Both the position numbers and the translations under genes were made by a program. Below the pieces are notes generated by a model, which was given only the letters and a program-made list of their open reading frames with translations, did not search any database and had not been told where the DNA came from. DNA of 64,000 nucleotides from Pseudomonadota bacterium (lineage in GTDB: Bacteria; Pseudomonadota; Gammaproteobacteria; Burkholderiales; Gallionellaceae), in the NCBI GenBank assembly GCA_021821945.1, contig JAJZTF010000003.1:1-64000 (forward strand). Direction: 5' to 3'. Below, in pieces: positions 1-64,000 of this stretch. Within the stretch, counting starts at the first letter, position 1, and each line of letters opens with the position of its first letter.

Positions 1-113
1 TCTGACGACCATAGCGAGCTGGCCCCACTCCTTCCCATCCCGAACAGGACAGTGAAACGGCTCCGCGCCAATGATAGTGTGGATTGCCCATGCGAAAGTA
101 GGTCATCGTCAGA
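1..113 (+). rRNA. rrf: 5S ribosomal RNA
   Basis: The first ten bases, TCTGACGACC, pair with GGTCATCGTCAGA at the end to close the 5S helix I, and the internal block CCCATCCCGAACAGGACAG is the conserved 5S loop region. It is the last gene of an rRNA operon whose 16S and 23S genes lie before the window. The first base or two may be missing. A strong terminator follows at once. Confidence 0.95.
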
Positions 114-121
114 CCCCTTAC

Positions 122-159
122 AAACAACAAAGCCCTCCTCGCGAGGGCTTTGTTGTTTT
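122..159 (+). terminator. Rho-independent terminator of the rRNA operon
   Basis: Stem AACAAAGCCCTC / GAGGGCTTTGTT with loop CTCGC, followed by GTTTT. It begins nine bases after the 5S rRNA and is the natural end of the rrn transcript. Confidence 0.9.
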
Positions 160-279
160 CGCCCTTCGGAAACTTCAAGAATGGATGGTAAGACAGACGG
201 AACAGGGCTATCATTCACCTGAAGCCATTATGGCTTTATGCGTCCTGAGTCCGAATAATCCAATTCTGCGAGGTGCGAC

Positions 280-648
280 ATGAAAAGCAAGGTTTTGTTC
301 TTCGGTTTGGTTCTGGCAGCGTCTGCTGCGCATGCCGAGCAAGGCGTGAGCTACAAGTCCGATGTCTATCCCATACTCCACGACTATTGCCTGAATTGCC
401 ACGAGCCCGGTGGCAAGGGTTACGAGGCAAGCGGGCTCGACATGACGACCTATGCCAGTCTGATGAAGGGCACAAAATATGGCCCGGTCATCAAGCCAGG
501 AGACAGCTTCTCGAGCGTTCTTGTCCAGCTGATAGAGGGGAGGGCCCATCCCGCGATCAAGATGCCTTTCGAGCTCAAGGGCGGTCTGCCCGGCAGGAAA
601 ATCGAGACGATCAAGAGCTGGATTGCGCAGGGCGCAAAGGACAACTGA
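280..648 (+). CDS. Small periplasmic c-type cytochrome
   Basis: A 122-residue protein with a signal peptide (MKSKVLFFGLVLAASAAHA, likely cleaved after residue 19) and one haem attachment motif CLNCH at residues 37-41. The block after it (YPILHDYCLNCHEPGG, then a late KMPFE) resembles the planctomycete-type cytochrome C domain found in small exported mono-haem proteins, in which the distal ligand is often a Met such as that in KMPF. The role is electron transfer in the periplasm; the partner is unknown. It is a single gene between the rrn terminator and its own terminator. Confidence 0.85.
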   Translation: MKSKVLFFGLVLAASAAHAEQGVSYKSDVYPILHDYCLNCHEPGGKGYEASGLDMTTYASLMKGTKYGPVIKPGDSFSSVLVQLIEGRAHPAIKMPFELKGGLPGRKIETIKSWIAQGAKDN

Positions 649-652
649 AATG

Positions 653-684
653 AACAGGGCCTGCTTCAAGCAGGCCCTGTTTTG
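653..684 (+). terminator. Rho-independent terminator of the cytochrome gene
   Basis: Stem AACAGGGCCTGCTT / CAGGCCCTGTT followed by TTTT on the plus strand, five bases after the cytochrome stop. Read on the minus strand the hairpin lacks a T-run, so it serves the cytochrome rather than the opposing tRNA. Confidence 0.85.
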
Positions 685-685
685 T

Positions 686-762
<77 letters not shown>

Positions 763-796
763 AAAGCGGAGATTATACCAGAGCTGCCGGAAATTA

Positions 797-1153
797 TTAA
801 GCCTCGAGCAGAGAAATGATCTCCTTGATTTCCCGTCTGAGAGCATCCACGTCTATCGCGGAGGTTCCGGGTTGTGCGGGTTCGCGGGTGCCGTCGAGCT
901 TGTTGCGCGCGCCGCTGATCGTGAAACCCTGCTCGTAGAGCAGCTCGCGTATCCGCCTTATCAGCACGACCTCGTGATGCTGGTAGTAGCGGCGGTTGCC
1001 GCTGCGCTTGATGGGGTTGAGCTGGGTGAATTCCTGCTCCCAGTAGCGCAGCACATGAGCCTTGACGCAGCACAATTCGCTGACCTCACCTATCGTGAAG
1101 TAGCGCTTCGCAGGGATGGGGGGAAGTTCAGAGTTGGGTTTGTGGTGTTCCAT
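797..1153 (-). CDS. MerR-family transcriptional regulator
   Basis: A 118-residue protein with an N-terminal winged helix of the MerR type ([26 protein letters not shown], roughly residues 17-42, then [27 protein letters not shown]). The C-terminal part is short and charged with no clear metal-binding cysteines. It overlaps the end of ihfA by 26 bases and is probably co-transcribed with it. This regulator downstream of ihfA is a conserved neighbour in beta- and gammaproteobacteria; its target is not known to me. Confidence 0.85.
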
Positions 1154-1445
1154 GATACGATTTTTCCACCATCGTCTTCAGCTTCTGGCTTGGATGAAAT
1201 GTCACCACGCGGCGCGCCGAGATCGGGATCTCGATGCCTGTTTTCGGGTTCCTGCCCGGGCGCTGCGGCTTGTCGCGCAGCTGGAAATTTCCAAATCCGG
1301 AAAGCTTCACGCTCTCGCCCTGTTCCAGCTGTGCGCGTATCTCTTCAAAAAATGCTTCCACCATTTCCTTGGCTTCGCGTTTGTTCAATCCGACCTTGGC
1401 AAAAAGCAAGTCAGCCAGTTCGGCTTTAGTCAGCGTCGATACCAT
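1128..1445 (-). CDS. ihfA: Integration host factor subunit alpha
   Basis: A 105-residue HU/IHF-family DNA-bending protein. It shows the family core ([32 protein letters not shown]), the GFGNF turn and the minor-groove arm [11 protein letters not shown] with the intercalating proline region. IHF alpha pairs with IHF beta to bend DNA in recombination, replication and sigma-54 promoter activation. It lies 12 bases after pheT, the usual position (pheS-pheT-ihfA). Confidence 0.97.
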
Positions 1446-1457
1446 CTTTCCCCCTTG

Positions 1458-3809
1458 TTACATGCGCAATTGCGCACCCTTATTGTTCAATGCGTCAACC
1501 AGCAACGCAATGCTCTGTTCGATTTCGCCTTCGTTGAGCGTCTTTTGAGTATCTTGTAACAACACCCGGAATGCAAGACTTTTTTTGCCTTGCGCGACGC
1601 CGGTTCCCCTGTATACGTCAAACAGGGTGATCTCCTGCACGTATGGCGCCTTTGCTTCGCGCATCGCATCTGCAAGATCCTTCGCCTGCACATGCTCGTC
1701 CACCAGAACCGCGAGATCGCGCCTCACGGGCAGGGACTTCGCGACCTCCTCGAGATGGGGGACGTCCGCCTTCATCAGCGCATCCGCATCGAGTTCGAAA
1801 AGGATGCAGGCCTGCGGCATGTCCTGCTGCCAGTTCGGATGGAGTTCACCCATCCATCCTATGCTTCTGCCGCCGCAGAAGATCTCCGCGGAACGGCCTG
1901 GATGGAAAGCCGGATGGGGTGCTGGCAGGAATTCTGGAACGGAAGGGAAAAGCAGCGCCTCGACATCCGCCTTCACGTCGTAGAAATCGACCGGAACCGG
2001 TTTTGCGCCCCATTGCTCCTGCATCCTGCTGCCATATGCGATGCCCGAGACCCGCTCGTTCTGAGCGTATCCGTTATCCGATCTGGAAAAGCATGCACCA
2101 GCTTCGAAGAGGCGCACACGCGCTTGCCGCCGGTTGAGATTGAATCTGAGCGCCGCCAGCAGTCCGCCCAAGAGGGAGCTGCGCATCACGGAGAGATTGC
2201 TCGCTATCGGGTTCTGAAGGTGGACCGGATCGGCGTTACCGGAAAGCGTCCTTTCGGTATCCAGGTCCGAGAAGGAAAGGCTGACGATCTCCTGATAGTC
2301 CCGCTCGACCAGTTTCTGCTTGATGCCGGAGATGCTGCGGACGGTCTCGCTGTCCGGAAGCATGGTGAGCCTTGCATGAGGCGAAATCGCCGGAATGTTT
2401 TCATAGCCGTGGAGGCGTGCGACTTCCTCGATCAGGTCTGCCTCTATCTCCAGGTCATGGCGGAAAGAGGGGGGGGTGACGATGAAAAGGTCGCCATCGG
2501 GTTTGAACCCGAGCTTAAGACGCTCGAGGATGGACGCAATCCTGTCCGTTTCAAGCGTAATGCCCAATACGCGACAGACGCGTGATGCGCGAAGCGTTAT
2601 CGGTTCGCGCACAGGCATGGTGCCTGATATCTCGGTGGCCTCGCAGGCCTGGCCGCCGCAGATCTCGATGATCAGCTGCGTTGCCCTCTCAAGGCATTTT
2701 CTCGTGGCGGCAAAATCCACGCCTCGCTCGAAGCGGAAGGAGGAGTCCGTCGCGAGTCCGAAGCGGCGGGCGCGCCCGGCGATCGCATCGGGATTGAAAT
2801 AGGCCGCCTCCAGGAAGACGTTTTTGGTGTCATCGCCCACGCTGCTGTCCTGTCCTCCCATGATGCCGGCCAAGGCGAGCGCGCGCTTCTGGTCCGCGAT
2901 CACGAGCACCTGTTCGTCGAGGGTGACGGACTGGTCGTTCAGCAGCCTGAGGCTTTCTCCGTTTGTTGCGCGCCGCACGGTGATGCCGCCGGAAAGCTTG
3001 TCCGCATCGAATGCATGCATGGGCTGTCCGAATTCCATCATCACATAGTTCGTGATGTCGACGACCGCGCTGATCGAACGCACCCCGCTGCGCTCCAGGC
3101 GGCGCTGCATCCAGGCGGGCGTTTTCGCATTCGCATTTATACCCTTCACCAGCCTTCCACAATAAAGCGGACAGGCGGCTTTGTCATCGATCCTGACTTC
3201 CATCCTATCGGACAGGGCAGCCGGTGTGTCGGCGACGGAAATCGGATGGATCCCGCATCCCGTAAGCGCTGCGACTTCGCGCGCGATGCCGGCTATCCCG
3301 GAGCAGTCGCTGCGGTTGGGCGTGAGCTTCAGCGTGTAGAGATGGTCGTCAAAGTCCAGATAACGGCGCAGGTCTTCGCCCACAGGCGCATCCCCTGGCA
3401 GTATCAGCAGACCGTCGCTTTCCTCGGGGAGGCCAAGCTCCTTGCTTGAGCAGAGCATCCCGAAAGACTCGATTCCGCGCACCTTGGCCTGCCTGATCCT
3501 GAAGTCGTTCGGGAGCACGGCGCCTATGCGGGCGCAGGGAACCCTGATGCCCGCCTTCACGTTGGGTGCGCCGCACACGATGGCAAGCGGCTCGGCTTCG
3601 CCGACATTCACCCGGCATACGTTCAGGCGGTCCGCATCGGGATGCTTCTCGACGGACAGGACTTCTGCCACCACCACGCCGCTGAAGGCGGGCGCCACCC
3701 TTTCCATCGCCTCGACCTCGAGGCCCGCCATCGTCAGCAGATGCGAGAGTTCCTCGCTCGTGAGATCCGGGTTCACCCAGGTTCTTAGCCAGTTCTCGGA
3801 AAATTTCAT
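1458..3809 (-). CDS. pheT: Phenylalanine-tRNA ligase beta subunit
   Basis: A 783-residue subunit of the cytoplasmic alpha2-beta2 enzyme that charges tRNA-Phe. From the N-terminus: core start MKFSENWLRTWVNP, an EMAP/tRNA-binding domain (VVVAEVLSVEKHPDADRL, about residues 45-150), the B3/B4 editing region, the B5 domain (about 400-475), the catalytic-like core, and a C-terminal anticodon-binding FDX-ACB fold that opens with KSLPVRRDLAVLVDEH. The length is normal for the family. It starts ten bases after pheS. Confidence 0.97.
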   Translation of the reverse strand: MKFSENWLRTWVNPDLTSEELSHLLTMAGLEVEAMERVAPAFSGVVVAEVLSVEKHPDADRLNVCRVNVGEAEPLAIVCGAPNVKAGIRVPCARIGAVLPNDFRIRQAKVRGIESFGMLCSSKELGLPEESDGLLILPGDAPVGEDLRRYLDFDDHLYTLKLTPNRSDCSGIAGIAREVAALTGCGIHPISVADTPAALSDRMEVRIDDKAACPLYCGRLVKGINANAKTPAWMQRRLERSGVRSISAVVDITNYVMMEFGQPMHAFDADKLSGGITVRRATNGESLRLLNDQSVTLDEQVLVIADQKRALALAGIMGGQDSSVGDDTKNVFLEAAYFNPDAIAGRARRFGLATDSSFRFERGVDFAATRKCLERATQLIIEICGGQACEATEISGTMPVREPITLRASRVCRVLGITLETDRIASILERLKLGFKPDGDLFIVTPPSFRHDLEIEADLIEEVARLHGYENIPAISPHARLTMLPDSETVRSISGIKQKLVERDYQEIVSLSFSDLDTERTLSGNADPVHLQNPIASNLSVMRSSLLGGLLAALRFNLNRRQARVRLFEAGACFSRSDNGYAQNERVSGIAYGSRMQEQWGAKPVPVDFYDVKADVEALLFPSVPEFLPAPHPAFHPGRSAEIFCGGRSIGWMGELHPNWQQDMPQACILFELDADALMKADVPHLEEVAKSLPVRRDLAVLVDEHVQAKDLADAMREAKAPYVQEITLFDVYRGTGVAQGKKSLAFRVLLQDTQKTLNEGEIEQSIALLVDALNNKGAQLRM

Positions 3810-3819
3810 TTCGGGATTC

Positions 3820-4851
<1,032 letters not shown>

Positions 4852-4868
4852 TCAGATTGCGAGGCTCG

Positions 4869-5225
4869 CTAGGCGAGGCTTGCTTTTGCCTGCTCTACAA
4901 ACTTCGCGAACGCGGGCTTGTCGAAGATGGCGATGTCGGACAGAACCTTGCGGTCGATCTGGATGTCCGCCTTCTTGAGACCGTTCATGAACACGCTGTA
5001 TGGCATGCCGAACTCGCGTGCAGCCGCATTGATGCGCGCGATCCACAGGGTGCGGAACTGGCGCTTTTTCTGGCGGCGGTCGCGGTAGGCATATTGCCCC
5101 GCCTTCATCACCGCCTGCTTGGCGATGCGGTATACGTTCTTTCTGCGGCCGCGGTAACCCTTGGCCTTGGCTAACAGCTTCTTGTGCGTTGCGCGTGCGA
5201 CGACACCACGTTTGACTCTGGGCAT
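4869..5225 (-). CDS. rplT: 50S ribosomal protein L20
   Basis: A 118-residue basic protein starting [16 protein letters not shown] and continuing [31 protein letters not shown], the L20 signature. It binds 23S rRNA early in large-subunit assembly and in several bacteria represses its own operon by binding the rpmI-rplT mRNA. It follows rpmI by ten bases. Confidence 0.98.
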
Positions 5226-5235
5226 GGTCTACTCC

Positions 5236-5433
5236 TTACGCGTAAGGCATCATGGCGCGAACCGATGCCGTGTTGGTTTCATGAACAGCTGCGGTGCCGC
5301 GCAGCTGGCGCTTGTTCTTGGTGGTCTTCTTGGTGAGGATGTGGCGCTTGAACGCTTGCGAGCGCTTGATGCTGCCACTTGCGCGGACCTTGAAACGCTT
5401 GGCCGCGCCGCTCTTGGTTTTCATCTTAGGCAT
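5236..5433 (-). CDS. rpmI: 50S ribosomal protein L35
   Basis: A 65-residue basic protein, [20 protein letters not shown], with the family pattern [24 protein letters not shown]. Its length equals that of E. coli L35. It lies between infC and rplT in the conserved operon. The 121 bases between infC and rpmI contain a possible hairpin (CTCCCGACCGGGAG) where translational control could act. Confidence 0.97.
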
Positions 5434-5554
5434 GACTGCTCCTTTTAAGTTATGGTGGAAGGTGCCTCCCGACCGGGAGAACTTCTTGACCCGTACACCA
5501 CTTATTCCGGGGATGCTTGCTGCTGCTTTCCGGTCGTCCCCTGGCGACTGAAAA

Positions 5555-6079
5555 TCATTTCTTCGAAGGCTTGGGCGCCAGCACCATCACCATCTGGCGG
5601 CCCTCCATCTTCGGAAACTGCTCCACCACGCCATACGCATCGAGATCCGCCTTCACGCGCTCTATGAGGCGCATGCCGATCTCCTGGTGGGCCATCTCGC
5701 GTCCGCGAAACCTCAGCGTGACCTTGGTCTTGTCGCCCTCGTTCAGGAACTTGATCAGGTTGCGCAACTTGATGTTGTAGTCGCCCTCGTCCGTCCCCGG
5801 ACGGAACTTGATCTCCTTGATCTGCACCTGCTTCTGCTTGAGCTTGGCTTCGTGCTGCTTCTTGCTCTCGGCATACTTGAACTTGCCGTAATCCATGATC
5901 CTGCAAACAGGCGGATCGGCCATCGGCGAGATCTCGACCAGGTCCAGTTCGGCTTCGTTCGCAAGGCGCAATGCCTCCGCGCTGGACACGATGCCCATGG
6001 GTTCCTTGTCTGGTCCAATGAGACGCACCTTGGGTGCGTTGATCATTTCATTGATGCGCTGCAATTTGTTCTGTGCTAT
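5555..6079 (-). CDS. infC: Translation initiation factor IF-3, with a probable AUA start
   Basis: IF-3 binds the 30S subunit and proofreads start codons. The N-domain ([14 protein letters not shown]), linker and C-domain ([19 protein letters not shown], then [13 protein letters not shown]-type sequence) are all present. There is no ATG near the expected start. In frame lie TTG (6064), ATA (6079) and ATT (6085). The GGAG at 6091-6088 is eight bases before ATA but only two before ATT, so I choose ATA, giving a 174-residue protein beginning [12 protein letters not shown]. Non-AUG starts let IF-3 limit its own synthesis in E. coli, where the codon is AUU. The gene lies 25 bases after thrS. Confidence 0.93.
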
Positions 6080-6104
6080 TGGAATGTCTCCGTATCGGCA
6101 AAAA

Positions 6105-8018
6105 TTAAACCGTGCTGCCCGATTGGACTTCGGCCTTCAAATGACCGATCAATGCTTCCGGGGTCATTTGTCCGAGATCCTCACCACTGCGGGTACGCAC
6201 GGCTATCAGTCTTCCAGAGACCTCCTTGTCGCCCACGATCAGCTGATAAGGAAGTTTCTGCATGCTATGTTCGCGTATTTTATAGGTTATCTTTTCATTT
6301 CGCAAATCCAATTGCACGCGTATGCCGGCATCCTGCAATTTCTGCGCGATTTCGCGCGCATATTCCTCCTGGGCTTGCGAGATGTTCATCAGCACGCATT
6401 GCACCGGAGACAGCCACAGAGGGAATGCGCCTGCGTGGTGCTCGATCAGGATGCCGATGAAGCGCTCCATCGATCCCAGGATCGCGCGGTGCAGCATCAC
6501 GGGGTGCCTGCGGCTGTTGTCCTCGGCGACATATTCCGCGCCCAGCCTGTCGGGCAGGTTGAAGTCCAGCTGTATCGTGCCGCACTGCCAAAGGCGGTCC
6601 AGGCTGTCCTTCAGCGTGAACTCTACCTTGGGGCCGTAGAATGCGCCTTCGCCGGGCTGGATCTCGTATTCCAGACCGTTCTGCTTCAGTGCGGCTGCGA
6701 GAGAGGCCTCGGCCCTGTCCCAGCTTTCGTCGGAGCCCACGCGCTTCTCCGGGCGGGTCGAGAGCTTCACGATCACCTCGTTGAAGCCGAAGTCGTTGTA
6801 GACCTCGTTCAGCATCACGATGAAGTTCGAGACTTCGTCCTGCACCTGGGATTCCGTGCAGAATATGTGGGCATCGTCCTGGGTGAATCCGCGCACGCGC
6901 ATCAGGCCGTGCAGCGAGCCCGACGATTCGTTCCTGTGGCAGCTGCCGAATTCTGCGAGCCTGAGCGGCAGGTCACGGTAGCTGTGCAGGCCGTGGTTGT
7001 AGATCTGCACGTGGGCAGGGCAGTTCATCGGCTTCACCGCATAGTCGCGGTTCTCGGAAGACGTGGTGAACATGTTGTCGCGGTAGTTCTCCCAGTGCCC
7101 GGATTTCTCCCACAGCGTCCTGTCCATGATGGTTGGCGTGCGGACCTCCTGGTAGCCGTGGTCGCGGAATTTTGCGCGCATGTATTGCTCCACCGCCTGC
7201 CAGAGCACCCATCCCTTGGGGTGCCAGAACACCATCCCCGGGGTGGTCTCCTGCATGTGGAAAAGATCGAGCTGGCGCGCGAGCTTGCGATGGTCGCGCT
7301 TCTCGGCTTCCTCGATCTGGCGGAGATAGGACTCCATGTCCTCCTTTTTGGCCCAGGCCGTGCCATAGATGCGCTGCAGCATCTCGTTCTTGGAGTCGCC
7401 GCGCCAGTATGCGCCGGCAAGTTTCGTCAGCTTGAACACCTTGAGCTTGCCGGTGGACGGCACATGCGGTCCGCGGCAAAGATCGGTGAAGTTGTCCTCG
7501 GTGTAGAGCGATACCTGCTGGTCAGCCGGGATGGATTCGATGATCTCGGCCTTGTAGTGCTCGTTGATGCTCTTGAAATAGCCCACCGCCTCGTCGCGCG
7601 GCAGCACCTTTCGCGAAATCGGTATATCCCGTTTTGCGATTTCCGTCATGCGCTTTTCGATCGCCTCCAGGTCTTCAGGCGTGAAGGGGCGACGATAGGA
7701 GAAGTCATAGTAGAAACCGTTTTCGATCACGGGACCTATGGTCACCTGCGCATCGGGGAACAGCTCCTTGACCGCATGAGCGAGCAGGTGCGCGGTGGAA
7801 TGGCGGATGATCTCGATGCCGGCCGCATCCTTTTCGGTGATGATGGAGAGCTCCGCATCCTTCTCGATGAGATGGGATGCGTCCACCTGTTTTCCGTCGA
7901 CCACGCCGGCTATGGTTGCGCGGGCAAGGCCCGGACCTATGCTCTGCGCCACGCCGAGCACGGTGACGGGGGCGTCGAAGCTGCGCTTGGCGCCATCGGG
8001 CAATGTGATAGTAGGCAT
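6105..8018 (-). CDS. thrS: Threonine-tRNA ligase
   Basis: A 637-residue class II synthetase: an N-terminal TGS domain ([14 protein letters not shown]), the editing domain ([24 protein letters not shown], then the CRGPHVP zinc-site region), the catalytic core with motif 2 ([20 protein letters not shown]-type block) and motif 3, and the C-terminal anticodon-binding domain. The start at 8018 is preceded by GGAAGAAACA as a ribosome binding site. The longer frame from 8099 has no such support. It heads the block that continues through infC and pheST. Confidence 0.97.
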
Positions 8019-8060
8019 TGTTTCTTCCAGAAAAAGTTGTCCGGTGTCGGGCAGGGCGCG

Positions 8061-8082
8061 ATTATAATGCAAATCACGTGAT
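8061..8082 (-). promoter_or_regulatory. Putative thrS promoter
   Basis: A perfect TATAAT box (minus strand, 8066-8061) lies 42 bases before the thrS start codon. Upstream of it is a 10-bp palindrome ATCACGTGAT (8073-8082). No good -35 hexamer is visible at the right distance, so activation or an upstream regulator binding the palindrome is possible. This is inferred from sequence only. Confidence 0.5.
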
Positions 8083-8160
8083 GCGCGCGTCTGGCGCATT
8101 TGCGGTCCGTCGCGGCAATATAGTAAGCTAATCCATCCTACAGACTCGCCATTTCACACA

Positions 8161-9426
8161 ATGCCAGGAAATGCATTAATTTTGCACATGGAGCCGGGCG
8201 AGGATGCGGCAGGCAACATCAGCAGGCTGCTCCTGCCGCACCTGTGCGAGATATCGCACCGCACCGTCTCGGACGAGCGTTCGCTTTTGGCGGCGCTTGA
8301 GGAGAAGCAGTGGTGCGCGGTCCTGCAAGGCCAGGATGTCGGGGACTCGCAGTGCCCGGTGCAGATCATCGAAAGCGACTTCTCCTTTCTTGACAGCCTG
8401 CCCGGAATGGCCTGCAGGATCACCCTGGATAAGCAAGGCAAGCTTTCCCTTCCCTATGTCAGCGAGGGAAGCGTGGATCTTCTGGGCATCAGGCCCGCAG
8501 ACCTCTCGAGGCAGCCGGAGCGGCTGCTGGCGCTGCTGCACCCCGAAGACGAGAAGTCCTTCCACAGGAGCATGCTCTCGTCGGTCAGGCATGCCTCGGC
8601 GTGGAACTGGGAGGGGCGCATCGTGATGTCGGGAGAGATCAAGTGGATCAATCTCAGGGCCGCATATCACAATTCCGATGCGGGCGGCACGCACTGGAAG
8701 GCCTTCGTCGTGAACATCACCCAGAACAAGGAAGCCGAAATCGAACTGGTGGAATCGAGGCAGAGGCTGAGCGAACTCTCATCCCACATCGAGCTCATCA
8801 AGGAGGAGGAGAGGGCGCGCATCGCCCGCGAAATCCACGACGAGATCGGTGTGCTGCTGACCGCATTGAAGATGGATCTTTCGTGGCTTGCTCACAGGCT
8901 GGACAAGGATGCGCTCCTCGAAAAGACCCAGGACATGGCAAACCTCCTGGATGCGGCCGGACGCGCTGCCAACAATCTCGTGCACAGCCTGCGCCCGGGA
9001 TCGCTGGACTGCTTCGGCATCGTTGCGACGATAGAGATAGAAGCAAAGGAATTCACCAAGCGCACAGGCATACCCTGCAAGGTCATCAAGTCCCAGGACA
9101 GGCTGGACCTCACCGACGAGCAGTCCATCACGCTCTTCAGGGTTTTCCAGGAGACGCTGAACAACATCATGAAGCACGCCTCCGCAAGGCATGTGCAGAT
9201 CGAGATGCTGAATCCGGACCGCAACCATGTCGAGCTCATCGTCAACGATGACGGCATCGGGTTCGACGAGAAGGCCCGCAACAAGCCGCGCTCGTTCGGG
9301 CTTCGCGGCATACAGGAGCGCATACGCCAGCTCGGGGGAAGGGTCGACATCGCGAGCCGACCCGGGAAGGGGACGAGGATAGCGGTATCCGTCCCGATGA
9401 ATTTTCCGGGCAAAGCGCAAACCTGA
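8161..9426 (+). CDS. Orphan PAS-containing sensor histidine kinase (NarX/DesK type)
   Basis: A 421-residue cytoplasmic protein with no membrane segments. Residues about 70-190 look like a PAS fold ending in WKAFVVNITQNKEAE. A HisKA_3 dimerisation domain follows (ERARIAREIHDEIG, phospho-acceptor His226). The HATPase domain has an N-box around ETLNNIMKHA (331-340), DDGIGF (363-368) and GLRGIQERI. This family phosphorylates LuxR-type response regulators, but none is next to the gene. A shorter start at Met10 is possible. The signal is unknown. Confidence 0.85.
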   Translation: MPGNALILHMEPGEDAAGNISRLLLPHLCEISHRTVSDERSLLAALEEKQWCAVLQGQDVGDSQCPVQIIESDFSFLDSLPGMACRITLDKQGKLSLPYVSEGSVDLLGIRPADLSRQPERLLALLHPEDEKSFHRSMLSSVRHASAWNWEGRIVMSGEIKWINLRAAYHNSDAGGTHWKAFVVNITQNKEAEIELVESRQRLSELSSHIELIKEEERARIAREIHDEIGVLLTALKMDLSWLAHRLDKDALLEKTQDMANLLDAAGRAANNLVHSLRPGSLDCFGIVATIEIEAKEFTKRTGIPCKVIKSQDRLDLTDEQSITLFRVFQETLNNIMKHASARHVQIEMLNPDRNHVELIVNDDGIGFDEKARNKPRSFGLRGIQERIRQLGGRVDIASRPGKGTRIAVSVPMNFPGKAQT

Positions 9427-9741
9427 AAGGCCGGCCGCAAAAAATCCGCAAATGCATATTGACAATTTGCCCTTTTTCACAAAGCCAGGCGGCGCATAGG
9501 TTTTCGTCGCATCATTCTTCGCGGCCTTTTCTAACTTACATCATCTGTTTGTTTATTAAGGTTTTTTGTGAGTGGCAAAAAATGGGCGGAACAGGGGGAA
9601 CCCTGTATTCTCGCAGTCTGCGAGGCCATGCCATATCCCTTTTCAACAGGGTTATCCACAGATTTTGTGGGTAAACGGAAATATTCTTTTTCCGCCGGCA
9701 ATTAGACCCGCCTTGTTGAGAAACGATATGAATTTTTCCTG
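9427..9741. other. Convergent intergenic region with paired DnaA-box-like sites
   Basis: A 315-base AT-richer gap between the ends of two convergent genes. It holds ACAGGG-GGAA-CCCTGT (a hairpin near 9590), a small palindrome TCGCAG-T-CTGCGA, and TTATCCACA at 9652-9660, a perfect DnaA box, followed five bases later by TGTGGGTAA (9666-9674), its complement with one mismatch. I see no convincing gene here. Confidence 0.5.
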
Positions 9742-10620
9742 CTAACCTGCTTCGCCTGGGTGGCCCGTGATGAATTCCCGGTAACTTTTTGGCTTGCGTC
9801 CGAGCAGGTTTTCGAACCCCGCCGGATCGGCAGTGCTTCCCGCCGAGAGCATCGCATAGGTGTCGCTGCACATCGGGCTTGCAGGGATAAAATCGCCTAT
9901 CAGGGCGGCCAGTCTGACCAGCATCGAAGGCAGTGCGACATGCCATGCAGGTCGCCTCTTCATCTGCTCCCGATAGCTGTCCAGCATGCCGCGCATCGTG
10001 GTAGGCTCCGCTCCGACGGCGTCGACCAGAAGGCTCTTGGCATTGGGATTCTCAAGCCATGCAGAAACCGCATCGCAGATGTCGTCGATGTGCACGGGCT
10101 GAAGTTGCTGGATTCCGCCCATGGGCAGGACCTGCATGGGCAATGCGGCCATGCGCCTGAACATCGCAGCACTTGCGCCATCCTCCCCGTAGATCACCGA
10201 AGGCCTGATGCATAGCCAGCGCATGGGCTTTGAAAACAGCGCCTGTTCGGCGATCCTTTTCGTCGAGAAATAGGGCACGTCGATCCCGCCATCCACTCCC
10301 AGCGCGGATATGTGCACCACGCGCCCAACCCCCGCCTTTGCAGAGGCCGCGTAGAGCGCGGCGGGCGTTTGTGCGTGCAGCCTTTGCATCGGCGCATGCT
10401 TTCCGTCGCGCAGCACGCCCACTGCATTGATGACGACCTCCACCCCTTCTAGCCTCGGCAACCAGACCGACTCGTCGATATCCGTGGAAAAATCCACCGC
10501 GATGTCGGAAGGGGCTGCAGGCCTTCTGATTGCCCGGACCACTTCGTGGCCCCGTCCGTTCAGTCTTTCGGCCAGATGCCTGCCGACGAATCCCGATGCG
10601 CCGCATATCAGTATCTTCAT
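9742..10620 (-). CDS. NAD(P)-dependent SDR/NmrA-like oxidoreductase
   Basis: A 292-residue atypical short-chain dehydrogenase of the kind related to the NDUFA9 subunit of complex I. The N-terminus MKILICGASGFVGRHLAERL is a Rossmann nucleotide-binding motif, GVEVVINAVGVL follows, and YFSTK supplies the Tyr-x-x-x-Lys pair. The substrate cannot be told. It is 51 bases downstream of the ZorC-like gene on the same strand, so it occupies the place where zorD would be expected, but the protein has no helicase or nuclease features. Confidence 0.8.
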   Translation of the reverse strand: MKILICGASGFVGRHLAERLNGRGHEVVRAIRRPAAPSDIAVDFSTDIDESVWLPRLEGVEVVINAVGVLRDGKHAPMQRLHAQTPAALYAASAKAGVGRVVHISALGVDGGIDVPYFSTKRIAEQALFSKPMRWLCIRPSVIYGEDGASAAMFRRMAALPMQVLPMGGIQQLQPVHIDDICDAVSAWLENPNAKSLLVDAVGAEPTTMRGMLDSYREQMKRRPAWHVALPSMLVRLAALIGDFIPASPMCSDTYAMLSAGSTADPAGFENLLGRKPKSYREFITGHPGEAG

Positions 10621-10671
10621 TTTGAGCTCCCTGTTGATCGCCGGAAAAGGCGGGTCATGCCTGCGGCCATG

Positions 10672-12144
10672 CTATTCCCGCCTCAAGTAGGCTTTCTCCT
10701 TCGCGGAATAGAAATACCCCCATCCCAGCAGCACCGACCAGACCTCGCGCCCGTATTTCTCGGGGCTGGACGGCCTGATGAGCGGGCCCTCGCGCGAGCA
10801 TCCGTACCTGATGCAGAATGCCGCTATCGCATTTTCGCTCGCCTTGAGCTCGCCTGCGAATTTTCCCTCCCAGGTGAGGAGGCTGCCGTCCAGATGCCGG
10901 ATCGGCTTCGAGAGGCGGGATGTGCCCTGCATGATCTCCTGGGCGCCTATCGCACCGACGTCTATCCAGCCTTTCCCGAAGTAGAAGGACGGCATGCCTC
11001 TGCTCGAGTCGTAGAAGTAGGCAGCGCCTCCTTCGCTGTTGAATTCGACCACGTGATGGTGCTCGAACTGCATGATGCAGGCATGCATGCCCCGCCTTTC
11101 GGCCGGGAATCTGGCGATCAGTCCCCTGGCGTGGCGGCGGAACCTGAACAGCTCATCGCTGGCATAGGCATCCTGGCCCAGAACGAAATACAGGCCCGTC
11201 ATGTCGTTCGTGTAGAGCTCCCAGAAATTGAGCCTGCGCATCTTCGATCTTTCGTCGCCTGGCAGCATGCCGAAGAATTCGCCGAGCAGCTTTTTCTTCA
11301 GCCATCCGGAAACGCTTTCCCTTGCAGGATCCCCGCACAGCCACTGCTGGGGCGCAAGCCACGGATTTCCCCAAAGTCCGATGGCGAATTCGCCGAGCAT
11401 GTCGTCTTGCAATTCCTTTCCGCCGTGGCGGTCCAGGATGATTTTGAGGCCTGCTCCCGCATGAAGAGGATAGGTGTCGAGAAGCAGCAGGAGTGCCGGC
11501 AGCCGGTCAAGGAATTCAGGGTCGTCCAGTCCGGCAGCCCTGGTCAGCGCGGACATGACCATGTTCCGAACGAGCCAGGAGTCTGCACCTATGCCGAGGC
11601 ATCCGACATTTTCGAATGCATCCTCATGGGCGACTCCGGGATCGAGCAGGGCCGGATGCATCTTCAGCGTCGCGAGCCAGCCGGGGGTGAATTCGGTGAC
11701 GGTCATGAATTCGAGCTGGCTTTCGAGGAAGGCCCTTAGCGCATCGCTGCCGTGCGCCTCCGGGTCGCGCGAGAAGTAGCAGTCCATCAGGGCGCGGTAG
11801 AGCCTGCGGAAGAAGCGCCGCCTGTTCCTGTTTCGCCCGACCGTTTCAAGCAGCCTCGCGAACGATTTCTTGTCGTCCATCAGCGCGTCTTCGCCCAGGG
11901 TCAGGCCGTGGCAGACCAGAAGCAGCTCCCTTGGATTCGCAGGTCGCCCGCGCAGCCTGAAACTTCTCAATGCGCGCTCTATCGTGACCGCGGGAAAACG
12001 CCCGGGCCTGGGATCATCGCCAAGCCAGGCCTTGAGCCTTTCGACCTCTGCGTGCATGTCCAGCGCATCGCCAGGCCTGAGCCTCGCCAGCGCAAGCCTG
12101 TTGGCATTGGCTAGGGTAAGATCGAGTCTTGCGAGCGCGTCCAT
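10672..12144 (-). CDS. zorC: EH_Signature-domain protein, ZorC-like
   Basis: A 490-residue protein without signal peptide or membrane segments. Its C-terminal half matches what I know of the EH_Signature family of type I Zorya systems: RRLNFWELYT (303-312), RRHARGLIARFP, and the block FEHHHVVEFNSEGGAAYFYD (360-379), with the Glu/His pattern followed by a VEF-x-x-x-G-x-A-x-x-Y strand. In Zorya, ZorC is thought to bind DNA and work with ZorD against invading phage DNA. It starts three bases after zorB. The family call rests on motif and context, not on an alignment. Confidence 0.75.
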   Translation of the reverse strand: MDALARLDLTLANANRLALARLRPGDALDMHAEVERLKAWLGDDPRPGRFPAVTIERALRSFRLRGRPANPRELLLVCHGLTLGEDALMDDKKSFARLLETVGRNRNRRRFFRRLYRALMDCYFSRDPEAHGSDALRAFLESQLEFMTVTEFTPGWLATLKMHPALLDPGVAHEDAFENVGCLGIGADSWLVRNMVMSALTRAAGLDDPEFLDRLPALLLLLDTYPLHAGAGLKIILDRHGGKELQDDMLGEFAIGLWGNPWLAPQQWLCGDPARESVSGWLKKKLLGEFFGMLPGDERSKMRRLNFWELYTNDMTGLYFVLGQDAYASDELFRFRRHARGLIARFPAERRGMHACIMQFEHHHVVEFNSEGGAAYFYDSSRGMPSFYFGKGWIDVGAIGAQEIMQGTSRLSKPIRHLDGSLLTWEGKFAGELKASENAIAAFCIRYGCSREGPLIRPSSPEKYGREVWSVLLGWGYFYSAKEKAYLRRE

Positions 12145-12147
12145 GGG

Positions 12148-12876
12148 CTAGATGCGGCAGGTGCCGAATTCCCCCCGCGGGATTTCGCCAGGCGACGGGC
12201 GCTTCTCGTCCAGGCCGAAGAACTCGAGCCTAAGCTCTATGCGCCTGCTTTCCTCGAGCGATTTCTTCGCTGAATTGTAGGAATAGCCGCCGACCAGGAA
12301 ATAGTCCCTCACCATCTCCTTTTCCTCGTTGGTCAGCATGTGTTCCCTGCCCGAAGGAGGGGAGAGCAGCGCGCAGAGCACGCGCTCGCTGCGCTGCAGG
12401 CTGAGGTTCAAGTTCAGGAGATAGTCGCCGCGCTGGTCCGCATATCCTTCGACCACGATGCGCTTGAGCCATTTCCCTCCGGGCGTGCTCTTCACCGTCG
12501 CGAGCATGTCGGATACGAATTCGTTGAGATAGAGGACCTGCTCCCTTGTGAGGGCGGAGCTGTTTGTGTCGAATCGCGCGCGCTCGCCGAAGTCCACCAT
12601 CATCCTGTTCCTGTCGACGACGATGCCGGGCTGCCTTGCCGCCGCCTCCTCGAGTCGAACAAGAAGCTGGTCTATCTTCTGCGTCCGCTCCTCTTGCAAC
12701 TTCATCCGCTTCTCGTCCGACTTGGATGCCTCATCCGTGACGGAGATGAGCGCGACGTTCATCACCAGAAGGAACATCACCATAAGCGCCGTCATCAGGT
12801 CCGCGAAGGAAATCCAGAAGGGCTTCTCGGCTTCCTCCTGGTTTCTTCTCCCCGGGATCAGGTATCTATTCAGCAT
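12148..12876 (-). CDS. zorB: ZorB-like MotB/OmpA-family stator protein
   Basis: A 242-residue inner-membrane protein. One membrane segment (SFADLMTALMVMFLLVMNVALI) begins with the proton-carrying Asp, which is residue 26 if translation starts at MLNRYLIPGR. A coiled region and a C-terminal OmpA/MotB peptidoglycan-binding domain follow (MVDFGERARFDTNSSAL, then VEGYADQRGDYLLNLNLSLQRSERV). It forms a proton-driven stator with ZorA. The start at 12876 overlaps the last 11 bases of zorA, suggesting translational coupling; a start at 12891 is also open. Confidence 0.83.
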   Translation of the reverse strand: MLNRYLIPGRRNQEEAEKPFWISFADLMTALMVMFLLVMNVALISVTDEASKSDEKRMKLQEERTQKIDQLLVRLEEAAARQPGIVVDRNRMMVDFGERARFDTNSSALTREQVLYLNEFVSDMLATVKSTPGGKWLKRIVVEGYADQRGDYLLNLNLSLQRSERVLCALLSPPSGREHMLTNEEKEMVRDYFLVGGYSYNSAKKSLEESRRIELRLEFFGLDEKRPSPGEIPRGEFGTCRI

Positions 12877-14545
12877 GGGGCAGGCCGGCATCGAGCGCGC
12901 TCTCGAGCTCGTGTATTCCTTCGCGCAGCAGTCTCACGGAGTCTGTAAGCGCCTGATGGAATTCCCGGTTGGCCTCGCCTACCGCCCGCGACATTCCTTC
13001 GCTGAAAGACTGGTGTGCGGCGCCTATCACATCGGATATCCGGAAGAGAAAGACCTCCGCATCCTTCTGTGCGGAAGCGAGCCTTGCTGCGGAGGCCTCC
13101 ATCCTTTCCAGCGCCTCGCCCGACATGGAAGCCTCCTTCTTCACCTGTTCCAGGAGGGATTGCAGGGATTCGACCTGCCTTGCAAGCGCCAGGCGCTCCG
13201 CCTTGTAATCCTCGAACATTCCGGAAAGGCTCGAAGTGGCCGCTGCGATGGCTGCGGCAGACTCGCTGAATCTTTCGGAAACGGAGGCCGAGTTTTCAAA
13301 AAGCGTGCCCACATGATTGGCCGCCTTTTCCATGCTCTGCCCGGCGGAATTCATCTTCGTTGCGGCGTCGCTGAATGCGCTCGAGACTTCATCGGCCGCG
13401 GCGCGCATCTCCCCGATCGCATCCGCAAACGCCGCGATGCCGTCCGGGGATCCCGAACCGTTCCTTGTGAGGCCCTTCTCGATCAGATTGGCGAGTGATT
13501 CCTGGATCACGGAAAGCCGGGATGCCGCTTCCTCGCCCGACTTCACCACGGCTTCCGCCATGCCCTGCTGCGAGGCTGCAGCGGCCCCCATCCCGGCGGC
13601 GCTGGATTCCATCGCCTCTAGAGCCTTCTGCTGCAGGCTTCCCTGCAGCTTCATCTGGTTGCCGAGTTCCTCGAACAGCCTCGCCGTTTCTGCCCGTGAG
13701 CCCTTCAGGGCGTCGGCGATTTCAAGGAGCGGCTTCTCGAGCGCTGCCTTCATGCCCTGCGAGATCCGCTCGGCAAGCGCGACCGCATGGGCGGTGGAAG
13801 CCGCGATCTGCCTCTCGTGCATTTCGGCGAGCATCTTCTTAAGCTCGTTCTTCAGGATTTCGGCCATCTGCGAGGGGGCAGACTCGGAAGACTTGACCAG
13901 CCTTGCAAGATATTCCTCGCCCGCCCCGCCTTCGAAGAGGCCGTCCAGGAGCTGGGCGAGCTTTTCGGACTCTGCTCCGAGGCGGGCGAGTGCCAGCTTC
14001 TCGACGAAGGTGACTATCATCGCCAGCGTGATCGCGGAAGCGGAGATCAGGAAGGCCTCAGAGACGCCGTGCAGCAGGCGGGTAAGGCTGTCCCTGACGG
14101 TTGCCGCATCGCTCGAGACCGAAAAGGACTTCATGCCGACCAGAAGTCCGTAGAAGGTCCCGATGATGCCGACGCCCGTGAAGAGGCCCGGAAGGTGCTT
14201 GAAGAAGTCCGTGCGCAGCGGAATGTCTATCAGGATGTCAGGCCTGAAAATGGCGCCTGCGGGCAGCGTGGAGCGCAGCCTGACCGACTCCCCCTCGGCC
14301 TGCCTGTGCAGGGAGTCGGCATATTCGAGCCAGAGATGCCAGAGCACGCCGCGGTTTCTGAATATCGCGCCCATGTCTTCTGCAGGCACGCCGTCGAGTT
14401 CGGCGAGCCTTTTGGTCACGGCTGAAAGCTGCCGCGACACGACGAGGGCGGGGAGCACAAAGAAGAGGATGAAGCCCAGCAGAAGTGCCGCGAGGATCGC
14501 GGCGAACGCATAGATGTGATGAGGCAGACCGTTCAGTATCGTCAT
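12866..14545 (-). CDS. zorA: ZorA-like MotA/TolQ/ExbB-family channel protein with long helical tail
   Basis: A 559-residue membrane protein. TM1 is near the N-terminus (HIYAFAAILAALLLGFILFF). The TolQ/ExbB core has two more segments (FTGVGIIGTFYGLLVGM and LHGVSEAFLISASAITLAMIV). About 350 residues of alanine-rich helix follow, the expected ZorA cytoplasmic tail. In type I Zorya, ZorA5-ZorB2 senses envelope perturbation by phage and signals through the tail. The start MTILNGLPHH is chosen to place TM1 at the N-terminus; a TTG at 14590 would add 15 residues. Confidence 0.83.
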   Translation of the reverse strand: MTILNGLPHHIYAFAAILAALLLGFILFFVLPALVVSRQLSAVTKRLAELDGVPAEDMGAIFRNRGVLWHLWLEYADSLHRQAEGESVRLRSTLPAGAIFRPDILIDIPLRTDFFKHLPGLFTGVGIIGTFYGLLVGMKSFSVSSDAATVRDSLTRLLHGVSEAFLISASAITLAMIVTFVEKLALARLGAESEKLAQLLDGLFEGGAGEEYLARLVKSSESAPSQMAEILKNELKKMLAEMHERQIAASTAHAVALAERISQGMKAALEKPLLEIADALKGSRAETARLFEELGNQMKLQGSLQQKALEAMESSAAGMGAAAASQQGMAEAVVKSGEEAASRLSVIQESLANLIEKGLTRNGSGSPDGIAAFADAIGEMRAAADEVSSAFSDAATKMNSAGQSMEKAANHVGTLFENSASVSERFSESAAAIAAATSSLSGMFEDYKAERLALARQVESLQSLLEQVKKEASMSGEALERMEASAARLASAQKDAEVFLFRISDVIGAAHQSFSEGMSRAVGEANREFHQALTDSVRLLREGIHELESALDAGLPHAE

Positions 14546-14613
14546 GTGTTCTGGCCCATGAGGGAAGAAGCGGAACGAATTATGACTCAACTCCCGGGAT
14601 TTCAGTAGGCGAT

Positions 14614-14641
14614 TTGCTCCTGCTCCATGGTCCTCTATAAT
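14614..14641 (+). promoter_or_regulatory. Putative sigma-70 promoter of the cyclase-FHA gene
   Basis: TTGCTC, a 16-base spacer and a perfect TATAAT (14636-14641), 29 bases before the start codon. AAGGAG at 14651-14656 can serve as the ribosome binding site. It lies between the divergent zorA and cyclase genes. Confidence 0.6.
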
Positions 14642-14669
14642 CCCCGGGTGAAGGAGTCAATGCAAAAGT

Positions 14670-15560
14670 ATGGAATCGGCAATGGAAGGGAAGGCGGTGC
14701 TGTTTGCGGACATTTGCGGCAGCACGAGTCTCTATGAGGCGCTCGGCGACGGGCGCGCGTTTGCGGAAATAAGCGCAAGGCTGGATCGGGTCAGGGAGGT
14801 TGCGCTGTCTCACGGCGGGCTGGTCTTGAAGAACATCGGCGACGAAATCATGTGCATGTTTCCGGATGCGGTCTCGGCGACGCTGGCCGCATGCGGGATG
14901 CAGTCGGCGATCGGTTCATGCCCTCCGGTCGAGGGCATGTTTATCGGCATGCGCATAGGATTCCATTTCGGCAGCGTGCTGCAGAAGGGGGACGACATCT
15001 TCGGCGACACGGTGAACACGGCGGCGCGCATGGCAGGGATCGCGCAGGCCGGTCAGATCATTACGACGGCCGAGACCGCATCGCTTCTTCCTTCCATCAT
15101 GAGGGCAAGCATGCGCACGCCCATCAGCCTGCCCGTGAAGGGTAAGAGGGAGGGCGTCGAGATATGCGAAGTGCTCTGGCAGGAAAGCGACGACATGACC
15201 CTGATCGCGGGTGCGACGCATCATCCTCCTGCGGAATCGAGCCTTCTGCTGCTGCACAGGGGGGAGAAGTTCGTCGTGAGTTCTGCGAGGCCCGTGATCA
15301 CGCTGGGCAGGGACGAGCTCTCGGGCATCGTGGTCGGGAATCCGCATGCGTCGAGGATGCATGCGAGGATAGAGAGGCGGCTCGACAAGTATGCGCTGAT
15401 CGATTCGAGTTCGAATGGCAGCTTTGTCGCGATCAGGGACGAGCCGGAAATCAGGCTGCGACGCGAGGAGATGCTGCTGCGCGGAAGCGGCACGATCAGC
15501 ATGGGCCAGCCGCTCGGGAAATTTCCCGGGGACTGCATAGAATTCACCGTGCTGAACTAG
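14670..15560 (+). CDS. Class III adenylate/guanylate cyclase with C-terminal FHA domain
   Basis: A 296-residue soluble protein. The cyclase domain has both metal aspartates (Asp14 in LFADICGST, Asp58 in KNIGDEIMCMF) and the transition-state pair Asn116/Arg120 in DTVNTAARM, so it should be active, making cAMP or cGMP. The C-terminal FHA domain (ITLGRDELSG, then NPHASRMHARI and SSSNGSFV) binds phosphothreonine peptides. It is divergent from the Zorya-like genes. The AAGGAG is 13 bases from this ATG, a little long; another ATG ten bases upstream is out of frame. Confidence 0.88.
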   Translation: MESAMEGKAVLFADICGSTSLYEALGDGRAFAEISARLDRVREVALSHGGLVLKNIGDEIMCMFPDAVSATLAACGMQSAIGSCPPVEGMFIGMRIGFHFGSVLQKGDDIFGDTVNTAARMAGIAQAGQIITTAETASLLPSIMRASMRTPISLPVKGKREGVEICEVLWQESDDMTLIAGATHHPPAESSLLLLHRGEKFVVSSARPVITLGRDELSGIVVGNPHASRMHARIERRLDKYALIDSSSNGSFVAIRDEPEIRLRREEMLLRGSGTISMGQPLGKFPGDCIEFTVLN

Positions 15561-17505
15561 ACACCAGGTGGCAGCGCACGACATGGCCGCCGTCGAGCAG
15601 GGTCTCTTCAGGATAGACCGAGTTGCATATCTCCATCGCCTCGCTGCAGCGGGGCGCGAAGTGGCATCCCACGGGCGGGTTCGCGGGCGAGGGGAGGTCA
15701 CCCGAGATGCGCACAGGTTCGCGCGGCCTCCCCTCCATCCCGGGAACGGCGGAGAGCAGGGCCCTGGTGTAGGGGTGCAAGGGGTTCTTCAGGACTGCAT
15801 CGGACCTGCCGCTCTCGACGATGCGCCCGAGATACATCACGCACACCTCGTGCGCCAGGAATTCCACGACTGCGAGGTTGTGGGTGATGAACAGATAACC
15901 CAGACCGAGCGCGTCCTGGAGCTCCTTCAGGAGATTCAGGATCTGCGCCTGCACCGACACGTCGAGCGCACTGGTCGGCTCGTCGCATATCAGGAGGGCG
16001 GGGGATACGGCCAGCGCGCGCGCGATCGCGATGCGCTGCCTCTGCCCTCCGGAGAACTCGTGCGGATAGCGCCACTTGGCCGATGCGTCCAGTCCAACCT
16101 TGGAAAGCAGATCATCTATGCGGGACTGCCTCTCTGCCCGGCTTCCTCCGACGCCTAGCGCGCCCATGCCTTCCTCGAGTATCTCGGCGATGCGCATCTT
16201 GGGATTGAGCGATGCGTAGGGATCCTGGAATACCATCTGCATCGCGGATTTCGGGTTCCCGCCGAAACTGATGCTGCCGGAAGTCGCCGGGATCAGATTC
16301 AGCAGCGCCTTCCCGAGCGTGGTCTTGCCGCACCCCGATTCGCCGACCAGGGCGAGCGTTTTTCCCCCGGCGATTTCCATTGATATTCCGTCGACTGCCT
16401 TCACATGTCCGACGACGCGCTGCATGATCCCCTTCCTGATCGGGAAATGGACGCACAAGTCTTTAACTCTCAGGATCGGGGATTCAGGATTCAGGATGGA
16501 AGAGTCGGGATTGAGGAATGAGGGCTGAGGGTGGAGAGGAGCCTTTTTGTCTTCCTCAATTCTCGATCCTGAATCCTCGATCCTGTCGTAAAGATGGCAC
16601 CTGACCCCCTGGCCATCGATTTCGGTCCAGCGAGGGGATTCTGCATGGCAGAGATCCCATGCCTGCTCGCATCGCGGCGCGAAGCGGCATCCCGTGTTCA
16701 CGCTTCCGGGCGGGGGGACGTTTCCGGGAATCGCCGATAGCTTTTCCCTGCCTCTGCCTGGCAGCGCATCAAAAAGCTTCCTCGTGTAGGGATGGAGCGG
16801 ATGCTCGAAGAGGTCCCTGCGGTCTGCCATCTCGACGACCTGTCCCGCATACATCACCGCGATGCGGTGCGCCATCTCCGATACCACGCCGAGATCGTGG
16901 GTGATCAGCAGCATCGCCATGCCGTTCATCCGCTGCCTCTCCCGCAGAAGCTGAAGCACCTGCGCCTGTATCGTCACGTCGAGCGCGGTGGTCGGCTCGT
17001 CCGCGATCAGGAGCGACGGATTGCCCGCAAGCGCCATCGCGATCATCACGCGCTGCTTCATCCCTCCCGAGAGCTGGAAGGGATATTCGCCCGCCCTTCT
17101 TGCGGCATCGGGTATGCCGACGCTTTCCAGGAGTTCCGTAACCCCGGCGCTTATGCCGTGGAGTTTCAGGACCTCTGCGATCTGGCTTCCCACGGTCATC
17201 ACGGGATCGAGGCAGAGGCCGGGTTCCTGGAAGATCATCGCCATCCTTTTGCCCCTGATGCTCCTCATCTCGCGTTCGGGCAGCCCGAACACGTCCACCC
17301 CGTCGAGCATCGCGGACCCTGAATGATGAGAGACGCCGTCCGGCAGGAGGCGCATCAGGGAAAGAGCCGTCATCGATTTCCCCGAGCCCGACTCCCCCAG
17401 CAGCGCGAAGGTCTCGCCATTTGCGATGCCGAAGGATATGCCGTCAACGATGGCGGCGCCTTTGATCAGCCCCGCCGAGAGGTTTTCGACCCTGAGCAGG
17501 CTCAT
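15544..17505 (-). CDS. Double-ATPase ABC transporter subunit, dipeptide/oligopeptide type
   Basis: A 653-residue fusion of two ATPase domains of the OppD/OppF (DppDF, YejF) kind. First domain: Walker A GESGSGKS, signature LSGGMKQRV, Walker B LLIADEP. Second: GESGCGKT, FSGGQRQRIAIARAL, LLICDEP. Each domain ends with the peptide-importer C-terminal motif (GCRFAPRCEQAWDLC and GCHFAPRCSEAMEIC). No permease or binding protein is adjacent. The start at 17505 follows GGAGACACCG; the frame from 17568 lacks a binding site. The inter-domain linker is encoded by an inverted repeat. Confidence 0.9.
   Translation of the reverse strand: MSLLRVENLSAGLIKGAAIVDGISFGIANGETFALLGESGSGKSMTALSLMRLLPDGVSHHSGSAMLDGVDVFGLPEREMRSIRGKRMAMIFQEPGLCLDPVMTVGSQIAEVLKLHGISAGVTELLESVGIPDAARRAGEYPFQLSGGMKQRVMIAMALAGNPSLLIADEPTTALDVTIQAQVLQLLRERQRMNGMAMLLITHDLGVVSEMAHRIAVMYAGQVVEMADRRDLFEHPLHPYTRKLFDALPGRGREKLSAIPGNVPPPGSVNTGCRFAPRCEQAWDLCHAESPRWTEIDGQGVRCHLYDRIEDSGSRIEEDKKAPLHPQPSFLNPDSSILNPESPILRVKDLCVHFPIRKGIMQRVVGHVKAVDGISMEIAGGKTLALVGESGCGKTTLGKALLNLIPATSGSISFGGNPKSAMQMVFQDPYASLNPKMRIAEILEEGMGALGVGGSRAERQSRIDDLLSKVGLDASAKWRYPHEFSGGQRQRIAIARALAVSPALLICDEPTSALDVSVQAQILNLLKELQDALGLGYLFITHNLAVVEFLAHEVCVMYLGRIVESGRSDAVLKNPLHPYTRALLSAVPGMEGRPREPVRISGDLPSPANPPVGCHFAPRCSEAMEICNSVYPEETLLDGGHVVRCHLVSSSAR
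16471..16585. repeat. Inverted repeat inside the ABC-protein linker
   Basis: The arm starting CAGGATCGGGGATTCAGGAT (16471-16490, with a further partial copy) is matched at 16566-16585 by its complement with one mismatch in 20; TCAATTCTCG-type sequence extends the match less exactly. The repeats lie in frame and encode a low-complexity linker with RIEDSGSRIEED and ILNPESPIL between the two ATPase domains. Confidence 0.75.
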
Positions 17506-17571
17506 CGGTGTCTCCATGTGCTTTGCCTCGTCTGATGTTGACATGCCTGCCTTTTGCGGAAAGCCCATGTC

Positions 17572-17832
17572 TTAATCTTCAAAAAAGTCGGAGTGAGTGC
17601 CCGTGCGCACGAAAACGAGGGCGTTGTTTTCCATCCGATAGATAAGCAGAAAATCGCCCCCGATATGGCATTCACGGTGATCCGCCCAATCACCCTTGAG
17701 CGGATGATCCAGCCATTCGGGTCCCAATGGCACATCGTTGGCGATCAGCAACAGCATGGCTTCCTTCAGTCGTTTCAGGTCATAACGGCCCGAGCGCGAG
17801 AGGCGATCCCAATCCTTGAGAAAGGATCTGGT
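17572..17832 (-). pseudogene. yafQ: YafQ-type mRNA interferase toxin, 3' part
   Basis: In frame from 17832 to the stop at 17572 the protein reads TRSFLKDWDRLSRSGRYDLK, then AMLLLIANDVPL, HPLKGDWADHRECHIGGDFLLIYR and FVRTGTHSDFFED. This matches the YafQ/RelE-fold endoribonuclease, including the HxxxH-like and His-Ser C-terminal residues. The 5' part lies about 1.4 kb away at 19235-19277, beyond a TnpB element, so the gene is split. An internal ATG (17757) could make only a 61-residue fragment without the N-terminal third. Confidence 0.85.
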
Positions 17833-17960
17833 TTGACATCCTCCCCTCCCTGAAGGAAGGGAATTCCTACGGTGCTCAAGGGTGACATGGTGTTATCCCT
17901 GAGTCGCTTCGGTGGGTTCCTGCTGCTGTCGGTCTTGCTGCACCGCTCACTTCACAGGCG
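17813..17960 (-). ncRNA. Putative omega (right-end) RNA of the TnpB element
   Basis: In IS605/IS1341 elements the guide RNA comes from the 3' end of tnpB and the right end. Here the right end carries the hairpin CCCTTCCTTCAGGGAGGG followed by GAGGATGTCAA. The guide would begin at about 17832 with ACCAGATCCTTTCTCAAGG, which is yafQ sequence. The 5' limit is a guess. Confidence 0.4.
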
Positions 17961-19233
17961 ATCCGGGCTGTGCTTGCGCACCCGGCAGAAGCGTCTGCCG
18001 TGTCCTGCCCTTCGAGCATCTTCATTCCTCGGTTGAGGACGTTTATCGCACCAACCAGGTCGGCGTTTTCAACAAATCCACATTCCATGCAGGCAAACCT
18101 GGCTTGCGTCTGGCGGTTGTCTGCCGAGACATGGCCACAGCACGGACAAGTCCGGCTGGTGTTGTGCGGCGGCACAGCGATCAGCCAGCCTCCCGCCCAC
18201 ACCAACTTGTAGTCCAGTTGCCGTCTGAACTCACTCCAGCCTTGGTCGAGGATGGCTTTGTTCAGGCCGGACTTGGCTTTCACGTTGCGCCCTGGTGCTG
18301 CTATGCTTCCTGCTGCTGACTTGGACATGTTACATACCTGCAAGTCCTCAACACACACCATCGCGTGTTTTTTGCTGATCGTGGTTGTGGTCTTGTGCAG
18401 GAAGTCCTGTCTGACATGGGAGATGCGGCTGTGAATCTTCTGGACTTTGGCCTTCGCCTTCTTCCAGTTGTTGCTGAACTTGGTTTTGCGGCTCAAGGAC
18501 TGCTGCGCACGGCGCAGCCTGTCCTGATGCCGTTTGAAGCTGTTGAGCGATTCGATGTGGCTTCCATCGGACAGCGTGGCAAAGCGGGCAATACCCACGT
18601 CGATGCCCACGGCTGACGATGAGCGGGGTATTGGCTGCTCTACCTCGCGCTCGGTCTGGATCGAAGCGTACCATTTGCCGCTGGACTGGCTGATAGTGAT
18701 GTTCTTCGGCGTGCCCAACACCTCACGGCTGTAGCGAACCCGCATCCAGCCGAGTTTCGGCAGGAGCACGCGACGGTTCGCCTGGTCGATCTTGAAACCT
18801 TGCGGATAGCGGAATTTGTCGTACACGCCTTTCTTCTTGAATTCCGGGAAATCAGCACGCTTCTCGAAGAAGTTCTTGTAGGCTTCCTCAAGGTTTTTGA
18901 GCGCTTGCTGCAATGTCTGCGAAGGCGATTCATTAAGCCACAGGGTTTCTGGCTGCGATTTCCATGCGGTGAGTTCCTTGCACAGACCGGCGTAGCCCAT
19001 CTTCTTCTCGCCACGCTGGTAGCGGTCCTTTTGCAACGCCAGCGCCTTGTTGAAGACGAAGCGGCATGCCCCGGCAAAGCGGCGCATCTGGCGTTGCTGT
19101 TCGCCGGTAGGCTTTAGCTCGAATAGATAGGCTTGCAGTCTCAACATGAATTCAGATTAGCACATCATTAACCCGTTTCAACCCATGAATGCTCACGCAT
19201 TCGCGCTATTCATCTCCGGCCTGAACACCGGAG
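17833..19233 (-). mobile_element. IS605-group element carrying tnpB only (IS1341 type)
   Basis: The right end has the family hairpin (17841-17868) and terminal GATGTCAA. The left end has subterminal hairpins GAATGC-TCAC-GCATTC (19187-19202) and CTCCGG / CCGGAG (19214-19233). No tnpA is present, so the element cannot transpose without help. Removing it rejoins the yafQ frame precisely (AAA | ACC AGA TCC), which fixes the ends to within one or two bases. There is no target duplication, as expected for this family. Confidence 0.85.
17876..19147 (-). CDS. tnpB: TnpB RNA-guided endonuclease
   Basis: A 423-residue protein with an N-terminal HTH/wedge region (MLRLQAYLFELKPTGEQ). The split RuvC nuclease is intact: Asp183 (VGIDVGIA), Glu267 (MVCVEDLQV), Asp363 (VENADLVGAINVL). 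The zinc finger has C334/C337 and C353/C356. TnpB uses omega RNA to cut DNA at the empty target site and so keeps the element in place. The frame is undamaged, so it is probably still functional. Confidence 0.93.
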   Translation of the reverse strand: MLRLQAYLFELKPTGEQQRQMRRFAGACRFVFNKALALQKDRYQRGEKKMGYAGLCKELTAWKSQPETLWLNESPSQTLQQALKNLEEAYKNFFEKRADFPEFKKKGVYDKFRYPQGFKIDQANRRVLLPKLGWMRVRYSREVLGTPKNITISQSSGKWYASIQTEREVEQPIPRSSSAVGIDVGIARFATLSDGSHIESLNSFKRHQDRLRRAQQSLSRKTKFSNNWKKAKAKVQKIHSRISHVRQDFLHKTTTTISKKHAMVCVEDLQVCNMSKSAAGSIAAPGRNVKAKSGLNKAILDQGWSEFRRQLDYKLVWAGGWLIAVPPHNTSRTCPCCGHVSADNRQTQARFACMECGFVENADLVGAINVLNRGMKMLEGQDTADASAGCASTARIACEVSGAARPTAAGTHRSDSGITPCHP

Positions 19234-19234
19234 T

Positions 19235-19277
19235 TTTCGCGCTTTCTGGTAATCGCAGGCGTTGGGCGGAATGGCCC
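19235..19277 (-). pseudogene. yafQ: YafQ-type toxin, 5' part with lost start codon
   Basis: Immediately after the dinJ stop (TAA) the same frame reads ACG GGC CAT TCC GCC CAA CGC CTG CGA TTA, ending in AAA at the element boundary. The first codon is ACG where ATG would be expected, one transition away. With the 3' part it restores a normal YafQ-length protein. The toxin thus carries two lesions. Confidence 0.65.
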
Positions 19278-19279
19278 GT

Positions 19280-19558
19280 TTACTGCTTGCCGGTTTTTTT
19301 GAGGTCATCGATCAAGTCATCGGCAGATCCGAAACGCGCGGCACGCGCTTTCACTATTGTGCGTGCTTCTTCCATAGCCTCGCGGGTCTCTACATTCGGC
19401 ACCTTCAATTCCAGCGGAAAAGCCTGATCGTTGACCACGCGCTTGAGGAAGATGCGGACGGCGTCCGATACGGACAGCCCCATGGCGGCCAATGCCTCGC
19501 TGGCTTGTGCCTTGGTCTCTTCGTCTACCCGAACGTGCAGCATTGTGGAATGGCTCAT
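19280..19558 (-). CDS. dinJ: DinJ/RelB-type antitoxin
   Basis: A 92-residue ribbon-helix-helix antitoxin: MSHSTMLHVRVDEETKAQAS, then LAAMGLSVSDAVRIFLKRVV, the DinJ signature, with an acidic toxin-binding C-terminus. The start is set by GGAGG eight bases before this ATG. Its partner yafQ follows directly but is broken by the TnpB element. The protein itself is intact and may still repress its promoter or neutralise related toxins. Confidence 0.92.
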   Translation of the reverse strand: MSHSTMLHVRVDEETKAQASEALAAMGLSVSDAVRIFLKRVVNDQAFPLELKVPNVETREAMEEARTIVKARAARFGSADDLIDDLKKTGKQ

Positions 19559-19580
19559 GTTCATCTCCTCCGGTTGTGCA

Positions 19581-19609
19581 ATTGTGTATCTCTTATGAGA
19601 TACGGTCAA
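19581..19609 (-). promoter_or_regulatory. dinJ promoter with operator palindrome
   Basis: TTGACC (-35, 19609-19604), a 17-base spacer and CACAAT (-10). The spacer is almost filled by the inverted repeat GTATCTC-TTAT-GAGATAC (19586-19603). A palindrome between -35 and -10 is the expected site for autorepression by a DinJ-type antitoxin. Confidence 0.7.
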
Positions 19610-19688
19610 GCGCGTTTTTCATAGGCCATCCGGCATATACCCGGGAAGCGGGAATCGGTGCAGCATTGCGCATTTCAAGGGGATCGGA

Positions 19689-20654
19689 ATGACGAGCTTC
19701 GTGTTGAGCGTGCGAAACAGGGATGCGGATGCATTCGGCAAGGGATTCGGAAGGCCTTGCTATCTCGGCATACCTGACGGGGAGGATGTTCCCCGCCCTT
19801 CCCACAGGATGGGCAGCGCGTCGCAGTGGATGAAGGCGGTCGTGGACGACGCCTACCCTGAAGGGAAGGCATGGCTGGACGTGGTATTCTTCGTGCACGG
19901 CTACAACACGGATGCGAGGGAGGCCCTGCTGCGCCAGAGGCTGGTCGAGAAGGAGCTCGGAAGGCGCGGCCTTGCATGCATGGTCATCGGCTTCGACTGG
20001 CCGACGGCGGGAAATGCGCTCCTCTATTCCTACGACAGGTTCGAGGCCCAGGATGCCGCTTCGTCCCTGGTGAAGGCGGGCATCATCCCCTTTTCGAAAT
20101 TCACGGTCGACAACTGCCCCGTCAACGTGCACCTGATCGCGCATTCCATGGGCGGCTTCGTCGTGCGCGAGGCCTTCCGCGGAGTGGACAAGGGCAGGGA
20201 CGCGAACCTCGCGAACGACTGGCGCATAGGGCAGCTCGTGCTTTTTGCGGCCGACATCTCGTCGGACTGCTTCGCGCTCGGGAATCCGGACATGCTCCCC
20301 GTTTTCAGGCACTGCGGCCGCCTCACCAACTACTACAGCGGTTACGACCATGCGCTCGCGGCGTCCAACGTGAAGAACGTGGACTTCAGGTCGCGCGTGG
20401 GGCGGGTGGGCATGCCCATGAAGACGCCCGCAAACGAGAAGGCGCTGGATGTGGACTGCGGGCCGCGCTATGCCGCGGTCAGGGACCGCGAACTCAGGAT
20501 CATAGACGGCATGGTCTCGCACTCGTGGTATCTGGAGGATGAACTCTGGTATGACGACCTCGCCCATACCCTGAAGGGGCAGCTCGACCGCCATGTGATC
20601 CCGACCAGGACCTACAGGGGAGAGAATGATTTCGTGCTTAACCCGGGAGTCTGA
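19689..20654 (+). CDS. DUF900-type alpha/beta hydrolase
   Basis: A 321-residue protein of the alpha/beta-hydrolase fold. FFVHGYNTDAREALLRQ is the oxyanion-hole region typical of DUF900, AHSMGGFVVRE carries the nucleophile Ser, and a late SHSWYL can supply the catalytic His. There is no signal peptide. The substrate is unknown. AAGGGGA precedes the start. Its last codons (NPGV and stop) lie in a 32-bp sequence repeated 834 bases downstream. Confidence 0.82.
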   Translation: MTSFVLSVRNRDADAFGKGFGRPCYLGIPDGEDVPRPSHRMGSASQWMKAVVDDAYPEGKAWLDVVFFVHGYNTDAREALLRQRLVEKELGRRGLACMVIGFDWPTAGNALLYSYDRFEAQDAASSLVKAGIIPFSKFTVDNCPVNVHLIAHSMGGFVVREAFRGVDKGRDANLANDWRIGQLVLFAADISSDCFALGNPDMLPVFRHCGRLTNYYSGYDHALAASNVKNVDFRSRVGRVGMPMKTPANEKALDVDCGPRYAAVRDRELRIIDGMVSHSWYLEDELWYDDLAHTLKGQLDRHVIPTRTYRGENDFVLNPGV

Positions 20655-20671
20655 TGCTTCAGGATGTGCAG
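20640..20671 (+). repeat. 32-bp direct repeat, copy 1
   Basis: Starts AACCCGGGAGTCTGATGCTT and ends GGATGTGCAG. It covers the last codons of the DUF900 hydrolase and the 15 bases after it. It is identical over all 32 bases to 21474-21505. The vapBC unit lies exactly between the copies. Confidence 0.95.
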
Positions 20672-20779
20672 AGGCGGAGGGGTTTCAAAACCCGATCAAT
20701 CCGATCCTGTTGAGCGTTATGTCCGGGTTGCCATGACTATGCTTGCCATAATTTTCAAGGCAGTTTCGCTCCATGCGCA

Positions 20780-20823
20780 TTTACAGTTTTCGCATGATGG
20801 AATAAAGTACATACATCGTACAT
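20780..20823 (+). promoter_or_regulatory. vapBC promoter and candidate operator
   Basis: TTTACA (20780-20785), a 17-base spacer and TAAAGT (20803-20808). Overlapping the -10 are two direct GTACAT copies (20807-20812, 20818-20823) one helical turn apart, a plausible VapB(C) autorepression site. Confidence 0.55.
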
Positions 20824-20844
20824 CCATGGATAACGGAGTTTGCA

Positions 20845-21081
20845 ATGCACACCACTAAAGTCTTCAAAAATGGCAATTCGCAGGCCGTCCGCATCCCGGC
20901 CGATATTGCCTACGAGCGCATGGATATAGAACTGGAAATTGAGCGCGATGGTGATGAAATTCGTATTCGTCCTGTTCGCAGGTCGCTGTCTGGCGTGTTG
21001 GCGAAATTTGCCAGGTTTTCGCCGGATTTCATGGCGGAAGGGCGTGGCGAACAAGCGCAAGTCGAAAGGGATTCCCTGTAA
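20845..21081 (+). CDS. vapB: VapB-type antitoxin (SpoVT/AbrB fold)
   Basis: A 78-residue protein. KVFKNGNSQAVRIPADIAYE is the swapped-hairpin AbrB DNA-binding domain of VapB/MazE proteins. The C-terminal tail FARFSPDFMAEGRGEQAQ is the segment that wraps the toxin. It ends at the first base of vapC, so translation is coupled. A second VapB at 36.8 kb shares the same layout (FMAQGRGDAKPQERESF). Confidence 0.92.
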   Translation: MHTTKVFKNGNSQAVRIPADIAYERMDIELEIERDGDEIRIRPVRRSLSGVLAKFARFSPDFMAEGRGEQAQVERDSL

Positions 21082-21488
21082 TGCCGCGCTACATGCTCGA
21101 CACAAACATGTGCATCTACCTGATGAAAAATCAGCCGGAAGTAGTCGCACAACGTTTTGCACAGTGCTACGTCGGTGACGTGGTGATGTCATCTATCACT
21201 TATGCAGAGCTGGAATATGGTGTTGCCGCGTCTGCCAACCCGGAACAAGAGCGCATCAACCTCGCCAGCCTCGTGGAGGACATTCAGGTGGTGCTGTTTG
21301 ATGCGGATGCAGGCGTTGCGTACGGGCCCATTCGACAAGCTACCCGGGATATCAGGACTGATGCCCTGGATAAGCTGATTGCGGCACATGCAGTGGCGCT
21401 TAATGTGACGATTGTTACAAACAACATGAAGGATTTTGCCAGATACCCGGGTGTGCTTTCCGAGAATTGGCTGAACCCGGGAGTCTGA
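21081..21488 (+). CDS. vapC: VapC-type PIN-domain ribonuclease toxin
   Basis: A 135-residue PIN domain with all acidic residues: Asp7 (MLDTNMCIYLM), Glu43 (TYAELEYG), Asp97 (DKLIAAHA) and Asp118 (TNNMKDFA). It should be an active Mg-dependent RNase that cuts tRNA or rRNA. The body ends at ENWL; the last residues NPGV and the stop are supplied by the downstream copy of the 32-bp repeat, showing that the unit uses host flanking sequence to finish its frame. Confidence 0.93.
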   Translation: MPRYMLDTNMCIYLMKNQPEVVAQRFAQCYVGDVVMSSITYAELEYGVAASANPEQERINLASLVEDIQVVLFDADAGVAYGPIRQATRDIRTDALDKLIAAHAVALNVTIVTNNMKDFARYPGVLSENWLNPGV

Positions 21489-21505
21489 TGCTTCAGGATG
21501 TGCAG
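21474..21505 (+). repeat. 32-bp direct repeat, copy 2
   Basis: Identical to 20640-20671. This copy encodes the last VapC codons on the plus strand and, on the minus strand, the C-terminus (CTS and stop) of the convergent acyltransferase. The sequence is therefore the original junction between hydrolase and acyltransferase genes, duplicated on either side of vapBC. Confidence 0.95.
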
Positions 21506-22239
21506 CGGATCAGGCGCGAGAGTATGTCGGCCTCTTCGGCGGGGCTGAAGAAGTAGGGGTAGATGGATTTCTCTTCCGCAGCGTTTTCCATCAGGCCGCC
21601 GAATTTTTTTACCATTTCCGCCGTCCTGGAAAAGCTCGTGCGCATGAGAACTGCCGGGGCGTTGACGCGCGGGCATATACTCTCCTCGCCTATGCGCGTG
21701 AAGCCCAGCCTCTTTTCGTAGAATCCGGCATGGCGGGGGTTGACCTCCATCACGCCGTCGGTGTTTCCGGATATGTGGTACGGATAGAGGTAGCCTATGT
21801 GAAAAAGACTGGCCAGCATGCGCTTGGACCTGATCCCCGAATCCACGGCAAGACTCCTGAATTCGCAGAGGCTGAGGCCCTGGTCCCTCAGACGGTTGAG
21901 TTCGTCGTGGTAGAGCTGGTCGGCCAGAAGGCCCATGCCGGAGTCGGAGGTGACGGAGAGGGTGCCCACCGCATTCTCGTTGGAATAGGCGATGATGGTC
22001 GTCCTGTCCGGTTCGTGCGCCATCACGCCACTGGTCTCATAGCCGCGCCATGAGTACCTCCTGTGCACCAGCTGCCTGGCGGAGTCGAGATGGTGATGGT
22101 TCTGGGCGATCCTGAACTTGAAATGGTGCTCTCCCGGCACGGGGTCGGAAAACTCCATGACGGGATGGGAGGTCTCGCGCCTCATCTCTTCGACGAAGAA
22201 AGCGAGCGTCGAGTCCATGCGATATGTTTTATCGTTCAT
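21493..22239 (-). CDS. PEP-CTERM/exosortase-associated acyltransferase (FeeM/TIGR03694 type)
   Basis: About 248 residues with a GNAT/autoinducer-synthase-like fold. SARQLVHRRYSWRGYET, LCEFRSLAVDSGIRSKRMLASLFHIGYLY and EVNPRHAGFYEKRLGFTRIGEESICPRVNAPAVLM are the conserved blocks I associate with N-acyl amino acid synthases and with TIGR03694 proteins near exosortase loci. It probably moves a fatty acyl group from ACP to an amine. Several Met codons could be the start (22287, 22257, 22239), none with a strong ribosome binding site. A paralogue lies at 28650-29423. Confidence 0.75.
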   Translation of the reverse strand: MNDKTYRMDSTLAFFVEEMRRETSHPVMEFSDPVPGEHHFKFRIAQNHHHLDSARQLVHRRYSWRGYETSGVMAHEPDRTTIIAYSNENAVGTLSVTSDSGMGLLADQLYHDELNRLRDQGLSLCEFRSLAVDSGIRSKRMLASLFHIGYLYPYHISGNTDGVMEVNPRHAGFYEKRLGFTRIGEESICPRVNAPAVLMRTSFSRTAEMVKKFGGLMENAAEEKSIYPYFFSPAEEADILSRLIRCTS

Positions 22240-22358
22240 GCAGTGATCGGGTCTCATACTGTCGGGAACACGCATGAGGGGGCGCAACTTGGCGGGGCCG
22301 GTGCTGCCATGCGTCGAGCTATGTTATATTGGGGCATCCGATTTGACAAGCCGGGGCC

Positions 22359-23081
22359 ATGGAAAATCACGCCGCAGTTCTTCTCGATGGATTGAGCGCA
22401 CTTGCCGCTTTCAGGTGCGCGGACCTTGACGAGAGTCTTGGGAAGCTGACTTTCATGATCTCGGGGATCATGGATGCCGATAACTGCTCCATCATGCTCT
22501 CCGACGACGGCAGGAGCCTCAGGGTCAGGGCGAGTTCTGGCACTCTTCCCGACGCGGCCTACAGGGAATCCGTGAAGAAGGGGGAGGGCATATCCGGCCA
22601 TGTGCTGGCGACGGGCGTTCCCCTCATGATAGAGGACGTGGAGAGATCCGAATTCGCGAGGCATGCGAGAAATCCTTCCTCGATCAAGAAAGGCATGATC
22701 TCCGTGCCCATCGCGATCGACGGCTCCGTTCTCGGCGTGGCCAACATCAATGGCCTGAGGCGCCGGGAAAAATTCACCAGGGAAGACCTGCACGCGATGG
22801 AGGTCGCCGCGTCCTTTGTCGGCAGGATGATCCAGACCCTCCAGCTCAAGCGCACGCTGGAATCCCGCTTCGCCCAGAGGTCGCTCTCGGGGGCGACCGA
22901 AATCAGGATACGCGATGCCCAGAACCCCGAAAGGATGGCAAGGATACTTGCCAAGTCCTTCTACCGCGAGATGGCAGGCGCCGGCTTCAGCCCGGCGCAG
23001 ATCATAGACGCCGCATCCGAAATCATCTCCGAGCTCGGCAAGAGCGTGAGCAGGCACAAGGGGCGGGTCAGGCGCGACTGA
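22359..23081 (+). CDS. GAF-domain protein
   Basis: A 240-residue cytoplasmic protein. Residues 20-165 form a GAF sensor domain (MDADNCSIMLSDDGRSLRVRA, GEGISGHVLATGVPLMIEDV, ISVPIAIDGSVLGVANING). The C-terminal 75 residues are helical and lack any output domain I can name. It may bind a small ligand or partner. It overlaps the next gene by one base (TGATG), so both form an operon. Confidence 0.82.
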   Translation: MENHAAVLLDGLSALAAFRCADLDESLGKLTFMISGIMDADNCSIMLSDDGRSLRVRASSGTLPDAAYRESVKKGEGISGHVLATGVPLMIEDVERSEFARHARNPSSIKKGMISVPIAIDGSVLGVANINGLRRREKFTREDLHAMEVAASFVGRMIQTLQLKRTLESRFAQRSLSGATEIRIRDAQNPERMARILAKSFYREMAGAGFSPAQIIDAASEIISELGKSVSRHKGRVRRD

Positions 23082-23557
23082 TGCGTCCATCCTTCGCACC
23101 CCGGATCGCCGCATGGCATAATGCGCGGGAGGAGGAAGGCAAAGTGAAACTGGAAAAGGAAATCGAGATGCTCATCAGGGAAAGGGACGAGATCAGGTCC
23201 GCCGGTGAGCCGACTGAAAAGCAGACGCAGCGGCTGGCGAAGGTGGAGGCCGAGCTCGCTGCCAGGGAGGAGAAGGACCCGGGCATAATCGGGCATGTTA
23301 CGAAAGACATCGAGCAGGGCAAGTCCCTGCTCGGGCACAAGAACGCGCAGAAATGCCTGTCGCTGGTCAGGCGCAAGCTCTTCCCGCTTGCGGTCAGATC
23401 CAATCAGGGGCTGGTCGTCAGCTCGGAGGCGATAGGGAAGCTCAACAGGGAGGGGGCGGGCATAGGCCGCAACACGCTGATCTCGCTCGAACAGAACAAA
23501 CTCGTGACGCGGATGGAAAACGGCGACCTCGTCCTTCCCTGGGAATGGGACATCTGA
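23081..23557 (+). CDS. Hypothetical coiled-coil protein
   Basis: Up to 158 residues and not recognised. The N-terminal half is charged helix (KLEKEIEMLIRERDEI, QRLAKVEAELAAREEKD), probably a coiled coil. The C-terminal half (LISLEQNKLVTRMENGDLVLPWEWDI) has a winged-helix flavour. A GTG at 23144 preceded by GAGGAAGG may be the true start, giving 137 residues. Its last codons and stop lie in a 29-bp sequence repeated at 24046. Confidence 0.6.
   Translation: MRPSFAPRIAAWHNAREEEGKVKLEKEIEMLIRERDEIRSAGEPTEKQTQRLAKVEAELAAREEKDPGIIGHVTKDIEQGKSLLGHKNAQKCLSLVRRKLFPLAVRSNQGLVVSSEAIGKLNREGAGIGRNTLISLEQNKLVTRMENGDLVLPWEWDI
23529..23557 (+). repeat. 29-bp direct repeat, copy 1
   Basis: Begins TCGTCCTTCCCTGGG and ends GGGACATCTGA. 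It is the 3' end of the upstream coiled-coil gene, including the stop. It matches 24046-24074 at 28 of 29 positions; the higBA remnant lies between the two copies. Confidence 0.92.
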
Positions 23558-23603
23558 TGCTTTCCCGCCTGAATGGCGGAGAGATGTCTCGGTGCTTGCA
23601 CCG

Positions 23604-23623
23604 TTGTATTCGTTCGAATACAA
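23604..23623 (+). promoter_or_regulatory. Operator palindrome upstream of the higBA remnant
   Basis: A perfect inverted repeat TTGTATTCG-TT-CGAATACAA just before the toxin start. It is a likely binding site for the HigA-type antitoxin, still intact although the toxin is not. Confidence 0.65.
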
Positions 23624-23630
23624 TTTGATC

Positions 23631-23696
23631 GTGTACACGATCAAGGTACTTCCTGAATTCAATGCGTGGCTGAAATGCTGGAGGACTGAGTCATGA
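23631..23696 (+). pseudogene. higB: RelE/HigB-type toxin, internally deleted
   Basis: From GTG the frame reads VYTIKVLPEFNAWLKCWRTES and stops. The first 14 residues are the usual N-terminus of a HigB/RelE-type addiction killer protein of about 100 residues. The rest of the toxin is missing and the short tail runs into the antitoxin start with an ATGA overlap, so the original gene order is kept. It cannot be an active RNase. Confidence 0.75.
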
Positions 23697-23998
23697 GCAG
23701 GAAAATCAAGATTTCCGGACTGCCGGACTTCGATATGGCAGAGCACCTGCCGGACGAGCAGGCCATCGCAGAATACCTGACCATAGTGATGGAAGAGAAC
23801 GATCCGTCTGCGTTGGCGCATGCGCTTGGTACCGTGGCGCGCGCTCGCGGTATGTCCCAGATTGCCAAGGATGCCGGCATCGGACGCGAGGCGCTATACA
23901 AGGCATTGCGTCATGGCGCAGATCCACGCTTCGAGACCATATCCCGCGTGTGTCACGCGCTAGGTGTGAAGCTGGTCGTTCAGCCGCTTCATGCTTGA
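23693..23998 (+). CDS. higA: HigA-type antitoxin (addiction module antidote)
   Basis: A 101-residue protein. MSRKIKISGLPDFDMAEHL and EQAIAEYLTIVMEENDPSALAHALGTVARARGMSQIAK lead into the HTH AGIGREALYKALRHGADPRFETI, the pattern of the XRE-like antidotes paired with HigB/RelE toxins. The gene is complete although its toxin is reduced to a 21-residue stub. It ends 47 bases before the second 29-bp repeat. Confidence 0.88.
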   Translation: MSRKIKISGLPDFDMAEHLPDEQAIAEYLTIVMEENDPSALAHALGTVARARGMSQIAKDAGIGREALYKALRHGADPRFETISRVCHALGVKLVVQPLHA

Positions 23999-24045
23999 AA
24001 TTGGATGTCTCCGGGGAGGTCCTGCGATTCTTACGCCAAACAATG

Positions 24046-24074
24046 TCGTCCTCCCCTGGGAATGGGACATCTGA
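24046..24074 (+). repeat. 29-bp direct repeat, copy 2
   Basis: Matches 23529-23557 with one T-to-C difference. This copy is outside any gene, so it looks like the duplicated end of the coiled-coil gene left on the far side of the higBA insertion. Confidence 0.9.
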
Positions 24075-24167
24075 AATAGGTCAAACTGCATAGATCGTTT
24101 TGCATATTGCCCGGAAAAGGCGCTGTCCATAGAGTGCTCGGGATTCCAACCCGACAGGAGAGCGCAA

Positions 24168-25022
24168 ATGTCCCAAGCATATTTTGGCTGGCTGCCAGAC
24201 CTTCCAAGCATAGCCGACTACACGGTCGACCACGAGAAGGTGAAGCCGCTGCTCGCAAGGATAGGCGAGCCGCGAAAGAAGGAGCCGGCCAGGGCTGACC
24301 TGCGGGAATGGTGTTCGCCCATCGAGGATCAGAAGGAACTGGGTTCCTGCACGGCCAATGCGGGAGTGGGGATGGTCGAATACTACGAGCGCCGCGCCTT
24401 CGGCAAGCACATAGACGCATCCCGCCTCTTTTTGTACAAGACGACGCGCGACCTTCTGAAGTCGCAGGGCGACACGGGCGCATATCTGCGCACGACGATG
24501 GAGGCGATGGTGCTTTTCGGCCTGCCCCCGGAAAGCTACTGGCCCTATCTCGTCGCGGACTTCGACAGGGAACCCAGCGCATTCCTCTATTCCTTCGGCC
24601 AGAACTATCAGGCCCTGAGCTACTACAGGCTGGACCCCGCGGGCACGGAGAAGGCCGATCTTCTTAGGCAGATCAGGACCAGCATCGCATCCGGCCTGCC
24701 GGCGATGTTCGGCTTCACCGTTTACAATTCGTATGTGCAGGCGACCCGGGAAAACGGAGGGGCAATACCCTATCCCGTGAAGGGCGACAGGGTGGTCGGA
24801 GGCCACGCCGTGATGGCGGTAGGCTACGACGATGCATTCCAGATCAGAAACGGAAGCGCCAGGGCCACGGTGGGCGCGCTCCTCATCAGGAATTCATGGG
24901 GAACCGCCTGGGGTGACGGGGGGTACGGCTGGCTTCCCTACGAGTACGTCCTGAAAGGCCAGGCTGCCGACTGGTGGGCGCTGATCTCCCAGGAGTGGGT
25001 GGATACGGGGAATTTTGGCTGA
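24168..25022 (+). CDS. Papain-family (C1A) cysteine peptidase
   Basis: A 284-residue protein with the full catalytic set: Gln55 and Cys61 in EDQKELGSCTAN, His213 in VGGHAVMAVGYDD, and Asn242 in IRNSWGTAWGDGGYGWLP. There is no signal peptide or long inhibitory propeptide, so it probably acts in the cytoplasm or is exported by a route not visible here. AGGAG precedes the ATG by eight bases. It stands alone between two TA remnants. Confidence 0.9.
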   Translation: MSQAYFGWLPDLPSIADYTVDHEKVKPLLARIGEPRKKEPARADLREWCSPIEDQKELGSCTANAGVGMVEYYERRAFGKHIDASRLFLYKTTRDLLKSQGDTGAYLRTTMEAMVLFGLPPESYWPYLVADFDREPSAFLYSFGQNYQALSYYRLDPAGTEKADLLRQIRTSIASGLPAMFGFTVYNSYVQATRENGGAIPYPVKGDRVVGGHAVMAVGYDDAFQIRNGSARATVGALLIRNSWGTAWGDGGYGWLPYEYVLKGQAADWWALISQEWVDTGNFG

Positions 25023-25109
25023 TCCTCAAGCTGCATGCCCGGAAATACCGCAGCCTGACTGATCGTGAATTTTTGTGATACAGTGAATACATATCGCAAG
25101 AATGGCATC

Positions 25110-25337
25110 ATGGCTACATCGATTCGCCTTACCCCGGAACTGGAGAAAAGACTTGATTTTCTCGCTTCCCACACCGGGCGTACCAAGGCTTATTACCTGC
25201 GCGAAATCATCGAGCAGGACATCGAGGAAATCGAAGACTGCTATCTCGCCGCTGACGTGCTTGAGCGTGTGCGAAAAGGACAGGAGCAGGTGCATTCCGC
25301 CGCTGAAGTGAGAAGAGAGCTTGGCCTGGAGGGTTGA
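25110..25337 (+). CDS. relB: RelB-type ribbon-helix-helix antitoxin
   Basis: A 75-residue protein. MATSIRLTPELEKRLDFLASHTGRTKAYYLREIIEQDIEEIED is a classical RHH DNA-binding domain; the C-terminus (AAEVRRELGLEG) binds the toxin. The start is placed at MATSIRL by family convention; a longer frame begins at 25065. It overlaps relE by 17 bases. It is intact while relE is frameshifted. Confidence 0.9.
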   Translation: MATSIRLTPELEKRLDFLASHTGRTKAYYLREIIEQDIEEIEDCYLAADVLERVRKGQEQVHSAAEVRRELGLEG

Positions 25338-25586
25338 TTATTCGGATACTGCCAGGGGGCAGCTGAAGAGCCTCGACAGGCCAATGGCGCGGCGCATCGT
25401 CGACTTCATGGATGAACCATTGTGGGAGAGGGCGATCCGGGAAGTTCGGGCAAGGCATTGGCAGGCCCTTTGGGTGGTCTCTGGCATTATCGTGTCGGAG
25501 ACTATCGGGTGATATGCGACATTCGCGATGAGGAATTGCGTGTGCTTGTCATTCGGGTTGGCAACAGGAGCAAGGTTTACCGCTAG
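25321..25586 (+). pseudogene. relE: RelE-type toxin, frameshifted
   Basis: From TTG the frame gives MAWRVDYSDTARGQLKSLDR and RRIVDFMDE, a normal RelE start. After about 25410 the family sequence continues in another frame: [34 protein letters not shown], then [12 protein letters not shown] and stop at 25586. The original frame instead ends early at 25512. About 30 codons near the switch also seem shorter than usual, so an indel has disabled the toxin. A sequencing error is the alternative. Confidence 0.85.
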
Positions 25587-25601
25587 TTCGCCATTTCGTG
25601 C

Positions 25602-25631
25602 AAAAAAAACCGCGGCCGAAACGGCCGCGGT
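25602..25631 (-). terminator. Rho-independent terminator of the PEP-CTERM gene
   Basis: Stem CCGCGGCCG / CGGCCGCGG with a three-base loop, followed on the minus strand by eight T. It lies 26 bases past the PEP-CTERM stop codon. Confidence 0.92.
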
Positions 25632-25656
25632 CATGAGAGAACTGCGATGTCAGATG

Positions 25657-26565
25657 TCAGACTTGGCGCTTCTTGCGGGCAGTTGCGCCTATCCCAACAA
25701 GACCGATTCCCAGCAGTGCCAGAGTGGCGGGCTCGGGAACGTACTCGAGCTTGAACTGGCCGGCATTTGCGATGAACATCTGGCTGGGAATGACGTTCAC
25801 GGCATCCGCCGTTCCGGAGGAATATGAACCTCCTGCTTGTACTGCAGTCATGCCGGTGAGCGCGGCGGAAAGATCCTGGTTCTGCGTCGTGCGGCCTGTG
25901 GTGGTGTCGAAGGATGTGTCCTCTGATGCGTTCGTCGTCACGAAACCGAGAAGGATGTTCTGATTGAGAGGATTGCTAAAGGAATCCAGGAAGGGGTTCC
26001 CTGTCAGAGTTGCAGGGGGATTGGAAGTCACGGTCACAGTGCCGTTTGCAGTCGGTGTGCCGTTTGCGTTGACGAAGCCGCCGCTCGTGTTGGGGCTGCC
26101 TGTGACAGCGATATTGAATGATGCAATCATGGTGCCTACCGCCGCGCCATAATTATTTGCTGCAGTCGTGCCGTAAACGGCACTCGTGTTATACCACAAC
26201 TGGAAAGACCCGCCTGTGAAGTAATAGGCGCCAGTGTTTAAATCGGTAATGGCTGTGCCGCTGAAGACGCCAGTCAACTGTCCTCCGCCAAGGTTCACCA
26301 GGTTGCCGTTATTGTATTGAAGTATGTTGAATACGCCGTTGTCCGTTGTTTTATAGATTCCGGGAGTACTTGTGGCGGCGTTGGTCACATAGCTTTCGCC
26401 TGCGAACTGGAGCTGGTTTACGCCTGAGGTGATCACGTTTCCGGAGGAGCCTGGCAGGCTGAGTTGCCAGTTCTGGATGTCGATGTATGCAAGCGCGGGA
26501 GTGGAAGCGCAGATTGCGATTGCGCCAGCTGCCAGCGCCCCATACAGTTTCTTCATTTTAGTCAT
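25657..26565 (-). CDS. PEP-CTERM sorting-domain protein
   Basis: A 302-residue exported protein: a signal peptide (MKKLYGALAAGAIAICASTPALA), a Gly/Asn/Thr/Ser-rich body without cysteines, and the C-terminal sorting signal VPEPATLALLGIGLVGIGATARKKRQV (Pro-Glu-Pro, hydrophobic helix, basic tail). XrtA, encoded at 58.9-60.4 kb, is the expected processing enzyme. The start at 26565 follows CTGGAGAAAACC. A sigma-54 promoter lies upstream. The body may be glycosylated, as proposed for this class. The function is unknown. Confidence 0.93.
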   Translation of the reverse strand: MTKMKKLYGALAAGAIAICASTPALAYIDIQNWQLSLPGSSGNVITSGVNQLQFAGESYVTNAATSTPGIYKTTDNGVFNILQYNNGNLVNLGGGQLTGVFSGTAITDLNTGAYYFTGGSFQLWYNTSAVYGTTAANNYGAAVGTMIASFNIAVTGSPNTSGGFVNANGTPTANGTVTVTSNPPATLTGNPFLDSFSNPLNQNILLGFVTTNASEDTSFDTTTGRTTQNQDLSAALTGMTAVQAGGSYSSGTADAVNVIPSQMFIANAGQFKLEYVPEPATLALLGIGLVGIGATARKKRQV

Positions 26566-26608
26566 GGTTTTCTCCAGGATTGTCATTTGAATTTGCTTCG
26601 CATGTATC

Positions 26609-26627
26609 AAAGCAGAAATCGTGCCAA
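26609..26627 (-). promoter_or_regulatory. Sigma-54 (RpoN) promoter of the PEP-CTERM gene
   Basis: The minus strand reads TTGGCACG-ATTT-CTGCTTT. The -24 GG and -12 GC are ten bases apart, matching TGGCACG-N4-TTGCW in all but one base. It is 43-61 bases before the start codon. PEP-CTERM genes are known to be controlled by RpoN with the PrsK/PrsR two-component system. Confidence 0.85.
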
Positions 26628-26708
26628 TTTCATAATATTATGATAATAAAAAGAAAAAATATTATCCCGAATTCTGCTTTTGAGATTGTGTAAAACTTCC
26701 CGACAGAT

Positions 26709-27773
26709 TCAGCGCATCAGCCGTGAGACCGGGAGGCGGAGCGATCTCGCCTTCGCTGGGCTTGCCATCCCAATCCTGCCCATGAAGAGAATTTTTCCCG
26801 ATCCGGCAGCATTCCCTGCAAGCAGGCCGAGGCTTTCGGCAAGGCGGTTCGCCAGAATGTTTGCCTGCCTTCTTTCGGATACCGGGATGCCGCCTCTGGC
26901 GTAATTGGCAAAAATCAGGGGGCTCATTTCCGGTTGAAGTTGCAGGCCCAGGGATGTGGCGGTGAGCCAGAATCGCTGGACGGCCCTCCCGCCAGAGACA
27001 AAATCGGATAGGGACTGGGGTTTTGAGTCCGCTATAATGAAGAAATGGGCTGCACAGGCCAGAGCAGGAATCGCGTCGAGTTCGATGCGCGGGATCAGGG
27101 TTCCGCCAAGATAGGTGTTAAAAAAATCGACACGCTTCCAGCTTGCCAGAACCTGGCGCATCAAGACCAGTGAAATCCTGTCGAGTCCAACAGCCTGATC
27201 GGGGACCTTGTCTTCGCTGTATTTGGAATTCCATTCTATGACATTTCTGTGGACCTGGTAGGCCTCGGGTATCGTCAGGCGCAATTTCCCGGCGTCGGAC
27301 ACGAGTTTCGCCATGCGCATCCTGTTTTTCAACCCCTCCTGCCAAAGCACCTCATGTCGTGCTCCGAGAGAGGCGGCAAGTTTGGCCTTTTGTTCGGAAG
27401 TGAGTGCTTTCGTGCTGTATGGGCGCCTCTGAACGGATCTGGTTCTGATATGCTCTGCGAGCGGGTCTGGCTGCATGCCTTTTTCCGGGCTGAATGTCAC
27501 TTCGAATACCGGGTGGTGTTCGTCGCAGCCTCCCCTGATTGCGATTTCCGACTTCAGCGAGTGTACGGAAGCAGCGATCGCTATGTTTTCCAGCAGGGCG
27601 CCCTGGGCTATGTGGCTGGCATGTCCCTGAAAGTCATAGACACATTCCCTTCTCGTATCGAAACCGTGAACGATCAGCCGGTTTTCCCCGGCTATCTCGA
27701 AACGCCATGGCTGGGCATTGTCACCGCTCGGCGCCCATCTTGCCACATCGATGATCTGTTCTAGGATGTTCAC
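26709..27773 (-). CDS. Nitroreductase-family-like protein
   Basis: A 354-residue protein beginning ILEQIIDVARWAPSGDNAQPWRFEI, the FMN-binding start of nitroreductases; EHIRTRSVQRRPYST is a second conserved part, and GGRAVQRFWLTATSLGLQLQPEMSPL is the late FMN site. The length fits a long two-domain nitroreductase. It overlaps the E1-like gene by four bases and belongs to a three-gene operon with it and an acyltransferase. A redox step in a small-molecule pathway is likely; the substrate is unknown. Confidence 0.8.
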   Translation of the reverse strand: MNILEQIIDVARWAPSGDNAQPWRFEIAGENRLIVHGFDTRRECVYDFQGHASHIAQGALLENIAIAASVHSLKSEIAIRGGCDEHHPVFEVTFSPEKGMQPDPLAEHIRTRSVQRRPYSTKALTSEQKAKLAASLGARHEVLWQEGLKNRMRMAKLVSDAGKLRLTIPEAYQVHRNVIEWNSKYSEDKVPDQAVGLDRISLVLMRQVLASWKRVDFFNTYLGGTLIPRIELDAIPALACAAHFFIIADSKPQSLSDFVSGGRAVQRFWLTATSLGLQLQPEMSPLIFANYARGGIPVSERRQANILANRLAESLGLLAGNAAGSGKILFMGRIGMASPAKARSLRLPVSRLMR

Positions 27774-28645
27774 GATCCGGATTTCATCCTGGCCAGCCTG
27801 TGCCTTGCGATGAAGAGCGCCAGCCTCTGAAGGGGGTGATCGTTTCCTCCCGGTCTGTGGGTACGCACCAGCTTCCCCCTGTATGCGTCAAACTGCAGGC
27901 CGTAAGGCGCGGCGTAGACCTTTCCTCTGTTCAGCAGGATTTTAAGCGCCTCGGTTGCCGCCATTCCCGCGCAGATCTGGCATGCCATGGCCGTGGATGG
28001 TCCGCGATGCTCATCGAGGTTCACCGCACCTGGATCCGCAAGATAGCGAAAATGGAGTCCGGCTGGGGCGAGTCCCAGCAGGAAGCGGACAGCCTTCTCG
28101 TCTTCGGATCGATCTCCCCAGCCGAAATATTCTTCGAAGGACATCTTTCCGGGCAGGAAATTGAGCAGGGCCGAACCCATGCCCAGAGGGGCGGCGGTGA
28201 TCGCAGGAATGCTTTTTTCTGCGCAGGCTGCAAACATCGCCTGGCGTATCGAGAACACGAAAAAATCGAGCCCGTCCACATAGAGGTCCACGTCTTCAAG
28301 GAATTCGTGCATGTTCCCGGGATTGACGCCTGAAGGAAAAATCCTGATGTCCAGTTCCGGATTGATGTCCCTTGCCATTTCGGCCATGACTTCCGCCTTC
28401 GGACGGCCGAGGGTTTTCATGGAAGCTCCCGCCTGCCTGTTGAAGTTGGGAATCTCGAACATGTCGAGGTCTGCGATATGGAATGCGCCTACCCCCAGGC
28501 GTGCTAGAGTCAGAAGATGTATTCCTCCAACGCCGCCCATGCCTGCTATCGCTATGCGTTTGCCTCTTAAGGTTGCCTGTTCCTGGCGGGTGACCCAGCC
28601 TATGTTTCTTGAAAAGGCATCTTCATAGGAAAATGGCGCGTTCAT
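27770..28645 (-). CDS. ThiF/MoeB/HesA-family E1-like adenylating enzyme
   Basis: A 291-residue protein. IAIAGMGGVGGIHLLTLARLG (31-51) is the ATP-binding Rossmann motif, DLDMFEIPNFNRQAG carries the Asp and Arg used in adenylation, and KAEVMAEMARDINPEL is typical. Only one CxxC (ACQICAGM) is present, so the usual four-cysteine zinc site of MoeB/ThiF seems incomplete. It probably adenylates a carboxyl end of a peptide, protein or amino acid. It starts five bases after the acyltransferase stop; a longer frame from 28699 is less likely. Confidence 0.85.
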   Translation of the reverse strand: MNAPFSYEDAFSRNIGWVTRQEQATLRGKRIAIAGMGGVGGIHLLTLARLGVGAFHIADLDMFEIPNFNRQAGASMKTLGRPKAEVMAEMARDINPELDIRIFPSGVNPGNMHEFLEDVDLYVDGLDFFVFSIRQAMFAACAEKSIPAITAAPLGMGSALLNFLPGKMSFEEYFGWGDRSEDEKAVRFLLGLAPAGLHFRYLADPGAVNLDEHRGPSTAMACQICAGMAATEALKILLNRGKVYAAPYGLQFDAYRGKLVRTHRPGGNDHPLQRLALFIARHRLARMKSGS

Positions 28646-28649
28646 ACAA

Positions 28650-29423
28650 TCAGCCCATGGCCTTGAGCCTGCCGATGATGCCGGCCTCGTCCTTGGCATT
28701 GAAGAAATAGGGATAGAGGGACCTCTCTCCTTTTGCTCTGGACATCATCCCGCCGAATTTCCTTATCTGCACCTCGGCATAGGAGAAATCCGTGCGCATG
28801 AGTATTGCGGGGGCGTTGACGCGGGGGCAGGTGCGCTCGGGGCCGATCTGGGTGAAGCCAAGCATTTTTTCGTAGAACCTGACGTGGCGCGGATTGACCT
28901 CGAGGACGCCGTCGGTATGCCCGAAAAGTGCTCGCGGGTAGAGATAGCAGATATGGAAGAGGCTCGCTATGATGCGCTTGGATTTCACGGCTGGATCTAT
29001 TGCAAGCCGGTTGAATTCGCATATTTTCTTGCCCTGTCCGCGCAATGCCTCGAGCTCTCCGTGGTACATCTCGTCGGCATAAAGGCCCTGGGGGGAATCA
29101 AGCCCGATGGACATCGTGCCGATCGGCAAGCTGTCTCCTGCGGAGGCGAGTATGGTTACCCTGTTAGGATCGTCGGGCAATGTGCCTCCATTACCATATC
29201 CGCGCCATGAATACATTTTGTTGATGAGGATGCTCGCCATCCCCCGGCGTTCCTCGGTATTGGCCAGGCGTATCCGGAACTCCTGCATGTCGCCGTTGAC
29301 TTCGCCGGCGGTATTCGTTTGACCTGGATTGTCGGGCGGATCGACCTCACCTTCAACCGACTCGAAGAAGGACGCGATGATTTCCTGATCGTATTCCAGT
29401 TGTGGGAGATCAATCGCATTCAT
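28650..29423 (-). CDS. PEP-CTERM/exosortase-associated acyltransferase (FeeM/TIGR03694 type), second copy
   Basis: A 257-residue paralogue of the protein at 21493. The shared blocks are INKMYSWRGYGNG, ICEFNRLAIDPAVKSKRIIASLFHICYLYPR, DGVLEVNPRHVRFYEKMLGFTQIGPE and CPRVNAPAILMRTDFS. It is the first gene of the acyltransferase, E1-like and nitroreductase operon. The predicted reaction is transfer of an acyl chain from ACP to an amino group. MNAIDLPQLEY is taken as the start; the frame extends to 29483. Confidence 0.78.
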   Translation of the reverse strand: MNAIDLPQLEYDQEIIASFFESVEGEVDPPDNPGQTNTAGEVNGDMQEFRIRLANTEERRGMASILINKMYSWRGYGNGGTLPDDPNRVTILASAGDSLPIGTMSIGLDSPQGLYADEMYHGELEALRGQGKKICEFNRLAIDPAVKSKRIIASLFHICYLYPRALFGHTDGVLEVNPRHVRFYEKMLGFTQIGPERTCPRVNAPAILMRTDFSYAEVQIRKFGGMMSRAKGERSLYPYFFNAKDEAGIIGRLKAMG

Positions 29424-29561
29424 GATGGGGCTGGTCCCTAGCTTGTATTTTTTGATTCTATTATCGGGAATGCCTGAATGCAAGCGGCAGGCCTTTCATC
29501 AGTTTCGGACCTGCCTGCGGTGTGGGGAATCAATCATACTGAAATCGCGGGGCACCGGCGG

Positions 29562-29592
29562 GCGTCCGTGGAAAACGGACGCGTGCTAGAAT
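29562..29592 (+). promoter_or_regulatory. Putative promoter with upstream hairpin
   Basis: GCGTCCGT (29562-29569) and ACGGACGC (29575-29582) form a perfect 8-bp inverted repeat, followed by TAGAAT (29587-29592), a good -10 box, 27 bases before the probable start at 29619. No clear -35 is seen, so the repeat may be a regulator site. Confidence 0.45.
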
Positions 29593-29618
29593 CCAAGAAA
29601 TTGTTCGGGTTGACCGCG

Positions 29619-31913
29619 ATGAGATTCCTGTCGATTCCCCTCGCGCTGGCTGGCCTTGCCATCGCGGCTTTCGGCGTCGTTCACTATCCCCTGGGGCCGC
29701 TCGTCCCCGGACTGACCCTTGCCGCCTATGCCGCCATACTCTGGTTCAGGCCCGAATCCTGGCTCCTTCTCGTCACGGCCATCCTGCCGGTCGCCAATCT
29801 CTCGCCATGGACCGGCTGGATCTTCTTCGAGGAGCTCGACCTCTTCGTGCTGGTGACCATCGCGGTGGGGTACCTCAAGCTTATGCCGAAAAACCGTATA
29901 TATGGTTTGAAGCCGGGAGCCTCCCTGCTGCTTCTGCTGCTCGCCGTCTCCTATGCAATAAGCGCCTATGCCGGGCTCATGCCGCTGCAGAGGCTGGACG
30001 CCAATGCCTTCAGCAACTATTTCAGCCACTACAACAGCCTCCGGATACTGAAGCCATTCGTCTGGGCGCTCCTGCTGCTGCCCCTGATGCGCAGGAGCGG
30101 CGAGGGGCTTCTCGTCATGGGGATGCTCGCGGGACTTGCCTATGTTACCGCATCCGGAATCTGGGAGAGGCTCGCATTCACGGGCCTGATGGATTTCTCG
30201 AGCGACTACCGCATCACCGCGCCTTTCCCCGAGATGCATCTGGGTGGCGCGGCGCTGGATGCATTCCTTGCGCTCTCGCTGCCTTTCGCGGTCTTCAACC
30301 TGTTCGGCGGCAAACGGCCGGTCCTTGCGCTGCTGCTCGTCGCCGCTGCAACCTATGCAACCTTCGTGACCTTCTCGCGGGGGCTCTATCTGGGCTATGC
30401 GGTATCGGTCGCGGCGATGGGTTTCTTCCTGCTTAAGGGCTCCGGAAAGGAGGGAGGGAGATTCAGCCTGCCGCTGGCCGCGGTGGCTGCAGTGGCCGCC
30501 ATCCTGCTTCTAAAGACTTTCGAGACCGGCGGATACCGGGGGCTAGCCGCGGCTGCCTGCCTGATGGCCGCGACCTATTTCATCGGCGGGGTCGACGGCA
30601 GGGGCAGGCCGCTTCCCGCATCCCTGCTGCTGGGTCTCGTCTGCGCGGGCCTCGTGGCCTTATTCCCGAAGGGATCCTATCTCGCGTTCGGCCTTTCCGC
30701 GGCGGTCTTTGCGGCTGGCTTCGTGCTCTGCGAATTCTGGCGCAAGGGAAGCAACGGGATGACGCTCGCACACGCGGGATTTATCGTCATGGGGCCTGCG
30801 GCGGTAGCTGTTGACTGGCACTGGGGGGGAGGGATGGCCGCGGTCTATGGTGCACTGGTCTGGATCTACTCGCTGGCGCTGGGCGGCAGCAGAAAGTCCC
30901 TCTGGGTCTGGAACAGGAAGGGCGCGATGGCGATGGCGCTGGGGCTGATGCTGATGGGTATGGCCATCCCCGTGCTGTGGAACCCTTACATGAACGATCG
31001 CGTCGAGACGGCGAAGTCGGACCTGAACGGGCGCATGACGCACTGGAAGGGTGTGCTCGGGATGATGGATCAGGACTGGAAGACGACGCTTTTCGGCATG
31101 GGGCTGGGCAGGTTCCCTGAGACCTATTTCTGGCGCAACAGCCAGCATGAATTCGCGGGAAGATACAGCATCGGGGAGGAAGATGCGGGGCCCTATCTCA
31201 GGCTGGAGGGCCCGAAATACGCGATAGGCTTCGGCGAATACCTGCGTTACGGGCAGCGCGTGGAAATCGAGCCATACAGAACGTACACGCTGGAGTTCGA
31301 CGCGCGCAACACATTTGCAAATACGCGGATCCAGGCCGAGATATGCGAGAAGTATCTGCTCTACGAGAAGCCCTGGACCTGCCCCCGGTCGGTGGAGACG
31401 CTGACGCCGGACGGGCACTGGCATCACTACAAGAGCGAGATGAAGTCCGGCATCATCGGCAGCGAGCCCTGGTACAAGCGTCCCACGGTGCAGTTCTCGC
31501 TCGCCGACCAGCAGGCGGGCGACTTCCTCGACGTGAAGAACGTGAAGCTCGTCGACGAGGGCGGCAGGAATCTTCTGCACAACGGCGACTTCAGGCGGGG
31601 AGAGGATCGCTGGTTCTTCAGCAGCGACCGCTTCCATCTTGCATGGCACGCGAAGAACCTCGGCCTGAATCTCTACTTCGACCAGGGGCTGTTCGGCCTG
31701 ATTTCATTTGGCCTGCTTTTCCTTCATGCGCTCGCAAGGCAGGCGCGGCTGGCAATGGGTGGCGACATGCTCTCTGCGACGAGGTTCGCATCCCTGCTCG
31801 GATTCCTGATGGTGGGGCTGTTCGACAGCATACTGGATTTTCCCAGACTGTCCTTGCTCTTCTATCTGGTGCTGTTCTCCTCGCTGCTTGCACCGAGGCG
31901 CCGTCAGGCATGA
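29619..31913 (+). CDS. O-antigen polymerase/ligase-like membrane protein with extracytoplasmic insert
   Basis: A 764-residue protein with about twelve membrane segments. The N-terminal two thirds resemble Wzy/WaaL proteins, with FVTFSRGLYLGYAVS as the typical Arg-containing region. A soluble part of about 180 residues follows (from NPYMNDRVETAKSD to the RWFFSSDRFHLAWHA region); its end, LLHNGDFRRGEDRWFF, looks like a carbohydrate-binding-module edge. Further membrane helices end the protein. The start MRFLSIPLAL is preferred over an ATG-less extension to 29478. It likely joins or polymerises surface sugars. Confidence 0.75.
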   Translation: MRFLSIPLALAGLAIAAFGVVHYPLGPLVPGLTLAAYAAILWFRPESWLLLVTAILPVANLSPWTGWIFFEELDLFVLVTIAVGYLKLMPKNRIYGLKPGASLLLLLLAVSYAISAYAGLMPLQRLDANAFSNYFSHYNSLRILKPFVWALLLLPLMRRSGEGLLVMGMLAGLAYVTASGIWERLAFTGLMDFSSDYRITAPFPEMHLGGAALDAFLALSLPFAVFNLFGGKRPVLALLLVAAATYATFVTFSRGLYLGYAVSVAAMGFFLLKGSGKEGGRFSLPLAAVAAVAAILLLKTFETGGYRGLAAAACLMAATYFIGGVDGRGRPLPASLLLGLVCAGLVALFPKGSYLAFGLSAAVFAAGFVLCEFWRKGSNGMTLAHAGFIVMGPAAVAVDWHWGGGMAAVYGALVWIYSLALGGSRKSLWVWNRKGAMAMALGLMLMGMAIPVLWNPYMNDRVETAKSDLNGRMTHWKGVLGMMDQDWKTTLFGMGLGRFPETYFWRNSQHEFAGRYSIGEEDAGPYLRLEGPKYAIGFGEYLRYGQRVEIEPYRTYTLEFDARNTFANTRIQAEICEKYLLYEKPWTCPRSVETLTPDGHWHHYKSEMKSGIIGSEPWYKRPTVQFSLADQQAGDFLDVKNVKLVDEGGRNLLHNGDFRRGEDRWFFSSDRFHLAWHAKNLGLNLYFDQGLFGLISFGLLFLHALARQARLAMGGDMLSATRFASLLGFLMVGLFDSILDFPRLSLLFYLVLFSSLLAPRRRQA

Positions 31914-32227
31914 AGAAAATGGATGCCCTCGCCCCTTTCCGGCATCGTTCTGCTTCATGAGTTGAAACATTTTGCGCCAACATCTGTCCGATGGGCGTGG
32001 AAAGCCCATCGGACACTGGCGCAACGATGCCCGGAGCATCCTGGAAGGCGGAAGTCCCGGCAATGCTTGACGATGGGGCGACGTATGGGTTCTACTTCGC
32101 GGATGTGCCCGCAATGCCCGGGGCAGCGCAGTGACCGGTAAGGCTTCAGGTTTTGAAAAAATGTCCATTCAGACGGGGCCGGGTTGCTGGCGCCATGACG
32201 AATGCAAATTAACGGGCCGGCAAAACG
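31914..32227 (+). other. Intergenic region with a large hairpin
   Basis: A gap of 314 bases between the polymerase and the deacetylase. It holds the hairpin at 31972-32024 and a short frame ending GFYFADVPAMPGAAQ that I do not recognise and do not call. No clear promoter is seen before the deacetylase. Confidence 0.5.
31972..32024. repeat. Nested inverted repeat (long hairpin)
   Basis: Inner arms TGTCCGATGGGC (31985-31996) and GCCCATCGGACA (32004-32015) are a perfect 12-bp stem with a 7-base loop. Outer arms TTGCGCCA (31972-31979) and TGGCGCAA (32017-32024) add 8 bp across an asymmetric bulge. There is no T-run, so it is not a simple terminator. Confidence 0.85.
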
Positions 32228-33190
32228 ATGTTAAAAGTTTTTTTTACTGTCGATGTGGAAATCTGGTGCGACGGATGGTCGGGGATAGATGAGAAATTCC
32301 CTGATGCCTTTCGCAGGTACATCCATGGTCCCACTCCGAAGGGGGATTTCGGGCTCGGATACCAGATTGATGTGCTGAATGACCACGGGCTGCCGGGTGT
32401 TTTCTTCGTCGAACCGCTTTTCTCGTCGAGATTCGGGATCGGGCCGCTTGAGGAAATTGTCGGGCTGGTTCAGGGGGGCGGGCAGGAGGTGCAGCTCCAT
32501 TTGCACACGGAATGGGTCGATGAAGCCATGGAGCCCCTGCTCGAGGATGTCGATGGCAAGCGTCAGCACCTGAGGTATTTCTCGCTGGAGGAGCAGGGCA
32601 CGCTGATCGCGAAGGGGCTCGATTTCATGAGGCGGGCCGGATCGGCGGAGATCAACGCATTCCGCGCGGGCAGTTTCGCTTTCAACAGGGAGACGCTGAA
32701 GGCGCTTTCGGGAAACGGGATCGCCTTCGACAGCAGCTACAACGCGTCGCTTTTCGGGCTGGACAGCGGTGTCATGACAGGCATTCCGGTCGTCGAGCCC
32801 GTGCAGTGCGAGGGCGTGTGCGAGTACCCCATGACCGTGTTCAGCGATGGCACCGGTTCCCTGAGGCATGCGCAACTGACCGCCTGCTCATTCAGTGAAA
32901 TCGAAGGATTGCTGTGGAAGGCGCTGGAGGAGGGTAGAAATTCCTTCGTCATTCTTTCCCATTCGTTCGAGCTGCTCAATCGTGCAAAGGACAGGCCGGA
33001 CGAGACGGTGGTCGGGCGCTTCCGGAAGCTCTGTTCGTTTCTGGACAAAAACCGCGATTCATTTCTCGCGTGCGGATTTCACGGCCTCGAACCCGTGGGC
33101 GTATCGGAACAGCCCCCTCCGCTTGCCTCCCCCCTCTGGAGGACCGGCGTGAGAATGATGGAGCAAGCCTTGCGGGGCAGGTATCAATGA
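32228..33190 (+). CDS. NodB-like polysaccharide deacetylase family protein
   Basis: A 320-residue protein. MLKVFFTVDVEIWCDGW gives the early Asp of the NodB fold; QLHLHTEW supplies a His-x-His metal site; FRAGSFAFNRETLKAL is the motif-3 Arg region; and FVILSHSFEL supplies a late His. There is no signal peptide, so it acts in the cytoplasm or on lipid-linked sugar. It overlaps the following acetyltransferase by ATGA. The activity is inferred from motifs only. Confidence 0.78.
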   Translation: MLKVFFTVDVEIWCDGWSGIDEKFPDAFRRYIHGPTPKGDFGLGYQIDVLNDHGLPGVFFVEPLFSSRFGIGPLEEIVGLVQGGGQEVQLHLHTEWVDEAMEPLLEDVDGKRQHLRYFSLEEQGTLIAKGLDFMRRAGSAEINAFRAGSFAFNRETLKALSGNGIAFDSSYNASLFGLDSGVMTGIPVVEPVQCEGVCEYPMTVFSDGTGSLRHAQLTACSFSEIEGLLWKALEEGRNSFVILSHSFELLNRAKDRPDETVVGRFRKLCSFLDKNRDSFLACGFHGLEPVGVSEQPPPLASPLWRTGVRMMEQALRGRYQ

Positions 33191-34134
33191 GCCGGTGGAA
33201 GCTCGGCACCGTCCCTTTCAAATTCCAGCTGAGCGACTGGACGCTTTTCAGCATCCCGCTCTCCCTCCAGATGCGCACCGAGAAGCTGGACAGCGCATCG
33301 GGCAAAAGCGAGGCGGATCGCGTGCCTGTCGAAGAGATCGAGAAGAACAGCCGGGGGTTCCTGATCCGCGGGCTCCCGGTCCCGGAGGAGCTTCCGGCGA
33401 TAAGCAGGATGGACGGCTTCATTCGCTACGTTCCGCACCATTATCAGCACTGCTACATCGACCTCGGGATGTCCTTCGAGGACTATCAGCAGAAGTTCTC
33501 GTCGAAGACGAGATCCACCATCAGGAGAAAGATTCGCAAGTATTCGGAACATTGCAAAGGGGACATTCCCTGGAAGGCATACAAGACGCCGGAGGAAATC
33601 CGGGAATTCATCCGGCTCGCGCGTTCCGTATCCAAACTGACCTACCAGGAGCGCCTGCTCGATGCGGGCATCCCCGATTCGGAGGAATTCATCTCGGAGG
33701 CGGAAAGGCTTGCATCTGAAGGGCGCGTGAGGGCATACCTCCTGTTCGACGGGGAGAGGCCGGTCTCCTATCTGTATTGCCCGGTCAAGGACGATACCCT
33801 GATCTACGCATACCTCGGATATGATCCCGATTACCAGCAAATGTCGGTGGGGACCATCCTTCAGTGGCTTGCGATGGAGGAGCTTTTCGGAGAGAACCGG
33901 TTCCGCTATTTTGACTTCACCGAGGGAGAGTCTGACCACAAGCGCCTCTTTGCAACAAACCAGAGGCAGTGCGCCAATGTGTTCCTGCTGAGGAAGAACG
34001 TGCAAAACGCGCTGATCGTATACGCGCATCATGCGGGCAACCGGTTTTCAGAGTGGCTGGGCAGGGTCTTCGACCGGCTGGGCCTGAAGACCAGGATAAG
34101 GCATTTTCTCAGGTTCGGAAGGCAGGCCGAATGA
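33187..34134 (+). CDS. GNAT-type (BioF2/CelD-like) acyltransferase
   Basis: A 315-residue protein. The core MSFEDYQQKFSSKTRSTIRRKIRKYSEH and VRAYLLFDGERPVSYLYC, then YAYLGYDPDYQQMSVGTILQW and FRYFDFTEGESDHKRLFATNQRQC, is the Acetyltransf_6 pattern of polysaccharide-associated acyltransferases. ATGA overlaps join it to the genes on both sides, so 32228-34694 is one operon. It probably acetylates a sugar. Confidence 0.82.
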   Translation: MSRWKLGTVPFKFQLSDWTLFSIPLSLQMRTEKLDSASGKSEADRVPVEEIEKNSRGFLIRGLPVPEELPAISRMDGFIRYVPHHYQHCYIDLGMSFEDYQQKFSSKTRSTIRRKIRKYSEHCKGDIPWKAYKTPEEIREFIRLARSVSKLTYQERLLDAGIPDSEEFISEAERLASEGRVRAYLLFDGERPVSYLYCPVKDDTLIYAYLGYDPDYQQMSVGTILQWLAMEELFGENRFRYFDFTEGESDHKRLFATNQRQCANVFLLRKNVQNALIVYAHHAGNRFSEWLGRVFDRLGLKTRIRHFLRFGRQAE

Positions 34135-34694
34135 AGGGGTTCCTGAAAGAGGTCGGCAAGAAGCTGGCCAAAGGCTTGCTGGCGGACTACTCCATCTACA
34201 GGATATATACCCTTTCCGGGGGGGAGGCCGGCGGCCACGAGGTCGCGGAAGGGCTGACCGTGAGGGAGATCGACGAGACTTCGCTCGCGTCGGACCCATC
34301 GCAGCTCATCAGGGATCAGTCGGGATATGCCGGCCCGGGTTCCCATGCCTATGCCTGCATCGAAAACGGCAGGGTCGCCGGCATCTGTTTCTACTGGTTT
34401 GGGGAGCGGTACAAGACGCGCAATTTCTGGCCCTTGGCTGAAGGGGAGGCCAAGCTCGTCCAGATTGTCGTGCTTCCGGAGATGCGCGGCAGGGGAATCG
34501 CAACGCAGCTCATCGCCTCGTCTTTCCAGGACATGATGGGGAAAGATTTCCACCGCGCCTATGCGCGGATATGGCATTCGAATGCGCCTTCACTGAAGGC
34601 GTTCCGGAAGGCGGGATGGAAACCTGTCGCGCTCGTGGTCGAGTTTTTCCTGCGGGGGAGGAGCCGGCCGCTGCGGATACGCCTGAATGGATGA
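34131..34694 (+). CDS. GNAT-family N-acetyltransferase
   Basis: A 187-residue protein. GSHAYACIENGRVAGICFYWF, then LVQIVVLPEMRGRGIATQLIASSF (acetyl-CoA pyrophosphate loop RGRGIA) and ARIWHSNAPSLKAFRKAGW, are GNAT motifs in order. The start overlaps the upstream stop (ATGA). With the deacetylase it could replace an acyl group on an amino sugar; this is inference from order. Confidence 0.85.
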   Translation: MKGFLKEVGKKLAKGLLADYSIYRIYTLSGGEAGGHEVAEGLTVREIDETSLASDPSQLIRDQSGYAGPGSHAYACIENGRVAGICFYWFGERYKTRNFWPLAEGEAKLVQIVVLPEMRGRGIATQLIASSFQDMMGKDFHRAYARIWHSNAPSLKAFRKAGWKPVALVVEFFLRGRSRPLRIRLNG

Positions 34695-34707
34695 TGGTTC
34701 CGGGCAA

Positions 34708-35760
34708 TCAGGCGAGTGCCTGTTCGCAGCGCATCACCGTGTCCACGATGTTGCCCACATAGGCGCGCATGCAGTGTTTTGTCCTGTAGTCGTCGAAGGC
34801 TTTCCTCGCGAGCCTTGAGGCAAGCTCCCTGTCTTCCAGCAGTTTCTCTATCGCTTTTCGCATCGCCTCCGCATCCCCCTGCGGGACCAGCAGCGCATTG
34901 CTGCCGTCGACCAGGTAGTCTGCGATGGTCGGCGTCTCTGTGACCACCAGCGGCTTGCAGCAGGCCATGGCCTGGACCAGCACCATCTGGCCGGCCGAGA
35001 TGTCGCTCGCCTCGAGGGATACGGCGACGACGGCCGCGCTGCGCAGCTCCTCGACGTAGCAGTCGTCGTAGCAATCCCTCAGCACGGTGATGTTCGGGGA
35101 AGTCCTGCACCCGGAGAGCGCTGCCTCCGAGTCGCATGCCACGTGCAGCGGATGGTCCATTTTGCCGAATGCCTCGAACAGCGTCCTGTAGTCCCGCCCC
35201 GATCTTCCGGCGCTGAATACGTGCTTGCCTTCAGGCTCGGCGCAGCATGCGGCGTCCTCTCCGTATCCGTCTATGTGGAGCCCGTAGGGAATGTAGTGGA
35301 ACAGATCCCCGGCGCCCGGGAAGAGCGCCCTGTAGCGCTCGATCTCGAGCCGCGAGAAGCAGATGATGCCGTCCACCATGGAGAAGACGATGCGGAAGTA
35401 GAGGCGGCGCAGTTTGTCGACCAGCCGGTTGCTGCGCTGCGTGTAGATGAATCCCAGCAGATAGATGCGCGGCTTGCGCCGGAGCAGAAGAAGCCTCGTC
35501 AGCGCGTAGGCCAGTACCTCGATGTGGGTGCTGACGACCACCGCGTCAGGGCGTGGGCTGGAACGCAGCGAACGCCACGCGGACTTGAGGGAGAAAAGGG
35601 CGAGCCTGGGCCATCCGACCAGCAGCAGCCATATCCGGTAATGGTACTTCATCGATATCCTGTCGGAGAAGATGCGGTGTTCCACGCCCATTTCCTTCAG
35701 CGCGATGCCGAAAGGCGAATTCGCCGCGTCCTTGCCGAATGTCAGGATGAAATCGATCAT
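34708..35760 (-). CDS. Glycosyltransferase (GT-B fold, family 4-like)
   Basis: A 350-residue protein. The C-terminal nucleotide-sugar site is visible: HVFSAGRSGRDYRTLFEAF and VSLEASDISAGQMVLVQAMACCKPLVVTETPTIADYL, which places a Glu-x7-Glu-like loop in the expected spot. The N-terminal half (VSTHIEVLAYALTRLLLLRRKPRIYLLG) is the acceptor domain. It converges with the GNAT gene. The sugar is unknown. Confidence 0.8.
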   Translation of the reverse strand: MIDFILTFGKDAANSPFGIALKEMGVEHRIFSDRISMKYHYRIWLLLVGWPRLALFSLKSAWRSLRSSPRPDAVVVSTHIEVLAYALTRLLLLRRKPRIYLLGFIYTQRSNRLVDKLRRLYFRIVFSMVDGIICFSRLEIERYRALFPGAGDLFHYIPYGLHIDGYGEDAACCAEPEGKHVFSAGRSGRDYRTLFEAFGKMDHPLHVACDSEAALSGCRTSPNITVLRDCYDDCYVEELRSAAVVAVSLEASDISAGQMVLVQAMACCKPLVVTETPTIADYLVDGSNALLVPQGDAEAMRKAIEKLLEDRELASRLARKAFDDYRTKHCMRAYVGNIVDTVMRCEQALA

Positions 35761-35894
35761 CGGGTCTTGTCCTGGCCGGGCGATGGGCCCGGATGGGGTT
35801 GCAAAAGGTTCCGGCGGTTCCTTGCGGCAGGCCGGGGCCGCGTGATTCTACACCAATCCGGGGGATGTTCGGCATGCGCGCTGCAGGCGCAGGA

Positions 35895-35924
35895 TTGGAC
35901 AGGCTGGGCGCAGCGGGTGATAAT
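35895..35924 (+). promoter_or_regulatory. Putative sigma-70 promoter of the TPR protein gene
   Basis: TTGGAC (35895-35900), an 18-base spacer and GATAAT (35919-35924). The 5' leader that follows carries a small hairpin CCATCC-GGGAA-GGATGG and TGGAGGAG before the start codon. Confidence 0.6.
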
Positions 35925-35994
35925 GCAGAAAGTTGCTTTAACCATCCGGGAAGGATGGCGGTTTTCGGGATCTTCTACCAGACATGGAGGAGTC

Positions 35995-36720
35995 ATGAAG
36001 CTGACAAAGACTATCGGCGGGGCGGCGATGCTCGCGCTCTTCAGTTCCAATTCATCCGCAGACGCGGTCAGGACGCCCGCCGAACTCGCGCTGCTTCCCC
36101 CATACTGCAGCGGAGTCCAGCAGGTGCGAGACATCAGCAAGGATCCGGTGTCACTCGACCAGTACATGCAGATGTACGGCCCATCTTACGGACACTTCCA
36201 TCATTACTGCTGGGCGCTGAATTCGGAGAACAAGGCCAACGCCATGCCCGACAGGAATGCCCGTGATTTCAAGCTGGGCGATGCGCTCAAGGACATCAGG
36301 TATGTGCTGACCAATGCCAGCCCCGATTTCGTCTTCATGCCCGACGTTTACAATTCGCAGGCGAGGATACTGTTCGAGCTGCACAGGGACGGCGAAGCCG
36401 TGCTCTCGCTCGAGAAGGCCATCGAACTGAAACCGGGCTATGTCCCGGCGGTCGCGAGGCTCAGCGATTACTTCGCCGGCATAGGCGACAGGGAAAAGGC
36501 CATACAGACGCTGAAGAACGGCATAGACAATACCGAGAATGCCGGCTTCCTGATCAGCAAGCTCGCCAGGCTGGGCGTGACCTATCAGGGAACGCCGGGT
36601 AGCGCGATCAAGAAGGAGGAGCCGGTCGCCACGCCTGCGGCGAACGAGGCAGCGCCGGCGTCATCCGTGCCGGCCGCGAGCCGCCCGCCAGGCAATCCGT
36701 ACTGCCGCTTCTGCCCCTGA
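35995..36720 (+). CDS. Exported TPR-repeat protein
   Basis: A 241-residue protein with a short signal peptide (MKLTKTIGGAAMLALFSSNSSA). It has at least two TPR-like units (YNSQARILFELHRDGEAVLS, LEKAIELKPGYVPAVARLSD, then GDREKAIQTLKNGI). The tail is rich in Ala/Pro and ends PPGNPYCRFCP, with two cysteines three apart. A ribosome binding site TGGAGGAG fixes the start. It is a single gene. TPR proteins of this sort often scaffold exopolysaccharide machines, but the role here is unknown. Confidence 0.8.
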   Translation: MKLTKTIGGAAMLALFSSNSSADAVRTPAELALLPPYCSGVQQVRDISKDPVSLDQYMQMYGPSYGHFHHYCWALNSENKANAMPDRNARDFKLGDALKDIRYVLTNASPDFVFMPDVYNSQARILFELHRDGEAVLSLEKAIELKPGYVPAVARLSDYFAGIGDREKAIQTLKNGIDNTENAGFLISKLARLGVTYQGTPGSAIKKEEPVATPAANEAAPASSVPAASRPPGNPYCRFCP

Positions 36721-36757
36721 CTCTGCCATCACGCTGGATGCCGGCAGTGAAGAGAGG

Positions 36758-36796
36758 TTGTACTCGAAATCCGTCAGGTATATACTCAACGTATAT
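36758..36796 (+). promoter_or_regulatory. vapBC promoter with repeated GTATAT
   Basis: TTGTAC (36758-36763), a 17-base spacer and TATACT (36781-36786). GTATAT occurs at 36778 and again at 36791, bracketing the -10, a plausible autorepression site. Confidence 0.65.
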
Positions 36797-36815
36797 CTTT
36801 TTTATGGGGGTGGTC

Positions 36816-37046
36816 ATGACCTATGCGCGCGTATTCCAGTCGGGTAACAGTCAGGCAGTGCGCTTGCCGAAGGAATTCCGTTTTTCCGCCGATCAGGTTG
36901 AAATCTTCCGGCGGGGCGACGAGGTTGTCCTGCGTGAGCGCCAGAGCAGCGCGCTGACCATTTTTGACGCCTTGAGCCAGTTGCCGGATGATTTCATGGC
37001 GCAGGGGCGGGGCGACGCGAAGCCACAGGAAAGAGAGTCGTTCTGA
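36816..37046 (+). CDS. vapB: VapB-type antitoxin (SpoVT/AbrB fold)
   Basis: A 76-residue protein. MTYARVFQSGNSQAVRLPKE is the AbrB-like DNA-binding hairpin and FDALSQLPDDFMAQGRGDA the toxin-binding tail. GGGGGTGG precedes the start. It overlaps vapC by one base. It belongs to the same VapB subfamily as the pair at 20.8 kb but differs at most positions, so the two are separate acquisitions rather than a recent copy. Confidence 0.92.
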   Translation: MTYARVFQSGNSQAVRLPKEFRFSADQVEIFRRGDEVVLRERQSSALTIFDALSQLPDDFMAQGRGDAKPQERESF

Positions 37047-37453
37047 TGGCGGTGCGCTATCTGCTGGATACGAACATCTGCATCCATATCGCCAAACACA
37101 ATCCACCCATCGTGCGCGAGCGGTTCGCCCGGCATACGGCGAACGAGCTGGTCATGTCCGTGGTCACGCTGGGGGAGTTGCGTTTCGGCGCTGAAAAGAG
37201 CAGGTCGCGCGAGCGGGCATTGGCGGTCATCTCGCAACTTGAATCCGCGATGCAAATTGCGCCACTGAGCGAAGCAGCAGGGCAGCATTACGGACAGATT
37301 CGAGCGGCGCTGCAACAGCGTGGCGAAATTATCGGCAACAACGACCTTTGGCTGGCCGCCCATGCGAGAGCGGAAGGCTGGATACTGGTGACCAACAACG
37401 AGCGTGAATTTGCCCGTGTGGAGGGGTTGCAAGTGGAGAACTGGGCGCTGTGA
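37046..37453 (+). CDS. vapC: VapC-type PIN-domain ribonuclease toxin
   Basis: A 135-residue PIN protein with the acidic set intact: YLLDTNICIHIAK, VVTLGELRFGAEKS, NNDLWLAAHARAEGW and VTNNEREFARVEGL. It is predicted to be an active RNase held by the VapB upstream. As at 21.1 kb, the family core ends at ENW and the last two codons and stop come from sequence that may belong to the insertion site. Confidence 0.93.
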   Translation: MAVRYLLDTNICIHIAKHNPPIVRERFARHTANELVMSVVTLGELRFGAEKSRSRERALAVISQLESAMQIAPLSEAAGQHYGQIRAALQQRGEIIGNNDLWLAAHARAEGWILVTNNEREFARVEGLQVENWAL

Positions 37454-37492
37454 TGCCGGATCCGGAGAATCTAGCCCCCACAGCGTCGTCTT

Positions 37493-38431
37493 TCAGGCCG
37501 GGCTGGGTTTTCCGCGCGCGGCAGCCAGAAACGAATTGACCCTGCCCAGCGCCATCGCGGAAAAAAGGATCAGCGCCAGGGAAAGCGCGAATCCCGCAGC
37601 CTGCGAACCGGGGAGCCTCACGAAGAGGTAGAAATGGATCAGGTAGATCTCGAGCACGCAGCCCGACAGCGGCATCAGGATGGGGCCGAGCGCGTCCGGC
37701 AGCCTGCGGACGAGCAGGATGTTGCAGGCCATGACCGAAGAGATCAGGATGAAGTAGTAGTTCAGGGCGTTCACGCTGAATAGCCTGTTCAGGATCAGCA
37801 TGGAGGCGATGCTGGCTGCGAGGATCAAGGCCGACAGGCTGAACGTCAGCCTCGCGGGCATGCGTCCCGCATAGGTGCCGAGCATGAAGGCGAAGACGGT
37901 GATCCAGAGCTCGTATCCCACCGTGACGCGAAAATTCAGGTAGGTCGTGACGGCGAGTGCAGACAGGACGAGTGCTGTGGCTGCGGCGGGATTCCTGTTG
38001 ATGCGCTCGATGGCGGGATAGGCGAGATAGTAGATGTAGAGCACCGTGAGGAACCACTGCCCGAATCCGAACGGGCTGTGGTAGGGGATGCCGAACCAGG
38101 CGAGCGCTGCGCTGAAACCCGATATGCCCCACAGCGAATCCCATGTGAACACGCCGCTTCTTCCCTGCAAAAGGAAGAGGACGAACAGGAAGAGGTTGAT
38201 CAGCGCAAGGCCCGGCAGGAGCCTTGCGACCTTGGCTTTCCAGAATTTCCTGATCGAGAAGTCTCCGGTGTATTTGTTCGAGGAGAAGTAGCCCGAAGAG
38301 AATGCGAAGATGAACAGCGCGACCGTGGTCGGTATCCACAGCAGGCCGCCCAGGTAATGGCCTGCCACGACCGTCAGGATGGACAGCACTTTCGCCACGG
38401 AGAAATTGTAGCTGATGTCGGACGGCTTCAT
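37493..38431 (-). CDS. Acyltransferase family 3 membrane protein
   Basis: A 312-residue protein with about ten membrane helices. FSVAKVLSILTVVAGHYLGG carries the membrane His, FIFAFSSGYFSSNKY and FWKAKVARLLPGLALINLF follow, and GQWFLTVLYIYYLAYP is the central motif. This family (OafA/WecH-like) O-acetylates or succinylates surface polysaccharides in the inner membrane. Confidence 0.85.
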   Translation of the reverse strand: MKPSDISYNFSVAKVLSILTVVAGHYLGGLLWIPTTVALFIFAFSSGYFSSNKYTGDFSIRKFWKAKVARLLPGLALINLFLFVLFLLQGRSGVFTWDSLWGISGFSAALAWFGIPYHSPFGFGQWFLTVLYIYYLAYPAIERINRNPAAATALVLSALAVTTYLNFRVTVGYELWITVFAFMLGTYAGRMPARLTFSLSALILAASIASMLILNRLFSVNALNYYFILISSVMACNILLVRRLPDALGPILMPLSGCVLEIYLIHFYLFVRLPGSQAAGFALSLALILFSAMALGRVNSFLAAARGKPSPA

Positions 38432-38649
38432 CGCCTGACTGACCCGGATGCTGAGACCTTCATCTGCGCGCCCATTTTTTGTATGTGGTGCGGATTCTAG
38501 CTCAAAATTCCGTTCTGTCGTAAGCGAATGGCGCTGCCGTCTCGAAGTGGAATAACCACGCCAGTTTTCTCAGTCGCCATGCTTCGCTCGCGGCACCACA
38601 AGTGTTGACTTCGCTTCGAGTGAAACTGCTTTTCCAGAATCATCCAAAG

Positions 38650-39651
38650 CTACATGACCAGCCTTCTTGTGATGCTATTTCTCGACAGGATCATCGCGGT
38701 TGTCACGGAAAGGAAGAGGACCGCAAGGGAAAGCAGTTCCCAAGGCAAGCTCTTGAAGCCTTGACTCAGCATGTCGACGAATGCGAAGTGGATCGCATAT
38801 ATGCCGAGCGTCAGCCGGCCCAGCCCGCTGAACATTTCAAGCCTGAGAAGCGGGTGGTTGGAAAGCGCGACCATTGCGGCGCCGATGCCCATGAAGTAGG
38901 TGCCGATCACATAGTCCTGCAGTGGGCTCTGCCCATAGTATCGCCAGAGCAGATAGAGCTCTGTGAAATGCATGGCGAATCCGAATCCCATGATCAGGAG
39001 CCCTTTTCCAAGCCAGCTTTCATCGGGTTTCAGGCCCGACAGGATGTAGCCGGAAACGAAGAAGATCGTGCCGAAAAAGGGGCCGTCTCTGGTGTTGAAT
39101 GTGGTGTGGATGCCCAGGGGGGTCGGCGAATATGCCTTTGCCAGCAGCCCCATGGCATAGAGCAGGATGGACAGCGCAACCAGGGTCTTGATCCTGTTGT
39201 ATTTCACCAGGATGAGGCAGGTCGCGATGGAGCAGAGCAGGCCCATGAGAAACCATAGATGGACCTTGGTTCCTTCCATGATCAGGGTGAGCGGATGGGC
39301 TGCAAGATTCACGACATTCCAGTATGCGCCCTTGACCATGAGAACCGGATTTGCGATATCCGGGACATACTTGAACGGGAATAGGTAGATCGCCGACCAC
39401 GCAAGGAATAAAAATAATATTCTTTTCGCCATGGAAATCGACGCAGGGGTCGGCGAGTCCGCGTTCCTGATTTTGAGGCCCCAGAAATATCCCGATATCG
39501 CGAAGAAGAAGGGCACTGCGAATCTTGGAAACTGGTCTTCGGCAACGGAAGCGATATCCAGATTGTGCGTGTTCGAGTAATGAGTGTGAATGACGATTAC
39601 TGATGCAATCGCCAGAAATCTGAAAATATCGACACTCGCTATGCGTTCCAA
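38650..39651 (-). CDS. Acyltransferase family 3 membrane protein
   Basis: A 333-residue integral membrane protein. SVDIFRFLAIASVIVIHTHYS holds the catalytic His, PRFAVPFFFAISGYFWGLKI is the second family motif, and HLWFLMGLLCSIATCLILV and GRLTLGIYAIHFAF follow. It is the second member in the window but is not closely similar to the one at 37493. The 218 bases between them hold no gene that I can support. It likely adds an acyl group to the glycan built by the neighbouring genes. Confidence 0.87.
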   Translation of the reverse strand: MERIASVDIFRFLAIASVIVIHTHYSNTHNLDIASVAEDQFPRFAVPFFFAISGYFWGLKIRNADSPTPASISMAKRILFLFLAWSAIYLFPFKYVPDIANPVLMVKGAYWNVVNLAAHPLTLIMEGTKVHLWFLMGLLCSIATCLILVKYNRIKTLVALSILLYAMGLLAKAYSPTPLGIHTTFNTRDGPFFGTIFFVSGYILSGLKPDESWLGKGLLIMGFGFAMHFTELYLLWRYYGQSPLQDYVIGTYFMGIGAAMVALSNHPLLRLEMFSGLGRLTLGIYAIHFAFVDMLSQGFKSLPWELLSLAVLFLSVTTAMILSRNSITRRLVM

Positions 39652-39679
39652 GACGACTCCTTCTCGGGCAAAATGCCTA

Positions 39680-40438
39680 TCAGCGAAGCTTGATGCAATT
39701 CCTGTTTATCATGTGCAGGTCGAATTCGATCATTTGCGGGAAATGGCTCGGGTTGTTTGGGTATATGCCGCTAAGCTCGAATCCCATTTTGATGTAGGTT
39801 GCAATCGACTCTGAATAGCTAGGCATATTCTTGTATATCGGTTTTACCGAGGCTTCCGACTGCAAGGCCTTGAAGCTTGAAAGCATGCCGCCTGCTCCGT
39901 AGGCAACTTCCAGATCGAAACCCTGAGTATCTAGTTTCAGGTAAGGTGAGGAAATATGCAATTCTTTGAGAATATCCGGCATAATTTCGGCAAGCGTCAT
40001 AACTTCGACTTCGATCTTCTCAGATATCTGATTGTTGTCCATGAACATCTTTACAGATTCATGGTCGGGCTCAAGAAAGGAGCTGAATTGGCTTTCCTTC
40101 ATGACATTGAATTGAACCTTTCCTTTTGTCTTGCCTAAGGCGAATGGCTTGATTATCCATTGGCCGTCTGATTTTGCAGCGGCTTTCAGCTTTTCGACAT
40201 TTGCGGGTATGGGCTCGAAAGAAATTACGGGTCCCTTGTATCCGACTTCATGCCTGAGAAACTGGCAAAACTGGCCGTCATTGGCCCCAACATCGAATAC
40301 GCAGTCTATTTCTAGGTAATTGAAAAGCTTGGAAAGATACTCGCTTTGCGCATAGCGTTCGTGGCGCCAGGAAGGGTGTATCTTGTATCCCAGTTTTTCT
40401 AAAATCTGTATAGCAAGATCTTTTGTTATACCGGACAT
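39680..40438 (-). CDS. FkbM-family methyltransferase
   Basis: A 252-residue SAM-dependent enzyme. CVFDVGANDGQFCQFLRHEVGY is the SAM-binding motif I; VISFEPIPANVEKL, then LKLDTQGFDLEVAYGA are FkbM hallmarks. Such enzymes O-methylate sugars in surface glycans. It is in the AT-richer stretch (39.6-44.2 kb) with a second FkbM gene, which suggests transfer. Confidence 0.9.
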   Translation of the reverse strand: MSGITKDLAIQILEKLGYKIHPSWRHERYAQSEYLSKLFNYLEIDCVFDVGANDGQFCQFLRHEVGYKGPVISFEPIPANVEKLKAAAKSDGQWIIKPFALGKTKGKVQFNVMKESQFSSFLEPDHESVKMFMDNNQISEKIEVEVMTLAEIMPDILKELHISSPYLKLDTQGFDLEVAYGAGGMLSSFKALQSEASVKPIYKNMPSYSESIATYIKMGFELSGIYPNNPSHFPQMIEFDLHMINRNCIKLR

Positions 40439-40563
40439 AATGCATTGAAAGGGAATGATTATGAAAGGCTCTAAGGCACATCTAAACTAGCTACCAGCTA
40501 GTTTGCAGCCCCGATCAGATTCAGTTGCAATCGAGATCGAAGGATATCACTGAGTCATTGCAC

Positions 40564-41460
40564 CTATAAGCGCTCTTTATCCTCTCTAGAAAATACCAGA
40601 TCAATAAGTTTTGTAGGTGTTCCCTTTAATCGTTCTGGTCTGGCAAAAGGAACTCTATAAAGATAATCGTCTGGTTTGTATTCGTTTCTAATGGTGTAGG
40701 CATTGAAGCCAAATTTTGTGAAGACAGCGAGTAGATCATCAAATTTTTTTCCGAAATGTTCAAGCGTCTCAGGAGTAACTTCGAGTAATATTTCTACATC
40801 ATCTCTCAATTTCGGAAATACCGATTCCATGCCTTCAATAACAAGCCACTCTGCGCCTTCCACATCGATTTTAATTATTCTTGCCCGAGAAATTTCATCA
40901 TTTAAAAGAATATCTCCTAATGGGGCAGCATCGACTTCCATATCCGGCTCAAAGGATTGTTTAAAATTATGGACAACTGAGGTGGCCCCGATATTAGATT
41001 CTTCAGCGTGATGAATGACAAGTTTGTCTCGCTTATTAGATACGGCGCAGCAAATGGTTTTGATATTTTGGAAGTCGTTTATTTTGATATGTCGTTGAAG
41101 CATTTCAAATACTTTTGGAGATGCTTCTATTGCAATTACTTTCCCTTCTTTTTCAATCAAAGTCGATGCAAGTAAACTGTAATACCCAATATTCGCACCT
41201 ATGTCGATGAAGTAATCACCTTTCTTTAATCTACTTGAAACGAAGGCAGAGATATGAGGTTCCCAAGTTCCAAAGTAATAGATATGTTTTTGAATAGTGT
41301 CCTTTGTATTGCCTGCCATAGTCGCCCCAAACATTGTGCGAGTCGCCTCATAATTGAAAACTCGCCAAGAGACAAATTCCCATGCCATATCCTTACCGAA
41401 TCGGGACGGAAAATATCTTATCCATAATCTTGCTGCTTCATAGACTATTTTTTTTATCAT
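40564..41460 (-). CDS. FkbM-family methyltransferase
   Basis: A 298-residue protein. YFIDIGANIGYYSLLASTLI is the SAM motif, VIAIEASPKVFEMLQRHIK, RARIIKIDVEGAEWLVIEGM and EILLEVTPETLEHFG are typical FkbM blocks. This is one of the most AT-rich genes of the window, with A/T third positions quite unlike the flanking GC-rich genes, so it was probably acquired from another source. Confidence 0.9.
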   Translation of the reverse strand: MIKKIVYEAARLWIRYFPSRFGKDMAWEFVSWRVFNYEATRTMFGATMAGNTKDTIQKHIYYFGTWEPHISAFVSSRLKKGDYFIDIGANIGYYSLLASTLIEKEGKVIAIEASPKVFEMLQRHIKINDFQNIKTICCAVSNKRDKLVIHHAEESNIGATSVVHNFKQSFEPDMEVDAAPLGDILLNDEISRARIIKIDVEGAEWLVIEGMESVFPKLRDDVEILLEVTPETLEHFGKKFDDLLAVFTKFGFNAYTIRNEYKPDDYLYRVPFARPERLKGTPTKLIDLVFSREDKERL

Positions 41461-41481
41461 GTTGATGCGCCTTTTGTTGGA

Positions 41482-42753
41482 TTATTGAATATTTTTTTGT
41501 GGGGATATATGTTCGATGGCTGAAAATATTTTGGAAATTTTTTGGGTTACAGTGCTGCGTTGATAGTTTTCCTCGGCCAGCTTATGTGAAGCCTTGGCGA
41601 GACTGTTTGCCAAAGCATCATCCGTCAGAATGGTGACGCAGGCTTTGGCCATGCTTTGAGGATCGTCACGCAAAAGAGCATGCTTTCCATCTTCAATTTC
41701 CAGTCCTTCAGCTCCTATTGTCGTTGATACGATAGGTTTTCCGAAAGCAGCGGCTTCGATGAGTTTGACTCGTGTTCCTCCGCCCGAGAGTATCGGGCAG
41801 ACCACAACGCGAATTGAATTGTAAAGGGAATCCAGATCATCAGCGAAACCTGTGAATTCAACGCCGCGCGGAGGATTTTCGAAATGACGAATGGATTCTG
41901 GCGCAGCGCCAGCCACTACCAGCACTGCATCGGGTATAGTTGAAATGACATGAGGCCAGACTTGCTCGATGAAGAATTCTGCACCTATACGGTTCGGTTC
42001 ATACTTGTACTGACCGAGTATCATAAGGCGATGGACTTGTGGCAGGGGGGTTCTTTCAGGGATTCGGACTGCATTGGGGATCACCTCGATCCGGTCGTCT
42101 TGTCCAAAATTGCCAAGGGCTGCTTTGTCCAAAGAAGAGCAGACGAAAGTCTTGCTGGCAACATGCATCGACTGTCTTTCGCCTGAAATAAGAGCTGGAA
42201 TCTGAAGTTTCAGCAGCCATTTGCTCTTCCATTTGGGGGGCATGTCTATGCTTCTCCTGAAAGCGATATGCTCGATGTCATCCATATCAAAGAAGACCGG
42301 TGGCAGCTTTCTCCTTGTCAGCAGAAGAGGAGGCATGCATCTCAATCGATGAACGAAAATGTAGGGAGGGGCGGAATCCAGACAGGACTCGAATGCTTGA
42401 ATCTGATCTTTGCCGGAAGTCTCGAGATACTCTGGAATATTATGGAAGCTGAGTGCTGGATGCACATGGCGATTCCAGAAATTCCTTGACGCCAAAATCC
42501 TTGATCTATGTGATAGAGTGACGCCGATTTCTGTTTCCCATCGTTCACGCAATAGCGCCTCAACCTGCTTGGTATTTTCAGGGCTAGTATTGATATGGTC
42601 AGGCACATAAAACAGGACGTTGAAACTGCCAGAAGTCATCTTGATAGCGTCGACAAACAAATCAAGGCGCCGAAAAATCCCATGTGAGCTTTCAGACGGC
42701 TTCCCGGGTAAGGTGGCGGATACGAGCAGAGGTTTGTTGACCAAGATACTCAT
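41482..42753 (-). CDS. Glycosyltransferase group 1 (GT4-like)
   Basis: A 423-residue protein. The C-terminal half has LMILGQYKYEPNRIGAEFFI, VLVVAGAAPESIRHF, VEFTGFADDLDSLYNSIRVVVCP and GTRVKLIEAAAFGKPIVSTTIGAEGLEI, the latter with the Glu-x7-Glu-like donor site. It overlaps the flippase gene by ATGA. It adds a sugar to a lipid-linked glycan in the cytoplasm; donor and acceptor are unknown. Confidence 0.88.
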   Translation of the reverse strand: MSILVNKPLLVSATLPGKPSESSHGIFRRLDLFVDAIKMTSGSFNVLFYVPDHINTSPENTKQVEALLRERWETEIGVTLSHRSRILASRNFWNRHVHPALSFHNIPEYLETSGKDQIQAFESCLDSAPPYIFVHRLRCMPPLLLTRRKLPPVFFDMDDIEHIAFRRSIDMPPKWKSKWLLKLQIPALISGERQSMHVASKTFVCSSLDKAALGNFGQDDRIEVIPNAVRIPERTPLPQVHRLMILGQYKYEPNRIGAEFFIEQVWPHVISTIPDAVLVVAGAAPESIRHFENPPRGVEFTGFADDLDSLYNSIRVVVCPILSGGGTRVKLIEAAAFGKPIVSTTIGAEGLEIEDGKHALLRDDPQSMAKACVTILTDDALANSLAKASHKLAEENYQRSTVTQKISKIFSAIEHISPQKNIQ

Positions 42754-44192
42754 GCTGCGATACCGAGCCTGCGCAAAACGATATGATCAATTTCCTGCCA
42801 TACAGGATGTCGCACGGCCTTGGCGGTCAAAAGATATCCGGCAAGTGCTCCCAACCCTCCCAGGACCAATGTCGATAGCGGATGAATTGACTTGAGTCCG
42901 AAGAGAAGTACGATAGTGACTGGAATTACGCAGGCTCCCACTGTGACAACAACGCTTTTGCCCAGATTTGAAAGGAACGATTTCCAGGTAAATCCAATCA
43001 GCGATTTGCTTATGTACAGCCAAAGTATAGCAAGGGAGAAGGTCGACAATGTGATCGCCCATCCCAGACCTTGTAGGCTGATCAATGCGCCGAGTGCTGC
43101 TAGTCCGGTTTGCAGACATGCGTTGAAGATGGTCAGCCAGAATACGGTTTTTATCCTTCCCAGAGCGACGAGTGGAGGTCCGCAAAGCAAGGCGGGGATG
43201 ATCATGGCCATTGCGAGGCACAGTATTCTGGTAATATCCACAGCACTTTCCCATTTTGGTCCATAGAACAGGGTGACGAGCGGGTAAGCGAAAATTGCAA
43301 GAAATGCGAGCAGTGGCCATCCGATTCCTGAAACCAGCGTCGCAGCCTTGACGAAGACATCGCTGATCGACTCATTCTCCCGGATTTTTTTCGAGAATAT
43401 TGGAAGAGCTGCGGCATATACGCCGTCCATTACCAGTCTTTCGAAAATTGATACTAGACTCTTTGCGCGTCCGAAGAGTCCTGTTGCAGTCATGCCTTGT
43501 AATCTTCCTAGAATCAATTCTGGGGTGCCATCATAGGCAACATTCATGATCGAGATGCCGGTCACGGTGGTGCCGAAAGAGATGATTTTTTTTATGCCGA
43601 CAAAGCCTGGTATCCATGGCAACCCATTGGGTCTGAACCAGAGGCTCGCAAATGCGGATGCAAGACTAGAAGCGAGCGCTCCATAGGCCAGGCTGATGGG
43701 GCCAAAACCAAGCCATGCGAATAGGATGGAGATCAGGCTGCCTATGAATGTTCCTGAGAAGCGAATGATAGCGATGGATCCGAATCGCATTTCACGGCTC
43801 AACATTGCAAGCGTGAGTGTCCCGAACGGGTTAAGAAAAAAAGTCAGGGCCAGAACGAGCATGATGGATTTGATCCTGGGCTCTCTGTAGAAATCGGCAA
43901 CAAGATTGCTGACGCCCAACACAAAAATCGCGAGAATAATCCCTAGACCCAGTTGAACCGCCCAGGCTGCCCGTATCATTTCAGGTTTGAGATGTTTTTC
44001 ACGGATGATGTATTGGCTCGCTCCAAGATCCTTGAGCGGCCCAGTGAAGCTCAGGAATACCATGGTGACTGAATATACGCCCATCTCGGCAGGCGATAGC
44101 AGGCGTGCCATGATCATCGAGGAAATGATGACAAGGACAAGAGTCGCATAGCGGTCAAGGTAGGAAAAAGCTAAAACCTTTCTGGTTGACAT
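42750..44192 (-). CDS. wzx: Wzx-type polysaccharide flippase
   Basis: A 480-residue protein with about twelve to fourteen membrane helices of the MATE/MOP superfamily (polysaccharide synthase WzxC type). The N-terminus KVLAFSYLDRYATLVLVIISSMIMARLLSPAEMGVYSV and the LKDLGASQYIIRE loop are characteristic. It flips undecaprenyl-linked oligosaccharides across the inner membrane and marks this as a Wzx/Wzy-dependent glycan locus. The partner polymerase may be the protein at 29619. Confidence 0.9.
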   Translation of the reverse strand: MSTRKVLAFSYLDRYATLVLVIISSMIMARLLSPAEMGVYSVTMVFLSFTGPLKDLGASQYIIREKHLKPEMIRAAWAVQLGLGIILAIFVLGVSNLVADFYREPRIKSIMLVLALTFFLNPFGTLTLAMLSREMRFGSIAIIRFSGTFIGSLISILFAWLGFGPISLAYGALASSLASAFASLWFRPNGLPWIPGFVGIKKIISFGTTVTGISIMNVAYDGTPELILGRLQGMTATGLFGRAKSLVSIFERLVMDGVYAAALPIFSKKIRENESISDVFVKAATLVSGIGWPLLAFLAIFAYPLVTLFYGPKWESAVDITRILCLAMAMIIPALLCGPPLVALGRIKTVFWLTIFNACLQTGLAALGALISLQGLGWAITLSTFSLAILWLYISKSLIGFTWKSFLSNLGKSVVVTVGACVIPVTIVLLFGLKSIHPLSTLVLGGLGALAGYLLTAKAVRHPVWQEIDHIVLRRLGIAA

Positions 44193-44218
44193 TTTTTACC
44201 CTGACATGGATGGATGCG

Positions 44219-45238
44219 TCATTTTATTGCTTCATGTGTAACTGATCGAAATATCTTTGCATGGCAGGCCGCACTCTGGCGCCATGAAAACGATAATATT
44301 CTCTCGAGCCCGTCCTGAACGAGCCTCTCGCGCATGGCTTTGTCCTGATGAAGCGTCCTCATCGCATCGAAGAGTGCGCCCTCGTTTCTGGGATCGAGCA
44401 CGAGCGCCGCGTCTCCCGCCACTTCCGGGCATGCGCTGACGTTCGAGGTGATGACCGGGCAGCCGCAGGCCATGGCTTCCAGTATCGGCATGCCGAATCC
44501 CTCGTAGAGCGACGGGAAGACGAAGCCCAGCGCGCGCCTGTAGAGCATTGCGAGCTCTTCCGTACTCAGCATGCCTTCGATCACCTCGACGCCATCGATG
44601 CCCCTGTATCGGTCGGCATGCTTTTCGGGCAGCTTGAGCAGCAATTTCACGTTGCTGCCTTTTCTCAGGCGGCGGAAAGCCGCGACGATGCGGGCCACGT
44701 TCTTGCGCGGTTCGTCGTTGGAGACATGCAGGAAATAGTTCTCGTGGGGAATGCCGGGGTCATGCGTGAAGGATGCGGTGTCCACGCCGTGATGGCATAC
44801 GGCAATCCTGTCGGCGGGGATTCCCGTCATCTGCACGGCCTCCCCCTTGGTGTAGTCCGATACCGCGATGAGACCTGCGACACCTTCTTTCAGCTCTTTC
44901 CATCGCGCCAGTTTTTCCCGCGCGTAGCGGCCGGACATCAGCGCGCCTCTTATCGTTTTGAAATACTCCCAGCCGGAGAGGGTGACGGGTGCGAAACCGT
45001 GTACGGTGATCACCAGAGGCGGGCCATTCATCATGAATTCCAGCGGCGGGTTGCCGCCGCCCGAGCGTATGTCCCAGAGCACGTCAGCGGTGCGAGGCAT
45101 GTCCTTACTGCCGGAAAAGGGGATCGCCGCTATGCCCAGCGAGGAAAGGTGCCTCTCCACATTGGATGCGTAGACCCTGAAGCTCTGCGGTATGTCAGGG
45201 GACTTGTAGATGCCGACTCGCAGCGCGTCCATGCTCAT
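44219..45238 (-). CDS. Glycosyltransferase group 1 (GT4)
   Basis: A 339-residue protein. VCHHGVDTASFTHDPGIP, YFLHVSNDEPRKNVARIVAAFRRL and LGFVFPSLYEGFGMPILEAMACGCPVITSNVSACPEVAGDAALVLDP show a clear GT4 donor domain; Glu-Gly-Phe-Gly is the classical loop. The start at 45238 overlaps the stop of the upstream gene (ATGA) and has GGGGAAG before it. Confidence 0.92.
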   Translation of the reverse strand: MSMDALRVGIYKSPDIPQSFRVYASNVERHLSSLGIAAIPFSGSKDMPRTADVLWDIRSGGGNPPLEFMMNGPPLVITVHGFAPVTLSGWEYFKTIRGALMSGRYAREKLARWKELKEGVAGLIAVSDYTKGEAVQMTGIPADRIAVCHHGVDTASFTHDPGIPHENYFLHVSNDEPRKNVARIVAAFRRLRKGSNVKLLLKLPEKHADRYRGIDGVEVIEGMLSTEELAMLYRRALGFVFPSLYEGFGMPILEAMACGCPVITSNVSACPEVAGDAALVLDPRNEGALFDAMRTLHQDKAMRERLVQDGLERILSFSWRQSAACHAKIFRSVTHEAIK

Positions 45239-46206
45239 GTCTTCCCCGCATTCCTGTTGAAGGGGAAGGTCAGCAGCGTGACCAGCCACAAAGGATCCGC
45301 CGAGGTGCCGGCAGCGATATGCCGCAATGGCAACCTTTTTCCGCGTCTCAGCCTGTGCAGAACGCTGGTCGCAAGATTGCGCCTCAGCTCCTTCAGCTTC
45401 AGCTTTCTGAGCGTCTCCAGCTGCCTTTCTTCAGGGAACAGGCCTGCGACCTGTCGCCAGTAGCGCATGTTCTGCGCTGTGAGCTGTATCGATCGCTCGT
45501 CACCCCATTCGCCGCCCTGGGAAATGTTCACACCCTTTCCCATGCGCACTTCGACGTGCCGGCAGAATCCGGTCTTGCGCGAGGCCCGCATGGCCTGTAC
45601 CCAGAATACTTCATCCTCGCCGAGCACGAGATTCTCCGGGAAACGGAGATTGCCGAGCGTGTCTTTTCGATAGACGACAGAAGAAGTCTGGACCAGATGC
45701 TTGTCCATCACAGGGAAAATGAAATCGCCCGCGTATTCGTACAATCCGGGTCCTGATTCAACGCATTCATGCTTGTCCGGATCGAAGCCGATCATCGCGA
45801 ACTTGTCCTTTTCCCATTCGGTTCTCTTGTGTCCCGCGAAATAGAAATCGCAGCCTCCCTCGAGCATCCTGACCGCGTTGGCGAGGTGGTCGGGTGTCCA
45901 TTCGTCGTCGGAATCGAGGAAAGCGACATAGGTTGTGTTTTCAGGGAGGTTGTCGAGGGCGGTGTTTCTCGCATTGGCTGCACCGCCGTTTTTCTGCACG
46001 ATGATGCGGATGAATTCATGGTGATCCGGAAAGTGCCCGGCGATGATGGGGGAGGCGGGCAGCGGGGATGCGTCGTCCACGATCAGCACCATGGGCCTCT
46101 CCACGCCACGCTGTTCGAGGATGGAGCTGACCGCGCGCACCAGAGGCCCGGCCGATATCTGGTAGTAGGGGATGACCACGCAGATTTTCCGGCCGGCAGG
46201 ATTCAT
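45235..46206 (-). CDS. Glycosyltransferase family 2
   Basis: A 323-residue GT-A enzyme. CVVIPYYQISAGPLVRAVSSIL, LIVDDASPLPAS, NGGAANARNTALDNL and VAFLDSDDEWTPDHL (DxD) are the GT2 motifs in order. The start MNPAGRKICV follows the upstream stop directly; the longer frame is read from the neighbouring gene. It is one of three or more transferases building the glycan. Confidence 0.9.
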   Translation of the reverse strand: MNPAGRKICVVIPYYQISAGPLVRAVSSILEQRGVERPMVLIVDDASPLPASPIIAGHFPDHHEFIRIIVQKNGGAANARNTALDNLPENTTYVAFLDSDDEWTPDHLANAVRMLEGGCDFYFAGHKRTEWEKDKFAMIGFDPDKHECVESGPGLYEYAGDFIFPVMDKHLVQTSSVVYRKDTLGNLRFPENLVLGEDEVFWVQAMRASRKTGFCRHVEVRMGKGVNISQGGEWGDERSIQLTAQNMRYWRQVAGLFPEERQLETLRKLKLKELRRNLATSVLHRLRRGKRLPLRHIAAGTSADPLWLVTLLTFPFNRNAGKT

Positions 46207-46207
46207 G

Positions 46208-47137
46208 TCACCAGTTCGGCTTCCAGCCGGCAATCGCGGCTGCGATGTAGAGTATGTATCTGGGCTGCCGGGGATCGGTGAGCCAGGCCTTGCCGAACGA
46301 GGCGAGGGCGGGCCTGAGGTTGCCAACCTTGAGATGGTTGAAGCCGTATTCCGCGTGATAGATCGCAAGCTGCGAGAGGAACTGCCGGCGCGGGATGCAG
46401 CGCCCGTTCTGGTTGCAGAGCCCCCATTTCTTTCTCGTGTTGATCAGCAGCACGGTGCGGTAATCGATGTCCCTGACGATGCGGTTTCCCTGTAGCGGGT
46501 GCTGGCGGTAGAGGGTGTAGGGGCGGTTCAGCTTGACCATGGGGTAATGCCTCGACATCCTGATCCAGAGTTCCCAGTCCTCGCTGTAGGGCAGCGCCTC
46601 GTCGAACATTCCGCATTTGTCGAACACCTCCTTCCTGAACATCGCCGAGCTCGTGAGCATCCAGCAGTCGAGCAGGAACTGGTGGTATATCCAGCCGGTG
46701 AATTCAGGGTCGGTGTCGTCGGTTACGGATGCGCGGTCATAGCTTTCGGGCGCGGGGAAGTTCCCGTCCTTGTCCCTGTACCATCGGATGAAGGTGCTGA
46801 ACACCGCGCCCGCCTCGGGATGCCTTTCGAATTCCTCGATCTGCCTCGAAAGCTTTTCAGGAAACCAGTAGTCGTCGTGGTCCATCAGGCAGATGAATTC
46901 GCCCTTCGCCTCGCGTATGCCGCGGTTGCGCGCCGCGCAGACCCTCGCGTTCTGCTGCGTGATGAGGCGCACGGGCTCGCCGTAGCCCTTCACGATCTCC
47001 TGCGTCCTGTCGGTGGAGCCGTCGTCCACCACGATGAGCTCGATGTCCCTGAAAGTCTGGTTCAGGATGCTGTCTATGGTTTCTGCGATGTAGGCCTCGC
47101 AGTTGTACGAGGGGATGATGACGGTGACTTTGGGCAT
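46208..47137 (-). CDS. Glycosyltransferase family 2
   Basis: A 309-residue GT-A enzyme. VTVIIPSYNCEAYIAETIDSIL, ELIVVDDGSTDRTQEIV, QNARVCAARNRGIREAKGEFICLMDHDDYW (DxD) and a late PYSEDWELWIRMSRHYPM (ED motif before the acceptor helix). It is the first gene of the minus-strand run down to 37493. Confidence 0.92.
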   Translation of the reverse strand: MPKVTVIIPSYNCEAYIAETIDSILNQTFRDIELIVVDDGSTDRTQEIVKGYGEPVRLITQQNARVCAARNRGIREAKGEFICLMDHDDYWFPEKLSRQIEEFERHPEAGAVFSTFIRWYRDKDGNFPAPESYDRASVTDDTDPEFTGWIYHQFLLDCWMLTSSAMFRKEVFDKCGMFDEALPYSEDWELWIRMSRHYPMVKLNRPYTLYRQHPLQGNRIVRDIDYRTVLLINTRKKWGLCNQNGRCIPRRQFLSQLAIYHAEYGFNHLKVGNLRPALASFGKAWLTDPRQPRYILYIAAAIAGWKPNW

Positions 47138-47185
47138 GCGCGTGTTATCGTTTTAATATTGGCGTCGTGGGTATCCTGTGTTTCC

Positions 47186-47581
47186 TCAGCGCATCGCCAT
47201 CCGTGCCGCTTCAGCCAGGAAGCCCGAGCGTGTTTCTCCGTGGGAACGGGCATACTCGTCGATTTTTGCCAGTAATAGGCGCGGCAATGTGATGTTGAGT
47301 TTTTCAGCCGGACCAAAGTAACGCTCGACGGGTACTTCAACTACTGCCCAGATCCAGCCTGCGAAATCGGGATTGCTCTGGTGCTCTGCCAGAGTCTTTG
47401 CAACCGGCACATCGCCTCCGTCCTCGATCACGGTTTCGCACCACAGATCGATTGCCTCGCGGGCGTTATCCACGGCTTTGTCCAGAGTCTCGCCAGCCGA
47501 AAAGCAGCCTGGCAGATCCGGCACAACCACTCCGAATGCGGTGGTTTCGGTACCAGGCTCAATCGCAACGATAAATTTCAT
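47186..47581 (-). CDS. hicB: HicB-type antitoxin with RHH domain
   Basis: A 131-residue protein. KFIVAIEPGTETTAFGVVVPDLPGCFSAGETLDKAVDNAREAI is the RNase-H-like HicB fold; the C-terminus ITLPRLLLAKIDEYARSHGETRSGFLAEAA is a ribbon-helix-helix DNA-binding domain. AAGGAGG six bases before ATG fixes the start. It follows hicA in the same operon. It looks intact. Confidence 0.93.
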   Translation of the reverse strand: MKFIVAIEPGTETTAFGVVVPDLPGCFSAGETLDKAVDNAREAIDLWCETVIEDGGDVPVAKTLAEHQSNPDFAGWIWAVVEVPVERYFGPAEKLNITLPRLLLAKIDEYARSHGETRSGFLAEAARMAMR

Positions 47582-47593
47582 GATCAACCTCCT

Positions 47594-47776
47594 TCATTTC
47601 AATCCGGCCTGTTTCAGCAGTTAGTGCGCCAATCCAATGCCCAGATCCTGTTTGGGGTGCGGCACACTGATGTGTCCAGGTTTGGCGGGGTGGGTAAAAA
47701 CGTGATGACTGCCCTTGACGCCACGCAATATCCAGCCATCCGTTTCCAGCTGTTTGACGATTTGCCGACTGTTCAT
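47594..47776 (-). pseudogene. hicA: HicA-type toxin truncated by a nonsense codon
   Basis: From ATG (47776) the frame reads MNSRQIVKQLETDGWILRGV, KGSHHVFTHPAKPGH and ISVPHPKQDLGIGLAH, then TAA at 47623-47621, then LLKQAGLK and a second stop. HicA proteins normally run through to the LKQAGL end (about 60 residues). The double-stranded-RNA-binding-like fold and the catalytic His (SHHVF) are present, but the last helix is lost. A TTA-to-TAA change explains it. Partial activity cannot be excluded. Confidence 0.82.
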
Positions 47777-47777
47777 G

Positions 47778-47812
47778 GTGGTTATTATAACCACTTGATG
47801 TAAAAAGACAAT
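47778..47812 (-). promoter_or_regulatory. hicAB promoter and operator palindrome
   Basis: TTGTCT, a 16-base spacer and TATAAT (47789-47784). The -10 is inside the perfect palindrome GTGGTTAT-T-ATAACCAC (47778-47794), the probable HicB operator. The expected transcript start is within a base or two of the hicA ATG, and no ribosome binding site is visible, so the hicA message is probably leaderless. Confidence 0.75.
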
Positions 47813-47870
47813 GCATAACCACCCGGGGCTTCTGAAATTTGGTTGAGCGGGCTACATGAAACGGGTTTGG

Positions 47871-48866
47871 TCATACGTTCCGCCCGAACAGCCGCTCGAC
47901 AAAGCGCACGGGCTTGCCGGCGTACTTCGAAAAGGAGCGCTCCACGCGGTGGATGTAGAGCTCGGTAGCGCCCCGCCTCCTGCTTATCGCCTGCAGATGT
48001 TCGACGAGCAGAGGGGAATATCCGGCCTGGATCTCGAGCAGCTGCCGCCAGAGATCCTCCGTTTCCATCCGGGCGTCCTTAGAGGCAGCCCGCAGTCTCG
48101 CTTCAAGCTCATAGGCCAGGCGCTCGGTGGGCGTTGCCGGCTCCTTCCTGTCGTTCCCCCTGTGGTTGCGCAGGTCCTTCGAAAGGAAGCCGTCCAGGCA
48201 TTCCCTGGCGTCGGGGACCGGGACGGGAAAGCGCACGCCGAGCTCGCGCTCCATCTTCAGGAGTTCGCCCGTCGCGTCATCCAGGAAGCTCTCGAACAGC
48301 ACGAAGGTGCGTGGAAAGCCGCGGCTTTCCTTCTCCGCTTCCAGGTAGTGGAGCAGCCAGAGCATGAAGGATTTCTCGCGCGAGAAGCCGTCCCGTTTTT
48401 CGAGCGACCTGTAGACTTCCTCGGGGGAGCGCACCACGAAGACGAAATGCGGCGAGATGCCTTCCTCCCTGAAGATTTCCAGCCACCAGGGAAGCATGCG
48501 GCTGACCCGCGGGTCCTTGAGCGCCCACAGCGGGCTTTTGGAAAAGTCGCGCCTGATGTATTGCTTCATCTTCGCTGCGAAGGGCTGCAGTTCCGGTTTC
48601 CTCCACCAGCCTTGCTCCTTCGGCAGGATGTCGTCCCAGGACGAGCCCAGGGAGAGCAGCGCCGCATCGTTCGCATCCGCGATGTCGCTGTGTTCGAAGT
48701 ATCCTTTCGCGTTGATGTCGCTGTGCCCGGCATAGAGCTTCCTGCCAAGCTGCACGCCCACGCACTGCATCGCGCCTGTCGTGGCCGAGGTGCCGCTCCT
48801 GTGCATGCCGACGATGATGAGCGCCTGCCTGTCAGGCGAGCCGGGGGGACTTGTCGTTTCCATCAA
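47871..48866 (-). CDS. Sulfotransferase family protein
   Basis: A 331-residue protein. LIIVGMHRSGTSATTGAMQCVG is the 5'-phosphosulfate loop of PAPS-dependent sulfotransferases, and FVFVVRSPEEVYRSLEKRDGF the 3'-phosphate site. It would sulfate a sugar of the surface glycan (or, less likely, act as a capsule-linked kinase-like P-loop protein). Either of the two first Met codons may be the start. Confidence 0.83.
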   Translation of the reverse strand: MMETTSPPGSPDRQALIIVGMHRSGTSATTGAMQCVGVQLGRKLYAGHSDINAKGYFEHSDIADANDAALLSLGSSWDDILPKEQGWWRKPELQPFAAKMKQYIRRDFSKSPLWALKDPRVSRMLPWWLEIFREEGISPHFVFVVRSPEEVYRSLEKRDGFSREKSFMLWLLHYLEAEKESRGFPRTFVLFESFLDDATGELLKMERELGVRFPVPVPDARECLDGFLSKDLRNHRGNDRKEPATPTERLAYELEARLRAASKDARMETEDLWRQLLEIQAGYSPLLVEHLQAISRRRGATELYIHRVERSFSKYAGKPVRFVERLFGRNV

Positions 48867-48966
48867 GGTTCATAGCCTTGCATTATAAGGTTGTCTGATG
48901 CGGTGCCCTGCGGAATCGGCTTCCGTCGGGCCATCCGTTCCATGTTCAAGCCGCCTGCATCATACT

Positions 48967-49022
48967 ATGTCTGACCGCACAGAACCAACCTTTCCGGGAA
49001 AGAAGCTGTTGGTCGCGATGTG
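48967..49022 (+). pseudogene. Remnant copy of the 5' end of the glycosyltransferase gene at 49759
   Basis: ATGTCTGACCGCA, then GGGAAAGAAGCTGTTGGTCGCGATGTG, matches the first 41 bases of the GT2 gene at 49759-49799 with about three differences, apart from a 16-base insertion. The reading frame is lost soon after. The intact vapBC pair sits between this remnant and the true gene. Confidence 0.75.
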
Positions 49023-49080
49023 TCAGCCCTGCCATGGTAAGATGCGATTGTTTGCATGTACACTAGGACAGGGGGCTATC

Positions 49081-49320
49081 ATGATCGTAACGGTTTCTGA
49101 GGAAGGTCGTTTGGTTATACCGGCCGAGATACGCAGGCTGCTGGGAATTACGCCTGGCACAAGATTGAATGTTCTGCCTGACGCCGGAGGATTCAGGGTG
49201 CTGGTGGAAGATGCGGGAAAGAACAGGAGCGCGGCCGAATGCGTCGGCGTTTCCGGTTATAAGGGGCGCACGATCCCCGTGGATGAGATGGATGCAGCAA
49301 AATTTGCATTCAGGCCATGA
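49081..49320 (+). CDS. vapB: AbrB-family antitoxin
   Basis: A 79-residue protein. MIVTVSEEGRLVIPAEIRRLLGITPGTRLNVL is the AbrB swapped-hairpin domain; the tail VSGYKGRTIPVDEMDAAKFA is the usual toxin-binding segment of antitoxins paired with VapC. AGGGGGC precedes ATG. It overlaps the toxin gene by ATGA. It belongs to a different VapB subfamily from the two others in the window. Confidence 0.9.
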   Translation: MIVTVSEEGRLVIPAEIRRLLGITPGTRLNVLPDAGGFRVLVEDAGKNRSAAECVGVSGYKGRTIPVDEMDAAKFAFRP

Positions 49321-49751
49321 TTGCGCTTGATACCAATGTTCTTGCAAGGCTGGTGACAAATGACGATCCGGTGCAGGCAGGCCAGGCAGTTGCGCTGATT
49401 GATATGGGTACTGCATTGTTTGTACCGCTGACTGTGATGCTGGAACTTGAATGGGTATTGCGCGGCGCGTATGGACTGGACAAGTCCGACATATCTAGAT
49501 CGTTTGAAGCATTGCTGTCAATAAGGAACATCCTCTTTGAAAGACAGCCGGATATTCACCTGGCGCTTCAATATTATCAGCTTGGTTTTGATTTCGCCGA
49601 TGCGTTGCATCATACGGGAACGGTCGGCTGCAAATCGCTGGCGACATTTGACCAGAAGTTTGAAAAGCGAGCGGCCAAGGCAAAGTTGAAGCCGCAAGCA
49701 GTTTCGCCAGCGTCGTTGATCCGGCCAGACTCTGATGCCAATTCTCGCTGA
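49317..49751 (+). CDS. vapC: VapC-type PIN-domain ribonuclease toxin
   Basis: A 144-residue PIN protein: MIALDTNVLARLVTNDD, VPLTVMLELEWVLRGAYG, FDFADALHHTGTVGCKSLATFDQKF contain the four acidic positions. It is intact and probably active. Only seven bases separate its stop from the GT2 start. The unit is flanked by two copies of the GT2 5' end. Confidence 0.92.
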   Translation: MIALDTNVLARLVTNDDPVQAGQAVALIDMGTALFVPLTVMLELEWVLRGAYGLDKSDISRSFEALLSIRNILFERQPDIHLALQYYQLGFDFADALHHTGTVGCKSLATFDQKFEKRAAKAKLKPQAVSPASLIRPDSDANSR

Positions 49752-49758
49752 TTCAGCC

Positions 49759-50724
49759 ATGTCTGATCGCAAGGGAAAGAGGCTGTCGGTCGCGATGTGC
49801 ACCTACAACGGCGGGCGCTTCGTCGCGGAGCAGCTGCGCTCGATACTCGAACAGTCGAGGCCGGTGGACGAGATCGTGATCTCCGACGACGGATCCACGG
49901 ATGCCACGCTGGAGGAGGTGCGAAAGACGCTGGCGGCATTTCCCGGACAGGCGCCCGAGCTCAGGATACTCGGGGGCGAGAGGCTGGGCATCGTGCGCAA
50001 CTTCGCGCGCGCGGCAGGTGAGTGCACGGGCGACATCATATTCCTCTGCGACCAGGACGACGTGTGGCTGCCCTCCAAGGTGGGGGAGATGGCAGCCGTC
50101 TTCGAACGCGATCCGGATGCGCTGCTGGCATGGAGCGACGCGCATCTCGTGGACGGACAGCTGCGCGATCTGGGCAGGTCGCAGTTCCAGATGGTGAGGA
50201 TGACCGATGATCTGCGCAGGTCGCTGGAGGGGCCTTCAGGGTTCGAGGCGCTCTTGCGCCGCAACGTGGTGACGGGTGCGACGGTCGCCTTCAGGCGCGA
50301 ACTGCTCGGCATCGCGCTGCCCTTCGCGGATTGCTGGCTGCACGACGAATGGCTCGCGATCCTGGCGGCCTCCAAGGGCGGGCTGAGGCTGGTCGAAAAG
50401 CCTCTGGTTCTCTACCGCCAGCACGGCTCCAACCAGTGCGGCATGAGGCCCGAGCCGTTCTCCGCACAGCTCGCCCAGGCGTCATCCAGGGCGCCTGAGC
50501 ATTCCGGCGCCAGGCGCATACGCCAGGTGATGGAGAGGCTGGATGATCCCGGTCAGCGCAGGATGGAACACCTCCAGTCGGCGCTGGCCTTCGAGGAATG
50601 GCGGAGGAAGCTTCCTGCCTCGCGCGTCATTCGCGCAATCTCCATCGGCCTCATGGCTGGGAAATACTGGCGCCATGCGGACGGGGCGAGGTCTGCCGCC
50701 AAGGACATGCTCGCGCGCTACTGA
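49759..50724 (+). CDS. Glycosyltransferase family 2 (rhamnosyltransferase-like)
   Basis: A 321-residue protein. SVAMCTYNGGRFVAEQLRSIL, EIVISDDGSTDATLEEV, NFARAAGECTGDIIFLCDQDDVW (DxD) and WLHDEWLAILAASKG are GT2 motifs of the rhamnosyltransferase-like branch. The start MSDRKGKR is used; its first bases are repeated at 48967. Translation of the upstream vapC ends just before it, so expression may be coupled. Confidence 0.9.
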   Translation: MSDRKGKRLSVAMCTYNGGRFVAEQLRSILEQSRPVDEIVISDDGSTDATLEEVRKTLAAFPGQAPELRILGGERLGIVRNFARAAGECTGDIIFLCDQDDVWLPSKVGEMAAVFERDPDALLAWSDAHLVDGQLRDLGRSQFQMVRMTDDLRRSLEGPSGFEALLRRNVVTGATVAFRRELLGIALPFADCWLHDEWLAILAASKGGLRLVEKPLVLYRQHGSNQCGMRPEPFSAQLAQASSRAPEHSGARRIRQVMERLDDPGQRRMEHLQSALAFEEWRRKLPASRVIRAISIGLMAGKYWRHADGARSAAKDMLARY

Positions 50725-50784
50725 ATGTTGCTTTAGCACTGGTGCGTCCATGCATCAGCGAGAGTGTTTCAGGATCAGCAAGTT

Positions 50785-50938
50785 TCATGCAGCGCGCGAA
50801 CCAATGGTTCGATCTTCGGCCAGGTGGGGTGCGATGCGGATATCGTAGTCGTTTTGCAGGTTGAGCCAGATCTCCGGGGAAATGCCGAAATATTTGCCGA
50901 GGCGCAGGGCGGTATCTGCCGTGATAGCGCGCTTTATG
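50785..50938 (-). pseudogene. higA: HigA-type antitoxin remnant
   Basis: The minus strand reads DIKRAITADTALRLGKYF, GISPEIWLNLQNDYDIRI, then a tail ending GSRAA and stop. This is the C-terminal half of an XRE-type HigA antitoxin; the N-terminal half with most of the HTH, and the higB toxin, are absent. The fragment begins where the O-ligase gene ends, so a deletion or insertion joined them. Confidence 0.78.
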
Positions 50939-52288
50939 TCAATTGGTATGGTGGCGGTGAGACGGCAGGGAGCGGTTTTCTGCCGATATTTTCTCCACGC
51001 CTCCGCGTGAAGACCTGTATTTCCGCTTGCGGTCTTTGGGTTCGGGCGGCGCATCCGGATTTTCCCCGGCCAGAACCTGCTCCAGCCAGCGGCGCGTGAT
51101 GACCACGATCACCATGATGTCGTAGGGAAGGTCGAAGTAGGCGAGGCTCAGGAATGCGCCGCCCACCGCATAACCGATCAGGCTGACCTGGCACATGCCG
51201 GCGAGCATCGCGGCCCATTCCGTCTCGCCCCTGGCGTGCTTCCTGATCCAGTTCGCCGATTTCCAGGTCAGCCCCCATATCGACAGGAAAAGGATGAGCC
51301 CCGGGATGCCGTGCTCGCCGAGCACCGAGAAATAGATGCTGTGCGCGACATGGATGTCCTGCGGATTGGGCGCATAGGCCGCGAACGTGGGCGGGTTGTA
51401 TATCTCGAAGCCGCCCCCGGAAACGTTGTTGGTGGCGATGTGCCAGTTCATCATCCAGGCATTGATGCGCCCCTGCGCCGAGGCGTCCTGCTGGTAGTTG
51501 TCTATCGTGTCCATGCGCTTGTGCCACGAGTCCGGCATGAAGGCCAGCAGCAGCGCGCCGCCGATGACGATGAAGGCGCCGAACATCAGCTTCTGCTTCC
51601 CGCGCACCCAGAGCAGCAGGATCATCGCGCCAAGCGCGAGGAACGCGCCCCTGGACTGGCTGCCGAGCGATGCAGCCGCGGTCAGCGCCATCGAGGCGAG
51701 CCACAGATTTCTCTGCCAGATCTTCTTCGCCTGGTCGCGCAGGAAATACATCAGCGGGATCACCATGATCAGCGCGAGCGCGATCTCGTTGTTGCCGCCG
51801 ATAAAGCTGCCCTCCGGCCCCCAGACCCGGTATGCCCCGCCGGTCGCAAGCGTGAAGTAGCCTCCCTTCACGCCGAAGAAGCCCAGCGAGAACACCAGCA
51901 CCCAGACGAACTGCATGATGTGCTTTTTGCTGTGCAGCAGGAAGAGCGTGACGAACACCATCAGGTCTATCTTCAGCACCTTGATCAGCATGTCCGTGCT
52001 TTCTTCGGGATAGAACGAGAAGGGCCAGGTGATGCAGATCCAGAGAACGAAGAGCAGCAGCGCGGTCGAGGGAGGGGAGAGGAAGAAGCTTTTCCTGTCC
52101 TTCGTCAGGAAGAGGCCGATCAGCGTGGCTCCCCCCGTGACCGCGGCGAAGGGCAGCGGCCTGCCCCAGGTGTAGAGCTGCGGATTCATGATGCTGATCC
52201 ATGTCCACATCAGCGCGCCTACATAGGGGTGGGAAAGCGCCCATGCAGAGCCGAACAGGACGATCAGTATCAGCGTTCCCTGGCGCAT
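50939..52288 (-). CDS. Exosortase A-associated O-glycosylation ligase (TIGR03097 type)
   Basis: A 449-residue membrane protein with about twelve helices. The N-terminus (SHPYVGALMWTWISIMNPQLYTWG), the FEIYNPPTFAAYAP, HVAHSIYFSVLGEHGIPGLILFL and SQSRGAFLALGAMILL blocks are the marks I know for the PEP_O_lig_1 family. It is thought to transfer glycans to exported PEP-CTERM proteins. The end (RSSRGGVEKISAENRS and on) looks like read-through into a higA remnant, so the natural C-terminus may have been replaced. Confidence 0.9.
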   Translation of the reverse strand: MRQGTLILIVLFGSAWALSHPYVGALMWTWISIMNPQLYTWGRPLPFAAVTGGATLIGLFLTKDRKSFFLSPPSTALLLFVLWICITWPFSFYPEESTDMLIKVLKIDLMVFVTLFLLHSKKHIMQFVWVLVFSLGFFGVKGGYFTLATGGAYRVWGPEGSFIGGNNEIALALIMVIPLMYFLRDQAKKIWQRNLWLASMALTAAASLGSQSRGAFLALGAMILLLWVRGKQKLMFGAFIVIGGALLLAFMPDSWHKRMDTIDNYQQDASAQGRINAWMMNWHIATNNVSGGGFEIYNPPTFAAYAPNPQDIHVAHSIYFSVLGEHGIPGLILFLSIWGLTWKSANWIRKHARGETEWAAMLAGMCQVSLIGYAVGGAFLSLAYFDLPYDIMVIVVITRRWLEQVLAGENPDAPPEPKDRKRKYRSSRGGVEKISAENRSLPSHRHHTN

Positions 52289-52291
52289 CGC

Positions 52292-53641
52292 CTATCTCCC
52301 GATCCTGCTTACCACATAGCGGAACTTGCCGGACGCCTCCTTAGGCACCTCCGCCATGCGCTCCAGCTTCACGGTGACCCCCTGGCCCAGCCGCTTCTTC
52401 ATGCCGGATTCTATCGCAGCGCAGGATGCTTCGTCGAAGGTGGGATCCGTCGCCATCTGGATGCGGACGAGGTCCGGGCTCTCCTGTATGATCCTGAACT
52501 GCTTCATGCCGGGCAGGTCGCGAAGTATGTAGATCAATGCCAGGCCGTGCATCACCGTGCCGTCCTGGGCCACGACGAAATCGGTGGTGCGTCCCTGTAT
52601 CTCCTTCAGCAGCGGCAGGCCTCGCCCGCAGGGGCAGGGCTTCCCGTCTATAGCCCCCACGTCGCCCGTGCGGTATCTGATGAATGGAAAATCCCGGGTG
52701 GCGAGATGCGTGACCACGATTTCACCGGACTCGCCCGCGGGCAGCGGGTTGCCGTTTTCATCGACTATCTCGACGATGATGTCCTCGGCGGTGATGTGCA
52801 TGCCGCCTTCGGGGCACTGGTGCGCGATGAAACCCGCATCGCGCCCCCCGTAGCCGTTAGCGACGGGACAGCCGAAGACGGTTTCTATGGTTTTCCGCTG
52901 GTGGTCGTAGAGCGCTTCGGAAGTGACGAACGCGACCCTGATTCCCAGGTCGTCCATCCTGGTTCTTCTCGAACCTGCATGTCCGGCGATGTGGGCCAGG
53001 GCCGAAGGGTAGCCGAAGAGCATCCTGGGGCGTACCCTGCGTATCTCGGCGATGAAGGAATCCAGCCTTTCCTCGGACATCTCGAAGGCGGGGAGCAGCC
53101 TGGTTCTCAGCAGCCTGTCGCGCATGGCCTTGATCCTGTCCTGCTTGCCGAGCTCGATGGGGGAGCCCCACACCACGATCTCGGGGTCGCCGATGTCGAC
53201 GTTCCACCAGCGGGTGGCGCGCCATTTGGCGGCGACGTCGTGGCTCACGCGCTCCTTTCCGATGAAGAAGATGAGAGGCTCGCCGCTGGAGCCCCCGGTG
53301 TTGAATCTCGCAAGATCCTTTGCGTCGTCCGCCTTGAGCGCTCCGGTGTGCGCGCGTATCTCGGCCTTGGTGAGCAGCGGCAGGCGTTCCAGGTCCGAGA
53401 GGCTGGAGAGCCTTTCGGGATCGAACCCGGTTTTCCTGAAGAGCTCGCGGTAATAGGGGACGTGATCCCCCGCATCCTTCAGAAGATCCGCGAGCCTCGC
53501 AAGCTGCAATTCCCTGATGCGGCCCGCATCCCACCACTGCGATTCCTCCATCCTCCCCAGGACTTCGACGGTGCTGTGGTGCTTCAGCCTCTCGTGCAGG
53601 GGGAAGATCAGTCTCGAGGTGATCGCGGTGTATAGGCTCAT
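52292..53641 (-). CDS. PaaK/CapK-like AMP-ligase family protein
   Basis: A 449-residue protein of the phenylacetate-CoA ligase fold. RFNTGGSSGEPLIFF is the ATP phosphate loop, VANGYGGRDAGFIAHQCPEGGMHI the core motif, and YRTGDVGAIDGKPCPCGRGLPLL the hinge with a Cys pair. Members sit in many capsule and exopolysaccharide loci; the substrate is unknown, perhaps a carboxyl group on an acyl or sugar. It overlaps the upstream gene (ATGA). Confidence 0.87.
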   Translation of the reverse strand: MSLYTAITSRLIFPLHERLKHHSTVEVLGRMEESQWWDAGRIRELQLARLADLLKDAGDHVPYYRELFRKTGFDPERLSSLSDLERLPLLTKAEIRAHTGALKADDAKDLARFNTGGSSGEPLIFFIGKERVSHDVAAKWRATRWWNVDIGDPEIVVWGSPIELGKQDRIKAMRDRLLRTRLLPAFEMSEERLDSFIAEIRRVRPRMLFGYPSALAHIAGHAGSRRTRMDDLGIRVAFVTSEALYDHQRKTIETVFGCPVANGYGGRDAGFIAHQCPEGGMHITAEDIIVEIVDENGNPLPAGESGEIVVTHLATRDFPFIRYRTGDVGAIDGKPCPCGRGLPLLKEIQGRTTDFVVAQDGTVMHGLALIYILRDLPGMKQFRIIQESPDLVRIQMATDPTFDEASCAAIESGMKKRLGQGVTVKLERMAEVPKEASGKFRYVVSRIGR

Positions 53642-54720
53642 GCGGCAACCCTCCCTTGTATCATGCGGTACAGCTCGAGGTATTTGCGCGCGGCGTTCTC
53701 GATGCCGTATCTTTCCAGCACATGCTGCCTTGCGGATTCTCCGAGGCGCATCCTCAGCCCGGGATCCCCGGTCAGCCGCATCAGCGCAAGGAGCAGCCCG
53801 TCCCTGTCCCCGGGCTTGACGAAGAGCGCGTTCTCGCCGTCTGTCAGCACCGAAGGGATGCCGCCCACCGGGGTGACGACCAGGGGAAGCCCCGCGGCTG
53901 CGGCTTCGAGCATCGAGATGGGGACGCCTTCGGCATGCGAGGGGAGCGCGAAGATGTCCGCACGGTAGAGCCAGTCGAACTTGGCCTTGCCCGTCAGGGG
54001 ACCCGTGAGCTCGACCTTGTCTTCCAGTCTTTCTCGCCTCAGCGTTTCCCGGACCTTCTCCACGATCCCCGGATCCTCCTCGCCGCCCACCATCACGAGA
54101 CGTGCATGGTCCGGCAGCTCTCCCGCGCAGGCAAGGAGCTCCCAGACACCCTTGCGGCTGCAGAGGTTTCCGAGAAACAGTATGATCGTTTCATTCGGGC
54201 CCTTGCTGACCCTGTCCGTCCTCGGGATGGAGACGCCGTTCTCGATCACGGCAAGGGATGCGCCCGGAAGGCGGGAGGAGAGCTTTTTCTTCCATTCCTC
54301 GGAGAGCACGACCATGCGCTCCGCGCGCCTCGCGATGAGGCGGGAGGCAATCCGCATGGGGAGGGAAAGTCCGTCCAGGAATTCGTCGAAGCGTGCGCCG
54401 TGCACATGCAGCACCACGGGGATTCCCCGGGCCCTTGCAAGGAGCAGATAGGCGCCGTCGAGGAAGAAGCTCAAACCGCTGCAGGTGTGTATGTGCGCTA
54501 TCGTCTCCCCCTTGGGCTGCATCAGGCTACGCCAGGAGCGCCAGAGCGCGAGCCGCATCGCCACAGCCTGGAGGATGGAGCGCCCCTCCGGCGTCTTCTT
54601 CGCGGTGTCGAACAGGACGAGATCCACGCCGTCGGCAAGGCTGGAATGCGCGATGTCGTCTATCACGGTCGACATGCCGCCTATGGCGGGCGGAAGCGGG
54701 CCTGCCATCACGACCCTCAT
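53638..54720 (-). CDS. Glycosyltransferase group 1 (GT4)
   Basis: A 360-residue protein. MRVVMAGPLPPAIGGMSTVIDDI is the acceptor-domain start; LFLGNLCSRKGVWELLACAGEL, VELTGPLTGKAKFDWLYRADIFALPSHAEGVPISMLEAAAAGLPLVVTPVGGIPSVL hold the donor site Glu-x7-Glu. ATGA overlaps join it to both neighbours. Confidence 0.92.
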   Translation of the reverse strand: MRVVMAGPLPPAIGGMSTVIDDIAHSSLADGVDLVLFDTAKKTPEGRSILQAVAMRLALWRSWRSLMQPKGETIAHIHTCSGLSFFLDGAYLLLARARGIPVVLHVHGARFDEFLDGLSLPMRIASRLIARRAERMVVLSEEWKKKLSSRLPGASLAVIENGVSIPRTDRVSKGPNETIILFLGNLCSRKGVWELLACAGELPDHARLVMVGGEEDPGIVEKVRETLRRERLEDKVELTGPLTGKAKFDWLYRADIFALPSHAEGVPISMLEAAAAGLPLVVTPVGGIPSVLTDGENALFVKPGDRDGLLLALMRLTGDPGLRMRLGESARQHVLERYGIENAARKYLELYRMIQGRVAA

Positions 54721-55919
54721 CTGGCACCCTTCGCATAGACATCCTTGTAGCGGGCGACGCTCGCAGTCCAGTTGCGCTCGGTCTCGACGTATTCCCTTCC
54801 CGCCTTTTTCAGCGCAGGCCATCTCTCCTTCGAATCCAGCAGGCCCAGAACTTTTGATGCGAGCGATGCAGCATTTTCCGCATCGAAGAGGATCCCGGTC
54901 TCGCCGTCCCTGATGAGCTCCCTGTGGCCGCCCACGTCGGATGCGGCGAAGAGCTTGCCCTGGGCCATCGCCTCGAGCGGCTTCAGCGGCGTGACGAGCT
55001 CGGTGAGCCTCATCCTGTGTCTGGGATAGACGAGAACGTCGACGAGATCGTAGTAGCGGTTCACCTCATGGTGCGGGACGCGGCCGCTGAAGACGACCTT
55101 GTCCTCCACGCCGAGCGCCCTTGCCTGTTGCTTCAGTGCCTCCTCCTGGGGGCCTCCTCCCACCAGGAGCACGCGCGTATCCGGCGCCCTTTCCAGCATG
55201 AGGGGGAGCGCCTCGAGGAGAAGGTCCAGCCCTTCGTAGGCATAGAAGGAACCGATGAAACCCAGTATGCGGGAATTGGAGAGCCCGAGCCTCTTCTTCA
55301 GTTCTTCGTCCGGCATTCCCCCGAAGGAGAATTTCTCTATGTCCACCGCATTGGGGATCACCGTCACCTTGGATTCGGGGATGCCGCGCGCGACGATGTC
55401 GCTTCTCAATCCCTCGCATATCGTCGTCACCGCATCCGCATGCCTGAAGGCATGGGTTTCCAGGGCGCGCGTGAGCCTGTATCGCAGGCTGCCCTCGGTG
55501 GTCGTGCCGTGGTCGGCGGCCGCGTCCTCCCAGAATGCGCGCACCTCGTAGACCACGGGGATGCCGAATCTCTTCCCCATCCTGATCGCGGGCAGCGCGT
55601 TGAGCACCGGGGAATGGGCGTGCAGGATGTCGGGCTTGACGACCGGAATGATTTCCTGGAGCCGCCTTTCCAGCCCCTGCATCACCGCGACCTGGTTCAA
55701 GACCGGAAGCCTGCCCAGCATGCCTTCGTTCCTCGGGGTGCGGTAGAAATTGAGGCCGTCCGCTTCCTCTTCGAGAACGTTGCAGCCGGTCTGTTTCTCG
55801 CTGGTGAGATGGAAGGTCTCCCAGCCCAGGGCGCGCTGCTCCCTGAGGATCGCGGCCGTCCTGAAGGTGTAGCCGCTGTGCAGCGGGATGGAATGGTCGA
55901 GTATGTGCAGTATGCGCAT
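54717..55919 (-). CDS. Exosortase A-associated glycosyltransferase (TIGR04063 type)
   Basis: A 400-residue GT4 enzyme. MRILHILDHSIPLHSGYTFRTAAILREQRALGW is the characteristic N-terminus of the XrtA-linked family; VIPNAVDIEKFSFGG, ILGFIGSFYAYEGLDLLLEALP and LTELVTPLKPLEAMAQGKLFAASDVGGHREL complete it. It starts one base after the asparagine synthetase-like gene. Confidence 0.92.
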   Translation of the reverse strand: MRILHILDHSIPLHSGYTFRTAAILREQRALGWETFHLTSEKQTGCNVLEEEADGLNFYRTPRNEGMLGRLPVLNQVAVMQGLERRLQEIIPVVKPDILHAHSPVLNALPAIRMGKRFGIPVVYEVRAFWEDAAADHGTTTEGSLRYRLTRALETHAFRHADAVTTICEGLRSDIVARGIPESKVTVIPNAVDIEKFSFGGMPDEELKKRLGLSNSRILGFIGSFYAYEGLDLLLEALPLMLERAPDTRVLLVGGGPQEEALKQQARALGVEDKVVFSGRVPHHEVNRYYDLVDVLVYPRHRMRLTELVTPLKPLEAMAQGKLFAASDVGGHRELIRDGETGILFDAENAASLASKVLGLLDSKERWPALKKAGREYVETERNWTASVARYKDVYAKGAR

Positions 55920-55920
55920 T

Positions 55921-57810
55921 TCAGTTTCCGTTCATCGCGAGGAAGGAATCGAACATCATGAGTGACCAGATGGGCGCGCTGTGGTCGCATCTTCCCGAGA
56001 GGTGTTCTTCTACCAGCCGCTTCATCGCAGGCCGCCCGAACATCCCGGTGTCGAGGAGCCTCTGGCCCAGCAGGGTATTCCTTGCCCTGTCCTTCAGCGG
56101 CCCCCTGAACCAGGCAGCCAGCGGCACCGCGAATCCCATCTTGCGACGGTAGAGGATGTCTTCCGGGAGGCGGGATGAGAGCGACTTCTTGAAGATGTGC
56201 TTTCCCTCCTCCCCCCTGAGCTTGTACCCCGGGGGAAGGCCGGATGCCCATTCCACGAACTTGTGGTCGAGAAGCGGGACCCTGACTTCGAGGGCGTGGG
56301 CCATGCTGGCGCGGTCCACCTTGGTCAGGATGTCGCCCGGAAGATAGGTCTTCATGTCGAGGTACTGCACCAGGGAGAGGGGATCGTCGGTCGGCGAATT
56401 TGCGGCGTGCTTCCTCAGCACCTCGAGCGCATTGTAGCCCTGGAGTTCGCTCCTGAATCTCTCGCTGTAGAGGCTGCCTCTCAGCCTGTCGCGCAGCACG
56501 GATATCTCGTGGAAATAGCCCCCCACGGAATCCCTCGCGAGCGATTCGAACGTGGATTTCGCCCTGAACATGCGCGGCGCCCGGTCGAGCTTCGGATAGA
56601 CATTTCCAAGGAACCCGAACAGCGGGCGGCGCAGGCCTGAAGGCAGGAGAGAACGCAGCCTCTCCTCGTGCATGTGGTGCCTGTATCTCCTGTATCCCGC
56701 GAAGTTCTCGTCCCCTCCGTCGCCCGAGAGCGCGACGGTCACGCTCTTCTTCGCGAGCTCGCACACGCGGTATGTGGGAAGGGCGGAGCTGTCCGCATAG
56801 GGTTCGTCGTAGAGGGAGGCCAGCCTGTCGATCAGCGAAAAGTCGTCTGGGTCGACCGTGCCCACGCTGTGATGGGTGTGGTAGCGTTCGGCGACCATGC
56901 CCGCGTATTCCGCCTCGTTGAATCTGGGGTCATCGAATGCGATCGAGCAGGTGTTGACCGGATCCTTCGAGAGCTCCGCCATCATCGCGACCACGGCGCT
57001 TGAATCCACGCCGCCCGAGAGGAACGCGCCCAGGGGGACTTCCGCGACGAGGCGTATCCTCACGGCTTCCTTCAGCCTTTCCATCAGCTCCCCTTCGGCG
57101 TCCTCCTCGGATATCTGTATGGGCTGAAATGGGACGTCCCAGAACTTTCGGGGCTTGGGCATGGGCTTGCCTCTGACGATGGTGAGGCAGTGCCCGGGCG
57201 GAAGCTTGCTTGCGCCCCTGTATATGGTTCTGGGCTCGGGGACATAGCCGTAGGCGAAGTATTCCTCGATCGCAAAAGGATCCATTTTCCTGTCGAGTCC
57301 GGGGCAGGCGAGAAGGACCTTGAGTTCCGATCCGAAGACAAAGCGCCCGTCGGGAAGCAGGCTGTAGTAGAGGGGTTTCACGCCCAGCCTGTCGCGCGCA
57401 AGAAAAAGCGTCTCCCTTTTCCTGTCCCAGAGCGCGAATGCGAACATTCCCCTGAAACGGTCTACACAGTTTTCTCCCCACTCCTCCCAGGCGTGCACGA
57501 TCACCTCGGTGTCGCAATGGGTCCTGAAGGTGTGGCCCAGTTCCTTGAGTTCGGGCATGAGATCGACGAAGTTGTAGATCTCGCCGTTGAACACGACGAC
57601 CACGCTTCCGTCCTCGTTGAACAGCGGCTGCTGGCCGGATGAGAGGTCTATGATGGAGAGCCTGCGGTGCGCGAGTCCAAGGCCTGGCTCGATGTGGATT
57701 CCGCCCTCGTCGGGCCCCCTGTGGAACTGCGACTGGTTCATCGCTTCCAGAACCTCGCGGGAGATTCCGGATTTTTCCCTGGTGTCGAAGATGCCTGCTA
57801 TTCCGCACAT
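55921..57810 (-). CDS. Exosortase A-associated asparagine synthetase-like amidotransferase (TIGR03108 type)
   Basis: A 629-residue protein. The N-terminal class II glutaminase starts MCGIAGIFD (Cys2 nucleophile after Met removal) and has FHRGPDEGG and FNGEIYNF. The C-terminal ATP-pyrophosphatase domain has GAFLSGGVDSSAVVAMM. It amidates a carboxyl group, in this setting probably on a sugar acid of the exopolysaccharide. The much longer open frame upstream is antisense-like read-through of the next gene; the start is fixed by the essential Cys2. Confidence 0.94.
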   Translation of the reverse strand: MCGIAGIFDTREKSGISREVLEAMNQSQFHRGPDEGGIHIEPGLGLAHRRLSIIDLSSGQQPLFNEDGSVVVVFNGEIYNFVDLMPELKELGHTFRTHCDTEVIVHAWEEWGENCVDRFRGMFAFALWDRKRETLFLARDRLGVKPLYYSLLPDGRFVFGSELKVLLACPGLDRKMDPFAIEEYFAYGYVPEPRTIYRGASKLPPGHCLTIVRGKPMPKPRKFWDVPFQPIQISEEDAEGELMERLKEAVRIRLVAEVPLGAFLSGGVDSSAVVAMMAELSKDPVNTCSIAFDDPRFNEAEYAGMVAERYHTHHSVGTVDPDDFSLIDRLASLYDEPYADSSALPTYRVCELAKKSVTVALSGDGGDENFAGYRRYRHHMHEERLRSLLPSGLRRPLFGFLGNVYPKLDRAPRMFRAKSTFESLARDSVGGYFHEISVLRDRLRGSLYSERFRSELQGYNALEVLRKHAANSPTDDPLSLVQYLDMKTYLPGDILTKVDRASMAHALEVRVPLLDHKFVEWASGLPPGYKLRGEEGKHIFKKSLSSRLPEDILYRRKMGFAVPLAAWFRGPLKDRARNTLLGQRLLDTGMFGRPAMKRLVEEHLSGRCDHSAPIWSLMMFDSFLAMNGN

Positions 57811-57812
57811 AG

Positions 57813-58940
57813 TTATCTCTTGCCGTCGTATACCTGAAGATAGGCGCGCACCATGGATTCCATGCTGAAGGACCGCTCCGCCTTCTGTCTTGCCGAGCTT
57901 CCGTGGCGTGCGATCATCCGCGGATTCTCGAGATATCTTATCATGGCGCCTGCAAGGGCCCCGGGATCCGCGGCGGGGACGAGCAGGCCGGTCCCGTTCT
58001 CGTCGACGAGCTCGGTGTTTCCGCCGACCATGGTCGCGATGACGGGCAGGCCTGTCGCCATCGCCTCCAGTATCGTGTTGGATATGCCCTCCGAGAGCGA
58101 GGGAAGCACGAAGACATCCATCTGGCGCATGATGTCGGCGACGTCGTCTCTCGATCCGGGAAGCCATGCAAGCTCCATGCAGCCCGAATCTTCCAGCAGG
58201 GCGATCGCTTCGCTTCTCAAGGGCCCGTCTCCTATCATCATCAGGCGTGCGATCTTCCTGTATTGCGGCGCGATCTCGAGCATCCGGATGAAGGCGCGAA
58301 CGAGGCTGGTCTGGTCCTTGACGGGCTGCATGCGCCCTGCGGTTCCGAAAACGACAAGACCCGATTCCGGGAAGGGCAGCGCAGCATTCCTTCCCTTTGC
58401 GGGGTGGAATTTTTCTGTGTCGACGCCGTTGTATATCTGCGTGATCTTGCGCCTGGGCACGCCTATTCTGTCGTGCAGGTAGTCCTCGAGGTCGCGCGAG
58501 AGCGCGATCGCATGGCTTGCAGCGGGCAGGAGGGTGCGGCGCAGCAGGAGGTGCTTCCAGTTGTTGCCGGAGATGTCGTTGAGATCGCGGCCGTGCTCGC
58601 TGTGTATGCGCCTCTTCACCCCCGTCAGCATCGCGGGCACGACGGCCTCGAGCGCGGCGAGGTTGCGGGTGTGGACGATGTCGGGCTTGAGCTCCCTGAA
58701 ATGCTTCCATATCCTGTGGTAGAGCATCAGGTCGTGTCCCTCGCGCTTTTCGAGATCTATCAGCAATACGTCGCGGCGTTTGATCCGTTTCGAAAAATCC
58801 GAATGGCCCTTCATGCAGAGGATGGCATGCCGGTATCTGTCCTCGGGGATGTGGTTGATCAGGTTGACCAGCCCGTTCTCCAGGCCGCCCACTTCCAGCC
58901 TGTGTATCACATGGGCGATGAGGGGGACGCTATTCTTCAT
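57813..58940 (-). CDS. Exosortase A-associated sugar transferase (TIGR03088 type)
   Basis: A 375-residue GT4 enzyme. PLIAHVIHRLEVGGLENGLVNLINHIP is the diagnostic N-terminus; GVPRRKITQIYNGVDTEKFHP, AGRMQPVKDQTSLVRAF, MDVFVLPSLSEGISNTILEAMATGLPVIAT hold the donor-site motif. Its first codons overlap the end of xrtA by 11 bases. Confidence 0.94.
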   Translation of the reverse strand: MKNSVPLIAHVIHRLEVGGLENGLVNLINHIPEDRYRHAILCMKGHSDFSKRIKRRDVLLIDLEKREGHDLMLYHRIWKHFRELKPDIVHTRNLAALEAVVPAMLTGVKRRIHSEHGRDLNDISGNNWKHLLLRRTLLPAASHAIALSRDLEDYLHDRIGVPRRKITQIYNGVDTEKFHPAKGRNAALPFPESGLVVFGTAGRMQPVKDQTSLVRAFIRMLEIAPQYRKIARLMMIGDGPLRSEAIALLEDSGCMELAWLPGSRDDVADIMRQMDVFVLPSLSEGISNTILEAMATGLPVIATMVGGNTELVDENGTGLLVPAADPGALAGAMIRYLENPRMIARHGSSARQKAERSFSMESMVRAYLQVYDGKR

Positions 58941-60426
58941 GGGTTGCCTGTTTCAGCGAGGATTCGATGCCCGGCAGCATGTCCTTCGCGAATGCCATCA
59001 GGGCGTCCTTCTGATGCTCGGGGGCAGAGAGCATGATCACCGCCGAGTCGTCCCGTCCCCTCTCCATCCTCGACATGGCCTCGAGCAGCTTTGCCATGTA
59101 GGGATTGACCACCCATCTGCCGTTCACCCAGTACCACTTCCAGACTGCAAGCCTTAGCGCATCCGAGCGAAGGCTTGCCTCCACCACGGGCAGGCGACGT
59201 CCATCGATGTCCAGGGTTTTTTCCTTCTCCCCCAGGTTTCCCCATTCCTTGTCCCTGCTCGTCACGAGCTGGTTGGTCGACGTGACGAGTTCATGGCCGC
59301 GCGTCTGCCCCCGGTAGTAGCCGATGTAGAGGGATACCTGCATACCATCCTTGGCATAGGTCTGGTTGATGCCGGCCCTGCTTCCCGTGTAGCGGGGGAT
59401 CCAGTCCGATAGCGGGCGAGGGTCGGGTTGCCATGGGCCGGAAGGAGCGACGAGCGTGATTCCGACCGGAGCCTCGATTTTTTCGTCGAGATGGGCCGCA
59501 TAAAGCGGCGAGAGCAGGGCAGGGATCAGGATCGCAAGAAGAGCGGGGGTGAATTTTCGCGCTTCCTGTGGGGATGGATTGCACCCTGATGCAGGCATGT
59601 CCTTTTGATCTGCCAGGTTGTCGTGGAAGAAAGAGCCCAGCCAGAAGAGGAGCAGCATCACGATGCCGAAGAAGAGCCAGCCGTAGATGATGTGGTCCAC
59701 GCCGACTGCGAGCCTCATGCCGCTCAGATGCCCTATCATCACGATCATGTAGGCGCGAAGCCCGTTCGCGATGACGGGGGTGAGCGCGGATATCGCGATG
59801 AATATGAGCCTCCTTGTAATGCTCCTGTAGCTCAAATACGCATAGAGGGTGCCCAGGGTGAGCGACGAGACGAAATAGCGCAGGCCGCTGCACGCCTCGA
59901 CCACCGACCAGTTGCCTGTGGGCAGGCTGAAGAAGGTGCCCTCGCGGTAGACCGGGATGCCTGTGAGCTTGAGCGCGGCGACGGTGAAATTCGCGGTGAA
60001 GTTCATCATCTGCGGGATCAGCGCCTCGCCGAAGGGGACCGCGAAGAGCAGGAAGAACATCGGGAACGCGATCTGCCGGAAGACCACCGTTCCGAGCAGC
60101 GTCCAGACGGATGCGATGATCATGAGCACCACGCTGTACTGTTCGACCACCATCGCGCCCGCCTGATGGCCGAGCTGCCAGAGCAGGGCGAAGAGGATGA
60201 CCGCGATGATCCCGGAATGGCAGGGGTTGGGCGTGCAGGCTGAAAGCGCCTTCCGCTTCCTCCATATCAGCCAGATGCTGATGGGAAAGATCAGGAAGCC
60301 GTGGGTGTAGGTCCCGTTGTCCGTCCAGGTCCTGACCGTGTATTCGGCGGCATCCCGGTAGATGAAGAGGAGCGCTGCGACTGCCGCGAAAACGGAAGCG
60401 ATGGCCTTCTGCCACATGGTCTTCAT
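58930..60426 (-). CDS. xrtA: Exosortase A fused to an EpsI domain
   Basis: A 498-residue protein. Residues 1-270 are the eight-helix exosortase with the catalytic triad Cys179 (VVEACSGLRYFVS), Arg224 (NGLRAYM) and His245 (VDHIIYGWLFF). The membrane-anchored EpsI domain follows (about 290-498), which in other genomes can be a separate gene. XrtA cuts PEP-CTERM signals at the periplasmic face of the inner membrane; the gene at 25657 is one visible substrate. ATGA overlap with the upstream gene. Confidence 0.96.
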   Translation of the reverse strand: MKTMWQKAIASVFAAVAALLFIYRDAAEYTVRTWTDNGTYTHGFLIFPISIWLIWRKRKALSACTPNPCHSGIIAVILFALLWQLGHQAGAMVVEQYSVVLMIIASVWTLLGTVVFRQIAFPMFFLLFAVPFGEALIPQMMNFTANFTVAALKLTGIPVYREGTFFSLPTGNWSVVEACSGLRYFVSSLTLGTLYAYLSYRSITRRLIFIAISALTPVIANGLRAYMIVMIGHLSGMRLAVGVDHIIYGWLFFGIVMLLLFWLGSFFHDNLADQKDMPASGCNPSPQEARKFTPALLAILIPALLSPLYAAHLDEKIEAPVGITLVAPSGPWQPDPRPLSDWIPRYTGSRAGINQTYAKDGMQVSLYIGYYRGQTRGHELVTSTNQLVTSRDKEWGNLGEKEKTLDIDGRRLPVVEASLRSDALRLAVWKWYWVNGRWVVNPYMAKLLEAMSRMERGRDDSAVIMLSAPEHQKDALMAFAKDMLPGIESSLKQATHEE

Positions 60427-61619
60427 GGCTCTTCTCCTCTGGATTTAGGTTCGATGAAGCCGTCCACTGCCGAGAGATTTTTTTCCCAGTCGTAGTGTTC
60501 CAGTATCCCGGCTCTTCCGGCCTGATTCTCCCCCGCGTCCATCTGCCGCAGGATGATATCCGCGAATTCCTTCTCGTCGTTCGCGGTGAAGCAGCCTGCG
60601 GAGGTTTCTATGCCCTCCATCGCCTGGGGAGATGCGACGACATGCCTGGCCATCGACATTGCCTCCAGAACCTTGTTCTGCACGCCTCTTGCGACCCTCA
60701 GGGGTGCTACCGCGAGCCTCGCGTGGGCGAGATAGGGGCGCACGTCATCGACCCTGCCCGTGACCCTTATCCCCGGAAGCGCTGAAAGCTGGAGAACCGC
60801 CTTCCCGGGATTGGAGCCTACGATGTAGAAGCGCGCGTCCGGCTCGGCCTTCGCGATCATCGGGAAGATGTCGCGGGCGAACCAGGTCACCGCATCCACG
60901 TTGGGCCAGTAGTCCATCGCCCCGGTGAATACCAGCGCCTTCTCGTCCCGGCTGTAAGGGTTTCCGAAATCCGGAATCGGCGAGAAGTATTCCGCATCGA
61001 CCCCGTTGCTGAAATGATGTATGCGGTTTTCTGCCTCCGGGCAGAGGCTCCTGAAGAGCTCCGCCTCATGGGGCGAGACGAAGAAGGATGCGTCGAAGCG
61101 CTTCGCAATCTTCTTTTCATGCTCCAGGAGCAGCCTTCCCTCCCTGCGGTAGAGCCAGTTGAGCGGCCAGGGCTTGGCATTCGCATACTGTTTCCACTTG
61201 TCCGAATCCACGTCCACGAAGTCCATGATGCGGACGCCATCGGCATCCACCACATACTGCGCCATCGCCGAAGAAAATACGACGATGCGCCTTATCCCGT
61301 GTTCCGAAATCGTGCGCCTGACCCATTCATCGAGCTCCCCGTTCCGGTAATAGGGAAGCGTCAGCGCCTCGCCTTTTAGGAGGCCCGTCAGGCTCCCGAG
61401 CTTCGCGCGCTTCGGATTCAAGGGCGCAAGGAAGCAGGACTTGCAGAATTTCCGCAATTCATCCCGATGCCGCCAGTCGTCTTCGTCGTCCACGAACGCG
61501 CCCAGGTGGACTTCGTACCTTCCGGCCAGATGCTTCAATAGATGATGGGACCTGATCTTGTCCCCCTTGTTCGGCGGATAGGGTATGCGGTGGACGAGAT
61601 AGAGTAGGCTCTCGCTCAT
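60423..61619 (-). CDS. Exosortase A-associated sugar transferase (TIGR03087 type)
   Basis: A 398-residue GT4 enzyme. SLLYLVHRIPYPPNKGDKIRS is the diagnostic start; VVFSSAMAQYVVDADGVR, LVFTGAMDYWPNVDAVTWF and APLRVARGVQNKVLEAMSMARHVVASPQAMEGI are further marks of the family. The start is set at MSESLLYL, three bases after the FemAB gene stop. Confidence 0.95.
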   Translation of the reverse strand: MSESLLYLVHRIPYPPNKGDKIRSHHLLKHLAGRYEVHLGAFVDDEDDWRHRDELRKFCKSCFLAPLNPKRAKLGSLTGLLKGEALTLPYYRNGELDEWVRRTISEHGIRRIVVFSSAMAQYVVDADGVRIMDFVDVDSDKWKQYANAKPWPLNWLYRREGRLLLEHEKKIAKRFDASFFVSPHEAELFRSLCPEAENRIHHFSNGVDAEYFSPIPDFGNPYSRDEKALVFTGAMDYWPNVDAVTWFARDIFPMIAKAEPDARFYIVGSNPGKAVLQLSALPGIRVTGRVDDVRPYLAHARLAVAPLRVARGVQNKVLEAMSMARHVVASPQAMEGIETSAGCFTANDEKEFADIILRQMDAGENQAGRAGILEHYDWEKNLSAVDGFIEPKSRGEEP

Positions 61620-61621
61620 CG

Positions 61622-62653
61622 CTATCCCAGGTTCTTCACGATGTGGGGGCCGATGAAATTCGCAACCGGCATGGGGAGCTTGCGCCATGCCTTGATGAAG
61701 AGCTGGTACTTGGGGTTCAGGGGATTCTGGTCCGGCACTTCCTTTGCGCGGTGCAGCTGGTATTCGTAGTGCAGGGGTTGAGGCTCGAATCCCCAGTTCT
61801 TCTTGAAGTCGAAGGAGCCCGTGCCCACCTTGCTCCTGCCGTAGTCGAACATCCTGCAGCCCCTCTCGCAGGACCTTTTCATCAGCTCCCAGTACTTGAA
61901 GTCGTTTGCCGCAAGGCTTCTTGCCTTCACCGTGTCGCCCGCATAGTAGGGAAGGACCTCGTCCTTGAAGTAGAAGGAGAGCACGCCGCTCACCACCTCG
62001 TCGCCGTGGGTCACCGTGAGTATCTCGCAGTCGCGGCCGAAGACCTCCATCAGTATTTCGAAATAGCGCTTCGGAAGCGCCGGGGTTCCATGCCTCAGCA
62101 TGTTGTCCGCGAAAACCCTGAAGAACCTGTCCGCGTTTTCGTCTGTTGCGCTCGAGAGCCCGTGCTTGATGCCGCTCCTGACCATCGCGCGCTGCTTGCG
62201 CGGGATGTTCTTCATGTTCTGGTCCACGTCGGGATCGATCTCCTTCCTGAAGGTGACATAGATGTCCTTGGTGGGCCAGTCCTCGTGGAAGGGTTTCACG
62301 TTGCGGTATTCGAGGTGGTCGACCCCGAGGTTTCCAGCCAGATCCTGAGCCTTCCTGTCGAGGAGCTCGCGCGCCTCTTCCGATTCCGCGGCAATCCCCC
62401 CGTATACGCCGAAGGGCAGGGATGAGAGGGAATGACCGAAGTAGAAGTGCTTGATCTCGGCCAGCGGCAGTATGCCCTCTATCTTCCCGCCGGATTCGGC
62501 CAGCAGGTAATGGGTGCGGTGGCCGAATGCGCGCTCTATCACTTCCTTCCATCCGGCGCGGTGGAAGAAGGTCGACTCGTCGCATCTTCCGACGAACGCA
62601 TCCCAGTTCGCCGCGTCCGTCGGCTGCATCTGTCTTACGATGAGGCTGCTCAT
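61622..62653 (-). CDS. FemAB-related acyltransferase, XrtA system-associated (TIGR03019 type)
   Basis: A 343-residue double-GNAT protein. WDAFVGRCDESTFFHRAGWKEVIERAFG, then NIPRKQRAMVRSGIKHGL and YFKDEVLPYYAGDTVKARSLAANDFKYWELMKRSCERG, are the FemAB-like core. It probably adds an amino acid or acyl group to a polysaccharide or peptidoglycan-linked acceptor. The start at 62653 overlaps the deacetylase stop (ATGA). Confidence 0.93.
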   Translation of the reverse strand: MSSLIVRQMQPTDAANWDAFVGRCDESTFFHRAGWKEVIERAFGHRTHYLLAESGGKIEGILPLAEIKHFYFGHSLSSLPFGVYGGIAAESEEARELLDRKAQDLAGNLGVDHLEYRNVKPFHEDWPTKDIYVTFRKEIDPDVDQNMKNIPRKQRAMVRSGIKHGLSSATDENADRFFRVFADNMLRHGTPALPKRYFEILMEVFGRDCEILTVTHGDEVVSGVLSFYFKDEVLPYYAGDTVKARSLAANDFKYWELMKRSCERGCRMFDYGRSKVGTGSFDFKKNWGFEPQPLHYEYQLHRAKEVPDQNPLNPKYQLFIKAWRKLPMPVANFIGPHIVKNLG

Positions 62654-63483
62654 GGCGTGAGGAATATCTCGTCCATCCTTCCCCACTGGAAGTCGGCGAG
62701 CAACGAGGAGATCTTCGCCTCCATTCTCGACAGGTTCACGTAGTGCCTGAAGCGCGTCTTGAGGCTCACGCCCTGCTGCCTCGGCTGTTCCGGGTCTATC
62801 TCCCAGGGATGGAAATAGAATATGCAGGATTCGTTTTCCATCCTGTTGACCCTGTTCAGCAGCCAGCGCGAGAACTGGTAGGGCATCATCCTGAAATATC
62901 CGCCTCCCGATGCGGGCAGGTTGCGCCCGAAAAGGAAGGCCGTGGTCGCGGGTATCTCGAGTATCCCCGAGGGCCCCATGGGCCGGAATCCGAAGCGGGG
63001 CGCGTCCGGCATGCCATAGTGGTCGTGCCTTATCGGATAGATGCTGGAGCTGTATTCGTATCCCTCGTCGAAGAGTACGTCCAGCGCCCAGAGGTTCTTG
63101 CCGTTGATCGAGAAGCTGGGCGCGCGGTAGCCTTTCACGCCCTGCCCGCTGATGTCCTCTATCAGCGCCTTGCTCCGGTTCACGTCCTGCCGGAATTCGT
63201 CCGGCGTCTGCTCGTTCGCCCTCATGTGATGATAGCCGTGGCTCGCGAGCTCGTGCCCGCTGTCGGCGATGCGCCTGACCATGTCGGGATAGCGTTCGGC
63301 TATCCAGCCCAGGGTGAAGAAGGTGGCGCGCGCCTCGTGCCTTTCGAGGAGACCCAGGATGATGTCGATGTTGCGCTCGACCCTGCAGGGTAGGTGGGGC
63401 CAGTCGTTCCGCGATATGTGGTTCGCGAAGGCGGATACCTGGAAATAGTCCTCTACGTCTATCGTCATCGCGTTGCGGGGCAT
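62650..63483 (-). CDS. XrtA-associated polysaccharide deacetylase (TIGR03006/DUF3473 type)
   Basis: A 277-residue NodB-fold enzyme. MTIDVEDYFQVSAF (catalytic Asp pair), ELASHGYHHMRAN (metal His pair), KGYRAPSFSI, and IFYFHPWEIDPEQP (late His) are all present. The C-terminal DUF3473 part ends the protein. It removes acetyl groups from the exopolysaccharide. It ends at the FemAB start and begins two bases after wecB. Confidence 0.95.
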   Translation of the reverse strand: MPRNAMTIDVEDYFQVSAFANHISRNDWPHLPCRVERNIDIILGLLERHEARATFFTLGWIAERYPDMVRRIADSGHELASHGYHHMRANEQTPDEFRQDVNRSKALIEDISGQGVKGYRAPSFSINGKNLWALDVLFDEGYEYSSSIYPIRHDHYGMPDAPRFGFRPMGPSGILEIPATTAFLFGRNLPASGGGYFRMMPYQFSRWLLNRVNRMENESCIFYFHPWEIDPEQPRQQGVSLKTRFRHYVNLSRMEAKISSLLADFQWGRMDEIFLTP

Positions 63484-63485
63484 CT

Positions 63486-64000
63486 TCAGCTCCTGTGCAG
63501 CCAGTCCTCGAGGATGGAGACGATGCGCTGAGAGGCATGGCCGTCCCAGTATTCCGGGATGCGGCCGCGCTTGCCTCCCGTCTCCATCACATCCTTCACG
63601 GCGGAGAGTATCCTGGTCCTGTCCTGCCCCGCGATCACGTTGGTGCCTTCGTCGACCGTGATCTGCCTCTCGGTGTTTTCCCTGAGCGTGATGCAGGGGA
63701 CGCCGAGCGCGGTCGTCTCTTCCTGTATGCCTCCGGAGTCGGTCAGGAAGAATTTCGCATCCCTCATGAGCCCCAGCATCTGAAGATAACCCAGGGGCGG
63801 GAGCACCCTGATGTCGGGGCTCTGGATCATTTCGTCCAGCCCGTATTCATCTATCCTTCCCCTGGTGCGGGGATGCAGGGGGAATGCGACCGGGATCTGC
63901 GTTGCGATCTGCCCTATCGTCTGAAGAAGCGAGCTCAGGGACTCCCTGTCGTCGACGTTGGACGGGCGGTGCAGGGTCAGCGCGGCATAGCCTGTTCGGG
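63486..64000 (-). CDS. wecB: UDP-N-acetylglucosamine 2-epimerase, partial
   Basis: The C-terminal 171 residues or so are in the window; the gene runs past its end. YAALTLHRPSNVDDRE, FPLHPRTRGRID, LGYLQMLGLMRDAKFFLTDSGGIQEETTALGVPCITLRENTERQIT are the conserved blocks, with the Asp-Ser-Gly-Gly-x-Gln-Glu active-site loop intact. It makes UDP-ManNAc from UDP-GlcNAc for the exopolysaccharide. It continues the XrtA operon. Confidence 0.95.
   Translation of the reverse strand, partial: RTGYAALTLHRPSNVDDRESLSSLLQTIGQIATQIPVAFPLHPRTRGRIDEYGLDEMIQSPDIRVLPPLGYLQMLGLMRDAKFFLTDSGGIQEETTALGVPCITLRENTERQITVDEGTNVIAGQDRTRILSAVKDVMETGGKRGRIPEYWDGHASQRIVSILEDWLHRS

Follow-up and report, generated by a model that had tools for sequence, protein, structure and literature searches.

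Type II toxin-antitoxin units between direct repeats in a Gallionellaceae genome are consistent with entry by homology-anchored illegitimate recombination

The locus described here bears on how chromosomal toxin-antitoxin (TA) units move without a visible mobile element. The window (the whole stretch of DNA that was analysed, 64,000 nucleotides, positions 1 to 64,000 of contig JAJZTF010000003.1, assembly GCA_021821945.1, Gallionellaceae) contains a vapBC unit enclosed by repeated ends of the neighbouring genes (site 1).

19689..20654, + strand: DUF900 alpha/beta hydrolase (Pfam), with copy 1 of the site 1 repeat at its 3' end
20636..20671, + strand: site 1 repeat, copy 1 (no mismatch from 20640 on); covers the C-terminus and stop of the hydrolase and the end of the convergent FeeM gene
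20672..21473, + strand: site 1 insert with the vapBC unit, 802 bp
20845..21081, + strand: vapB, MazE/AbrB-type antitoxin (Pfam)
21081..21488, + strand: vapC, PIN toxin (Pfam); all codons past residue 131, stop included, are supplied by copy 2
21470..21505, + strand: site 1 repeat, copy 2
21493..22287, - strand: FeeM-like N-acyl amino acid synthase (Pfam), convergent, with its stop inside copy 2

The perfect 32-bp repeat that a preliminary description had placed around vapBC is indeed there. By direct comparison, 20640-20671 and 21474-21505 are identical at 32/32 bases, and the likeness extends to 35/36 from 20636 and to 37/39 over 20636-20674. Copy 1 is the natural 3' end of the upstream hydrolase gene and copy 2 also holds the natural end of the convergent synthase gene, both as described. 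The VapC C-terminus reads ENWL followed by NPGV and the stop, and all eight homologues shown (of 80) continue beyond ENWL with different residues. The insert therefore stops within vapC, NPGV being the hydrolase's own C-terminus, and the toxin does borrow its stop codon from copy 2. Homology to the vapBC loci of other Proteobacteria covers roughly the last 700 bp of the insert and leaves out the first ca. 100 bp. There is a possible microhomology, CT(G/T)AAC, at the joint in vapC.

Two further TA units in the window lie between repeats, a higA remnant (site 2) and another vapBC (site 3), the latter absent from the preliminary description.

23081..23557, + strand: 158-aa protein with no Pfam match, with copy 1 of the site 2 repeat at the 3' end of its gene
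23529..23557, + strand: site 2 repeat, copy 1
23558..24045, + strand: site 2 insert, 488 bp; the beginning of a higB-like gene, then an internal deletion and higA
23693..23998, + strand: higA-like antidote, HI1420 family (Pfam)
24046..24074, + strand: site 2 repeat, copy 2
24168..25022, + strand: C1-family peptidase (Pfam), downstream of site 2
48996..49022, + strand: site 3 repeat, copy 1, 25/27 bases; by eye, likeness to copy 2 from ca. 48967 with a 15-nt gap
49023..49772, + strand: site 3 insert with the third vapBC, 750 bp
49081..49320, + strand: vapB of site 3, MazE-type
49317..49751, + strand: vapC of site 3, PIN
49773..49799, + strand: site 3 repeat, copy 2, inside the glycosyltransferase-like gene, in its first codons
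49735..50724, + strand: glycosyltransferase-like gene (our own reading, without a family search), whose first codons are the repeated sequence

At site 2 the 29-bp repeat with one mismatch is as reported (28/29 bases between 23529-23557 and 24046-24074), copy 1 being the natural 3' end of the gene for the 158-aa protein, and the toxin gene adjoining higA is mostly deleted, taking G004 (G numbers are the compared genomes) as the reference. At site 3 both mismatches between the copies alter the protein.

Relatives that lack the TA genes carry the single-copy junction that the preliminary description had expected. Neither G004 nor G079 has vapBC and each has one junction of ca. 35 bp, while higA is missing in G079 (at two places, one of them a paralogous locus) and in G080, with one gene end each. 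For site 3, where glycosyltransferase-like homologues without vapBC occur in G080 and G032, a single-copy junction is only partly supported.

At the chosen threshold there are six repeat pairs in the 199.7-kb contig, three bracketing TA units and three that we read as paralogous genes or domains, and under a stricter scan only the three TA-bracketing pairs remain; when the contig was resampled 20 times by a Markov model, the same settings found no pair, against six in the real one. A further vapC of the window, at 37055, is bracketed by no repeat in this contig scan. Across the genus, 16 of 80 TA loci are flanked by repeats, against 18 of 431 intervals taken as controls (p = 7e-6), so that the equal frequency by which the preliminary description would have been refuted is not seen; the p-values of this genus survey are approximate, since several loci come from one genome and the control intervals overlap (500-bp steps) and may contain other TA units. 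The 80 loci were the first 40 vapC and first 40 higA matches, in listed order, that start at or beyond base 3000 of their contig, leaving out the query loci, the vapC at 37055, a higA match that fell in an already sampled stretch, and G075:C7:76075. No repeat was detectable around the other 64. At six of the 16 bracketed loci the repeats are dispersed, multicopy or long-spaced; removing these loci post hoc leaves 10/80 (p = 0.006), and 9/80 (p = 0.015) if L113, possibly a pair of paralogues, is removed as well. Among VapC relatives in named genomes (the best 80 of at least 296) the figures were 7/80 against 1/66 controls (p = 0.057), so the effect beyond this genus is unproven.

These removed cases, together with the 7 of 14 repeat pairs in 953 kb of unselected stretches that look paralogous in our own reading, speak for older dispersed or paralogous repeats beside which the TA genes lie by coincidence. 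We consider this highly improbable, as relatives carry one copy at sites 1 and 2 and the other cases are gene ends. Even less credible is an artefact of assembling mixed strains: many of the genomes used for comparison are drafts broken into tens or hundreds of contigs, but copies that are ca. 75-92% identical and differ mostly at silent positions cannot have come from overlaps in assembly, and one case lies in G027, assembled in 5 contigs. The unselected stretches also correct the idea that bare TA units are the sole cargo, since two of the seven repeat-bracketed inserts that we did not read as paralogues carry other genes. Nor is insertion confined to gene ends, as had been proposed, for site 3 lies at the start of a gene, and elsewhere in the genus some cases sit in intergenic or REP-like sequence. 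At locus L148 (1683-1736) the copies are identical at 54/54 bases, but copy 1 is in mid-gene, which does not fit the gene-end pattern.

A classical mobile element, whether an IS, a mini-transposon moved in trans, an integrase-dependent cassette or an element of REP/RAYT type, would leave a target-site duplication, and we regard it as improbable. Repeat length ranges from 27 to 216 bp over the 20 pairs examined, which rules out a duplication of fixed length, and repeat sequences differ between sites. The three window inserts have no terminal inverted repeats in the 40 bp nearest their ends (best 7/10 bases), and the site 1 insert stops inside vapC. Thus neither the constant short duplication nor the inverted termini of transposons and IS elements are found. 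A RAYT-like gene in G027 is itself bracketed by a 51-bp repeat, and the motif GATGCTGACCCC lies near several TA genes, but it is present in only 2 of 22 inserts. Comparing these 22 all against all for conserved ends returned similarities that we read as TA-family homology and leaders shared at one hotspot. A plasmid donor of vapBC was also sought, and matches in 91 plasmid records were all 60-80% identical. Listing all insertions by synteny with G080:C3 was abandoned because the genomes are too rearranged.

The origin of the two copies is more informative where they have diverged. In 11 coding cases the mismatches between copies fall at codon positions 1/2/3 as 30/21/82, and in 13 cases, where copy 2 of G009 is placed one base off, as 33/29/99, that is, 99 of 161 at third positions (p = 3e-13 against 1/3; p = 2e-5 against 0.45). 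When the copies were compared with their nearest relatives, G009 being left out, those of G027 proved 91.5% identical to each other and 95.5% and 94.4% to genes of other species, and those of G001 72.7% to each other and 87.9% and 84.8% to other species. It is unlikely, judging from these identities, that both copies in G027 and G001 come from the recipient's own target. Copy 2 is less similar than copy 1 to the genes of other species in G001 and in a NirB-like case of the genome under study; in G027, G021, G079, G082 and G095 it resembles them about equally or more, and so appears to behave unlike a dead copy.

These data bear on template switching in the recipient, in which a repair or replication strand would leave the gene end, use incoming or distant DNA as the template for the TA unit and return, by microhomology, some tens of bases upstream, making a true duplication of the gene end that later allele exchange at copy 1 would blur. 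Several cases look like this. The window copies are nearly identical (35/36 and 28/29), those of G009 completely so (33/33), copy 1 of G082 is nearest to its copy 2, and the NirB-like copies are mutually nearest, with mismatches of 4/1/2 and no third-position excess, the pattern expected from duplication and decay. The possible microhomologies, at the vapC joint and as TGG in G079, would also suit it. Against it stand the mostly silent differences of diverged copies, the five genomes in which copy 2 seems unlike a dead copy, and the sharing of gene end plus TA with species that have no repeat. On balance we hold template switching to be rather unlikely. The preliminary description read the repeat as the old junction, duplicated when the TA unit entered, and the single-copy junctions of relatives agree with that; but silent-biased divergence, and copies that are not always nearest relatives, mean that duplication cannot be the whole story. 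Together with the gene end and TA shared with repeat-free species, the silent divergence suggests that one copy came from a donor and the other is native, so that the repeat would often be a donor's gene end imported with the TA unit plus the leftover native end. At sites 1 and 2 the copies are too alike to separate duplication from import.

The clearest comparison comes from the 3' end of an ABC-F gene, where several TA families have been inserted with different repeat lengths. G027, G079 and G009, which have the repeat, align with G066, G095 and G008, which do not, through gene, spacer and TA (80, 75 and 84% over 1208, 1217 and 1213 bp), and these alignments stop at the end of the TA unit, at most 16 bp from the start of copy 2; G001 aligns with G080 at 75% over 699 bp, reaching only into the TA gene. 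The left border is thus common and the right border abrupt. A homologous anchor shared with a donor-type locus was found at this hotspot only, and an illegitimate joint on the other side both here and in the insert end within vapC. No donor locus carrying vapBC with an attached hydrolase end was found. Across the genus the ABC-F gene has a mosaic make-up, and an exchange of alleles at copy 1 after the insertion could therefore mislead. A rise in identity between G027 and G066, considered as a recombination tract, was dropped because the region is conserved in general.

We believe, with somewhat better than even confidence, that the TA units entered by homology-anchored illegitimate recombination and not as transposons, sites 1 and 2 likewise by inference. 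The TA unit would arrive as a short piece of DNA carrying, or joined to, a host gene end, which would pair with the recipient's own copy as the homologous anchor. On its other side, at a point often just beyond the toxin gene or even inside it, the piece would then join the recipient gene illegitimately, slightly upstream of that gene's end; alternatively, the piece may be ligated to a circle and integrate by a single crossover. Either route would give a gene with the incoming end, the TA unit and a leftover native gene end, the direct repeat being the incoming and leftover ends. Gene ends would be favoured because the host gene remains whole there. The near-identical copies at sites 1 and 2 would imply that the donor belonged to the same lineage or to one very close to it. 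We infer these recombination steps, and competence as the entry route; comEC is present in the genome, but its family also matches in 10 of the 14 control genomes, among them E. coli, and its presence therefore says little. The shared transposase-free route of the preliminary description survives in that the insertions are real, lack inverted termini, have repeats of variable length and involve different TA families; what does not survive is duplication of the old junction as the complete account.

Capture of this kind would explain why a single conserved ABC-F gene has several TA families clustered at its 3' end, and how a toxin can end in its neighbour's last codons. Its scar offers a test from sequence alone, in which the alleles of the two gene-end copies are compared for their origin. 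It is possible, and we suggest it only tentatively, that chromosomal type II TA units pass from species to species in large part by capture of a gene end with its TA unit, this being one of their main routes and leaving a scar that can be dated and that names donor and recipient lineages.

Our literature search returned no report of such repeat-flanked insertion for type II TA units, and capture would link their spread to precedents among restriction-modification (R-M) and type VI secretion (T6SS) genes. Small variable segments carry flanking direct repeats (from 5 bp, mostly <30 bp) in 10-18% of cases (PMC2884548); the part of that report dealing with them ties them to deletion between repeats, without a TA or gene-end focus, whereas here TA units lie at gene ends. 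In Helicobacter pylori, R-M genes are described as inserted with long target duplication (Nobusato 2000, via PMC3874152, PMC3031569, PMC1643837). As in those accounts, addiction-type units lie between direct repeats of variable length and were recognized by comparing related genomes, and at sites 1 and 2 relatives without the insert have one copy. However, the R-M repeats are given as of the order of 100 bp and those of the type II TA units go down to ca. 27-32 bp, and the two copies here often trace to different lineages, unlike what is related of the R-M case. Closer to the route we favour is the homology-facilitated illegitimate recombination (HFIR), or single crossover of circularised DNA, described for laboratory conjugation in E. 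coli, which also combines one homologous anchor with one illegitimate joint; integration of circles is recorded there as producing partial gene duplications in 56/60 clones, of 109-950 bp in the 14 sequenced (PMC3240628). Those were laboratory events, as presented, and ours are natural, recurrent and involve TA units. For the capture of T6SS effector-immunity modules in Vibrio cholerae the authors suggest HFIR (PMC5361080), and there too, by their account, a toxin and immunity pair enters beside a conserved anchor and the old native sequence is moved downstream; the T6SS modules leave whole immunity genes behind, whereas the intracellular TA units leave a fragment of an unrelated host gene.

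The window holds three toxin-antitoxin (TA) inserts bracketed by direct repeats, two from the preliminary description and a third added here, and a related locus lies in the relative G004:

20,636-21,505: site 1, vapBC insert with its repeats (Pfam: MazE-type antitoxin, PIN toxin)
23,529-24,074: site 2, HI1420-type antidote gene plus the beginning of a toxin gene, with repeats
49,081-49,751: site 3, vapBC, with repeats at 48,996-49,022 and 49,773-49,799
L019 (G004:C21) 300-3107, reverse strand: several TA-like genes after the end of a 158-aa gene

At site 1 a DUF900 hydrolase gene end is present twice, the copies matching at 32/32 bases (35/36 when extended), as described for vapBC; copy 2, the downstream one, also contains the convergent FeeM gene's end, again in agreement. 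Those of site 2 are the end of the 158-aa gene, and the 29-bp repeat with one mismatch claimed around the higBA remnant was recovered (28/29). Copy 2 of the site 3 repeat (copies 25/27 identical) lies where a glycosyltransferase-like gene begins, in its first codons, so that the idea of TA units entering just at gene ends stands for sites 1 and 2, both at 3' ends, but not for site 3. The names glycosyltransferase, ABC-F/EttA-type, NirB-like, acyl-CoA synthetase/GNAT, HsdR-like, RAYT-like, pilin and FKBP reflect our own reading of the proteins, without Pfam. A TnpB-like gene (also by reading; 17876-19147, minus strand) sits inside a stretch, 17833-19248, that is missing at the same place in the relatives G004 and G079, a separate insertion.

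Judging from the corresponding places in relatives, sites 1 and 2 are insertions. Relatives without the TA unit were expected to show a single-copy junction, and they do: in G004 and G079 the hydrolase and FeeM ends meet at one copy of ~35 bp (site 1), while in G079 (two places) and G080 the end of the 158-aa gene is single and followed by a peptidase gene (site 2). For site 3, homologues without vapBC exist in G080 and G032, with a different upstream spacer, and for this reason its empty site is only partly shown. Behind the same 158-aa gene, G004 has a longer series of TA-like genes, one of them encoding a HigA with 96% identity to that of the window, so the end of this gene looks like a TA hotspot.

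Scanning the 199.7-kb contig gave six repeat pairs, i.e., the three TA sites and three taken by us to be paralogues or repeated domains; no pair came up in 20 Markov-resampled contigs scanned likewise. A wider scan of 953,351 bases (553,351 from the same genome and 200,000 each from G027 and G063) yielded 14 pairs. Of these, seven look to us like paralogues or repeated domains; among the remaining seven, five bracket TA units, one a RAYT-like gene and one a small secreted-type gene. The RAYT-like transposase gene (G027:C5 150767-151533, within L181) lies between the copies of a 51-bp repeat (48/51) that reaches from one gene's end into the next gene's start. The secreted-type gene, a non-TA example (G000:C28 1382-2035, within L194), is bracketed by a 44/52 duplicate resembling an ABC-transporter gene end.

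Across the genus, direct repeats bracket 16 of 80 TA loci (6 of 40 vapC, 10 of 40 higA) vs 18 of 431 control intervals drawn from the stretches surveyed (Fisher p = 7e-6, approximate because control intervals overlap); they are not equally common around the controls. Dropping six dispersed, multicopy or long-spaced cases, with controls left uncleaned, leaves 10/80 (p = 0.006), and also removing L113, whose repeat may be paralogous, 9/80 (p = 0.015). Gapped repeat lengths range from 27 to 216 bp in the 20 pairs examined. Many of the 43 further pairs in the surveyed loci are paralogues or multicopy repeats; Pfam checks on three showed DUF5615, DUF2442 and Fic genes between the copies. Beyond the genus, 7 of the best 80 of 296 vapC homologues were bracketed vs 1 of 66 controls (p = 0.057). 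The HsdR-like gene end common to L119 and L118 precedes a VapC-type unit in G076 and a Fic-family gene in G010; both carry a gene-end repeat, and the two repeats differ in length. The motif GATGCTGACCCC, possibly a REP-like element, occurs close behind several TA genes (L121 5981, L123 6409, L153 6302, L248 near the insert end), with 11 matches in TA loci (0.85 Mb) vs 2 in unselected sequence (0.95 Mb).

Three gene ends were traced across 76 congeners: ABC-F (matches in 63 genomes; 30 loci among those listed), acyl-CoA synthetase/GNAT (matches in 54; likewise 30) and NirB-like (26 of 27 listed). By gene content, a TA hotspot lies at the 3' end of the EttA-type ABC-F gene: 16 to 18 of the 30 listed loci (L226-L255) have TA-type genes there, the 16 being recognised by Pfam, vapC search or clear resemblance, from the VapBC, DUF433/DUF5615, DUF4160, Gp49/HTH and Phd families. 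A second gene-end copy was found at six of the listed loci, always with a TA-type gene in between, that is, at 6/16 loci with such a gene vs 0/14 without (p = 0.013; p = 0.017 without L231, which has only 132 bp downstream). Counting L236 and L241, which may carry TA-type genes, gives 6/18 vs 0/12 (p = 0.031). The acyl-CoA synthetase/GNAT end is duplicated at two of the listed loci, one with DUF2442 and one with BrnT (L295 had only 44 bp of downstream sequence). NirB-like duplicates accompany higBA in the window's own genome and, at 76%, no clear TA in G026; in G080 this end has a VapC-like gene and no repeat. A 41-60 self-match in the gene-end comparison was discarded as an overlap artefact.

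A dead duplicate should not give differences that respect codons so strongly. Counted by codon position in 11 coding cases among the 20 pairs, 133 mismatches between copies are distributed 30/21/82; L159 (3/6/17) and site 3 (0/2/0) add two more cases. The 13 coding cases framed among the 20 give 33/29/99 of 161, a third-position excess with p = 3e-13 vs 1/3 and p = 2e-5 vs 0.45, our guess for a live-plus-dead pair. The copies in L119 differ at 27 nucleotides and 4 amino acids, those in L123 at 15 and 1. In G027 they are 91.5% identical to each other, whereas copy 1 reaches 95.5% with both G066 and G021, and copy 2 94.4% with G007; in G001 the figures are 72.7% mutually and 87.9% and 84.8% to other species. 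Against separate origins count the NirB-like copies of the window's genome, mutual nearest relatives (mismatches 4/1/2), the identical copies of G009 (33/33; next species 31/32) and copy 1 of G082, nearest to copy 2, which is itself nearer to G091. Given the mosaic nature of the ABC-F gene across the genus, later exchange at copy 1 could also mimic the separate-origin pattern.

Four species carry same-family TA genes at the ABC-F 3' end with no repeat within the 1.5 kb examined. Alignments of the repeat-bearing G027, G079 and G009 with G066 (80% over 1208 bp), G095 (75% over 1217) and G008 (84% over 1213), respectively, run from inside the gene through spacer and TA, ending at the TA end, 4 to 15 bases short of copy 2; that of G001 with G080 (699 bp, 75%) reaches only into the TA gene, well before copy 2 of G001. 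The left border is therefore common to all and the right border abrupt in three pairs, the structure that homology-anchored, illegitimate joining would leave. Possibly, the left border reflects vertical descent and copy 2 was imported; both readings need recombination between lineages.

At the window's vapC joint, insert homology to relatives reaches the last base or nearly so and ends inside the gene. The eight vapC homologues listed have residues of their own past ENWL, where the window VapC has the hydrolase's NPGV and stop, bearing out the view that its stop codon is borrowed from copy 2. A CT(G/T)AAC match at this joint may be microhomology, and a transposon would hardly end inside vapC. 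This supports the transposase-free part of the route proposed earlier. As mechanism we favour homology-anchored illegitimate recombination; template switching is a reasonable alternative, particularly for the two sites first described. Incoming DNA carrying a gene end would pair with the recipient by homology, or would circularise and then integrate via one crossover, and its far side would be joined illegitimately. Insertions elsewhere would break a gene, which may be why the repeats cluster at gene ends.

Among the papers listed in our literature search we recognised none reporting such duplications for type II TA units, matches other than those cited here being judged by title and start of abstract; nor are they stated for TA units in the available portions of PMC3874152, PMC3031569, PMC2654758 and PMC4615327. 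Long, variable target duplications are stated for some restriction-modification systems in the accessible text of PMC3874152. Single crossovers of the type favoured here account for 56 of 60 E. coli clones, and the 14 that were sequenced carry duplications of 109-950 bp (PMC3240628, in excerpt); a comparable capture scheme has been proposed for T6SS modules (PMC5361080, likewise in excerpt).
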